From an uncultured Acidobacteriota bacterium (GTDB lineage: Bacteria > Acidobacteriota > Thermoanaerobaculia > UBA5066): a stretch of 39,074 nucleotides of DNA. A program made the position numbers and the translations under genes. The notes beneath the pieces are model-generated. The model saw only the letters and a program-made list of their open reading frames with translations, was not told the origin of the DNA and made no database searches. Location of the stretch: positions 1 to 39,074 of the forward strand of contig CALAQS010000129.1 of NCBI GenBank assembly GCA_937888435.1, in the 5' to 3' direction. Shown here in pieces: positions 1 through 39,074 of this stretch; positions within the stretch are counted from its first letter, which is position 1, and every line of letters begins with the position of its first letter.

Positions 1-40
1 GAATCTTGCGGCCCGCGAGGCCGGGCGGAAGGCTGCTCAC
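1..40 (-). CDS. possible 5' end of a gene running off the window
   Basis: A GTG at 40-38 opens a minus-strand frame reading MSSLPPGLAGRKI up to the window edge, 12 nt after the acpS stop codon. It has no recognisable domain and no clear Shine-Dalgarno sequence. In many bacteria acpS is followed by the NAD(P)HX repair gene nnr, and this short N-terminus would be compatible with that, but 13 residues cannot show it. The same-strand position and tight spacing are the only support. Confidence 0.25.
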   Translation of the reverse strand, partial: MSSLPPGLAGRKI

Positions 41-52
41 CGGGGCGCCATT

Positions 53-481
53 CTAGAGCGGTGCGCCCGTGAGCACGACAACGGCTGCGGCCAGCTCCCG
101 CGTGTGGGTGATCGTCACGTGCGCTCCCGCGACGCCGAGCCGCGCGCCGCAGTCGAGCGCCCGTCCGAAGAGAGCGAGGCGGGGCGGCCCTCCCGACGCA
201 CGGACGATCGCGAGCTCGCGAAAGGCGACCCCCCGCATCCCGGTCCCGAGCGCCTTCATGGCCGCTTCCTTCGCTGCGAACAGGCCCGCGATGTGCTCGG
301 CATAGGCGGGGGATTCCGGGGACCGGCGCACTTCACCGGGCCGGAACAGCTTTTCGACGAAGCGCGCGCCATGGCGGTCGAGGGCACGCGCCACGCGCGG
401 GATCTCGCAGAGATCCACGCCGACTCCGACCACGAGAGAACCGGCCGGTAGGCCGTCCTCGGCCGTGACGCGGAGGCTCAC
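53..481 (-). CDS. acpS: holo-[acyl-carrier-protein] synthase
   Basis: Transfers the 4'-phosphopantetheine arm from CoA to the conserved serine of apo-ACP, activating fatty-acid synthesis in the cytoplasm. The family signature is visible: GVGVDLCEI near residues 19-27 with the metal-binding Asp, and LFAAKEAAMKALGTGMRG around residues 67-84 with the second metal ligand Glu. The C-terminus VTITHTRELAAAVVVL is typical. The GTG at 481-479 gives 142 aa, close to the usual 120-140. It overlaps the stop of the upstream membrane-protein gene (GTGA), implying translational coupling. A longer in-frame ORF reaches upstream but would overlap that gene and adds non-family sequence. Confidence 0.93.
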   Translation of the reverse strand: MSLRVTAEDGLPAGSLVVGVGVDLCEIPRVARALDRHGARFVEKLFRPGEVRRSPESPAYAEHIAGLFAAKEAAMKALGTGMRGVAFRELAIVRASGGPPRLALFGRALDCGARLGVAGAHVTITHTRELAAAVVVLTGAPL

Positions 482-765
482 GCGGTTTCTCGCGGGGCGG
501 CAGGTGGCGCGACGCCCCGTGGTTTCCGCCTCCACGCCTCGATCTCCGAGGCTGCCGCCCACAGGTGCAGCAGCCCGAGACCGAGGAGGAAGCTGCGGAA
601 ATAAGGCGAGGCGAGGAAGGGACGCGTGCGCTCCGGAGACCGGCCGACGACACGCACCATCCAGTACCGGCCCCACGGCGCAAACGTGAGGAACGCACCT
701 GCCTCGAGGGCGTAGATGACGAAGAAAGCCCTGAGGAGCTGATTGCCGCCGCGAAGCCGCGCCAC
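478..765 (-). CDS. small two-helix membrane protein of unknown function
   Basis: A 95-aa protein with two hydrophobic segments (about residues 9-31, including FFVIYALEAGAFLTFAPWG, and about residues 55-76, including YFRSFLLGLGLLHLWAAA) and a basic C-terminal tail. I do not recognise the family. The GTG at 765-763 lies six bases after a TACAAT hexamer (777-772) with no Shine-Dalgarno sequence, so a leaderless transcript is plausible. The gene starts 35 bp after the stop of the FecR-like gene and its stop overlaps the acpS start. The acpS context may be only organisational. The start is an inference; the hydrophobic core is clear. Confidence 0.6.
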   Translation of the reverse strand: MARLRGGNQLLRAFFVIYALEAGAFLTFAPWGRYWMVRVVGRSPERTRPFLASPYFRSFLLGLGLLHLWAAASEIEAWRRKPRGVAPPAAPRETA

Positions 766-799
766 GCCTGGATTGTAGAGGGAGCGTTCCAGCGGCGGG

Positions 800-2701
800 T
801 CAGGCCCTGCGGAGCGGAGCCCCCTGAGCCACTCCGTCGAACGCTCGGAAGGCCCCTTCACGTCGCGCGGGCGGAGGAGCGGGCGCCGGCTGAGGCGCGG
901 GTGCGGGAGCCGATTGGGGCGCGGCCCTCGGGGCCTCGTGGACCGGCGCCTCTCGAGGCGGCGGTGCGTCGTGCGCGCGATCCCGCTCGACCACGCGGGG
1001 CTGTGGCGCACGCCAGCCCGAGTCGTCGTGGTGCCCCGGCCGGTCCTCGGCGCGGCGCTGGATGGGCGCGGGAGGCGGCGACGAGGGAGAGCGCCAGCCC
1101 TCGTCGCCGCGGCGGCGCGAAGCGCCGCGCTCGTGGGAAGGGAAGGAAGCCTCCCCGGGACGCGCCGTGCTTTCCGAGGCGGACGCGCCCCGCGCAGGGC
1201 TCCGGTCGACGCCGCGGCGCCAGGAGTCCGCGGACGCGCTCTTGTCCGCGCCGCGCGGACTCTCGAGAGGCGTCTGACGGTAGGCGGGATCCTGGCCGGC
1301 GCGCACGATCGTGCGGCGAAGCTCGTCCTGGGCGGCGGGCGTGAGCGTGCGGTCGCGGCGCAGGACGGCAGTGAGGCCTTCGTTCGCGGACGCCGGCAAC
1401 GTGCCGCTCTGGGTGATCGGGATGCGGCGAATCGCCTCCTGGATCGACGCGGCGGGGCTGCTGCCGCGCTCGAAGCGCAGGGGTGCCGTCGCGATCACGC
1501 CGATCTCGCCCGGCCGGAAGCTCATGCGGTCCCCGCGAACGATGTCCCGCGCCGGATCGAGCCGGATCCCGAGCTGCCTGGCCGCCACGTAGTGCCATCC
1601 CCTCAGGTCAATCTGCCCGACAGCGACGTGCCCGCGAAGGTGGGGGTAAATGAGGGGGCTCGGGCCACCGACGACCCCGCGCGCGTGGCGGTAGTACGTG
1701 GAGTAATACCCGATCGGACACCAGCCCACCCACTCGGGCGTGTAGTTCCAGTAGACCCAGGCGGGCGAGTACTCCGCGCCAGGCACCCACAGCCATCCGA
1801 GAAAAGCGTCGTAGACCCACATCCCGTAGTGATACGGGAGCCAGCCCCACGGCTCGGCGGAGACCCACGTCATGCCCGCGGGCGTCCATCGCCAGTACCC
1901 GAGCGCGTAAGGCGTCCAGCCGGCGGGCACGCGCGGACTCCAGCAATATGTGCCGTACGCGGAGACATATAACCAGCTGCCGTAATCGTCGAAGGAGGCC
2001 GTGTCGTAGTCGTACGTGAAGTCCGACGAGACGTAGCGGGTCGTCTCGCGGTGGTCGGTCCGGTCCCGCCGCTCTTCGACGAAGCGCGCGAACCGGTCAC
2101 GGGGCGATGCAGACACGTCGACCTCGATCTCGCTGTCTCCGCTCACGTAGGCGTATTCACCCGCGCGCACGAGCGCGCGGCCGCCGCGGCCCTGGACCTC
2201 GACCTTGCCCGAGAGGACGTAGACCTCGGTGCCGCGCGGCCCGGCGTCCACGCGAAAGAGGCCGCGGGACGCAACGAGGATCGTGGCGTCGTCCGTGTCG
2301 AAACGCAGCGCACGTTCGCGCGTCGCGACGTCGCGCACCTCGACCGCCGCCGTCCCGTGCACGAGGAAGAGGAGATCGCGGTCATCGTCTGCCTCGTAGG
2401 TGCGTGCCATCCGCTCGAAGCGCAGCTCGGTGTACCCGTCCACGCGGACGACGTTGCCGTCGGCGAGCACGGCCTCCGCGCGAGACCCGACTCCGGTGAC
2501 GAGGCTGTCGCCGGCAAGAACCGGCATGTTGGCGCGGGCCGCGACGTCGTCCTCGGCGCTCGAGACGAGGAGTACGTCGGGCTGCGCGTACGACAGGTAC
2601 GTGCATCCCTCCCGCTGGGCTTCCGCGCGGTCCGGCGCGCCCGCTGCGGCGAGAAGCAGGGCTGCGGCGAAAGCGAACGTCGGCAGCCTGCGGGGATTCA
2701 T
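800..2701 (-). CDS. secreted FecR-domain / DUF6600-type protein
   Basis: A 633-aa exported protein. Residues 1-28 form a signal peptide (hydrophobic FAFAAALLLAAAGA, then an AEAQ-like cleavage region). Residues about 50-200 resemble a FecR beta-sandwich (AGDSLVTGVGSRAEAVLADG, LLFLVHGTAAVEVRD, LSGKVEVQGRGG). Residues about 240-345 are Trp/Tyr-rich tandem units (GTYCWSPRVPAGWTPYALGY, WGWLPYHYGMWVYD, GWLWVPG), the pattern of DUF6600 proteins. The last about 150 residues are Pro/Ala/Arg-rich and probably disordered. An AGGAGG sequence six bases before the ATG supports this start. The family is usually annotated as a hypothetical envelope protein; a cell-surface role is inferred and the ligand is unknown. 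Divergent from def. Confidence 0.8.
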   Translation of the reverse strand: MNPRRLPTFAFAAALLLAAAGAPDRAEAQREGCTYLSYAQPDVLLVSSAEDDVAARANMPVLAGDSLVTGVGSRAEAVLADGNVVRVDGYTELRFERMARTYEADDDRDLLFLVHGTAAVEVRDVATRERALRFDTDDATILVASRGLFRVDAGPRGTEVYVLSGKVEVQGRGGRALVRAGEYAYVSGDSEIEVDVSASPRDRFARFVEERRDRTDHRETTRYVSSDFTYDYDTASFDDYGSWLYVSAYGTYCWSPRVPAGWTPYALGYWRWTPAGMTWVSAEPWGWLPYHYGMWVYDAFLGWLWVPGAEYSPAWVYWNYTPEWVGWCPIGYYSTYYRHARGVVGGPSPLIYPHLRGHVAVGQIDLRGWHYVAARQLGIRLDPARDIVRGDRMSFRPGEIGVIATAPLRFERGSSPAASIQEAIRRIPITQSGTLPASANEGLTAVLRRDRTLTPAAQDELRRTIVRAGQDPAYRQTPLESPRGADKSASADSWRRGVDRSPARGASASESTARPGEASFPSHERGASRRRGDEGWRSPSSPPPAPIQRRAEDRPGHHDDSGWRAPQPRVVERDRAHDAPPPREAPVHEAPRAAPQSAPAPAPQPAPAPPPARREGAFRAFDGVAQGAPLRRA

Positions 2702-2774
2702 GTCGGGCCTCCTGCGATCCTATGCGACCTCCGTACCACGGGCGGCCGCGCGTCTCGTCCCCCTGCGGGGACGC

Positions 2775-2803
2775 TTGACCGGGCCCGGGAAGGCCTGCAA
2801 TCT
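2775..2803 (+). promoter_or_regulatory. candidate sigma-70 promoter for def
   Basis: TTGACC at 2775-2780 is followed after 17 bp by CAATCT (2798-2803); TGCAAT at 2796-2801 is an alternative -10. It lies in the divergent spacer between the FecR-like gene and def, oriented towards def. It was found by eye only. Confidence 0.4.
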
Positions 2804-2863
2804 CCGCGCGCCGCCATGCCCTCCTGAAAAGTGGAGCGCGTCAAACTGTTCGCTGGAGTTCGA

Positions 2864-3379
2864 GTGGCCATACGCGAAATCGTCAAGTACGGGGATCCGC
2901 GACTCGTCGCGAAGAACGGAATCGTCGAGGTTTACGACGACCCGGGTCTCGCCGCGCTGCTCCAGGACATGAAGGAGACCTGCTGGGCGGCGCCGGGCGT
3001 CGGGCTCGCGGCGCCGCAGATCGGCGTCAGCCTGCGCGTCGCGATCGTGGACCTCTCCGTCGGAAAAGACCCGTCGCAGCTGATCGTTCTCGTCAACCCG
3101 GTCGTCGTGGACACGCAGGGGAGGATCCGCGACGAGGAGGGGTGCCTCTCCCTGCCCGACCTCGTCGAAACGGTCGACCGGCCGGAAAGGGTGACCGTGG
3201 AAGCCTTCGACGAGCACGGAGACAAGCGGGCGCTCGACGGGCGCGATCTTCTCGCCCGGGCCTTCTGCCACGAGGTGGACCACCTCGACCAGCGGCTCTT
3301 CGTCGACCGGCTCTCGCCCCTGAAAAAGGGGCTCCTCCTGCGCCAGGTCGTCAAACGTCAGAGGAAAGGCACCTGGTGA
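2864..3379 (+). CDS. def: peptide deformylase
   Basis: Removes the N-formyl group from nascent polypeptides at the ribosome, using a metal ion. All three family motifs are present: GVGLAAPQIG (about residue 45), EEGCLSLP (about residue 93, with the metal-ligand Cys) and CHEVDHLDQRLF (about residue 136; the HEVDH provides two metal-ligand His and the catalytic Glu). The GTG at 2864 gives 171 aa, a normal length, and has GGAG seven bases upstream. An in-frame GTG at 2831 would add 11 residues but has no ribosome-binding site. It is a single gene with its own candidate promoter, ending 27 bp from the convergent response-regulator gene. Confidence 0.95.
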   Translation: MAIREIVKYGDPRLVAKNGIVEVYDDPGLAALLQDMKETCWAAPGVGLAAPQIGVSLRVAIVDLSVGKDPSQLIVLVNPVVVDTQGRIRDEEGCLSLPDLVETVDRPERVTVEAFDEHGDKRALDGRDLLARAFCHEVDHLDQRLFVDRLSPLKKGLLLRQVVKRQRKGTW

Positions 3380-3406
3380 AGCGGGGGCCGCGCGCCCTGG
3401 CGGAAC

Positions 3407-4318
3407 TCAGGCGCCCGCCTTCGCGCGCAGCTCGTCGACGAGGTGGAGGCGGTGAAGCGTACGGCCGAGGTGGGCCGCGAAGGCGATGAGGTGCTCGAGC
3501 TCGGGCGATTCGCCCGGCGGTGGAAGCGGCCCGCAGCGATAAAGGCGGAGCGTGCCGAGGAGCTCACGGCCTGAGAACACGGGAGCGGCCGTGATGGTCC
3601 AGTCCGTGGCGCCGTCGCGCGCCTCGCCCGGGAGGCGCGGAGCGCGTCCCGTGCGAGGATCCTCCTCGAGGCCGAGAGTCGCGACGAACTCCGGAGGCCT
3701 CCCGCCGGGCCAGGTGGTCGACGCCGCGGCGTTCAGCTCGACGAATCCCGTCCGGCGCACGTGAAGAGTCACGCCATCGGCACCGAAGACGGACGAGATC
3801 CGGTCGAGGATGGGGACGAGGAGCCGCGTCCGGAAGTCCTCGGTCGTGACGTCGTCCTCCTCGGTCTTCGCCGAGATGTCCTGCTGCAGCTCGAGGATCT
3901 GCGTGCGTGCCGTGAGCGTGTCGAGGAGCTCCTTGATGCGCAGCGCGTTCTTCACGCGCGCCTTCAGCTCGCGAGCCGAGAAGGGCTTCGTGACGTAGTC
4001 GTTCGCGAGCGCCTCGAAGCCCTGCAGAAGGTCCTCCTCCTCGGTGCGCGCCGTCACGAAGATCACCTGCGTGCCGGCGGTCGCGCCCACGGTCTTGATG
4101 CGCCGACACACCTCGTATCCGGACAAGTCGGGCATCCGCACGTCGAGAAGGACGACGTCCGGCCGTCGCGCGTCCACCTTCTCGAGAGCCTCGGTGCCCG
4201 AGAGCGCGCTCTCGAAATCGCAGCCCAGCTCGTAGGCGATGTACGAGGCCACTTCGGCCTGGTAAGGGTCGTCATCCACAAGGAGGAGCAATGGGGGCGC
4301 GGCAGGCGATCGAAACAT
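3407..4318 (-). CDS. response regulator with a C-terminal GAF-like domain
   Basis: A 303-aa single-component output protein. Residues about 9-125 are a receiver domain: acidic pocket LLVDDDPYQ, phospho-acceptor Asp in VVLLDVRMPDLSGYEV (about residue 58), switch Thr in IFVTARTEEE and the conserved Lys in NDYVTKPF. Residues about 125-155 form a coiled linker (LLDTLTARTQILELQQDI). The C-terminal half (about 165-295) has a GAF-like pattern (VFGADGVTLHV, ITAAPVFSGRELLGTLRLY) ending in an amphipathic helix. There is no DNA-binding or GGDEF domain, so it probably acts by protein-protein contact or ligand sensing; partner unknown. The ATG at 4318 follows a GATATCCT sequence. No kinase is adjacent. 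Divergent from cysS. Confidence 0.85.
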   Translation of the reverse strand: MFRSPAAPPLLLLVDDDPYQAEVASYIAYELGCDFESALSGTEALEKVDARRPDVVLLDVRMPDLSGYEVCRRIKTVGATAGTQVIFVTARTEEEDLLQGFEALANDYVTKPFSARELKARVKNALRIKELLDTLTARTQILELQQDISAKTEEDDVTTEDFRTRLLVPILDRISSVFGADGVTLHVRRTGFVELNAAASTTWPGGRPPEFVATLGLEEDPRTGRAPRLPGEARDGATDWTITAAPVFSGRELLGTLRLYRCGPLPPPGESPELEHLIAFAAHLGRTLHRLHLVDELRAKAGA

Positions 4319-4395
4319 GGAGTTCGAGGATATCGCACGGGAGGCGACGAGCCCTCGCTGGCGAAATCCCGGGCGGTCGCCGAGAATCGCTTACC

Positions 4396-5963
<1,568 letters not shown>

Positions 5964-5967
<4 letters not shown>

Positions 5968-5993
5968 CACGAGCTCGGGATTTCAGGTCTACT
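5964..5993 (+). promoter_or_regulatory. promoter of the aro-his-trp leader
   Basis: A perfect TTGACA (5964-5969), overlapping the cysS stop codon, is followed after 18 bp by TCTACT (5988-5993). TACTGT at 5990-5995 is an alternative -10. Initiation would fall at about 6000-6003, essentially on the ATG of the leader peptide. Confidence 0.6.
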
Positions 5994-6002
5994 GTCCCGG
6001 TC

Positions 6003-6044
6003 ATGATCTTCATCTCGCGCCACTGGCACGTGCATCACAGCTGA
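6003..6044 (+). CDS. His/Trp leader peptide of the supraoperon attenuator
   Basis: A 13-codon ORF reading MIFISRHWHVHHS. Four of its last seven residues are His and one is Trp, a composition expected of an amino-acid-sensing leader peptide and very unlikely by chance in front of histidine and tryptophan genes. There is no Shine-Dalgarno sequence. The ATG lies nine bases after the candidate -10, so translation would start on a nearly leaderless RNA. The stop codon at 6042-6044 abuts the first arm of the downstream hairpin (6045). The regulatory role is inferred from composition, position and the RNA structures that follow. Confidence 0.7.
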   Translation: MIFISRHWHVHHS

Positions 6045-6086
6045 GCCGGCCGCGCTTCGCGTCGCCGGCCCATCGTGGTCCGGAGG
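6045..6086 (+). promoter_or_regulatory. alternative hairpins and antiterminator arm of the attenuator
   Basis: Three competing pairings are visible. Hairpin A: GCCGGC 6045-6050 with GCCGGC 6064-6069, plus inner CGCG 6051-6054 with CGCG 6058-6061. Hairpin B: CCGGCCCA 6065-6072 with TGGTCCGG 6076-6083, one mismatch. Antiterminator: GGTCCGGAGG 6077-6086 is perfectly complementary to CCTCCGGACC 6121-6130, the 5' half of the terminator. A and B exclude each other, as do B and the antiterminator. This fits a model in which ribosomes stalled at early His codons leave A intact, so the antiterminator forms. A ribosome at the stop codon would melt A, allow B and so permit the terminator. Confidence 0.65.
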
Positions 6087-6117
6087 CGCGCGGGGTTTTC
6101 AGGAAACACTCACACGA

Positions 6118-6149
6118 CCCCCTCCGGACCGGAGGGGGTTTTCGTTTTG
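6118..6149 (+). terminator. rho-independent attenuator terminator with embedded ribosome-binding site
   Basis: Ten-base perfect inverted repeat: CCCCCTCCGG at 6118-6127, one A, then CCGGAGGGGG at 6129-6138, followed directly by TTTTCGTTTT. In practice the apex would open to a larger loop. The 3' arm includes GGAGGGGG, eight bases before the TTG start of aroDE, so hairpin formation would also hide that Shine-Dalgarno sequence. Confidence 0.8.
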
Positions 6150-7694
6150 ACCCTGACCGCGGAAAACACGCTCCTCGTCGCCTCACTAGCCCCGGCTACG
6201 AACGCCGAGGCGCTCGAGGCCGCGAAGGAGGCTTCCTGCCTCCCCCAGGGAGCCGCTGTAGAACTTCGGCTTGACGCAATGTCCGAAGAGCCGGAATTCC
6301 GCGCGCTTCGCGCGTGCTTAGAAGGAAGAACACTCATTGCGACGGTCCGTTCCGCATCCGAAGGCGGGGCCTTTCGGGGCCAGGCAGGAGAGGCGCAGAG
6401 GCTGCTTTCTAAGGCTCTGGATGCCAGGTTTGAATTCGTCGACGTGGAGTTCCGCCGCGACGGCGGGGACGAGGCCGCCCGCGTTCCCCCTTCCAAGAAA
6501 ATTCTCTCTCTCCATGACCCGGAGGGCATCCCCGCCGACATGAGCGCCCTCGTCGCCCGGATGCTCGCGACGCCGGCCCGGTTCGTGAAAGTCGTCGCGA
6601 CGGCGAACGATTCCGGCGATGCCCGCCGCCTCCTCGAGCTCCAGGCCGCGCACCGGGACGGGCGCCTCGCGATCTTCGGCATGGGAGAGGCCGGCATCGC
6701 CACGCGCGCACTCGCACCGTATCTCGGCGCGGCGCTCGCGTATGGCGCCCTTCTTCCCGGGCGCGTGACGGCGCCGGGGCAGCTCCTCGCCCGCGACCTC
6801 GCGGAGATCTACGGCGTGGCCCGGCCGCGAAAGGTGTCCCGGCTCTTCGGACTCCTGGGAGGAGTCGTCTCGCACTCTCTCTCGCCCGCCCTCCACAACG
6901 CGAACTTCGAGGCGCTCGGCCTCGACGCTCTCTACGTGCCGTTTGCGATGCGCATCCTCGGGAGGGAGCTCGAGCCCCTCGTCACCTCGCTCGACGCCCT
7001 CGGCCTCCCTCTCGTCGGCGCGTCCGTGACGATTCCGTTCAAGGAGGAGGCCGCGCTCCTTTCGGGCACGGCCGAGGACGGCGAGAGGGCGGTCAACACG
7101 CTGCTGAGGTCGAGCGGCCCGGGCCAGCCGCTCCTGCTGCGCGCGGAAAACACCGATCGCGCGGCCTTCGAGGCCGTGATCGAAGGTACGGGTGTCGCAC
7201 TCGTTTTGGGTGCGGGCGGTACGGCTCGTGTCGCGGTGGATGTTCTTAGAAGGAGGGGATGGGAGGTTTTCGTCTCGAACCGGACCGAGGAGCGCGGCGA
7301 GGACCTGGCGAGAGAAACTGGCGCGCACGCGCTTTCGAAGAAGTCCGAAGCGGCGTGGCCCGAGGTGAGCGTGATCGTCAATGCGACCCCTCTTGGCCTG
7401 AAAGAGGGCGATCCTCTTCCGTGCGAGCAGAGTCTTCTTCACCCCGGGATGCTCGTCATCGACGCTCCGTACCGCGCCGGCGGGACCGAGCTCGTCAAGG
7501 CGGCGCGCGCCGCCGGCGCGCGCGTCGTGGACGGCCAGACACTGCTCCTCCTCCAGGCCGCGGGCCAGGCGACGCTGTTCACGGGCCGGTGGACGGCTCC
7601 GCGAGATCTTTTGGAGCGCCTCTCGTCGCGTGCGCGGCTGGCCTTCGCCTTTTTCGAAGAGCCTCGTCTTGTACTTCCGGAGATCTCCGCGTGA
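6147..7694 (+). CDS. aroDE: bifunctional 3-dehydroquinate dehydratase (type I) / shikimate dehydrogenase
   Basis: Catalyses two consecutive shikimate-pathway steps: dehydroquinate to dehydroshikimate, then NADPH reduction to shikimate. The N-terminal half (about 20-230) is a type I dehydratase: VELRLDAM, the catalytic His in ILSLHDPEG and the Schiff-base Lys in RFVKVVATA. The C-terminal half (about 235-500) is AroE: VVSHSLSPALHN, the catalytic Lys in VTIPFKEEA, the Asp in ENTDRAAF, a nucleotide-binding LGAGGTARV and SNRT. The TTG at 6147 gives 515 aa and uses the GGAGG inside the attenuator hairpin; codons further upstream would read through the terminator. First structural gene of the supraoperon; its stop overlaps the hisZG start. 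AroDE fusions are known in plants and some bacteria. Confidence 0.92.
   Translation: MTLTAENTLLVASLAPATNAEALEAAKEASCLPQGAAVELRLDAMSEEPEFRALRACLEGRTLIATVRSASEGGAFRGQAGEAQRLLSKALDARFEFVDVEFRRDGGDEAARVPPSKKILSLHDPEGIPADMSALVARMLATPARFVKVVATANDSGDARRLLELQAAHRDGRLAIFGMGEAGIATRALAPYLGAALAYGALLPGRVTAPGQLLARDLAEIYGVARPRKVSRLFGLLGGVVSHSLSPALHNANFEALGLDALYVPFAMRILGRELEPLVTSLDALGLPLVGASVTIPFKEEAALLSGTAEDGERAVNTLLRSSGPGQPLLLRAENTDRAAFEAVIEGTGVALVLGAGGTARVAVDVLRRRGWEVFVSNRTEERGEDLARETGAHALSKKSEAAWPEVSVIVNATPLGLKEGDPLPCEQSLLHPGMLVIDAPYRAGGTELVKAARAAGARVVDGQTLLLLQAAGQATLFTGRWTAPRDLLERLSSRARLAFAFFEEPRLVLPEISA
6486..6507 (-). repeat. dispersed AT-rich repeat, copy 3 (in aroDE)
   Basis: The reverse complement reads GAGAATTTTCTTGGAAGGGG, close to the consensus. 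In frame it encodes PPSKKIL just before the catalytic SLHD. SKKIL-like sequence also occurs naturally here in the family, so the protein alone would not betray the repeat. Shorter partial matches (CTTAGAAGG) occur in the same gene at 6317-6325 and 7245-7253. Confidence 0.6.
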
Positions 7695-9331
7695 AGACAG
7701 ACCGTCCCGATCCGAACCTGCCGCGCGGAGTCCAGGCGTTCCTCTTCGATGCGGCCGAGCGCCGCCGCAAGGCCGAGGATTCCGTCGTTCGGAGGCTCCA
7801 GGAGGCCGGCCTGCGCGAGGTCATCCTGCCCGTCCTCGATTTCGCGGATCCCTATGCGGGCGTGACGGCCGAGGGCGACGAGCGCGTCTACCGGTTCCTC
7901 GACCGGCAGGGAAACACGCTTTCGCTCAGGGCGGACTTCACCCCCATGGCCGCGCGGGTCGTCGCGCCGCGCCTCGGCACGCTCTCGGAGCCCGTGTCCC
8001 TGTTCTACCGGGGCGACGTCGTGCGCGACGAAGAGACCGGGGTGGGGCGCCGCCGCGAGTTCGCGCAGGTCGGGGCTGAACGCTACGGGGACGGGCGCCC
8101 GGAGACGGACGGGGAGATGCTCGCCCTCGCCCTCTCCTGTCTCGGTGACGTTCCGGCGGCGCGCCTGAGGCTGACGCTGGGCTGGGCGGGCCTTCTCGAA
8201 CGGCTGCTTGCCGCCGTCGCACCGGCGCTTGCGCGCGGCGGGGGCTCGGGTCTCGCCGAGGCGGCCGGAGCCGCGCGCGCGCGGCACGTGACGCAGCTCG
8301 AAGCGCTGCTCCGCATCTCGGGCGCGGCCGAAGCGGCCGCCGCCGAGGTCGCACGGGCGCTCCTCGTCGGCTTCGATCCCGACTCGGGACTCTTCCGGCC
8401 GCCGGTGCTCGCGGGCGCCGCCGCGGAGCTCGCGCGAGCCGTCGCGGTGGCGCGAGCCGCCCGACCCGGCCTGCCGGTCGTCGTCGACCTGGCGGACGCG
8501 CCCCAGGCTCCCTACTACACAGGGCTCACCTTCAGCGTCGACGCCGCCGGTTGTGGCGGCACGATCGCCGGAGGCGGCCGGTACGACGGGCTCCTCGCGC
8601 GTTTCGGTGCGGCTGCGCCGGCCCTCGGGTTCTGCATCGGGCTCGAGGCGCTCGGTGCCGCCACGGATGCCGGCGGAGAGGACGGGTTCGCGCGACCGCT
8701 CCGGATCGCGGTGGGCAAGGGCCGACTCCTGCCGCAGGCGCTCGCGGCGCTCCGCGCGGGGGGCGCAGCGTTTGGCGAGCCCGACGGAAGGCGTCTCCTC
8801 GTGGCCTCGACGGACGGCGCGTTCGAGCTGCTGCTGCTCAAGGACGACGACGTGCCGACCTACGTTGCGCACGGAGGAGCCGATCTCGGCATCGTGGGCA
8901 GCGACCGTGTCGCCGAGAGCGGAGAGGACGTCACCTCGCCCGTCGAGCTGCCCTTCGGCACCTGCCGGCTCTCGCTCATCGGGAGGGCGGGCGAAACCTT
9001 CCGTCCGAACGGGCAGCCCGTGCGCGTGGGCACGAAGTACCGCCGCCTCGCCACCCGCTACTTCGACGAGAGGAAAATAGCGCACGAGATCGTCCCGCTC
9101 GCGGGCTCCGTGGAGCTTGCCGCGGCGCTGAAGCTCACGGACGTCGTCGTGGACCTGATCGAGTCGGGATCCACGGTCGCCGCGAACGGCCTCGCCGAGA
9201 TCGAGACGATCCTTCCGAGCTGCGCGACGCTCATCCTCGGGCGCGCCTCACTCGTCGCGCGCCGGGCCGAGATCGCGGAGTTCGTCGAGCGCCTGCGGGC
9301 GAACGTGGGCGCAGGGACCGGAAAACCATGA
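7691..9331 (+). CDS. hisZG: HisZ-HisG fusion: ATP phosphoribosyltransferase with its regulatory subunit
   Basis: First committed step of histidine synthesis, ATP plus PRPP to phosphoribosyl-ATP. Residues about 1-325 are HisZ, a HisRS-like paralogue: motif 2 LFYRGDVVRDEETGVGRRREFAQVG region, YYTGLTFSVDA, GGGRYDGLL and ALGFCIGLEAL. Residues about 338-546 are short-form HisG: LRIAVGKGRLLPQAL, ADLGIVGSDRVAES, VRVGTKYR, and the PRPP loop DLIESGSTVAANGL. Short HisG normally needs HisZ as a separate subunit in a hetero-octamer; here one continuous frame joins them through a short linker (about GAATDAGGEDGFARP). The GTG start overlaps the aroDE stop (GTGA). 546 aa equals the sum of both families. No frameshift is needed to explain it. 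Confidence 0.93.
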   Translation: MKTDRPDPNLPRGVQAFLFDAAERRRKAEDSVVRRLQEAGLREVILPVLDFADPYAGVTAEGDERVYRFLDRQGNTLSLRADFTPMAARVVAPRLGTLSEPVSLFYRGDVVRDEETGVGRRREFAQVGAERYGDGRPETDGEMLALALSCLGDVPAARLRLTLGWAGLLERLLAAVAPALARGGGSGLAEAAGAARARHVTQLEALLRISGAAEAAAAEVARALLVGFDPDSGLFRPPVLAGAAAELARAVAVARAARPGLPVVVDLADAPQAPYYTGLTFSVDAAGCGGTIAGGGRYDGLLARFGAAAPALGFCIGLEALGAATDAGGEDGFARPLRIAVGKGRLLPQALAALRAGGAAFGEPDGRRLLVASTDGAFELLLLKDDDVPTYVAHGGADLGIVGSDRVAESGEDVTSPVELPFGTCRLSLIGRAGETFRPNGQPVRVGTKYRRLATRYFDERKIAHEIVPLAGSVELAAALKLTDVVVDLIESGSTVAANGLAEIETILPSCATLILGRASLVARRAEIAEFVERLRANVGAGTGKP

Positions 9332-10626
9332 TGAAGATCGTGGAGACCTGGACGCGGGCCGGACGCCGGGAGATGGAGGCGTTGCTGAAGAGCCGGCGGG
9401 GCGCCTCTCCTGACTTCGCTGCGCTGAAGCAGGTCCTCCCGGTGGTGGAGGACGTTCTGCGAAGAGGGGAACCGGCGCTGAGGAAATACGTGAAGCGCTT
9501 CGACCTGGACTCTCACCCTTCCAAGAAAATCCTTATTGATCCCCGTCGCGAAAAACTGCCTCGCCTTGACGCGTCGTTCGTCCGTGCATTCCGCCTCGCC
9601 CGCCGCCGCATCGAGGCCTATCACCGCAAGCAGCTCGCGTCCGCTTCCTCCGGCTTCTCGTTCACCGACTCTCTCGGTGTCTCGTTCGTCGAGAAACCCG
9701 TGCCGCTCGGCTCCGTGGGCGTCTACGTGCCGGGAGGTCGTGCGTTCTATCCGTCCTCGCTCCTGATGGGTGTCGTGCCGGCGCGCGTCGCGGGGGTGCC
9801 GCGCGTCGCCATCGCGACGCCGCCGCGCGCGTGGGCGTCGAGCCCTGAACTGCGCTGGGCGGCGCGCGAGCTGGGCGTCGACGAGGTCCTGCTCGCGGGC
9901 GGAGCTCACGGCATCGCGGGACTCGTCTCCGTCTGCGGCGTCGCGAAGATCGTGGGCCCGGGCAACCGCTTCGTCGCGGCGGCGAAGCAGATCGTGTCGG
10001 GCCTCGTGGCCGTGGACATGCCGGCCGGTCCGTCCGAGGTGCTCATCGTCGCCTCCGGCGACGCAGACCCGTCCCTCGTCGCCGCGGACCTACTCGCGCA
10101 GGCCGAGCACGACCCGGACGCCACGTGTCTTCTGCTCACGGACTCGCGGCGTTTCGCGGCCGCCGTTCAAGGTGAAGTCGCGCTGCAAATCGGGACGTTC
10201 GAAGACAACGTTTCTTTGAAGGTGATAAGAGCGGCCCTGCGTAGCCGCGGCCGGATCTTCCTTTTCGAAGAAATCTCTCGAGCCGTCTCCGCCGGCTCGC
10301 AGATCGCCGCCGAGCACGTGCAGGTCATGGGCCGCCGCGCCGAGCGCTTCGCGCCCTCGTTGCTCCCGACCGCTGGCGCCCTCTTCATCGGCTCGTCGAC
10401 GCCGACGGCGCTCGGCGATTACCTCGCGGGCCCGAACCACGTGCTCCCGACGGGGGGCGCGGCGCGCAGCTTCTCGGGCCTCTCCGTGCGCGACTACCTT
10501 CGCTGGGGCCGTTCCGTGAAAGTGACCGAGAACGCCGCGCGCTCTCTCGCGCCGCCGGCGGCGGTTCTCGCTCGATTCGAAGGCCTTGCGGCGCACGCCG
10601 CCGCCCTCGACCGGAGGGCGCCATGA
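9328..10626 (+). CDS. hisD: histidinol dehydrogenase
   Basis: Last two steps of histidine synthesis: NAD-dependent oxidation of histidinol to histidine, with a zinc ion. Family blocks are clear: VGVYVPGGRAFYPSSLLMG (about 130-148), KIVGPGNRFVAAAKQIVSG, AVDMPAGPSEVLI, LLAQAEHDPDATCLLLT with the conserved catalytic Glu and metal-binding His region, and GPNHVLPTGGAARSFSGLSV near residue 370. 432 aa is the usual length. Two ATGs at 9328 and 9331 are both possible; the first overlaps the hisZG stop. The gene contains three repeat copies; the loop at about 63-75 (SHPSKKILIDPRR) and the stretch NVSLKVIRA are encoded by them, without disrupting the active-site blocks. Confidence 0.95.
   Translation: MMKIVETWTRAGRREMEALLKSRRGASPDFAALKQVLPVVEDVLRRGEPALRKYVKRFDLDSHPSKKILIDPRREKLPRLDASFVRAFRLARRRIEAYHRKQLASASSGFSFTDSLGVSFVEKPVPLGSVGVYVPGGRAFYPSSLLMGVVPARVAGVPRVAIATPPRAWASSPELRWAARELGVDEVLLAGGAHGIAGLVSVCGVAKIVGPGNRFVAAAKQIVSGLVAVDMPAGPSEVLIVASGDADPSLVAADLLAQAEHDPDATCLLLTDSRRFAAAVQGEVALQIGTFEDNVSLKVIRAALRSRGRIFLFEEISRAVSAGSQIAAEHVQVMGRRAERFAPSLLPTAGALFIGSSTPTALGDYLAGPNHVLPTGGAARSFSGLSVRDYLRWGRSVKVTENAARSLAPPAAVLARFEGLAAHAAALDRRAP
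9514..9537 (-). repeat. dispersed AT-rich repeat, copy 4 (in hisD)
   Basis: The reverse complement contains AAGGATTTTCTTGGAAGGGT, matching the consensus with an extra T. It encodes HPSKKIL in a surface-loop position of HisD, in the same reading phase as copies 2 and 3. Confidence 0.65.
10211..10229 (+). repeat. dispersed AT-rich repeat, copy 5 (in hisD)
   Basis: TTTCTTTGAAGGTGATAAG; the first 14 bases are identical to the core of copy 1 in cysS. It reads VSLKVIR in frame, the same phase as copy 1. Confidence 0.65.
10257..10279 (-). repeat. dispersed AT-rich repeat, copy 6 (in hisD)
   Basis: The reverse complement reads GAGATTTCTTCGAAAAGG, a diverged copy, inverted relative to copy 5 and about 30 bp from it. 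It encodes LFEEISR. Confidence 0.45.
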
Positions 10627-11690
10627 CAGGTCGGACGGTGCCGGTCCGCGAGGAGATCCGGGCGCTCGAGGCGTATCGGCTCGTTCCCGAGGACGCACCG
10701 CCTCTCCGCGCGAAGCTGGATTTCAACGAGTCGCCTTTCGACGTCCCCGAAGAGATCCGCGCCGAGGTTCTCTCGCGCCTCGCGGCGAAAAGGTGGGGCC
10801 GCTATCCGGAATTCGGAGCACCGTGCGTAAAGCGGGCCATCGCCGACGCGATCGGCCGCCGGCCCGAGGAGATCGTGGTCGGAAACGGCTCGGGAGAGGT
10901 GATCCTCGCCGCCGTCTCCGTGTTCGCGGGCGGAGGGGAACTCGTGCTCGCGACGCCCACGTTCTCGCTCTACGGGCAGATCGCCGCGATCGCGGCCGCG
11001 CGCGTCACGGACGTGCCGCGAACGGGTTCGGATTTCGCGCTGGCCGAAGACGCGTTCCTCGCGGCCTCGGGGCAGCCGGGGGCCGTTCCGCTCGTGTGCT
11101 CGCCGAACAACCCGACCGGCGGCGTCGTCGAGCGGGAGTTCCTGGAGCGGCTGCTCGACGACGCCTGCGTCGTCCTCCTCGATCAGGCGTACGTGGATTT
11201 CGCGGAGGCCGGGGACGATGCGCTGCCGCTCGTCGGCCCGCGCGGGAATCTCGTCGTCTTCCGCACCCTTTCGAAAGCCTACGCGGCGGCGGGCTTTCGA
11301 ATCGGGTACGCGGTCGCGGAGCCCGAGCTCGTCCTCGAGATCGAAAAGGCCATTCTGCCTTTCAGCGTGGACCTCGCGGCCGAGGAGCTGGCCATCGCCG
11401 TTCTCTCCCATCCGGAGATCTCGCGCGAGCACGTGAGGAGGATCGTGGCCGAACGCGAGCGAGTCGCCGCCGCGCTTCGCACTGCCGGCGCCACCGTCGC
11501 GCCGTCCCGTTCGAATTTCCTGTTCGTGCGCCCCCCGGGCGCCGATGCCGCGCGCGTGCGCCGCGGTCTCCTCGATCGGGGCATCCTCGTGCGCGACATG
11601 ACGGCGGCGGCGCCCGGACGCCTGAGGGTGTCGATCGGGTCGCGGGCCGAGAACGACCTTTTCCTCGAGGCATTCCTGGAGGTGATATGA
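10623..11690 (+). CDS. hisC: histidinol-phosphate aminotransferase
   Basis: PLP enzyme converting imidazole-acetol phosphate and glutamate to histidinol phosphate. Fold-type I aminotransferase signatures: KLDFNESPFDVP, NGSGEVILAAV, CSPNNPTGG, the DQAYVDFAE Asp/Tyr region, and the PLP-binding Lys in TLSKAYAAAGFRIGY (about residue 220), then a C-terminal RVSIGS with the substrate-carboxylate Arg. 355 aa is normal. The ATG overlaps the hisD stop (ATGA). In several bacteria HisC also transaminates aromatic keto acids; its place between aro and trp genes makes that possible here, but the sequence does not prove it. Confidence 0.93.
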   Translation: MTGRTVPVREEIRALEAYRLVPEDAPPLRAKLDFNESPFDVPEEIRAEVLSRLAAKRWGRYPEFGAPCVKRAIADAIGRRPEEIVVGNGSGEVILAAVSVFAGGGELVLATPTFSLYGQIAAIAAARVTDVPRTGSDFALAEDAFLAASGQPGAVPLVCSPNNPTGGVVEREFLERLLDDACVVLLDQAYVDFAEAGDDALPLVGPRGNLVVFRTLSKAYAAAGFRIGYAVAEPELVLEIEKAILPFSVDLAAEELAIAVLSHPEISREHVRRIVAERERVAAALRTAGATVAPSRSNFLFVRPPGADAARVRRGLLDRGILVRDMTAAAPGRLRVSIGSRAENDLFLEAFLEVI

Positions 11691-12283
11691 GCCGAATCGG
11701 ATCCGTCGAGCGGAAGACGAAGGAGACATCCATTTCTCTCGCCCTGGCTCTCGACGGCGCCGGGAGGGCGGACGTCGAGACGCCCGTGGGATTTCTCTCG
11801 CACATGCTCGAGACGATCGCGAAGCACGCGCGCGTCGATCTCACCGTGCGGGCGGCCGGGGACGTGCACATCGACGCGCATCACACCGTCGAGGACGTCG
11901 GCCTCGCGTTCGGCGAGGCGCTGGACCAGGCGCTCGGATCGCGGGCCGGGATCGAACGGTTCGGGACGAGCCTCGTCCCTCTCGACGAGGCGCTCGCGCG
12001 TTCCGTCGTAGATCTTTCGGGCCGGCCTTACATCGTCTTCGAGTCGCCGGTCGACAAGGAGCTTCTCCTCGTCACGGTGGACTTTCCGTTCGCCCTCGTC
12101 GAGGAATTCTGGAAGTCCGCGGCGTTTCGCGGCAAGTTCAACCTTCACGTGGACGTCGTCCGGGCGAAGAACGGCCATCACGCGGCCGAGGCGGTCTTCA
12201 AGTCGGCGGCGCGCGCGCTGCGCCAGGCCATGGCGGTCACGGGCACGGAAGTCCCCTCGACGAAAGGAACGCTGACGGCATGA
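11687..12283 (+). CDS. hisB: imidazoleglycerol-phosphate dehydratase
   Basis: Dehydrates imidazole-glycerol phosphate to imidazole-acetol phosphate using two Mn ions. Both metal-binding HHxxE repeats are visible: DAHHTVEDVGLAFGEAL (about 64-80) and NGHHAAEAVFKSAARAL (about 163-179). 198 aa corresponds to the dehydratase alone; the histidinol-phosphatase domain found in enterobacterial HisB is absent. The strong ribosome-binding site GGAGGTGAT lies inside the end of hisC and the ATG overlaps the hisC stop. Confidence 0.95.
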   Translation: MSRIGSVERKTKETSISLALALDGAGRADVETPVGFLSHMLETIAKHARVDLTVRAAGDVHIDAHHTVEDVGLAFGEALDQALGSRAGIERFGTSLVPLDEALARSVVDLSGRPYIVFESPVDKELLLVTVDFPFALVEEFWKSAAFRGKFNLHVDVVRAKNGHHAAEAVFKSAARALRQAMAVTGTEVPSTKGTLTA

Positions 12284-12909
12284 CCACCCCGCCCCGTCCG
12301 CCCGTCACGCTCGTCGACTACGGGGTCGGCAACACGGCCTCGGTGATCCGGGCGTTCCGGCGCCTCGGCGCCGAAGTGGACTTCACGGCCGACCTCGACC
12401 GCGTCGCGTCGGCCCGGCGGCTGGTCCTGCCCGGCGTCGCTGCCTTTCAACCGGCGATGAACCGCCTCCTCGAGACGGGTCTCGAGTCTGCCGTGCGCGC
12501 CGCGGTCAAGCGTGGAGGGCGCCTTCTCGGTCTGTGCCTCGGCTTCCAGCTCCTCTTCGAGGAAAGCGAGGAGCACGGCGTGTGCAGGGGCCTGGGACTC
12601 GTGCCCGGCCGCGTCCGCCCGTTTCCGGCCCGCGTCCGCACGCCCCACGTGGGCTGGAACCAGCTCCTCGCGCGCCGCCCCGACGGGTTTGTCGAGGGAC
12701 TGCCGGACTTGAGCTGGGTCTACTTCGTCCATTCCTTCAGGCCGGAGGGCGTCGAGGCCGCGGACGTTGCCGCTGCCTGCAACCACGGCGGAGAGTTCGC
12801 GGCCATCGTGCAGCGCGAAAACGTCTGGGGCTGCCAGTTCCATCCGGAGAAGTCGTCGGAGAACGGCCGCCTCCTCCTGTCGAATTTTCTAAAGGAGGAC
12901 GCGGCGTGA
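12280..12909 (+). CDS. hisH: imidazole glycerol phosphate synthase, glutamine amidotransferase subunit
   Basis: Hydrolyses glutamine and channels ammonia to the HisF barrel. Class I amidotransferase triad: nucleophile Cys in [13 protein letters not shown] (about residue 87), and His/Glu in [10 protein letters not shown] near the C-terminus. The [11 protein letters not shown] start is typical of HisH. 209 aa is normal. The ATG overlaps the hisB stop. The gene ends in GAATTTTCTAAAGGAGG (12882-12898), which supplies the hisA ribosome-binding site and resembles the dispersed repeat core. Confidence 0.94.
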
Positions 12910-13703
12910 ACGGCCAGCGGCTGGCCCTCTGGCCAGCGATCGACCTCATGGGTGGGCGTGTCGTGCGGCTGCTGAAGGGCAAACGCGAGGACGTGACGTT
13001 TTACGACGAGCCTCCCGCTCAGGCCGCGACGAGATTCGCCGCCGAGGGCGCCGACGGCATCCACGTCGTGGACCTCGACGCGGCGTTCGGGACGGGAAGC
13101 AACGGGAGAGAGATCGAAGAAATTCTTTCTTTTTCGGAGGCATCCGGGGTGGCGGTGCAGGTCGGGGGAGGGCTACGCACGGCCGCCGCCGTCGAGGATT
13201 TCTTAGAAGGGGTGAGTACCGCCCGCGCGGTGGTGGGCAGCTTGCCGTTCCTCGACCGCTCCGCGTTCACCCACCTTCTAAGAAAATCTTCCTCTTCTTC
13301 CAATTTTTCCTCTTCGTCTTTGTCGTCCCGCATCGTCGTCGCGCTGGACTGCAAGGACGGGCGGCCGACAGTGCGCGGGTGGACCGAGGACGCCGGGATG
13401 GGAGATGCCGTTTCCGTGGCCCGCGCGCTCGCGGACCTCGGCGTCTCCGCGCTTCTCGTCACGGACGTCGCGCGCGATGGGGCGATGACGGGTCCGAATG
13501 TCGAGCTTCTGTCCGCCGTGCGTGCCGTGTTTCCGGGCGAGATCCTCGCGTCGGGCGGCATGCGCGGCGAAGAGGACCTCGCTCCCGTGGAACGCGCGCT
13601 CGCGGGTGGTCCCCGCGGCGCCATCTTCGGCCGCGCGCTTCATGCTGGTGCCACGACCGTGGCGCGGCTCCGGGCGGCACGCGACCTCGAGAGGCCTTCA
13701 TGA
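12906..13703 (+). CDS. hisA: ProFAR isomerase
   Basis: Isomerises N'-[(5'-phosphoribosyl)formimino]-AICAR ribonucleotide to PRFAR; a TIM barrel. Signatures: [17 protein letters not shown] with the N-terminal catalytic Asp, [45 protein letters not shown] with the second catalytic Asp, and [13 protein letters not shown]. 265 aa is about 15-20 longer than usual because a Ser-rich insert ([17 protein letters not shown], about residues 124-140) interrupts the segment before VVALD; it is encoded by a repeat copy and its pyrimidine tail. The GTG overlaps the hisH stop, with AAAGGAGG upstream. Active-site motifs are intact, so it is probably functional. Confidence 0.92.
13194..13220 (+). repeat. dispersed AT-rich repeat, copy 7 (in hisA)
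   Basis: GGATTTCTTAGAAGGGGTGA followed by GTACC. In frame it reads EDFLEGVST, a normal HisA segment, written with rare AT-rich codons such as TTA. This suggests the DNA motif itself is conserved. Confidence 0.7.
13272..13320 (-). repeat. dispersed AT-rich repeat, copy 8, with polypyrimidine tail (in hisA)
   Basis: The reverse complement of 13272-13291 is GAAGATTTTCTTAGAAGGTG. It continues as an almost uninterrupted pyrimidine tract to 13320, matching the polypurine arm of copy 1 when reversed. It is inverted relative to copy 7, with about 50 bp between, so the two could pair in RNA. It encodes the Ser-rich HisA insert. Confidence 0.75.
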
Positions 13704-15133
13704 CGGTCGCGGTGCGCGTCATCCCGTGCCTCGACGTGGCGAACGGCCGCGTCGTCAAAGGCGTCTCCTTCGAAAGCCTCCGCGACGCGGGCGATCCGGT
13801 CGAGGCTGCCATACGCTACGAGGCCGAGGGGGCTGACGAGCTGGCGTTCCTCGACATCGCGGCCGCGCACGAGAAGCGCGGGACTCTCGTGGACCTCGCC
13901 TCTCGCGTGGCCGAAGTGCTTTCGATTCCGTTTACCGTGGGAGGAGGCGTGCGGTCGGTGGAGGACGCGGACGCGCTTCTCCGCGCCGGAGCCGACCGCG
14001 TGACCGTGAACACCGCCGCGGTCGAGGATCCCTCCCTGATCACGAGGCTCGCCGAGCAATTCGGGGCGCAGTGCGTCGTCGTCGCGATCGATGGAAAACG
14101 CGTCCGTGACACGGGCGGCCTCGCCGTGATGCGCGTGATGACGCACGGAGGACGCCGTCCGACCGACCGGACGGTGACCGGATGGGCCGCCGCGGCCGCC
14201 GCGGCGGGCGCTGGCGAGATCCTTCTGACGTCCGTCGACGCGGATGGCACGCAGGCCGGCTTCGATCTCGAGATGCTTCGCGCCGTGCGTGCCGCCGTCG
14301 ACATTCCGATCGTGGCTTCGGGCGGCGCGGGCCAACTCGACGATTTCGCGAAGGCGGTCGTCATCGGGGGCGCCGACGCCGTGCTCGCGGCCTCCGTCTT
14401 TCACGACCGCATCTTCACGATTGGCGCTGTCAAGGAGGCGATGCGGCGGGTCGGGCTCGCGATTCGTCCCGCGCCCGCTCGTGTGCGCACGCTTCTGCCT
14501 CGCTACGATGCGAGCGGGCTCGTCCCGGTGGTCATGCGCGACGTGGTGACGGGCAACGTCCTCACCCTCGCCTGGACGAACGCGGAGGCGCTCGCGAAGA
14601 CGCGCGAGACTGGTCTCGCGCACTTCTACAGCCGCTCGCGCAAGGTGCTCTGGAAGAAGGGCGAGACGTCCGGAAACGTCCAGCGCGTCGTCGGGATCTC
14701 CCTCGATTGCGACGACGACACCGTGCTCTACGACGTGCGCCCGTCGGGTCCGGCCTGCCACACGGGCGCGGATTCGTGCTTCTCGCGCGTGGAGACGCTT
14801 GGAGCTCCCGGCGAGGATGCGGGGCCCGCGGACGCGCTCGACCTCACGGCTCTCTTCGCGGTCGTCAGGGCACGGAAGGAGTCGCCGGTTCCCGGGTCGT
14901 ACACGAACAAGCTCCTCGAGGCCGGCGTGTCGCGCATCGCTCAGAAAGTGGGGGAGGAGGCCGTCGAGACGGCGCTCGCGTCGGTGACCGGCGACGCGGG
15001 AGCGCTCGCCGGCGAGGCGGCCGACCTTCTCTACCATCTCGCGGTGCTCCTGACGGCGCGCGGCGTCGCGCCGGGCGACGTCGCCGTGAAGCTCGCCGAG
15101 CGCCGGGGCGCCCTGCGACGAGAGAAGCCGTGA
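13700..15133 (+). CDS. hisF-hisIE: trifunctional HisF-HisI-HisE fusion
   Basis: A single 477-aa frame joining three histidine enzymes. Residues about 1-255 are HisF, the cyclase half of IGP synthase: [16 protein letters not shown] with the catalytic Asp, [32 protein letters not shown] with the second Asp, and [13 protein letters not shown]. Residues about 270-370 are HisI, PR-AMP cyclohydrolase: zinc/Mg ligands in [13 protein letters not shown] and [12 protein letters not shown]. Residues about 385-477 are HisE, PR-ATP pyrophosphatase: [35 protein letters not shown]. HisI and HisE act on the product of HisG; HisF acts three steps later. HisIE fusions are common, but fusion to HisF is unusual. 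Its ATG overlaps the hisA stop. There is no stop between domains; an ATG at 14441 is too close to its GGAGG to be a convincing internal start. Confidence 0.92.
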
Positions 15134-16506
15134 AAGCGCCTGATCACCTCGTCGTCGTCGAGCAGCCGGCCGATCTCACGACACCCGTGGCGCTGATGCG
15201 CGGCCTTCTAGCGGGGGGCGGGCCGTGCTTCCTGCTCGAATCGGTGGAGGGCGGAGATCGCGTGGCGCGGTGGTCGTTTCTCGGCGCCTCGCCGTCGGGC
15301 GAGATTTCCGGTCGGGAGACGGACCCGTTCGCCGCCCTCCGGGCGCTCCCTCGCGACGAGACGGTGACGGACGGCGACGACCTGCCGCCCTTCACGGGCG
15401 GGGCCGTCGGCTATGTGGGCTACGACGCCGTGCGGCGGCTCGAGAGGCTGCCCGACGCGAACCCCGACCCGATCGGACTGCCGGACGCGTGGTTCGGGAT
15501 TTTCGACGCGGTCATCGCCTTTGATCACGTGCGGCACCGCCTTCTCTTCGTCACGCACGCCTCGAATGGCGACCAAGCCGCCGCGCGCGCCCGTCTGAGA
15601 GCGCTCGAGGAGCGGGCGCTCACCCGGAGCGGTGAGACGCGACCCGAGGCGCTCCTTCCTCTTACCTTCGAAGAATCTCTTCCCCGGTCTTCCTTCCTCG
15701 CTGCGGTCGAGCGCGCGAAGGAGCACATCCGCGCGGGCGACGTCTTCCAGGTCGTCCTGTCGCGTCGGTGGTCCGCGCCGTTTTCGGGTGATCCCTTCGC
15801 CGTATATCGCGCCCTGCGCTCCCTCAGCCCGTCGCCGTATCAGTACTATCTGCGCACGCCTCACGGCACGATTTTCGGCGCGTCACCCGAGCGCCTCGTC
15901 CACGTCGCCGCCGGGCCCGTGGAGACGACGGCCGAGACGATCCCGCTCGCCGGGACGCGGCCGCGGGGCGCGACGCGCGAAGAAGACCTCGCCTTCGAAA
16001 GGGAGCTGCTCGCGGACCCGAAGGAGCGCGCCGAGCACGTCATGCTCGTGGACCTCGGGCGGAATGACCTGGGCCGGGTCGCGAAGGCGGGCAGCATTCG
16101 GGTGAGGGATTTCTTCCACGTCGAGCGCTACTCGCACGTCATGCACATCGCCTCGCGCGTGACGGGGGCTCTCGCGCCCGGCAAGGGCGCCGTAGACGCG
16201 CTCACGGCGACGTTTCCCGCGGGCACGCTGACCGGGGCACCGAAAATACGCGCGATGGAGATCATCGAGGATCTCGAGCCGGTGAGGCGCGGCGCCTACG
16301 GTGGCGCCGTGGGCTATCTCGATTTCGCGGGCAACCTCGACGTCGCGATCGCGATTCGCACGGCGGTCGTGGCGAACGGCACGATGCACGTGCAGGCCGG
16401 CGCCGGCATCGTCGCGGACTCGGACCCTGAGGCCGAGGCCACCGAGTGCGAGAACAAGGCGCGCGCCCTGATGCGCGCCGTGGAGGAAGCGGGGACGTAC
16501 CGATGA
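15130..16506 (+). CDS. trpE: anthranilate synthase component I
   Basis: Converts chorismate to anthranilate with ammonia from TrpG. The N-terminal tryptophan-inhibition motif [19 protein letters not shown] (about 36-54) supports TrpE rather than PabB. Catalytic-domain motifs: [80 protein letters not shown], and [21 protein letters not shown] with metal-binding Glu. 458 aa is slightly short but complete. The GTG overlaps the hisF-IE stop, joining the his and trp parts without a gap. The linker before the catalytic core carries a repeat copy. Confidence 0.94.
15663..15695 (-). repeat. dispersed AT-rich repeat, copy 9, extended form (in trpE)
   Basis: A diverged core (ACCTTCGAAGAATCTCTT on the plus strand) continues into CCCCGGTCTTC (15682-15692). 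The same extension follows the copy in the DNA glycosylase gene at 32782-32792. It encodes [11 protein letters not shown] in a variable linker. Confidence 0.65.
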
Positions 16507-17072
16507 TCCTCGTGATCGACAACTACGACTCGTTCACGTACAACCTCGTCCAGATCCTCTCGACGCTCGACGAGGACGTGCGCGTCGTTCGAAACGACGC
16601 GCTGTCCGTCGATGCCGTTTTTGCCGCGAAACCCGACCGTCTCGTCGTGTCCCCGGGGCCGGGCCGGCCCGAGGACGCGGGGATCTCGTGCGAGCTGGTC
16701 CGTCGGAACGAGACCATCCCGCTTCTCGGCGTCTGTCTCGGCCATCAGGCTCTCGGCGCCGTCTTCGGCGGCACGATCTCCCGGGCGCCCGTGCTCATGC
16801 ACGGCAAGACCTCGGAGATCGCGCACGATGGGAGAGGGCTCTTCGATGGTCTCGAGAACCCGTTCACCGCCACGCGTTACCACTCGCTCGTGGTCGAGAA
16901 GGATTCGGTTCCCGGCGTGCTGCGTATCACGGCGACCAGCTCGGACGGGCTCGTGATGGGGCTCGCGCACCGGACGCTCCCGCTCGTGGGGGTCCAGTTC
17001 CATCCCGAGTCGATCCTCACGCCGCAAGGGGAGCGCCTCTTGAAGAATTTCGTCGCCGGGCGGCTCGCATGA
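16503..17072 (+). CDS. trpG: anthranilate synthase component II (glutamine amidotransferase)
   Basis: Supplies ammonia from glutamine to TrpE. Class I amidotransferase: IDNYDSFTYNLVQ at the N-terminus, oxyanion region VVSPGPGRPEDAG, nucleophile Cys in LLGVCLGHQALG (about residue 80), and VGVQFHPESILT with the catalytic His and Glu. 189 aa is typical. Sequence of this type often also serves PabB in folate synthesis; no pabB is present here. The ATG overlaps the trpE stop. Confidence 0.94.
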   Translation: MILVIDNYDSFTYNLVQILSTLDEDVRVVRNDALSVDAVFAAKPDRLVVSPGPGRPEDAGISCELVRRNETIPLLGVCLGHQALGAVFGGTISRAPVLMHGKTSEIAHDGRGLFDGLENPFTATRYHSLVVEKDSVPGVLRITATSSDGLVMGLAHRTLPLVGVQFHPESILTPQGERLLKNFVAGRLA

Positions 17073-18106
17073 CGACGGCCGCCCATCGCGCGCTCCGTGC
17101 CGTGGCGCGCGGGACGCGTCTGACGCGCGAGGACGTGCGGGGCGCCGTATCGGCCCTTCTCGACGAGGAGATTCCGGCGGCGATCGCGGGGGGGCTTCTC
17201 TCCGCGCTGGCCGCCATGGGCGAGACGGTCGAGACCGTGGCCGGCACCGTGGATGCTCTTCGGGCGCGCGCCACGCGGCCTCCGGTGGACCGCGCGCTGG
17301 CCGCCCGCGCGATCGATGTGTGCGGAACCGGAGGCGACGGGCTCGGCACGTTCAACGTTTCGACCGCGGCCGCTTTCGTCGCCGCGGGCGCAGGGGCGCC
17401 GGTCGCGAAGCACGGCAACCGCGCGGTCTCGTCTGCGTGCGGTTCGGCCGACGTTCTCGCGGCGCTCGGGGTCGACATCGAAATGTCTCCCGCCCTCGCC
17501 GCCGAGGCGCTTGCCCGCGCGAACGTCACGTTCTTCTTCGCGCCGCTCTATCACCCGGTGATGAGAAAAGTCGGCCCGCTGCGGCGCGAGCTCGGCCTGC
17601 GCACGGTCTTCAATCTCGCAGGGCCGCTTTCGAATCCCGCCGGCGTCACGCGGCAGATCGTCGGCGTCGATCACCCCGAGCGCGTCCCGGTGATCGCGGG
17701 CGCCCTCGCGGCGCTCGGCGCCGAGCACGCGCTCGTGTTTTCGCACGAGACGGGAGGCGACGAGCTCCTGCCCTTCGGGCGCACGTTCGCGGCCGAGGTG
17801 CGCGGAGGGGACGTCGAGCTCCTCCAGCTCGGCGCCGTCGACTTCGGCCTCGACGAAGGAAGTCCCGGCGCGCTCCAGGGCGGAGATGCCGAAACGAACG
17901 CCGAGATCCTGCGCGCGCTCTTCGGGGGATTCCGGCGCGACGCACGCGACGTGGTTCTCATGAACGCCTCCGCCGCGCTCGTCGTCGCGGGCGTTGCGAC
18001 GGACTTCCGAGAGGGCGTGGCGCGGGCCGAGGCCGCGCTCGAGGAGGGGAAGGCGGCGACGGCTCTCGATGCGCTCATCCGGATCTCCAACGGGGGTTCC
18101 TCGTGA
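17069..18106 (+). CDS. trpD: anthranilate phosphoribosyltransferase
   Basis: Joins anthranilate and PRPP. Family motifs: CGTGGDGLGTFNVST (PRPP and glycine-rich loop, about 87-101), KHGNRAVSSACGSADVLAALG, FFFAPLYHPVM, RTVFNLAGPLSNPA, and HETGGDELLPFG. 345 aa is normal. The ATG overlaps the trpG stop, and its own stop overlaps a GTG that opens an 18-codon ORF before trpCF. Confidence 0.95.
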   Translation: MTTAAHRALRAVARGTRLTREDVRGAVSALLDEEIPAAIAGGLLSALAAMGETVETVAGTVDALRARATRPPVDRALAARAIDVCGTGGDGLGTFNVSTAAAFVAAGAGAPVAKHGNRAVSSACGSADVLAALGVDIEMSPALAAEALARANVTFFFAPLYHPVMRKVGPLRRELGLRTVFNLAGPLSNPAGVTRQIVGVDHPERVPVIAGALAALGAEHALVFSHETGGDELLPFGRTFAAEVRGGDVELLQLGAVDFGLDEGSPGALQGGDAETNAEILRALFGGFRRDARDVVLMNASAALVVAGVATDFREGVARAEAALEEGKAATALDALIRISNGGSS

Positions 18107-18159
18107 AGGACGAAGAATCGGATTTCTTCGAATGGGTAAGAGGGGATGAGAGGGAATGA
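18103..18159 (+). CDS. 18-aa micro-ORF coupled to trpD and trpCF
   Basis: Reads [18 protein letters not shown] from a GTG. The GTG overlaps the trpD stop (GTGA, 18103-18106) and the TGA overlaps the trpCF ATG (ATGA, 18156-18159), exactly the coupling used elsewhere in the operon. It exactly fills what would otherwise be a 49-bp gap, and most of it is a copy of the dispersed repeat. It could be a real acidic micropeptide, or a bridge that lets terminating ribosomes travel from trpD to trpCF after an insertion separated them. It contains one Trp codon. There is no family to compare. Confidence 0.5.
   Translation: MKDEESDFFEWVRGDERE
18121..18142 (+). repeat. dispersed AT-rich repeat, copy 10 (trpD-trpCF spacer)
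   Basis: GATTTCTTCGAATGGGTAAG then AGG. It resembles the reverse complement of the trpE copy, including the GTAAGAGG continuation. It lies between two genes but remains open as a coupled micro-ORF. Confidence 0.55.
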
Positions 18160-19664
18160 GCGGATTAATTCTCGGCGAGATCCTCGCTGCAAAGCGACGC
18201 CGGATCGCGGCGGGCGAGTTCACGGCCAAGACGGGCGCGCGTACACGCGCGGAAGTGGCCGCCGGTGCAGCGGGTCGGCCCGATGCACCGCCCGATGGAG
18301 CCCGCTTCGCCTTTGCTCTGTCCTCCTCTTCGAATTCCCTTTCTAAGCAAAATCCTCCTTTCCCTCTTCTTCTTGCCGAAATAAAGCACCGTTCGCCGAG
18401 CGCGGGCCTGATCCTGCCCGACGCGCCTTCGCGCATCGAATCGGTCGCGCGCGCCTATCGGCGCGGCGGGGCGTCGGCGCTGTCCGTCGTCGTCGAGCGG
18501 GACTTCTTCGGCGGCGATCCCTCCTGGCTGCCGCGTGCGAAAGCGGCGTCGGGCCTGCCGGCCCTGATGAAGGACTTCGTGGTGGACGAGGCCCAGCTGG
18601 ATTTCGCTGCCGCTCTGGGCGCCGATGCCGTGCTCCTCATCGTGGCGGCTCTCGACGACGCGGCCCTCGTGCGGTTGCATGCGGCCGCACGGTCCCGCTC
18701 TCTCGCGGTTCTCGTGGAAGCGCATGACGAGGTCGAGGTCAAGCGGGCGCTCGACGCGGGCGCCGAGATCGTCGGCGTGAATTCGCGCGACCTTAAAACG
18801 TTCGAGGTCGACCTGCCGGGCATGGCCCGCCTCGGCGCGCTTCTGCCGGTGTCCGTCACGCGCGTAGCCGAGAGCGGCATCAGGTCGCGGGGCGACGTCG
18901 AAGCGCTCGCCGCTGCGGGCTACGGCGCGTTCCTGCTGGGAGAAGCTCTTCTCAAGGCGCCCGACCCGGCTGCGATCCTGCGCACGCTGCGCGGCGAGAA
19001 CCCCACGGAGGTCAAGATCTGTGGGATCACGCGCGAGGAAGACGTCGAGACCTGTCTGGAAGAGGGCGTCGACTGGATCGGCCTCGTCTTTGCGGCGCGG
19101 TCTCCGCGGCGGCTGACGCCGGAGGAGGGGAAATTTCTGCGAATGAAAGCGAAGGGGGAGGCCGCCGCGTGGCGAAACGGCGGCGGCGCGGAGCGGGCCG
19201 CAGCGGGCAGCATGAAAGGTGTCGTGGCGGTCTTCGCCGAGGACGCGTCGGAGGAAGACGTCGAACGCGTCGCCACGTTTGTCCGCCCGGACGTGATTCA
19301 GATGCCGAATCCCCCTCCTCCCCTTCAGAAGAAATTCTCTTCGGTCCTTTCTTTCTGGAACACCATCCGCGTCGGCCGTGACGACCTAGCCGGTGCGCGT
19401 GCCGGCGACGCCCTTCACTTCGACACGTCCGTTGCCGGAGCGAGCGGCGGCACGGGCAGGACGTTCGACTGGAGCCTGCTGGACGGGATCGATCGCTCCC
19501 GTCCCGTGGTGCTCGCGGGCGGGCTGAAACCCGAGAACGTCGCTTTCGCCGTGAGAAAGGTGAGGCCGGACATCGTGGACGCCTCTTCGGGAGTGGAAGT
19601 TGCGCCGGGAATCAAGGACCCGGCGAAAATCGCGGCGTTCGTGAGGGAGGTGCGACGTGCCTGA
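18156..19664 (+). CDS. trpCF: bifunctional indole-3-glycerol-phosphate synthase / phosphoribosylanthranilate isomerase
   Basis: Two TIM barrels in one 502-aa chain, as in E. coli TrpC. IGPS part (about 1-280): [11 protein letters not shown] with the catalytic Lys, [52 protein letters not shown] and [11 protein letters not shown]. TrpF part (about 284-502): [13 protein letters not shown] with the catalytic Cys, [42 protein letters not shown] with the catalytic Asp replaced by context not fully assignable by eye, and [15 protein letters not shown]. Two repeat-encoded low-complexity stretches, [14 protein letters not shown] near residue 60 and [11 protein letters not shown] near residue 390, extend loops. 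TrpF acts before TrpC in the pathway. Confidence 0.93.
18337..18375 (-). repeat. dispersed AT-rich repeat, copy 11, with polypyrimidine tail (in trpCF)
   Basis: The reverse complement contains GGAGGATTTTGCTTAGAAAG. It is followed on the plus strand by CCTCCTTTCCCTCTTCTTCT, the same core-plus-pyrimidine-tail layout as copy 8. It encodes the insert before the [13 protein letters not shown] motif. It is inverted relative to copy 10. Confidence 0.65.
19318..19350 (-). repeat. dispersed AT-rich repeat, copy 12 (in trpF part)
   Basis: The plus strand reads CCCTTCAGAAGAAATTCTCT followed by TCGGTCC, similar to the trpE copy (CTTCGAAGAATCTCTT then CCCCGGTC). It encodes [10 protein letters not shown]. 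Confidence 0.5.
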
Positions 19665-20877
19665 GGCAACCGGAACCCGTTTCCGTCCGCCGGAGGCCGA
19701 CGCGCAGGGCCGCTTCGGCGCGTTCGGCGGGCGGTTCGTGCCGGAGACGCTCATGGCGCCGCTCGAGGAGCTTTCACGCGCGTACAAGGACGCGCGGCGC
19801 GATCCCGCGTTCCGGCGCGAGCTGGACGACCTCCTGAAGAACTACGCCGGCCGCCCGACGCCGCTCACGTATGCGAAGCGCCTCTCGGAGAGCCTCGGCG
19901 GCGCGCGGATCTTTCTCAAACGCGAGGATCTCCTCCACACGGGCGCTCACAAGATCAACAACGCCCTGGGCCAGGCCCTCCTCACGGTGCGGATGGGCAA
20001 GACGCGCGTCATCGCGGAAACCGGCGCCGGCCAGCACGGCGTCGCGGCGGCCACCGCGTGCGCGCTCCTCGGGCTCTCGTGTGTCGTCTACATGGGGGCG
20101 GTCGACGTGGAGCGTCAGGCGCTGAACGTGTACCGGATGAAGCTTCTCGGCGCGACGGTCGTGCCCGTGATGGGCGGCACGCGCACGCTGAAGGACGCGA
20201 TCAACGAGGCGATGCGCGACTGGGTCGCCTCGACGGCGACGACGCACTACATTCTTGGATCGGTCCTCGGGCCGCATCCGTTCCCGACGATGGTCCGCGA
20301 CTTTCAGTCGGTCATCGGGCGCGAGGCCCTCGTTCAGAGCCGCAGGACTCTCGGAAGGCTGCCGGACGTCCTCGTCGCATGCGTGGGCGGCGGCTCGAAC
20401 GCGATCGGCCTCTTCCGGGAGTTCCTTCCGTTCCGGGAGGTCGAGATGGTGGGGGTCGAAGCCGGAGGGCGGAGCCTGGCGCCCGGCGAGCACGCCGCGC
20501 GCTTCGGCCAGGGCTCGATCGGCGTCCTCCACGGCACGCGCACGCTCATCCTGCAGGACGCGGACGGGCAGGTGCTCCCGACGCATTCCATTTCCGCCGG
20601 CCTCGACTATCCGGCGGTCGGACCCGAGCACGCGCGCCTCGCCGAGCTCGGGCGGACGCGGTACGTCTCCGTCAGTGACGAGGCGGCCCTCGCGGCCTTC
20701 CATCGCCTCGCCGAGGCCGAAGGCATCATCCCGGCCCTCGAGACGGCGCACGCCGTCGCCTGGGCGATCGCAGAGGCGCCTCGCCGGCCGAAGAGCGCGG
20801 CGCTCGTCGTGAATCTCTCCGGCCGCGGAGACAAGGACGTCGTCTCGGTGGCACGGCGCGAGGGCGTCACGCTGTGA
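19657..20877 (+). CDS. trpB: tryptophan synthase beta chain
   Basis: PLP enzyme condensing indole with serine. Signatures: [15 protein letters not shown], the PLP Lys in [34 protein letters not shown] with the catalytic Glu, phosphate-binding [12 protein letters not shown], and VGVEAGG. 406 aa is normal. The GTG at 19657 follows GGGAGG and overlaps trpCF by 8 nt, the one junction in the trp block that is not a 4-nt overlap. It forms the alpha2-beta2 complex with TrpA. Confidence 0.95.
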
Positions 20878-21683
20878 GACGCATCGGGCGGGCCTTCGCG
20901 GTGGCGAAGGTCTCGGGGCGCGCGGCGCTCGTCGTCTTCGTGGAGGCCGGCGACCCGGACCTCGCGACGACCCGGCGTCTCCTGCCGGCGCTGGCCGAAT
21001 CCGGGGCCGACGTGCTCGAGCTGGGAATTCCCTTCAGCGACCCTCTCGCCGACGGGCCCGTCATCCAGCGCGCGAGCGAGCGCGCGCTCGCGTCGGGGAC
21101 GACGCTTGCGGCGGCCCTCGCTCTGCTCGCGGAGCTGCGCGCCACGGGCTTCGCCGCGCCCGTCGTGGTTTTCAGCTACGCGAACCCGATCCTCGCGATG
21201 GGCGAGGCCGAGTTCGCACAGCGCGCGGCCGAGGCAGGCGCGGACGGTGTGCTCGTCACCGACCTCCCGCCGGAGGAAGGCCGCGGATTCGCGTCGATCC
21301 TGAAGAGCGCGAAGCTCGATCCCGTGTACCTCGTCGCGCCTACGTCGCCCGACGAGCGCATCCGCCGGGCGGGCTCTTTGTCACGCGGATTCCTCTATGT
21401 CGTGTCGCGCGCGGGCATCACGGGGACCCGCGCGGAGCTTCCGGAAGGGCTCTCGGCGCTCGTCGGCCGCGTCCGGGAGAACGTGCCGCGCCTCCCGGTC
21501 GCCGTCGGCTTCGGAGTCTCGACGTCGACGCAGGTGCGCGCGGTGGCGGCCATGGCGGATGGAGTCGTGGTGGGAAGCGCGGTCGTGACCGCGATGGAAG
21601 AGGCCGTCAAGGATGGCCGGGATCCCGTAGAAGCAGGCGCCGACCTCGTACGCGCGCTCGCGGCCGCGACGACGAAGGGCTGA
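20874..21683 (+). CDS. trpA: tryptophan synthase alpha chain
   Basis: Cleaves indole-3-glycerol phosphate and passes indole to TrpB. TIM barrel with the catalytic Glu in [16 protein letters not shown] and the catalytic Asp in the same block. [33 protein letters not shown] and VAVGFGVST complete the family pattern. 269 aa is normal. The first strand reads FVEAGDPD where most relatives have a T-A-G sequence, a minor deviation. The GTG overlaps the trpB stop. Confidence 0.94.
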
Positions 21684-21684
21684 C

Positions 21685-22449
21685 GTGTCCGTGGGCGAAA
21701 CGGGCCTGCCCGCCCGGATCTCGAAGGCGAACCGCTCGACGCTGGTCGCGCTCGTCGCCGACAACCTCACCCGCCTCACCGAGCGCGATGCGTTGCAGGC
21801 CCTGAGGCATCCGCACGCCTCGGAGGCGATGATCGAGGAGATCCTCTCCTCGAAGACGCTCCTCGCGTTCCGGGGCGTGCGGCGCCTCGTCGCCGCGCAT
21901 CCGCTGACGCCGCGGCACGCGGCGCTTCGATGCCTCGAGGACCTCCTTTGGCGCGATCTTCTCGACATCGGCCGCGAGATACGCACGCTGCCGCCCGTGC
22001 GCATCGCAGCGAACCGGAAGCTCGAGAATGCGCTCCGGTTTCTCGCGGTGGGCGAGAGGGTGGCCGTGGCGCGGTTCGCCGCTTCCGCGCTGTTTCCGTC
22101 GCTTCTCGACGATCCGGACCTGCGCGTCCTCGAGGCGGTGCTCGCGAATTCGCGGCTCACGTCCGAGGACCTGCAGCGCTGGCTTGCGACCGGGCATCCC
22201 CGGCCCGAAGCGCTCGCGTTCGTCGCACGCGAGGCGCGCTGGATGAGCCGGCCCGCGGTCCGAATCGCCCTCCTGACGCATCGCTTGACGCCCCGTGCTG
22301 CGGCGCTTGCACTTTTGACGTCGGCATCGCGGGGCGAATGGCGAAGGCTCGCGGAGGACCCCTCATGCGACGCTCTTCTGGCGGCCTGTGCGCGCGAGCT
22401 GCTCGAAAACGGCCCGAATTCCGTTGACAGGAGTCCTAAGTCACCATAA
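21685..22449 (+). CDS. helical-repeat (LRV/HEAT-like) protein of unknown function
   Basis: 254-aa cytoplasmic protein built from short helical repeats of the leucine-rich-variant type, e.g. ALQALRHPHASEAMIEEIL, VLEAVLANSRLTSEDLQRWL and AVRIALLTHRLTPRAAALAL, with no signal peptide or membrane segment. I do not recognise a named family. The GTG starts one base after the trpA stop, so it is probably cotranscribed with the supraoperon, though the functional link is unclear. A second protein of similar style lies at 23336-24358, on the other side of the RodZ-like gene. Its TAA stop falls inside the -10 of the next promoter. Confidence 0.7.
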   Translation: MSVGETGLPARISKANRSTLVALVADNLTRLTERDALQALRHPHASEAMIEEILSSKTLLAFRGVRRLVAAHPLTPRHAALRCLEDLLWRDLLDIGREIRTLPPVRIAANRKLENALRFLAVGERVAVARFAASALFPSLLDDPDLRVLEAVLANSRLTSEDLQRWLATGHPRPEALAFVAREARWMSRPAVRIALLTHRLTPRAAALALLTSASRGEWRRLAEDPSCDALLAACARELLENGPNSVDRSPKSP

Positions 22450-22452
22450 GCT
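22424..22452 (+). promoter_or_regulatory. sigma-70-like promoter for the rodZ-like gene
   Basis: Perfect TTGACA (22424-22429), 17-bp spacer, TAAGCT (22447-22452). The -10 uses the TAA stop of the upstream gene. Initiation would be about 14 nt before the GTG at 22473. Confidence 0.65.
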
Positions 22453-22472
22453 AAGGCGTTACGGGGAACCGG

Positions 22473-23297
22473 GTGACTGCCGAGACCGCTCAGGAGTTCG
22501 GCGAAGAACTTCGCCGGGAACGCGAGTTACGCGACGTGAGCCGGGAACAGCTCGCGTCGGCGACGAAGGTCTCGATGCGGCACATCGCCGCGCTCGAATC
22601 CGGCCGCTACGACCAGCTCCCCGCTGGCGTTTTCTCGAAGGGCTTCGTCCGCGTGATCGCTCTGCATCTCGGCCTCGACGCCGAGCGCTCGGTAACGGCG
22701 TTCCGGCACGTGCACGCGGGCTGGGAGGCGGAGTGTGCGCGGCGGGAGCACCAGGCGGCGACGAGCACGGCCGGACTTCGCCTTTCGCAGCCGCGGCGTT
22801 CGGTATCGTCCTCGACGACACTGCGGGGCATCGCCATCGCGCTCGCGCTCGCGGCCGTGACCGGCGCCGCGGCCTTCGTGCGCTCCCGCGGGCCTGATCG
22901 CCGCGGGCCAGAGGCCTCGGCGGCCCCGTTGGCACGCGCGGAAAGCGGTCCAGCGTCCCTCGCGCTTCCCCCCGCGGTTGCGGCGGCCACGGTCGCCCTG
23001 CCAGCGGGCGCCGCGTTGCCCGGCGCCGTTTCCTCCGCGGCCTCGCGGGGGCGGACGCTCACCCTGAGCTTCCGTGACGACTGCTGGGCCGAGGTCCTCG
23101 TGGACGGAAGGCTCGTGGTGCGCGGGCTCTTCCCGAAGGGCTCGCGCCGCGAGTTCGCGAACGGCGGCACGTTCACGCTCACGCTCGGAAACGCGGGTGC
23201 CGTCGACGTGATCGTGGACGGGCGGCCGCTCGGCACCCTGGGCGGGGAGCACGAGATCGTGAAGAACTACGTCATCGACGCGGCCCGAAACGGCTGA
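22473..23297 (+). CDS. RodZ-like helix-turn-helix / DUF4115 membrane protein
   Basis: 274 aa. Residues about 5-75 are an HTH_25-type domain (EFGEELRRERELRDVSREQL, HIAALESGRYDQLPAGVFSK, FVRVIALHLGLD). One transmembrane helix lies near residues 112-130 (GIAIALALAAVTGAAAFV), followed by an Ala/Pro-rich periplasmic linker and a C-terminal DUF4115-type beta domain (SFRDDCWAEVLVDGRLVVRG, FTLTLGNAGAVDVIVDGRPL). This is the layout of RodZ, which links MreB to the cell wall; no mreB is adjacent, so a shape role is an inference. Own promoter at 22424-22452; GTG start. Confidence 0.8.
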   Translation: MTAETAQEFGEELRRERELRDVSREQLASATKVSMRHIAALESGRYDQLPAGVFSKGFVRVIALHLGLDAERSVTAFRHVHAGWEAECARREHQAATSTAGLRLSQPRRSVSSSTTLRGIAIALALAAVTGAAAFVRSRGPDRRGPEASAAPLARAESGPASLALPPAVAAATVALPAGAALPGAVSSAASRGRTLTLSFRDDCWAEVLVDGRLVVRGLFPKGSRREFANGGTFTLTLGNAGAVDVIVDGRPLGTLGGEHEIVKNYVIDAARNG

Positions 23298-23335
23298 GCC
23301 GGGAAGGTCCGCTGGCGCTCGGTTAAGCTGGCCCC

Positions 23336-24358
23336 GTGACCGACGTCGCGCCGGAAGGCGATCTCCTCACCCAGATCGAGCGAGGCGAGGCCTCGCGCCA
23401 GATCCTCGATTTCGCCGCGCGGGGAATGGTTCCCCTGCCGCCCGAGGAGCTCGTCCGGGCCATCGCGAGCATCCTGGCGTCCGGGGACGAGATTCTTGCG
23501 CCGGTTGCCGAGGAGTCCTTCAAGGCGTTCGACGCGGGTTCCCTGAAGTCTGCCGTGCTGAGCGCGGGGGTGAGGCCCGAGCAGCTCGCGGTCGTGGCGC
23601 GGAGGACGCAGGACGCGTCCGTGCTCGAGCCCCTCATCCGGCATCGGGCAGTCCCGGACGAGACGCTCGCATGGCTCGCCGAGCGCGTGGAAGCTCCTCT
23701 CCAGGACATCCTCGTCACGAACCAGACGCGGCTCATCGCGGCCCCGGTCATCGTCGAACGTCTCTTCGAGAACCCGAAGCTCTCGCCCGAGATCCGGCGC
23801 CGGGCCGACGAGTTCCTCGAGGAGTTCTTCCTCAAGAAGGAGCGCGAGAGGGACGAAGGCGGGGATCTGGAAGAGGCAACCGAGGAGGCGCCAGCCGTCG
23901 TGGACCCGGCGGTGCCCGTGGACGAGGCGGGGCTCAGCGAGGACCAAAAGAAGAGCCTCTTCGCGCGGGTCTCGACGATGTCGGTGGTCGACAGGATCCG
24001 CCTTGCTTACCGCGGCAACAGGGAGGAGCGGATGTTCCTCGTGCAGGACCGCAACCGGCTCGTCTCGTCCGCGGTCCTGAAATCGCCCAAGACCCGGGAC
24101 GCGGATGCCGAGGCGATCGCGAACATGAAGAGCGTCTCGGAGGACGTGCTCCGGGGGATCACGTTCCGGCGGGACTGGATGCGCCACTACGGAATCATGC
24201 GGGCCATCGTGAGGAACCCGCGCTCGCCCCTCGACGTCACCCTTTCGCTCGTCATGCGCCTCAACGCCAAGGATCAGAAGTTCCTCGCCAGCGACCGGAA
24301 CGTGCCCGACGCCGTCCGGTCCACCGCGCGGCGCGAGGTTGCCCGCAAGGAGGCGTGA
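23336..24358 (+). CDS. helical-repeat protein of unknown function
   Basis: 340-aa protein with helical repeats comparable to the 21685 gene (LVRAIASILASGDEILAPV, VLEPLIRHRAVPDETLAWLA, AIVRNPRSPLDVTLSLVMRL). A highly charged, probably flexible segment lies in the middle (FLKKERERDEGGDLEEATEE, about 173-195). No signal peptide. The final third (about 215-335) is the most ordered-looking part. Family not recognised. The GTG lies six bases after TAAGCT (23324-23329), with no Shine-Dalgarno sequence. It sits between the RodZ-like gene and the J-domain gene; its job may relate to those, but nothing in the sequence proves it. Confidence 0.7.
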   Translation: MTDVAPEGDLLTQIERGEASRQILDFAARGMVPLPPEELVRAIASILASGDEILAPVAEESFKAFDAGSLKSAVLSAGVRPEQLAVVARRTQDASVLEPLIRHRAVPDETLAWLAERVEAPLQDILVTNQTRLIAAPVIVERLFENPKLSPEIRRRADEFLEEFFLKKERERDEGGDLEEATEEAPAVVDPAVPVDEAGLSEDQKKSLFARVSTMSVVDRIRLAYRGNREERMFLVQDRNRLVSSAVLKSPKTRDADAEAIANMKSVSEDVLRGITFRRDWMRHYGIMRAIVRNPRSPLDVTLSLVMRLNAKDQKFLASDRNVPDAVRSTARREVARKEA

Positions 24359-24374
24359 GCCCGCTCACGCTCGG

Positions 24375-24403
24375 TTGGAATTTTGGCGCCCCGGTGTGAG
24401 AAT
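24375..24403 (+). promoter_or_regulatory. candidate promoter for the J-domain gene and its upstream ORF
   Basis: TTGGAA (24375-24380), 17 bp, then GAGAAT (24398-24403). The ATG of a 16-aa upstream ORF follows seven bases later, so the transcript would be leaderless. Confidence 0.45.
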
Positions 24404-24410
24404 CTGACCC

Positions 24411-24461
24411 ATGCCGACAACCCGGGCCGTGCGGGCAGGGCGCCCTGCGAGGTTCTGTTGA
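24411..24461 (+). CDS. 16-aa upstream ORF overlapping the J-domain gene start
   Basis: Reads MPTTRAVRAGRPARFC. The stop TGA (24459-24461) overlaps the TTG start of the next gene (TTGA). The ATG lies immediately after a promoter-like pair. It may feed ribosomes to the weak TTG start by coupling. It is basic and has no amino-acid run that would suggest attenuation. Confidence 0.4.
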   Translation: MPTTRAVRAGRPARFC

Positions 24462-25114
24462 CGAATTATTACGACGTGCTCGGGGTCCCTCGCGACGCTT
24501 CCGAGTCGGAAGTCCGCGAGAAGTTCCGCCTTCTCGCCCGCGAGTACCATCCCGACCGGTTTCAAGACGTCGCCGAGAAGAAGCTGGCCGAAGAGCGCTT
24601 CCAGGTCCTGACCGAGGCGATGAACGTGCTCACGAGCCCCACGCGGCGCAAGGCCCACGACCTCGAGCTCGAGAAGAACCGGCCGATCTCTCAGGACCTA
24701 GCGGCACAGGCGCGCGTCTATCTCGCGAAGGGCGTCAAGGCCTACCGGGAGGGAAATTTTCCCGAGGCCATCACCCAGTTCGACCTGTCCGTGAAGCACT
24801 ACGACCGGGACGCCAAGGCGCAGCACTATCTCGCGCTCGCCTGCATGAAGGTGATCGGCCAGGTGCGCAGAGGCGTGGAGGCCATCGAGGCCGCGATCCA
24901 GCTCGATGGCAACAACGCGATCTTCCACCGCGACGCCGGAAAGCTGTACATGCAGGCCGGCTTGAACTCGAAAGCCGAGCGCCACCTCGAGCAGGCGCTC
25001 GCGTGGATTCCGGAGGACGCCGAGACCCTGAGGCTGCTTCAGGAAGTGCGCCCGAAGAAGGGGCAGAGCGGGGAACGCAAGACCCCGAGCGGCGTCTTCG
25101 GGCGGAAGGGATAA
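24458..25114 (+). CDS. J-domain / TPR protein
   Basis: 218 aa. Residues about 4-68 are a J domain (YYDVLGVPRDASESEVREKF, then LLAREYHPDRF with the HPD motif that stimulates DnaK ATPase, and FQVLTEAMNVLTSPTRRKAHD). Residues about 85-205 are TPR-like helical pairs (ARVYLAKGVKAYREGNFPEA, YLALACMKVIGQVRRGVEAI, YMQAGLNSKAERHLEQAL). There is no zinc-finger or C-terminal DnaJ domain, so it is a specialised co-chaperone or scaffold rather than DnaJ. The TTG start has GAGG five bases upstream and overlaps the 16-aa upstream ORF. The final TAA lies inside the -10 hexamer of the phosphatase gene. Confidence 0.85.
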   Translation: MTNYYDVLGVPRDASESEVREKFRLLAREYHPDRFQDVAEKKLAEERFQVLTEAMNVLTSPTRRKAHDLELEKNRPISQDLAAQARVYLAKGVKAYREGNFPEAITQFDLSVKHYDRDAKAQHYLALACMKVIGQVRRGVEAIEAAIQLDGNNAIFHRDAGKLYMQAGLNSKAERHLEQALAWIPEDAETLRLLQEVRPKKGQSGERKTPSGVFGRKG

Positions 25115-25121
25115 TCGCGGC

Positions 25122-26018
25122 GTGAGCGTCTCCGCATTCGGACTCACCGACGTCGGCCGGAAGAGACGTCACAACGAGGACGCCTACCTCCTCGACGCCG
25201 AGCGCGGCCTTTTCGTGGTCGCCGACGGCATGGGCGGCCACGCCGCGGGCGAGGTCGCCTCGCGGATCACAGTCGAGTCGATTCAGGAGTACATCGCCGC
25301 CACCGAGGAGGAGCACGAAAGCTCGTGGCCCTTCGGGTTCAACAGCCGGGTCTCGCTCGAGGGAAACCGTCTCACGACGGCGATCGAGAAGGCGAACGAG
25401 AAAGTCATGCGGGCCGTGCAGAACAGGCCCGAGCTGAAGGGCATGGGCACGACCGTCGTGGCGGCTCTCTTCGACGTCGACCGAGCGACGCTCGTGCACG
25501 TGGGCGACAGCCGCGCCTACCTCTTTCGCGATGGAGAGCTTCGGCGGCTCACGGACGACCACTCGTGGGTTCAGGAGCAGGTCAACGCCGGCATCCTCAG
25601 CGAGGACGAAGCCAAGAGCCACCCGCTCAAGAACGTCGTGACGCGCGCGCTCGGCGGCGCCGCGCACGTTTCCGTCGACCTCATCGAGGTTCCAGTGCGT
25701 TCGGGCGACCGCTTCCTCCTGTGCTCCGACGGCCTGACGGGCATGGTCCCGGACGAGGATCTTTTCGCCCGGTTCAAGTCCGAAGACGGTCTCGAAAAGA
25801 CGGTGCGTCAGTTGATCGACGTGGCGAACGATCGCGGCGGGGTGGACAACATAACCGCGATCCTCGTCGAGGTCGCAGACGCGGCGGGCAAGGACGGAGG
25901 CCACGCCGGCAGCGAGGCGGTCCGGCGGCCGGTCGTGACGTCGGGCGAGAGCACGGCAGTCAACGTCGAGGCTCCGGGGGCCCCCTCGCCCGATTCCGAC
26001 TCCGAACCCCAGAGCTAG
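25122..26018 (+). CDS. PP2C-type serine/threonine protein phosphatase
   Basis: 298 aa, cytosolic, Stp/PrpC style. Metal-binding and catalytic motifs: GRKRRHNEDAYL with the conserved Arg and Asp, FVVADGMGGHAAGE, LVHVGDSRAYLFRDG, DDHSWVQEQVNAG, LLCSDGLTGMV and VDNITAILVEV. The C-terminal 40 residues are disordered. The GTG lies six bases after GATAAT (25110-25115), with no Shine-Dalgarno sequence. Such phosphatases oppose PASTA or other Ser/Thr kinases; no kinase is in this window. Confidence 0.92.
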   Translation: MSVSAFGLTDVGRKRRHNEDAYLLDAERGLFVVADGMGGHAAGEVASRITVESIQEYIAATEEEHESSWPFGFNSRVSLEGNRLTTAIEKANEKVMRAVQNRPELKGMGTTVVAALFDVDRATLVHVGDSRAYLFRDGELRRLTDDHSWVQEQVNAGILSEDEAKSHPLKNVVTRALGGAAHVSVDLIEVPVRSGDRFLLCSDGLTGMVPDEDLFARFKSEDGLEKTVRQLIDVANDRGGVDNITAILVEVADAAGKDGGHAGSEAVRRPVVTSGESTAVNVEAPGAPSPDSDSEPQS

Positions 26019-26097
26019 CCCGCGGACCGCTGCGCGGTCTCCGGGGATAGGCGGGCTAGCAGCTTTGAACGATGGGGGAAACACGGTCGTGTTTCCC
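26013..26097 (+). terminator. paired hairpins between convergent genes
   Basis: Structure 1: AGCTAGCCCGC (26013-26023) pairs with GCGGGCTAGC (26051-26060) and encloses GACCGC (26025-26030) / GCGGTC (26034-26039). Structure 2: GGGAAACACG (26076-26085), GT, CGTGTTTCCC (26088-26097), a perfect 10-bp stem. No long U run follows, so classification as a bidirectional terminator is an inference from position. A third small hairpin, CTAGGA/TCCTAG, is at 26148-26164. Confidence 0.5.
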
Positions 26098-26160
26098 ACC
26101 CTGCCCCCTTCACCGCTCGAGAAACGCCGGTTCGCTGGCGAGGACTACTAGGAAAGGCTC

Positions 26161-28632
26161 CTAGCCGCCGGCGTCGCCGGCCGTCACGGGCAGCTCGCCC
26201 GTCCTCACGCGCGCGAAGAACTCCTCGGTCGCCCGGCCTATCTCGATGCACGCGAGCTCGCCGGGGTCGTCGAGGTACCAGTCGGCGGGCAGGTACCGGC
26301 TGTATGGAGCCTGCAGGAAGCGCCTGCAGGCGAGGACGACGACGCCCGTGTCCGTGCCCGAGCGAATGAGGCGCCCCGCGCTCTGCACGACGCGTGTCAT
26401 GCCGGGGATGACGTACGCGTATTCGAAGCCGCGCTCGAAGCGCTCCTCGAAGTAGCGGCGCATGCGCTCCTGCTCGAAGCGGACCATGGGCAGCGCGGGC
26501 GAGACGACGACGACGGCCTGGAGCATCTCGCCCGGATAGTCCACTCCTTCGGCGAACGCGCCTCCGGAGACGGCGAAAAGGACGACTGGCGCGCCGCCGT
26601 CCTTCATCGCCGAGAGGACGGAGTTCCGCTCCAGCTCGGTCGAGCGGTCGGAGGGGCGCAGGACGCGGCGCCCGGTCAGCGCGGGCAGGTGGGCACGCAC
26701 CTCGTCGAGAAAGCGGTACGACGGAAACAGTGCCAGCATGTTGCCCGGGCACGCGCGCGCCACGTCCGCGACGAGGGCCGCAAGGCGCGGGGCGGCGCGC
26801 CCGCGAGCCGCGTACGTCGTATCCACGTCCGGCGCGACGAACACGGAGCGGTTCTCCCGCGGAAAGGGCGAGGGAAGGCGGAGCACCGACGTGCGGTCGG
26901 GGTCGAGTCCGAGGAGATCGCGGTAGAACTCGGACGGGGAAAGCGTGGCGGACATCGAGACCGTGGCCGCCGCCGCGTTCAGGGTCTTGCCGAGAAGCTT
27001 CGACGGGTCCTTGCAGAGGATCGCGAGCCGCGCGCCGCCCCTGCCGCGCGCCGCGAGGACGTCGAAGGGCCCCTCGGACATGGAACGGCCTGGCGGGGGC
27101 ACAAGTTTCGACACGTCGTGAAAACGCGCAAACGAGAAGTAAAGGTCGAGGACGGGATCGTCGGGCACGCGTTCGCCCCCGGCGCGCAGGTCCGCGAGGT
27201 GGCGCACGAGAAGCGACTCGAAGTCGAGGCGCAGGTCGTCGAGGCGCGCCTCGTCCAGGGCCACGAGGTCGACGGGCTCGAGCTCGTCCTCGGGAAGGCC
27301 GGCGGCCGCGTCCGCGACGAGCTTGCGCAGGCGCCGCGCGGCCTCGCCTGCGTCCCAGGCGGTCTTTGCGTTCGAGACGCCGATCCGCTGTTCGAGCGAC
27401 GCCAGGGAAGCGTCGGAGAGCTCGGGCGAGTAGTACCCGCGTCCGCGGTCCACGAGGTTGTGCGCCTCGTCGACGAGGAGGATCGAGTTGGAGAGCGCGG
27501 AGGGGTCGCGCGCCGCCGCGAGCGCGACCACCGGATCGAAGACGTAGTTGTAGTCGCCGAGGACGACGTCGGCCTGTTCGGCGAGCTCGAGGGAAACCTC
27601 GAATGGGCAGACGGTCTCGTTGCGGGCCGCCTCGAAGACCGTGTCCGGGTCGAGGTGGCGGTGGCTCTCGAGGAGCCGGTCGAGGAGGCCCGAGGCCTCC
27701 ATCTTGGCGCCGTAGTCCTTCGCGTACGGACAGTGGTTCTCGTGGCACAGCACGACGTCGTTCGCGCACATGCGCTCTTTCGCGCGGAGCCTCACGGACC
27801 GAAAGGACTCGCCGTCGATGGCGGCCAGGGTCTTTTCGTAGATCTCCTGCTGCGTCGTCTTCGCCGTGAGGACGAAAAGCCGGCGGTGCGACTCGAGCGC
27901 GCCGACGAGAAGGGGATGCAGGGCGGCGGCCGTCTTCCCGATGCCGGTCGGGGCCTCGACGAGGAGATGCTCGCCTTGTGCGGCGGCGCGCGCGACGGCG
28001 GAAGCCATCTCGCGCTGGCCGCGCCGGAAGCGCGCGTGTGGGAAGACGAGCGTCGCGGCCTCGGCGGCTTTCGCTTCGGCGAGGGCCCGCTCCTCGAGGA
28101 ACGCCTGAAGGAGCATTCGCGTGCGGCGCACGAGGTCCTCGAGGGTCTTCTCGGGCTCGTGCGGCACGTCGAGAAGCTTCGTCGCGCCCGTCTCGATGTC
28201 CGCGAGGACGAGGCGCCCGTGAACGGGCCGCCCTTCGGCAACGGCCACTGCTTGCAGGTACCAGCGAAGCTGGAGCTGGAAGCGCTCGAGGCGGGGGGAT
28301 CCCGGGAGCTTCGCGAGGTCCTCGGCGAAATGCAGGGACTTGACCTCATCCACGACGACGCGGCTGCCGTCTTCGAAGCGGCCGTCGAGGCGCCCTTCGA
28401 GCACCGCGGTGAAGTCATCCACGGCGTAGGCGAGGCGAATCGACTTCTCGACCGCGTAGCCGGGCACGTTCGCGAGGTTCTCGCCGAGCACGCGCCGATG
28501 CACCGCCTGGCCGATCCAGAGCCGCTCGAAGCCTTCGCCCCGGTCGAATCCGGCCCGGCGCGAGACGCCGCCGAGGAGCGTTCCGGGGGAGAGCGTGATC
28601 GTCTTCGCCGCGAGGTCGACCGTGAGCGCCAC
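26161..28632 (-). CDS. PD-(D/E)XK nuclease fused to an XPD/DinG-family helicase
   Basis: 823 aa. The N-terminal domain (about 35-200) looks like a RecB/Cas4-type nuclease: IGQAVHRRVL, EGRLDGRFEDG followed by VVVDEVKS (Asp then ExK), and QLQLRWYLQA (a QxxxY-like motif). The rest is a superfamily 2 helicase: Walker A EAPTGIGKTAAA (about residue 235), four Cys in RMCAND, VLCHENHCPY and VCPFEV likely binding a 4Fe-4S cluster as in XPD, DEAH in LLVDEAHNLVDRG, SMSATLSPSEFY, FAVSGGAFAEGVDYPGE and the final QSAGRLIRSGTD. The GTG lies five bases after TACAAT (28643-28638). A role in DNA repair or processing of branched DNA is inferred. Divergent from the PBP4 gene. Confidence 0.85.
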   Translation of the reverse strand: MALTVDLAAKTITLSPGTLLGGVSRRAGFDRGEGFERLWIGQAVHRRVLGENLANVPGYAVEKSIRLAYAVDDFTAVLEGRLDGRFEDGSRVVVDEVKSLHFAEDLAKLPGSPRLERFQLQLRWYLQAVAVAEGRPVHGRLVLADIETGATKLLDVPHEPEKTLEDLVRRTRMLLQAFLEERALAEAKAAEAATLVFPHARFRRGQREMASAVARAAAQGEHLLVEAPTGIGKTAAALHPLLVGALESHRRLFVLTAKTTQQEIYEKTLAAIDGESFRSVRLRAKERMCANDVVLCHENHCPYAKDYGAKMEASGLLDRLLESHRHLDPDTVFEAARNETVCPFEVSLELAEQADVVLGDYNYVFDPVVALAAARDPSALSNSILLVDEAHNLVDRGRGYYSPELSDASLASLEQRIGVSNAKTAWDAGEAARRLRKLVADAAAGLPEDELEPVDLVALDEARLDDLRLDFESLLVRHLADLRAGGERVPDDPVLDLYFSFARFHDVSKLVPPPGRSMSEGPFDVLAARGRGGARLAILCKDPSKLLGKTLNAAAATVSMSATLSPSEFYRDLLGLDPDRTSVLRLPSPFPRENRSVFVAPDVDTTYAARGRAAPRLAALVADVARACPGNMLALFPSYRFLDEVRAHLPALTGRRVLRPSDRSTELERNSVLSAMKDGGAPVVLFAVSGGAFAEGVDYPGEMLQAVVVVSPALPMVRFEQERMRRYFEERFERGFEYAYVIPGMTRVVQSAGRLIRSGTDTGVVVLACRRFLQAPYSRYLPADWYLDDPGELACIEIGRATEEFFARVRTGELPVTAGDAGG

Positions 28633-28692
28633 GGCCGATTGTAGGGCTGCTCGCTCTATCCATGAAGGCGTTGTTCAGGTAAAATGCATACG

Positions 28693-30177
28693 ATGTCACG
28701 AGTTCTTCGGCTCTTCGGCGGCGCGGCCGTCGCCGTTCTTCTTGCATGGGCTTCCGGCGCGCAGGCGGCAAAAAAGCCCGCGGTGCCGGCAACACTCGAG
28801 CAGCGCCTGAACGCGCTACTCCGGAGGGGCCCCGTCCGGCGTTCCGAGATGGGCGTCGTCGTCAGGAGGCTTGGCGACTCTGCGTCCCTCGTCTCGCTCA
28901 ACGCCGAGAGGCCGTTCATCCTCGCGTCCACGACGAAGCTCTTCACGACCGCCGCCGCGCTCGACCGACTCGGCCCCGAGTACAAGTTCCGGACGCGCCT
29001 GTACCGCGATGCCGAGGTCGGCGAGGACGGCGTCCTCCCCGGCCACCTCGTGGTGAAAGGTGGGGGCGATCCGGGGCTCTCCGGCCGTTGGTACGAGGAC
29101 GACCCGCTCGCGGTGTTTCGGCCCTGGGCGGCGTCGCTCACGAACAAGGGAATCCGCTCCGTTCGAGACGGCCTTCTCCTGGACGTGTCGTTCTTCGATG
29201 ACGTTAAGTCGCATCCCGACTGGCCGAGCGAGCAGGAGCAGCGGTGGTATCAGGCACCCGTGTCGGCCCTGTCGTACAACGACAACGTCGTCTTCGTGCG
29301 GGCCTCGGGAGGCCTTCGGCCGGGCAGCCCGGCGCTGCTGGGCTTCGACCCGCTCGGGCCGCCGCTTCTGAACCTCATCTCGAAAGTCGTCACCGCCGCG
29401 CGCCGCACGTGGGTTGGCGTCAGCCGCGAAGCCGGCAGCCACAACGTCGTGGCCGCGGGGCGTGTCGGGAGGAATCGCACGTGGGTCGGCGACGTGACGG
29501 TGCCCGACCCGCCGCTCTATTTCGCGGCCGCGCTCTCGCAGGTCCTCCGCGAAGGCGGCATCCGCGTCGACGCCCCGCCCACCGTACGTACCGAGCCCCC
29601 GGGCGTGCCTCCGCCCTTCTCGGGCCGCGTCCTCCTTCACACGCACGAGACGCCCCTCGTGCCCGCCATCGCCGTCTGCAACAAACGCTCGCAGTCGCTT
29701 TTCGCCGAGCAGATCCTGAAGACGCTCGGCGCCGAGAAGCGCGGCCGGGGCACGTGGGAGAACGGGAGGGCAGAGGTTGCCGCGTTCCTCGGCTCGCTCG
29801 GGCTCGACGCCTCGCGCTATCAGCTCGCCGATGGATCGGGGCGCGCGCACTCGAACCGCGCCTCTGCAGGGGCGTACGTCGACTTCCTGACGGCGCTCGC
29901 GACGCGTTGGGAGCGTTTCGAAACCTGGAAGACCACGCTCGCCATCGCCGGCGAGCCGGACGGAACGCTTCGCCACCGGCTCCTGGGCCCGGCGACGGCC
30001 GGGAAGGTGTGGGCGAAGACGGGCTACGTCGACGGCGTCGTGACCCTGTGCGGGTACGTGCAGGCGCTGAGCGGGCAGACGTACGCCTTCAGCATCCTGC
30101 TGAACGGAGGATGCGGCGACGCGCGCGGGCACGCGTATCAGGACCGTCTCCTGAACGAGCTGGCTATCTTTGGATAG
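28693..30177 (+). CDS. dacB: D-alanyl-D-alanine carboxypeptidase/endopeptidase, PBP4 (S13) family
   Basis: Trims peptidoglycan cross-bridges in the periplasm. Signal peptide at residues 1-26 (LRLFGGAAVAVLLAWASGAQA). Catalytic triad motifs of penicillin-binding proteins: SxxK in ASTTKLFTTA, SxN in SALSYNDNVV, and KTG in WAKTGYVDGVV. GGGDPGLSGR and ADGSGRAHSNR are typical of the S13 family. The ATG at 28693, 494 aa, lies seven bases after TAAAAT (28680-28685); an ATG at 28684 is in frame but overlaps that hexamer. Followed 41 bp later by a SpoIIE-type phosphatase gene. Confidence 0.9.
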   Translation: MSRVLRLFGGAAVAVLLAWASGAQAAKKPAVPATLEQRLNALLRRGPVRRSEMGVVVRRLGDSASLVSLNAERPFILASTTKLFTTAAALDRLGPEYKFRTRLYRDAEVGEDGVLPGHLVVKGGGDPGLSGRWYEDDPLAVFRPWAASLTNKGIRSVRDGLLLDVSFFDDVKSHPDWPSEQEQRWYQAPVSALSYNDNVVFVRASGGLRPGSPALLGFDPLGPPLLNLISKVVTAARRTWVGVSREAGSHNVVAAGRVGRNRTWVGDVTVPDPPLYFAAALSQVLREGGIRVDAPPTVRTEPPGVPPPFSGRVLLHTHETPLVPAIAVCNKRSQSLFAEQILKTLGAEKRGRGTWENGRAEVAAFLGSLGLDASRYQLADGSGRAHSNRASAGAYVDFLTALATRWERFETWKTTLAIAGEPDGTLRHRLLGPATAGKVWAKTGYVDGVVTLCGYVQALSGQTYAFSILLNGGCGDARGHAYQDRLLNELAIFG

Positions 30178-30218
30178 CGCGCGCCGTACAAGCGCGTGAC
30201 GTTCGGTTAGCACGCGCC

Positions 30219-31505
30219 GTGGACTACCGCCTGCTCCTGAAGAACGTCGAGAAGACTCTCGAAGCCATCGAAGGCGGCGAGGACGTGCTCGCGACGATCG
30301 TGCGCGTGGGCGAGGCGATCGTCCGGAACTTCCGGAATGAACTGGGCATCCTCGGCGGACGCCTTTACATGCGGCGCGAGAACCAGTACGTCCTCGAGCG
30401 GGGTTTCGGCCGTTCGCGTCGCGTCCCCTCGGGCATCACGGTCTCGGCCGACTACGGGCCCATCCGCCGGGCGGAGGAGGACGGGCTGGCGCTTGCCGAC
30501 CTCGACGACCCGTCCGTGGATCGCGAGCTCGAGAAGCGCCTCGGCGTATCGCGCTTTGCGGCGGTCTCCTTCGGCGAGGAGCGCTATCTCCTCTCTTTCG
30601 ACGTCCATCCGAGAGCGCGTGAGGAGGATCTCCTCCTCGCGCTCGGGATCATCCGGACCGTCGTCGACTCGAAGGTGCGCACGGAGCGGCTCGAGGGTCT
30701 CATGCAGGACGCCCGGCGAATTCAGCAGTCGATCCTTCCGCGCGCGGTGCCGCAAGTGGGGGACTTCGAGCTCTACGGGCTTTCCCTTCCCGCCGAGGCC
30801 GTCGGCGGCGACTTCTACGATTTTCTCCCGCTCGGCGATCTGAGCTTCGGCGCGGCGATCGCGGACGCCTCGGGCCACGGCCTTCTCGCGGCGCTTCTCG
30901 TGCGCGACATCTACGTCGGCCTGCGCATGGGCATCGGAAGCGACTTCAAGATCGCCCGCACGATCGAGCGGCTGAACCGCATCCTGAACAAGAGCCGTCT
31001 CACGACGAAGTTCGTGTCGCTGTTCTACGGCGAGTTCGAGACGAACGGCGACGTCGTCTACGTGAACGCGGGCCATCCGTCGCCCCTGCATCTGCATGCC
31101 GCGAGCGGCACGTTTAGCGAGCTCGAGTCGACGGGGATGGTCCTCGGGCCCGCGCCCGATGCGGTTTACAGCCGCCGGGCGATTCACATGGAGCCCGGCG
31201 ACCTGGTTCTCCTCTACACGGACGGCGTCCTCGAGGCGCACGATTCGAAGGGCCGTGAGTTCGGCGCCCTCCGCCTGAAGCGCCTTCTCGTGCAGGCGCG
31301 ACGCGAGTCGGCGCGCGAAGTCGTCCAGCGCGTCGTCAACGCGGTGCGCTCGTGGTCGCACGGCGCCCCCGCCGAGGACGATATGACCGCGGTCGCGATC
31401 CGGCGGGCTGCGCAGCGCGCCGGCGACAATCCGCGCCAGTCGGGCGAGCATCCGCGCGTCAGGCCGGAGATGGTGCCCGACGGAACCAGGCAGCCGTCCG
31501 GCTGA
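30219..31505 (+). CDS. SpoIIE-type PP2C phosphatase with N-terminal sensory domain
   Basis: 428 aa. The N-terminal about 165 residues look GAF-like (VRNFRNELGILGGRLYMRRE, ISFGEERYLLSFDV-like region, then a helix before DARRIQQSILP). The C-terminal phosphatase domain (about 185-400) shows QQSILPRAVPQVGDFELYG, AVGGDFYDFLPLG with the metal-binding Asp, IADASGHGLLAALL, NAGHPSPLHLH, LLYTDGVLEA and AEDDMTAVAI. Such proteins usually act on anti-sigma-factor antagonists in partner-switch pathways; none is adjacent. The GTG start has no ribosome-binding site. The last 47 bp overlap the end of the convergent epimerase gene. Confidence 0.88.
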   Translation: MDYRLLLKNVEKTLEAIEGGEDVLATIVRVGEAIVRNFRNELGILGGRLYMRRENQYVLERGFGRSRRVPSGITVSADYGPIRRAEEDGLALADLDDPSVDRELEKRLGVSRFAAVSFGEERYLLSFDVHPRAREEDLLLALGIIRTVVDSKVRTERLEGLMQDARRIQQSILPRAVPQVGDFELYGLSLPAEAVGGDFYDFLPLGDLSFGAAIADASGHGLLAALLVRDIYVGLRMGIGSDFKIARTIERLNRILNKSRLTTKFVSLFYGEFETNGDVVYVNAGHPSPLHLHAASGTFSELESTGMVLGPAPDAVYSRRAIHMEPGDLVLLYTDGVLEAHDSKGREFGALRLKRLLVQARRESAREVVQRVVNAVRSWSHGAPAEDDMTAVAIRRAAQRAGDNPRQSGEHPRVRPEMVPDGTRQPSG

Positions 31506-32403
31506 GGCCGTTCGGCAGCGCCACCAGGGTGGTCAGGCCGAGAGCCGTCCGGCTCTTCGTCACGTCTAGAACGCTGCGCATCTGCTCGCCGCTCTTCGCC
31601 GGCCCGCGCCGCGCGGGACGCGGCGTCCCGCACGCGGCGGCGACGAGGTCGTAGAGCCGGTTCACCGACGTCTCGACGCCCGTGCCTACATTGATCACGC
31701 CGGCTTTCCTTCGCGCGGCGGCCGCGAGGTTGGCCTTGACGACGTCTCCCACGAAAACGAAGTCGCGGGACTGGTCGCCGCCGCCGTTGATGAGGCACTC
31801 CCCGTCTTCGAGAAGTGTTTTCATCCAGATGCCGATGACGCCGGCCTCGCCACGGCCGTCCTGGCGCGGCCCGTAGACGTTCGCGAACCGCAGGGCGGTC
31901 ACGACGAGAGAGGTTCCGTGCGCCAGGCCGAAGAGGTATTTCTCGCCGGCCAGCTTCGCGACGCCGTAGGGAGAGACAGGATTCGTGGGGTGATTTTCGT
32001 CCGCCGCGAAGCCCTCCGGGTCGCCGTAGATCGCGCCCCCGCTGGACGCGAAGACGATCTGGGCGACACCGGCCGCGAGCGCCGCCTGCGCGATGCGGAT
32101 CGTGCCGAGGACGTTGACCTCCGCGTCGAAGACGGGATCCTCGACGGACTTTCTCACGTCGATCTGCGCCGCGTAATGGAGGATCGTGTCCACGTTTGCG
32201 TCCTTGAGGAGGCCCTCGAGGTCGAAGCGCCGGATGTCACCTTCGACGAAGTTGGCCCCTTTCGGGACGCGGGACCGATGGCCCGTCGAGAGATCGTCGA
32301 GGACGACGACTTTCTTGCCGTCGGCGAGAAAGGCCTCCGCGAGATGGGAACCGATGAAACCGGCGCCGCCGGTAACGAGGACGGAGCGCGTCTCGGGCAT
32401 CAT
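31459..32403 (-). CDS. NAD-dependent sugar epimerase, GalE-like
   Basis: 314 aa extended short-chain dehydrogenase. NAD-binding VLVTGGAGFIGSHLAEAF at the N-terminus, acidic end of strand 2 VVVLDDLSTGH, VEGDIRRFD, HYAAQIDVRKSV, the catalytic Ser region FASSGGAIYG, YGVAKLAGEKY with the YxxxK pair, and the substrate loop RFANVYGPRQ. Close in style to UDP-glucose 4-epimerases; the exact nucleotide sugar cannot be decided. Two ATGs in tandem at 32403 and 32400. Only 16 bp separate it from the divergent glycosylase gene. Confidence 0.88.
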   Translation of the reverse strand: MMPETRSVLVTGGAGFIGSHLAEAFLADGKKVVVLDDLSTGHRSRVPKGANFVEGDIRRFDLEGLLKDANVDTILHYAAQIDVRKSVEDPVFDAEVNVLGTIRIAQAALAAGVAQIVFASSGGAIYGDPEGFAADENHPTNPVSPYGVAKLAGEKYLFGLAHGTSLVVTALRFANVYGPRQDGRGEAGVIGIWMKTLLEDGECLINGGGDQSRDFVFVGDVVKANLAAAARRKAGVINVGTGVETSVNRLYDLVAAACGTPRPARRGPAKSGEQMRSVLDVTKSRTALGLTTLVALPNGLSRTAAWFRRAPSPA

Positions 32404-32419
32404 GCGGCCGAGGATAGCA

Positions 32420-33031
32420 ATGGGCGAGCCGAAGTCTCTGCCGGAGAGCTTCTACCTGAGGAGAACCGCGGAGGTCGCGCGGGCGCTCCTAGGCTGCCGG
32501 CTCACGCGGCGGTTCCCGGACGGGACGTCGCGCTGCGTGGTCCTCGTCGAGACGGAGGCCTACCTCGGCGTCGAGGACCGTGCCGCGCACACCTGGAACG
32601 GCCGCCGGACGCCCCGCGTCGCGCCCATGTGGGGGCCGGGCGGCCACGCGTACGTCTACTTCGTCTACGGCATGCACCATTGCCTCAATGTCGTGACGCG
32701 GCGAGAGGGCGTGCCGGAAGCCGTACTGCTGAGAGCGGGTGTTTCAGAGGAGCTCTTCCCGCATTCACCTTCTAAGAAGATCCCCGGTCTTCTCCTCGCG
32801 TCCGGTCCCGCGAAGCTTTGCGCGTACCTTCAAGTCACCGCGGCGTTGTCCGGAGTTTCTCTTTCCGGCCCGGAACTCCTGATTTCCCGCGGCCCGCGCG
32901 CCCGGTTCGACGTCCTCGTCGGGCCACGCGTCGGCGTGCAATACGCGGCAGAGGCCGCCGCATGGCCGCTGCGCTTCGCGGTCGCCGGATGCCCAGCCGT
33001 GACGCGGCGCGGGCTCCTCGTCAGGTCATGA
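32420..33031 (+). CDS. 3-methyladenine DNA glycosylase, AAG/MPG family
   Basis: Excises alkylated purines in base-excision repair. 203 aa with the family pattern: ESFYLRRTAEVARALLGC, VVLVETEAYLGVEDRAAHTWNG (the catalytic Glu is in ETEAY), GGHAYVYFVYGMHHCLNVV, EAVLLRAG, SGPAKLCAYL and ISRGPRARFD. The variable loop after LLRAG carries EELFPHSPSKKIPGLLLA, encoded by a repeat copy. ATG at 32420; 16 bp from the divergent epimerase start. Ends 3 bp before the stop of the convergent GGDEF gene. Confidence 0.92.
   Translation: MGEPKSLPESFYLRRTAEVARALLGCRLTRRFPDGTSRCVVLVETEAYLGVEDRAAHTWNGRRTPRVAPMWGPGGHAYVYFVYGMHHCLNVVTRREGVPEAVLLRAGVSEELFPHSPSKKIPGLLLASGPAKLCAYLQVTAALSGVSLSGPELLISRGPRARFDVLVGPRVGVQYAAEAAAWPLRFAVAGCPAVTRRGLLVRS
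32763..32795 (-). repeat. dispersed AT-rich repeat, copy 13, extended form (in DNA glycosylase gene)
   Basis: The reverse complement of the core is GATCTTCTTAGAAGGTGAAT. The plus strand continues CCCCGGTCTTC (32782-32792), the same extension as in trpE, 17 kb away, in an unrelated protein. In frame it reads SPSKKIPG. Confidence 0.75.
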
Positions 33032-33034
33032 CAG

Positions 33035-34741
33035 CTAGAGCGTTTTGAGGTCGGCGAGCGAGGAGGCCGTCACCAGGCAGTTTTTGCCGCTGCGTTTGGC
33101 CTGGTACAGGGCCTGGTCGGCGCGTTCGATGAGCGAGCGCTTCGTGCCGGCGTCCTCCGGGAAGCAGGAGAGCCCGAGCGAGATCGTCACGACGAGCGGG
33201 TGATCGATCTGAGGGGTGACGAAGAGACGCCCGGCCACCAGGTTTCGCAGCCGGTCGGCTACGACCCAGGCCTTCGCGGGCGTCGTCTCCGGAAAGACGA
33301 GCGCGAACTCCTCGCCGCCGTAGCGCGCCACCGTGTCCATCTCCCGGACGCCCTTGGTCAGCTCTTCCACGATCCCGTGCAGCACGAGATCGCCCACCGG
33401 ATGCCCCCAGCGGTCGTTGATCTTCTTGAAGTCGTCGATATCGAGCATGACGAGCGCGAGCGGCTGCCCGCTGCGCTCATGGCGGGCGAGCTCGCGGGAG
33501 AGCGTCTCCTGGAAGTACCGGTGGTTGAACGCTTCGGTGAGCGAGTCGCGCACCGACATCTGCCGCGTCGCCTCATACGCGCGCGCCGATTGAATGGCCG
33601 TGACGGCCTGGTTCGCGAAAATCTCGAGGGCCTGGACGTCCTCGAGGCGCGGGACGAGCCCGCCCCTCGGCTGGTCGACCTGCAGGGCCCCGACGACCTG
33701 ATCGCCAGCCGTGAGCGGGACGAAGAGCAGGTCGTTCGGGTGCCATGCGCCCGGCGCCGTGTTGCGCCGGCGGCGGTCGATCTTGCCGGAATCCTCAACG
33801 GGCTCCTTGCGGTCGAGATGGCTCACGAAGTAGGACTTCGAGATCCGGAAGTGCTCGCCGAACCAGCGCGCGATCTCCTCGCGCGGTACCTTTCGCGGCG
33901 GGGCGCTCGGCGACGTGTCGTCGAATCCGACCTGCGCGCGGCGCTCGAAGACATTCTCGGCGGGATCGAACAGGGAAAGCACGACCACGCGGTAGCCGAG
34001 GCTGTGGTGGACGGCCTGCACGATGCTCTGCACGAGGTGCTCGAGGGTCAGATGCGTCTTCAGCTCGTTGGAAACCTCGAGAATGCGCTGCAGCATCTGG
34101 GCGCGTTCCTGCAGCCGCTCGTTCACGGCCTGCATCTGCCGTCTGAGGTTGCGGTCCTGAAGGGCCAGCGCCACGTGGTCGGACACGACGGAGAGCTCCT
34201 GGAGCGTCTGTGGCGTGACGAGGGACGGGTCGTCGGATTCGGCGATGAGGATGCCCGCGATGAGCGCGGGAGTCTGGAGCGGCAGGAACACCTGATGCTG
34301 GAAGCGGGGATTCAGGACGAGGTCGCGGTCCGGGCCGCTCGCCACGCGGGGCGTGGGTGAGGCCGGCAGGAAGGGAGATTCGAGGTCCTTCTGGGTGGCG
34401 AGCCAGTCGAGAAAGGACCGCCGTTCGAGCGTCACGTCGCCGCCGAAGGAGACGAGCGCCTGCCCGTCCGGATCCTCCTCGTACGACACGGCCGCCAGGG
34501 CGCGGATCGGCAGCGCCTGACGAAGGGTGTCGAACAGCCGCGCGAGAATCTCCTCTCCTGGAGCGACGCTCGACACGATCGAGGTGAGTTCGCGGAGCGT
34601 CGCGAGCTCGCGGTTCTTGCGCGACAGCTCGGCGGCGCCGGAGCGAGCCCGCGCGAGCTTTCGCGTGACGACGATGACGGCCACGAGAAGTCCCAAGGCG
34701 ATTGCCGTGAACAGGACGGGCCGGAAGTCGAGAAGCGGCAT
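33035..34741 (-). CDS. GAF-GAF-GGDEF diguanylate cyclase
   Basis: 568 aa. One N-terminal transmembrane helix (about 10-26, VLFTAIALGLLVAVIVV), then two GAF-like sensory regions (about 45-190 and 230-395) joined by coiled helices. The C-terminal GGDEF domain (about 405-560) has DIDDFKKINDRWGHPVGD, ARYGGEEFALVFPE and ADQALYQAKRSGKN. The active-site GGEEF is intact, and an inhibitory site RxxD (REMD) lies five residues before it, so it should make c-di-GMP with product inhibition. The ATG at 34741 overlaps the stop of the DUF4388 gene by one base (TGATG), so the two are coupled. Confidence 0.92.
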   Translation of the reverse strand: MPLLDFRPVLFTAIALGLLVAVIVVTRKLARARSGAAELSRKNRELATLRELTSIVSSVAPGEEILARLFDTLRQALPIRALAAVSYEEDPDGQALVSFGGDVTLERRSFLDWLATQKDLESPFLPASPTPRVASGPDRDLVLNPRFQHQVFLPLQTPALIAGILIAESDDPSLVTPQTLQELSVVSDHVALALQDRNLRRQMQAVNERLQERAQMLQRILEVSNELKTHLTLEHLVQSIVQAVHHSLGYRVVVLSLFDPAENVFERRAQVGFDDTSPSAPPRKVPREEIARWFGEHFRISKSYFVSHLDRKEPVEDSGKIDRRRRNTAPGAWHPNDLLFVPLTAGDQVVGALQVDQPRGGLVPRLEDVQALEIFANQAVTAIQSARAYEATRQMSVRDSLTEAFNHRYFQETLSRELARHERSGQPLALVMLDIDDFKKINDRWGHPVGDLVLHGIVEELTKGVREMDTVARYGGEEFALVFPETTPAKAWVVADRLRNLVAGRLFVTPQIDHPLVVTISLGLSCFPEDAGTKRSLIERADQALYQAKRSGKNCLVTASSLADLKTL

Positions 34742-36117
34742 CACTTGAAGGAAACGATGCCGTTCTTCGTGAGCTTGTGGAACACGCGCATCACCTCGGG
34801 CTCGGGGAACGGCGAGATGCGGGCGATCGAGCGGACGTCCCACATGCCGTTGATGCGCGACACGATGAACGCCTCGGTTGGCGTGAACGGGAAAGACATG
34901 AGCTCTTCCATCGGCTTCGTGAGAATGGGGACGGCCCCGGGGGGGAGCTTCGGAAGAGCCTCGGAGATGGACGAAGCGTCCGCGGGAGGCGGGCCGACCC
35001 TGGCCGCTGCACCGGAACCGGCGGAGGCCGCACCGGGCGGGGCGGCCGCCGTCGGCCGCGTAGCGGAGCCGGACGAAACGGCTTCGGCTGGTGGCGCCGG
35101 CGCCGAAACCGGAGCCCTAACCGGTGTCGGGGGCGGGGTGGCGGTCCTCACGCGGGGCGAGGTCGTGTCCGAGCTGTCGCCGGACGCACGCCGTGCGGCT
35201 GTTTCGCCAGACTCGGGCCGGCGTTTGAGGAACTGGTTGAACGTGGTCGGCACGGGCGTCCGCGGAGCGGGCGGAGCGAGCATGAACTCGTCGATTCTCG
35301 GCGCCGGCGGCACCTCCTCGGGAATCGTATGCAGATCGCCGGACATCAGCGGATCGAACGACGACGACTCTTCCTCCACGGGCTCGGTCTCCTCGAACAC
35401 GGGCTCCGCGGCCGTCTCCTCCCTTTCGCCCACGAGCCTCACGTGGCCCGTGAGCATCAGGTCGTACATCAGCTTGGCGACGTGGAATTCGGGGTTGTGG
35501 GTCTCGAGGGCGATCTGGTCGATCGCGCGGTGGCCGTTCACCGCGCCGAGGATCATCCTGTCGCGCTCGCCGAGATCTGCCTCGACGGGCAGGACCACCG
35601 AGGGTATGGCGCGCATCGTGGGGACGCGCGTCTTGATGCGCTGCCATTCGTCGTAGCGGCGCAGGCCCTCCATGACGATGCCCGTGACGTCCGACGAGAT
35701 CGGGACCATCGGAAGGCTCGGAATCTCCCCGTCGATGAACGCGAAAGAACCTTCGGTCCACAGGAAGATGTCGTAGATCGTCTCGGCGGCTTTCAGCCGC
35801 ACGAGGTCCGCGAGCTCCTCCTCCTTGATGGCCCCGATCATGACGAGGATCTTGCCGAGGAGGATCCGGGATTCCTGCTGGACCTCCAGCGCGCGGATGA
35901 GCTCCTCCTCGGTGATGAAGCCGAAGCCCACGAGAAAGCGCCCCAGATGCTCGCGCTCGAGCGTGGACGAAGAGGACGTGACGCGCCCGTTGTTGAAGTA
36001 GATGCGCTTCTCGCCGGGCGTCCCGCGCACGACGAGCGTCCCCGTCTTCAAGCCGGCCGAGAGCCACTGAAGCAGCTCCGACAACTGCATCGTGCGCAGA
36101 TTTCCTGCGATGGCCAT
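34741..36117 (-). CDS. DUF4388-domain protein
   Basis: 458 aa. The N-terminal about 110 residues match DUF4388 (GNLRTMQLSELLQWLSAGLK, TGTLVVRGTPGEKRIYFNNG, LGRFLVGFGFITEEELIRAL, LGKILVMIGAIKEEELADLV). A helical middle follows (GAVNGHRAIDQIALETHNPE), then a Pro/Ala/Ser-rich linker (about 270-390), and a C-terminal helical region with a second NGMWDVRSIARISPFPE-type segment, like winged-helix DUF4388 tails. DUF4388 proteins are often near c-di-GMP and motility signalling, consistent with the coupled GGDEF gene downstream. The ATG at 36117 lies eight bases after TACAAT (36131-36126); the longer frame upstream lacks support. Confidence 0.85.
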   Translation of the reverse strand: MAIAGNLRTMQLSELLQWLSAGLKTGTLVVRGTPGEKRIYFNNGRVTSSSSTLEREHLGRFLVGFGFITEEELIRALEVQQESRILLGKILVMIGAIKEEELADLVRLKAAETIYDIFLWTEGSFAFIDGEIPSLPMVPISSDVTGIVMEGLRRYDEWQRIKTRVPTMRAIPSVVLPVEADLGERDRMILGAVNGHRAIDQIALETHNPEFHVAKLMYDLMLTGHVRLVGEREETAAEPVFEETEPVEEESSSFDPLMSGDLHTIPEEVPPAPRIDEFMLAPPAPRTPVPTTFNQFLKRRPESGETAARRASGDSSDTTSPRVRTATPPPTPVRAPVSAPAPPAEAVSSGSATRPTAAAPPGAASAGSGAAARVGPPPADASSISEALPKLPPGAVPILTKPMEELMSFPFTPTEAFIVSRINGMWDVRSIARISPFPEPEVMRVFHKLTKNGIVSFK

Positions 36118-36158
36118 CCGTTGCGATTGTAGCGCGTAAGAGGCTGACTCGAGCGGCT

Positions 36159-37346
36159 TTACTCCATCGGTGGGTTGTACGACGGAATCCCCGTCACGGC
36201 CTGCCCGAGAACGAGTGTGTGGATGTCGTGCGTGCCCTCGTACGTGAAGACCGACTCGATGTTCGCGAGATGCCGGAAGACCGGGTATTCGCCGACAATC
36301 CCGTTCGCCCCGAGGATCTCGCGCGCGAGCTTCGCGCACTCGCGCGCGACCCAGACATTGTTACGTTTGACCATCGAGACGTGCTCGGGTTTCATCGTGC
36401 CGGCGTCTCTCATCCTGCCCAGCCGCAGAGCCAGTAACTGTCCCTTCGTGATCTCCGTGATCATGAAGGCGAACTTCGCCTGGACCAGCTGGTGCGACGC
36501 GATCGGCCGGTCCTTGAACTGCTTGCGGCTCTTCGCGTAGTCGAGGGCGCAGGTGTACGTGGCCATCGCCGAGCCGAGGCCGCCCCACGAGATGCCGTAC
36601 CGCGCCTGCGTGAGGCAGGAGAGCGGGCCCTTGAGCCCTTCGACGCCCGGCAGGACACTCGCGGCGGGCACGCGCACGTCCTCGAAGACGAGCTGTGACG
36701 TGACGGAGGCGCGGAGGGACATCTTCATGCGGTGCTCGGGCGCCGTGAAGCCCTTCATGCCCCGTTCCACCAGAAAGCCGCGAACCGGGCCGTTCACATC
36801 GCCGACCTTCGCCCACACGAGCGCGACGTCGGCGATCGAGCCGTTCGTGATCCAGGACTTGGCGCCGTTCAGGATCCAGTCGTTCCCGTCCCTCTTCGCG
36901 ACCGTGCGCATGCCTGCCGGGTTCGAGCCGAAGTCGGGCTCGGTCAGGCCGAAGCAGCCGATGCTCTCGCCCCTGGCGAGAGCAGGGATCCAGCGGTCCT
37001 TCTGCTCCTTCGAGCCGTACGTGTAGATCGGATACATGACGAGCGAAGACTGGACGGAGACGAACGAGCGCAGCCCGGAGTCGCCGCGCTCCAGCTCCTG
37101 CGCCATGAGGCCGTAGGCCACGCTGTTCAGCCCCGGGAGGCCGTACTCGGAGATCGTGGATCCGAAGAGGTTCATCGCCGCCATCTTCGGGACGAGCTCC
37201 ACCGGGAAACGACCCTCGTACGCGCACTCCTCGATGATCGGGAGGACGTCTTCGTCGACGAAAGCGCGCACGAGATCGCGCACGGCCCGCTCGTCCTCGG
37301 AGAGCATGTCTTCGATCCCCAGGAAATCAACTCCGGAAAAGCTCAC
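36159..37346 (-). CDS. gcdH: acyl-CoA dehydrogenase, glutaryl-CoA-dehydrogenase-like
   Basis: FAD enzyme; by resemblance it oxidises and decarboxylates glutaryl-CoA to crotonyl-CoA in lysine/tryptophan or benzoate breakdown. Motifs: IGCFGLTEPDFGSNPAGM, LNGAKSWITNGSIADVALVWAK, KMSLRASVTSQLVFEDVRVP, GLKGPLSCLTQARYGISWG (characteristic of this subgroup), ANGIVGEYPVFRHLANIE, and YEGTHDIHTLVLGQAVTG with the catalytic Glu. 395 aa is normal. The GTG at 37346 has GGAGG four bases upstream. The substrate is an inference; no electron-transfer flavoprotein or decarboxylase partner is nearby. Confidence 0.85.
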   Translation of the reverse strand: MSFSGVDFLGIEDMLSEDERAVRDLVRAFVDEDVLPIIEECAYEGRFPVELVPKMAAMNLFGSTISEYGLPGLNSVAYGLMAQELERGDSGLRSFVSVQSSLVMYPIYTYGSKEQKDRWIPALARGESIGCFGLTEPDFGSNPAGMRTVAKRDGNDWILNGAKSWITNGSIADVALVWAKVGDVNGPVRGFLVERGMKGFTAPEHRMKMSLRASVTSQLVFEDVRVPAASVLPGVEGLKGPLSCLTQARYGISWGGLGSAMATYTCALDYAKSRKQFKDRPIASHQLVQAKFAFMITEITKGQLLALRLGRMRDAGTMKPEHVSMVKRNNVWVARECAKLAREILGANGIVGEYPVFRHLANIESVFTYEGTHDIHTLVLGQAVTGIPSYNPPME

Positions 37347-37371
37347 ACGTCCTCCACGTCCGAAGAGTACC

Positions 37372-37398
37372 GAAGAATTTCTTAGAAGGGTGAATACA
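37372..37398 (+). repeat. dispersed AT-rich repeat, copy 14 (spacer upstream of gcdH)
   Basis: GAAGAATTTCTTAGAAGGGT followed by GAATACA; nearly identical to copy 1 in cysS including the GAATAC end. It is non-coding here. A weaker inverted match (TTTGAAAGAATCTTCC) lies at 37458-37473, and a partial one (GAGATTCTTGGAAAA) at 37752-37766. Confidence 0.7.
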
Positions 37399-37489
37399 AG
37401 CCGGGGGCAGCCGGCACCGATGGGCTGGCGCCCGCCGCCGGAGCCTCTTTCGACCATTTGAAAGAATCTTCCGGTGCTAATGTTCCTGT

Positions 37490-37747
37490 ATGGCGACCCC
37501 TGCGTGGAAAATGGCGGCTGACCTCTCCGAGGGCTACGTCACCCTCAACCCCGTCAGTCTCAAGAAGTACGAGAGACACGAAGTCGACGCTCTCGCGAAG
37601 GAGCTCGAGAAGCTCGTTCGCGATCTTCGCGCCCAGACCGTGCCGCAGGACGACGCCGAGGCGAGCCAGACCAAGAACCGCAAGCTGCTTCGGCTCTCGC
37701 AGGCGACCGTCGTCCTGAACAGCTGGCGGATCCGGATGCCGAAATAA
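37490..37747 (+). CDS. small conserved-looking protein of unknown function
   Basis: 85 aa, charged and helical (HEVDALAKELEKLVRDLRAQ, about 31-50), with no signal peptide, Cys pair or membrane segment. I do not recognise it. The ATG lies eight bases after GCTAAT (37476-37481). It ends 11 bp before the asnS start, and its TAA is part of a TAAGAT hexamer. The codon use and tight packing next to asnS support it as a real gene; no function is suggested. Confidence 0.6.
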   Translation: MATPAWKMAADLSEGYVTLNPVSLKKYERHEVDALAKELEKLVRDLRAQTVPQDDAEASQTKNRKLLRLSQATVVLNSWRIRMPK

Positions 37748-37758
37748 GATAGAGATTC

Positions 37759-39060
37759 TTGGAAAACTCGCTTTCGATTTCAGATCTCCCGTCTCATGCC
37801 GGCGAGACCGTCACCCTCAAGGGATGGCTCTACCACTGGAGGAAGGGCGGGAAGATCTGGTTTCTGGTCTTGCGCGACGGGAGCGGGTATCTCCAGTGCG
37901 TCGTCTCGAAAGCCGACGTGCCCGAAGCCGTATGGGAAGCCGCGACGGGCGCGACGCAGGAATCCACGCTCGAGGTGACCGGCCTCGTGAAGGCCGACGC
38001 GCGCTCGCCGGGCGGCGTCGAGCTGGGCGTTTTGGACGTGAAGGTCCTCGACCTCTGCCACGATTGGCCGATCACGCCGAAGGAGCACGGCGTCGACTTC
38101 CTCATGTCGCAGCGGCACCTCTGGCTGCGCTCTTCGAAGCAGGTCGCCGTCCTCAAGGTGCGCAGCGAGGTCGAGAGCGCGATCCACGACTTCTTCCACA
38201 CGCGCGGCTACACCCGCGTCGATTCTCCGATCCTGACGCCCGCGGCCTGCGAGGGCACGTCGAGTCTTTTCGAGACGCAGTACACGGATGACGAGAAGGC
38301 CTACCTGTCGCAATCCGGCCAGCTCTATCTCGAGCCGGCGGCCGCGGCTCTCGGAAAGGTCTACTGCTTCGGGCCCACGTTCCGCGCCGAGAAATCCAAG
38401 ACGCGGCGGCACCTGCGCGAGTTCTGGATGGTCGAGCCGGAGGTCGCGTTCCTCGAGATCGACGGCCTCCTGGACCTGGCCGAGGAGTTCGTCAAGGAGC
38501 TCACGGCCCGCGTCCTCGACCGCCGGAAGGAAGATCTCAAACGCCTCGAGCGCGACGCCGCGAAGCTCGAGCCCGTCGTCTCGAAGAAGTTCCCGCGTAT
38601 TTCCTACCGCGACGCCGTCGAGATGCTGCAGAAGAAATCGTTTCCGGTGAAGTTCGGAGATGACCTCGGCGGCGACGAAGAGACGGCGCTCACCGAGGGC
38701 TTCGATACGCCGATCATGGTCACGAGGTACCCGGCGTCGATCAAGGCGTTCTACATGCAGCCCGACCCGGTGGACCCGGACGTCGCCCTCTGCCTCGACA
38801 TGCTCGCGCCCGAAGGCTACGGCGAGATCATCGGCGGGTCGCAGCGCATCCACGACCACGACCTGCTGCTCTCGCGCATCCGCCAGCACGACCTGCCGCT
38901 CGAGGCGTTCCAGTGGTACCTCGACGTGAGGAAGTACGGGACGTTTCCCCACTCAGGCTTCGGCATGGGTCTCGAGCGCTTCGTCGCGTGGATGTGCGGC
39001 GTCCCGCACCTCCGCGAGTGCATCCCGTACCCGCGGATGCTCTATCGGATCTACCCCTAG
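37759..39060 (+). CDS. asnS: asparaginyl-tRNA synthetase
   Basis: Class IIb synthetase charging tRNA-Asn. N-terminal OB-fold anticodon domain (TVTLKGWLYHWRKGGKIWFLVLRDGSG in parts). Catalytic motifs: motif 1 region FFHTRGYTRVDSPILTP, motif 2 FRAEKSKTRRHLREFWMVEPE, and motif 3 GFGMGLERFVAWMCG; IIGGSQRI and PHSGFGMG are typical. MVEPEVAF favours AsnRS over AspRS. 433 aa, normal. The C-terminus IPYPRMLYRIYP departs from the more usual PFPRTPG ending. The TTG start lies eight bases after TAAGAT (37745-37750); other starts would truncate the OB fold. Nothing is seen in the last 14 bases of the window. Confidence 0.92.
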   Translation: MENSLSISDLPSHAGETVTLKGWLYHWRKGGKIWFLVLRDGSGYLQCVVSKADVPEAVWEAATGATQESTLEVTGLVKADARSPGGVELGVLDVKVLDLCHDWPITPKEHGVDFLMSQRHLWLRSSKQVAVLKVRSEVESAIHDFFHTRGYTRVDSPILTPAACEGTSSLFETQYTDDEKAYLSQSGQLYLEPAAAALGKVYCFGPTFRAEKSKTRRHLREFWMVEPEVAFLEIDGLLDLAEEFVKELTARVLDRRKEDLKRLERDAAKLEPVVSKKFPRISYRDAVEMLQKKSFPVKFGDDLGGDEETALTEGFDTPIMVTRYPASIKAFYMQPDPVDPDVALCLDMLAPEGYGEIIGGSQRIHDHDLLLSRIRQHDLPLEAFQWYLDVRKYGTFPHSGFGMGLERFVAWMCGVPHLRECIPYPRMLYRIYP

Positions 39061-39074
39061 CGATCCTCCGCGTC

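Follow-up and report, generated by a model that had tools for sequence, protein, structure and literature searches.

How might a single short leader peptide control an operon that serves two unrelated amino-acid pathways? The question arises from a window of 39,074 nucleotides (the whole stretch of DNA analyzed here) from an uncultured acidobacterium, in which 14 tightly packed, mostly overlapping genes for shikimate, histidine, and tryptophan synthesis lie downstream of a His-rich open reading frame. An initial annotation had proposed that this one leader could sense a shortage of either amino acid. Based on the sequence comparisons and folding predictions described below, we consider it highly probable that the locus carries a ribosome-mediated transcription attenuator that responds to two amino acids from unrelated pathways.

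The operon, its leader peptide, and the promoter

The operon comprises aroDE, eight or so His-synthesis enzymes in seven reading frames, and Trp genes in six, all on the forward strand. Its first gene, aroDE (6147–7694; PF01487, PF08501; start codon uncertain), encodes a 3-dehydroquinate dehydratase–shikimate dehydrogenase fusion. The his segment follows with a hisZ-hisG fusion (7691–9331; PF13393, PF01634), hisD (9328–10626; PF00815), hisC (10623–11690; PF00155), hisB for imidazoleglycerol-phosphate dehydratase (11687–12283; PF00475), hisH (12280–12909; PF00117, assigned by its place within the his cluster), hisA (12921–13703; PF00977), and a hisF-hisIE fusion (13700–15133; PF00977, PF01502, PF01503). 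The trp segment consists of trpE (15130–16506; PF00425, PF04715), trpG (16503–17072; PF00117), trpD (17069–18106; PF00591, PF02885), a trpC-trpF fusion (18156–19664; PF00218, PF00697), trpB (19657–20877; PF00291), and trpA (20874–21683; PF00290). The Pfam assignments thus bear out the earlier claim that both pathways lie downstream of the leader, with his and trp genes in one mostly overlapping run. Because trpE overlaps hisFIE by 4 nt, there is no room at that junction for a separate trp promoter or attenuator. The genome that carries the operon has no match to the TrpR and TRAP families. Four gene fusions occur in this one operon, namely AroD-AroE and HisZ-HisG (6147–9331), HisF-HisIE (13700–15133), and TrpC-TrpF (18156–19664).

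The leader open reading frame (6003–6044, forward strand) encodes the 13 residues MIFISRHWHVHHS by exact translation, which confirms the H-W-H-V-H-H run and the Trp codon between His codons described in the initial annotation. The regulatory codons CAC TGG CAC GTG CAT CAC (His-Trp-His-Val-His-His) occupy positions 6021–6038 on the forward strand and include all four His codons and the sole Trp codon (TGG, 6024–6026). Given the residue frequencies of the operon itself (W 0.6%, H 1.6%), the chance probability of at least four His residues in 12 codons is approximately 3e-5, and that of at least one Trp residue is approximately 0.07. In the window, therefore, the His run alone exceeds chance and the single Trp codon does not, such that the case for Trp rests on conservation among relatives.

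A sigma-70 promoter is predicted immediately upstream (TTGACA, 18 nt, TCTACT; 5964–5993, forward strand), where it overlaps the cysS stop codon. It was located with a scan anchored on TTGAC, as the standard promoter scan requires an A at the second position of the -10 box and misses TCTACT. The same layout of TTGAC(A), 17 or 18 nt, and a -10 box precedes the leader in most relatives of the class. Because the leader ATG lies only 9 nt past the -10 box, the attenuator mRNA probably has no 5′ untranslated region or a very short one, with a transcription start that we infer to be a few nucleotides 5′ of the ATG. In most families, the leader ATG is 7–11 nt after the -10 box (about 45 nt in family f9), and their attenuator mRNAs likewise seem leaderless.

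Leaders in relatives

AroDE served to find the same locus, first in 61 relatives and subsequently across 149 genomes of the class (Thermoanaerobaculia-type Acidobacteriota), most of which are MAGs, and the surrounding regions were annotated. Leaders were called from promoter position, with residues not considered. Automatic calls were unusable for f12 (false ORFs in L047 and L107), for some of f13, f15, and f16, and for all of f6. The leaders of f12 and f13 g45 were therefore read by eye or taken from a relaxed call, and f15 is represented by one genus only. One locus with a wrong terminator pick (L038) was excluded from the genus-level, between-lineage complementarity, and ribosome-position tests. 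No such leader was seen with AroDE homologues from Planctomycetota and further phyla, which lack the aroDE-his-trp operon.

Trp is present in the leaders of all seven genera of the window's own family, with one to three Trp codons each (HWHVHH, WHWHH, and WHWHWHH types; cores RHWHVHH, RHWHAHH, LWHWHH, RWHWHH, SWHWHH, and SWHWHWHH). Leaders with both Trp and His occur in eight other families, and where other families have aroDE-his-trp, most of their genera have Trp in the leader. Upstream of this operon, we observed WWGFVHHH in f7; WWAHGHG, HWHHWTH, and EWWSSVHHW in f9; HWYWFH, HRHSTWAW, and RHHHHWHW in f11; WWHGVHHH in f13; CWRSSAHHH in f14; and WAWRTHHHH in f18. The f12 leader, read by eye, is AAWWRGVHHHGNR, and f17 has HWWWHGHAH, with no downstream genes seen. 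The conservation of Trp that the initial annotation had proposed as a check is thus found, and no complete operon keeps the His codons while losing Trp. Leaders with His and without Trp do exist. Two are from f11 g30 (TRHHHHGPPRR and TRHHHHVPPRR), where the his segment of genome G045 is decaying, with a hisG remnant plus hisD before trpEG, and the contig of G138 ends. The third is from f18 g65 (VVVHHHPVI), whose contig ends before trp could appear.

Across 29 genera, TGG is in frame in 55 of 63 occurrences and CAY in 74 of 86 (p = 9e-19 and 6e-24, both computed without correction for the tree). This in-frame bias sets selection on codons apart from constraints on nucleotides or base pairing, a distinction that bears on whether the attenuator responds to histidine only. 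Under such a reading, the Trp codon would be there by chance or for the sake of RNA pairing, with the trp genes carried along or controlled by enzyme feedback only. In its favor, the window has one Trp codon against four His codons, CTGGCAC does not vary across the family alignment, and the ribosome-free fold pairs the antiterminator arm with some of the codon region. However, Trp copies rise in frame to two and three in sister genera, and the Trp codons of other families reside in unrelated nucleotide contexts. We therefore judge a histidine-only attenuator to be unlikely. The initial annotation had also argued that one Trp codon would give weaker sensitivity to Trp, which is plausible, and relatives with two or three such codons suggest that Trp codon number in these leaders is tuned.

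Some leaders have Tyr or Phe codons amid Trp, including GHWYWFH, CWHWYW, CWYWYW, and YYGWWHY (L046, L050, and L124 of f11 g25; L045 of f2; L128 of f8). These read as if they might respond to other aromatic amino acids from the aroDE trunk.

Predicted RNA structures and comparison with known attenuators

Four RNA elements on the forward strand are predicted 3′ of the regulatory codons. Hairpin P (6042–6072) begins at the stop codon, directly 3′ of the codons, and appears in constrained folding with the ribosome stalled upstream on Trp or His. The alternative hairpin Q (6058–6090; 6058–6068 paired with 6080–6090) appears with the ribosome at the stop codon, and constrained folding of the window has Q sequestering the antiterminator arm. 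That 5′ arm, GGTCCGGAGG (6077–6086), can form 10 bp with 6121–6130 as judged by complementarity and folding. Finally, an intrinsic terminator (6116–6150) with an 11-bp stem (6116–6126/6130–6140) and a T-rich tail sits between the leader and aroDE, as it does in the large majority of relatives. Rfam gave nothing at the gathering threshold in the whole window, and its His and Trp leader families were absent from matches up to E = 10 in positions 5950–6200.

These elements suggest the following mechanism. RNA polymerase would start a few nucleotides 5′ of the leader ATG, and a ribosome would translate MIFISRHWHVHHS. If charged tRNA-His or tRNA-Trp were scarce, the ribosome would stall at a codon within 6021–6038, hairpin P (6042–6072) could form, and the arm at 6077–6086 would remain free to pair with 6121–6130. 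This antiterminator would allow transcription into aroDE-his-trp. A ribosome that reached the stop codon would instead let hairpin Q (6058–6090) replace P and capture the antiterminator arm. By this OR logic, a shortage of either amino acid would raise all three pathway segments together. The model draws on the open reading frame, gene order, terminator, complementary arms, conservation, codon-operon association, and position-dependent folding, each obtained from sequence or computation; from them we infer translation of the open reading frame, stalling, where transcription starts, and what the regulatory effect is in the cell.

Two sets of computations address the proposed switch. First, the antiterminator arm fits the terminator of its own lineage better than those of other lineages, to a degree reached by 0 of 5,000 permutations with between-lineage swaps. 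Against dinucleotide shuffles, the complementarity is at p ≤ 0.05 in 21 of 52 leaders. Second, the RNA was folded in silico as far as the antiterminator partner extends, with a 13-nt block starting at the A-site. The predicted antiterminator probability was 0.67 for a ribosome positioned at a Trp or His codon versus 0.41 at the stop codon, and Trp stalls and His stalls were equivalent in outcome. Shuffled spacers gave a gap of 0.04 (SD 0.025), with 0 of 60 sets reaching 0.26. The gap exceeds 0.1 in 22 of 28 genera (8 expected), and about a quarter of leaders have no stall-versus-stop gap. The switch predicted for the window leader itself is modest (0.66 versus 0.47). In the full-length equilibrium fold of the window, the terminator wins whatever the ribosome state, and the switch must therefore be kinetic and co-transcriptional, as in known attenuators.

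We also considered that there is no attenuator at all, with the open reading frame a chance His-rich stretch and the hairpin a terminator for cysS. The hairpin does have a T tail, and the cysS stop codon is approximately 150 nt upstream of it. However, the predicted promoter stands between cysS and the hairpin, and the leader is kept in f7, f9, and f11, where the upstream gene is not cysS. Along with the frame bias and the position-dependent folding, these observations make a cysS terminator extremely improbable.

The locus combines four features of a ribosome-mediated transcription attenuator: an open reading frame with regulatory codons, an intrinsic terminator, an antiterminator that excludes it, and, in silico, a dependence on ribosome position. 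With hisL of Escherichia coli and Salmonella, it shares a short leader peptide with a His run and mutually exclusive antiterminator and terminator structures, there located 5′ of the his operon. The hisL peptide, as described, has seven consecutive His residues and no Trp. Unlike hisL-like leaders, whose regulatory codons are for His alone, the leaders of this family conserve Trp in frame; the operon in the window also adds aroDE and all trp genes, and there is no sequence or Rfam match. Leaders that respond to several amino acids precede ilvGMEDA (Ile, Val, and Leu) and thrABC (Thr and Ile), where each set of amino acids is the output of a single branched pathway. OR logic in a leader sensitive to several amino acids is common to these systems and our candidate, but His and Trp derive from separate pathways that have only PRPP in common among their substrates.

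In the trpL attenuators of E. coli, of Corynebacterium and Streptomyces (PMC1262725), and of Sinorhizobium meliloti, whose trpL is leaderless (PMC7298713), Trp is the regulatory amino acid of the trp operon. The candidate resembles them in having UGG codons in tandem or nearby, close to the stop codon, and in its antiterminator/terminator switch. Like that of S. meliloti, its mRNA seems to begin at or beside the leader ATG. In contrast to trpL, Trp in the window is interleaved with His, and the operon spans both pathways. Ribosome-mediated attenuation and leaders that combine amino acids from a single branched pathway have long been known. What appears new is the joining of His and Trp, as we found no such leader described in the literature searched, a search that most subscription journals fell outside of.

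Codon content and operon content across the class

If leaders sense the pathways they precede, their codons should differ with operon content. Among genera with his+trp operons, 18 of 20 have at least one Trp and at least two His codons, counting some whose contig ends before trp could be seen. Where operons have trp without his, Trp is present in 11 of 11 genera and at least two His codons in only 2 of 11 (Fisher p = 3e-6). Separate his operons have His in 7 of 7 genera and one Trp in 2 of 7 (p = 0.005 for Trp, his+trp versus his alone). The initial annotation had suggested a comparison with relatives that have separate his and trp operons. This comparison gave trp leaders that keep Trp with mostly zero or one His, and his leaders that are His runs with zero or one Trp. 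In f8, for example, trp leaders have LWWW, HWWW, and YYGWWHY, and his leaders have HHHHLHH, HHHRHHH, HHHHHH, and HHHHH; f6 g32 has HHHHHHHGH. Leaders of f8 g22 (L139 and L149) are mixed, in that those of the separate trp and his operons each contain codons for the other amino acid (SHWWWHGRR and RQHHHLAWHHRP), which perhaps reflects cross-pathway sensing without a shared operon.

The sister families f2 and f3, from the same order, have an aroDE-trp operon and leaders with Trp or Trp/Tyr and without His (CWYWYWSDTR, NWRWREATR, SWWRLEKRR, and CWREGNR). HisG and/or HisD had no match in their whole genomes (92–97% complete), nor did HisG in the nine f15 genomes searched, f11 g21, or single f14 genomes. 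Within f14 g47, a HisG-less genome has CWRGRAQHRLS, versus CWRRSGHHHAVS, RWRRSGHHHVVS, and CWWRRAHIHAG in HisG-bearing relatives. Leaders in lineages without his genes thus keep Trp and have little or no His, which further opposes the histidine-only reading. Together with the conservation of Trp, the comparison with separate operons supports the proposal that a single leader may sense a shortage of His or Trp.

The AroDE tree requires seven to eight changes of operon state, at least five of them forced by well-supported branches, and cannot tell gain from loss. In phylogenetically independent pairs, His codons follow his genes in approximately 3 of 5 and oppose them in none (p about 0.25, with too few pairs for significance). 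Because such pairs are few, the genus-level counts overstate formal significance, although the direction is consistent. Relatives that appear to have lost his genes have largely dropped His codons and kept Trp, and codon content tracks operon content.

The same tree leaves room for an ancestral Trp or aromatic attenuator on aroDE-trp, with His codons arriving along with the his genes and the Trp codon of the window's family now vestigial. The Trp-only and Trp/Tyr leaders before aroDE-trp in f2, f3, and f8, as well as the number of operon-state changes of ambiguous direction, agree with this scenario. Yet all genera of the family keep Trp, most with two or three codons, which is unlike decay, and we regard a vestigial Trp codon as very unlikely.

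Beyond the dual-sensing attenuator of the window, we lean slightly toward a broader reading: an attenuator, programmable through its codons, that operates throughout the class and links two unrelated amino-acid pathways to each other and to the shared aromatic trunk. One operon would be switched on when His or Trp runs short (or, in some lineages, Tyr or Phe, as with the leaders GHWYWFH and CWYWYW), and lineages would rewrite the codons as genes enter or leave. If so, joint control of His and Trp synthesis would have a physical basis in one 13-residue peptide read by two tRNAs, and a function could be assigned to attenuators in Acidobacteriota. The class also represents a natural experiment in which his genes are repeatedly absent or lost and sensor codons differ accordingly, which allows a direct test of whether regulatory codons follow operon content as a rule.

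HisG (and HisD where tested) had no match in L045, L039, L040, L042, G014–G018, f15, G074, G078, and f11 g21, mostly in genomes more than 90% complete. This distribution suggests that His synthesis was lost more than once within the class, leaving several lineages as His auxotrophs. In f11 g21 (L044, L076, L097, and L106), whose genomes lack a HisG match, a lone hisD-like gene resides between aroDE and trpE.
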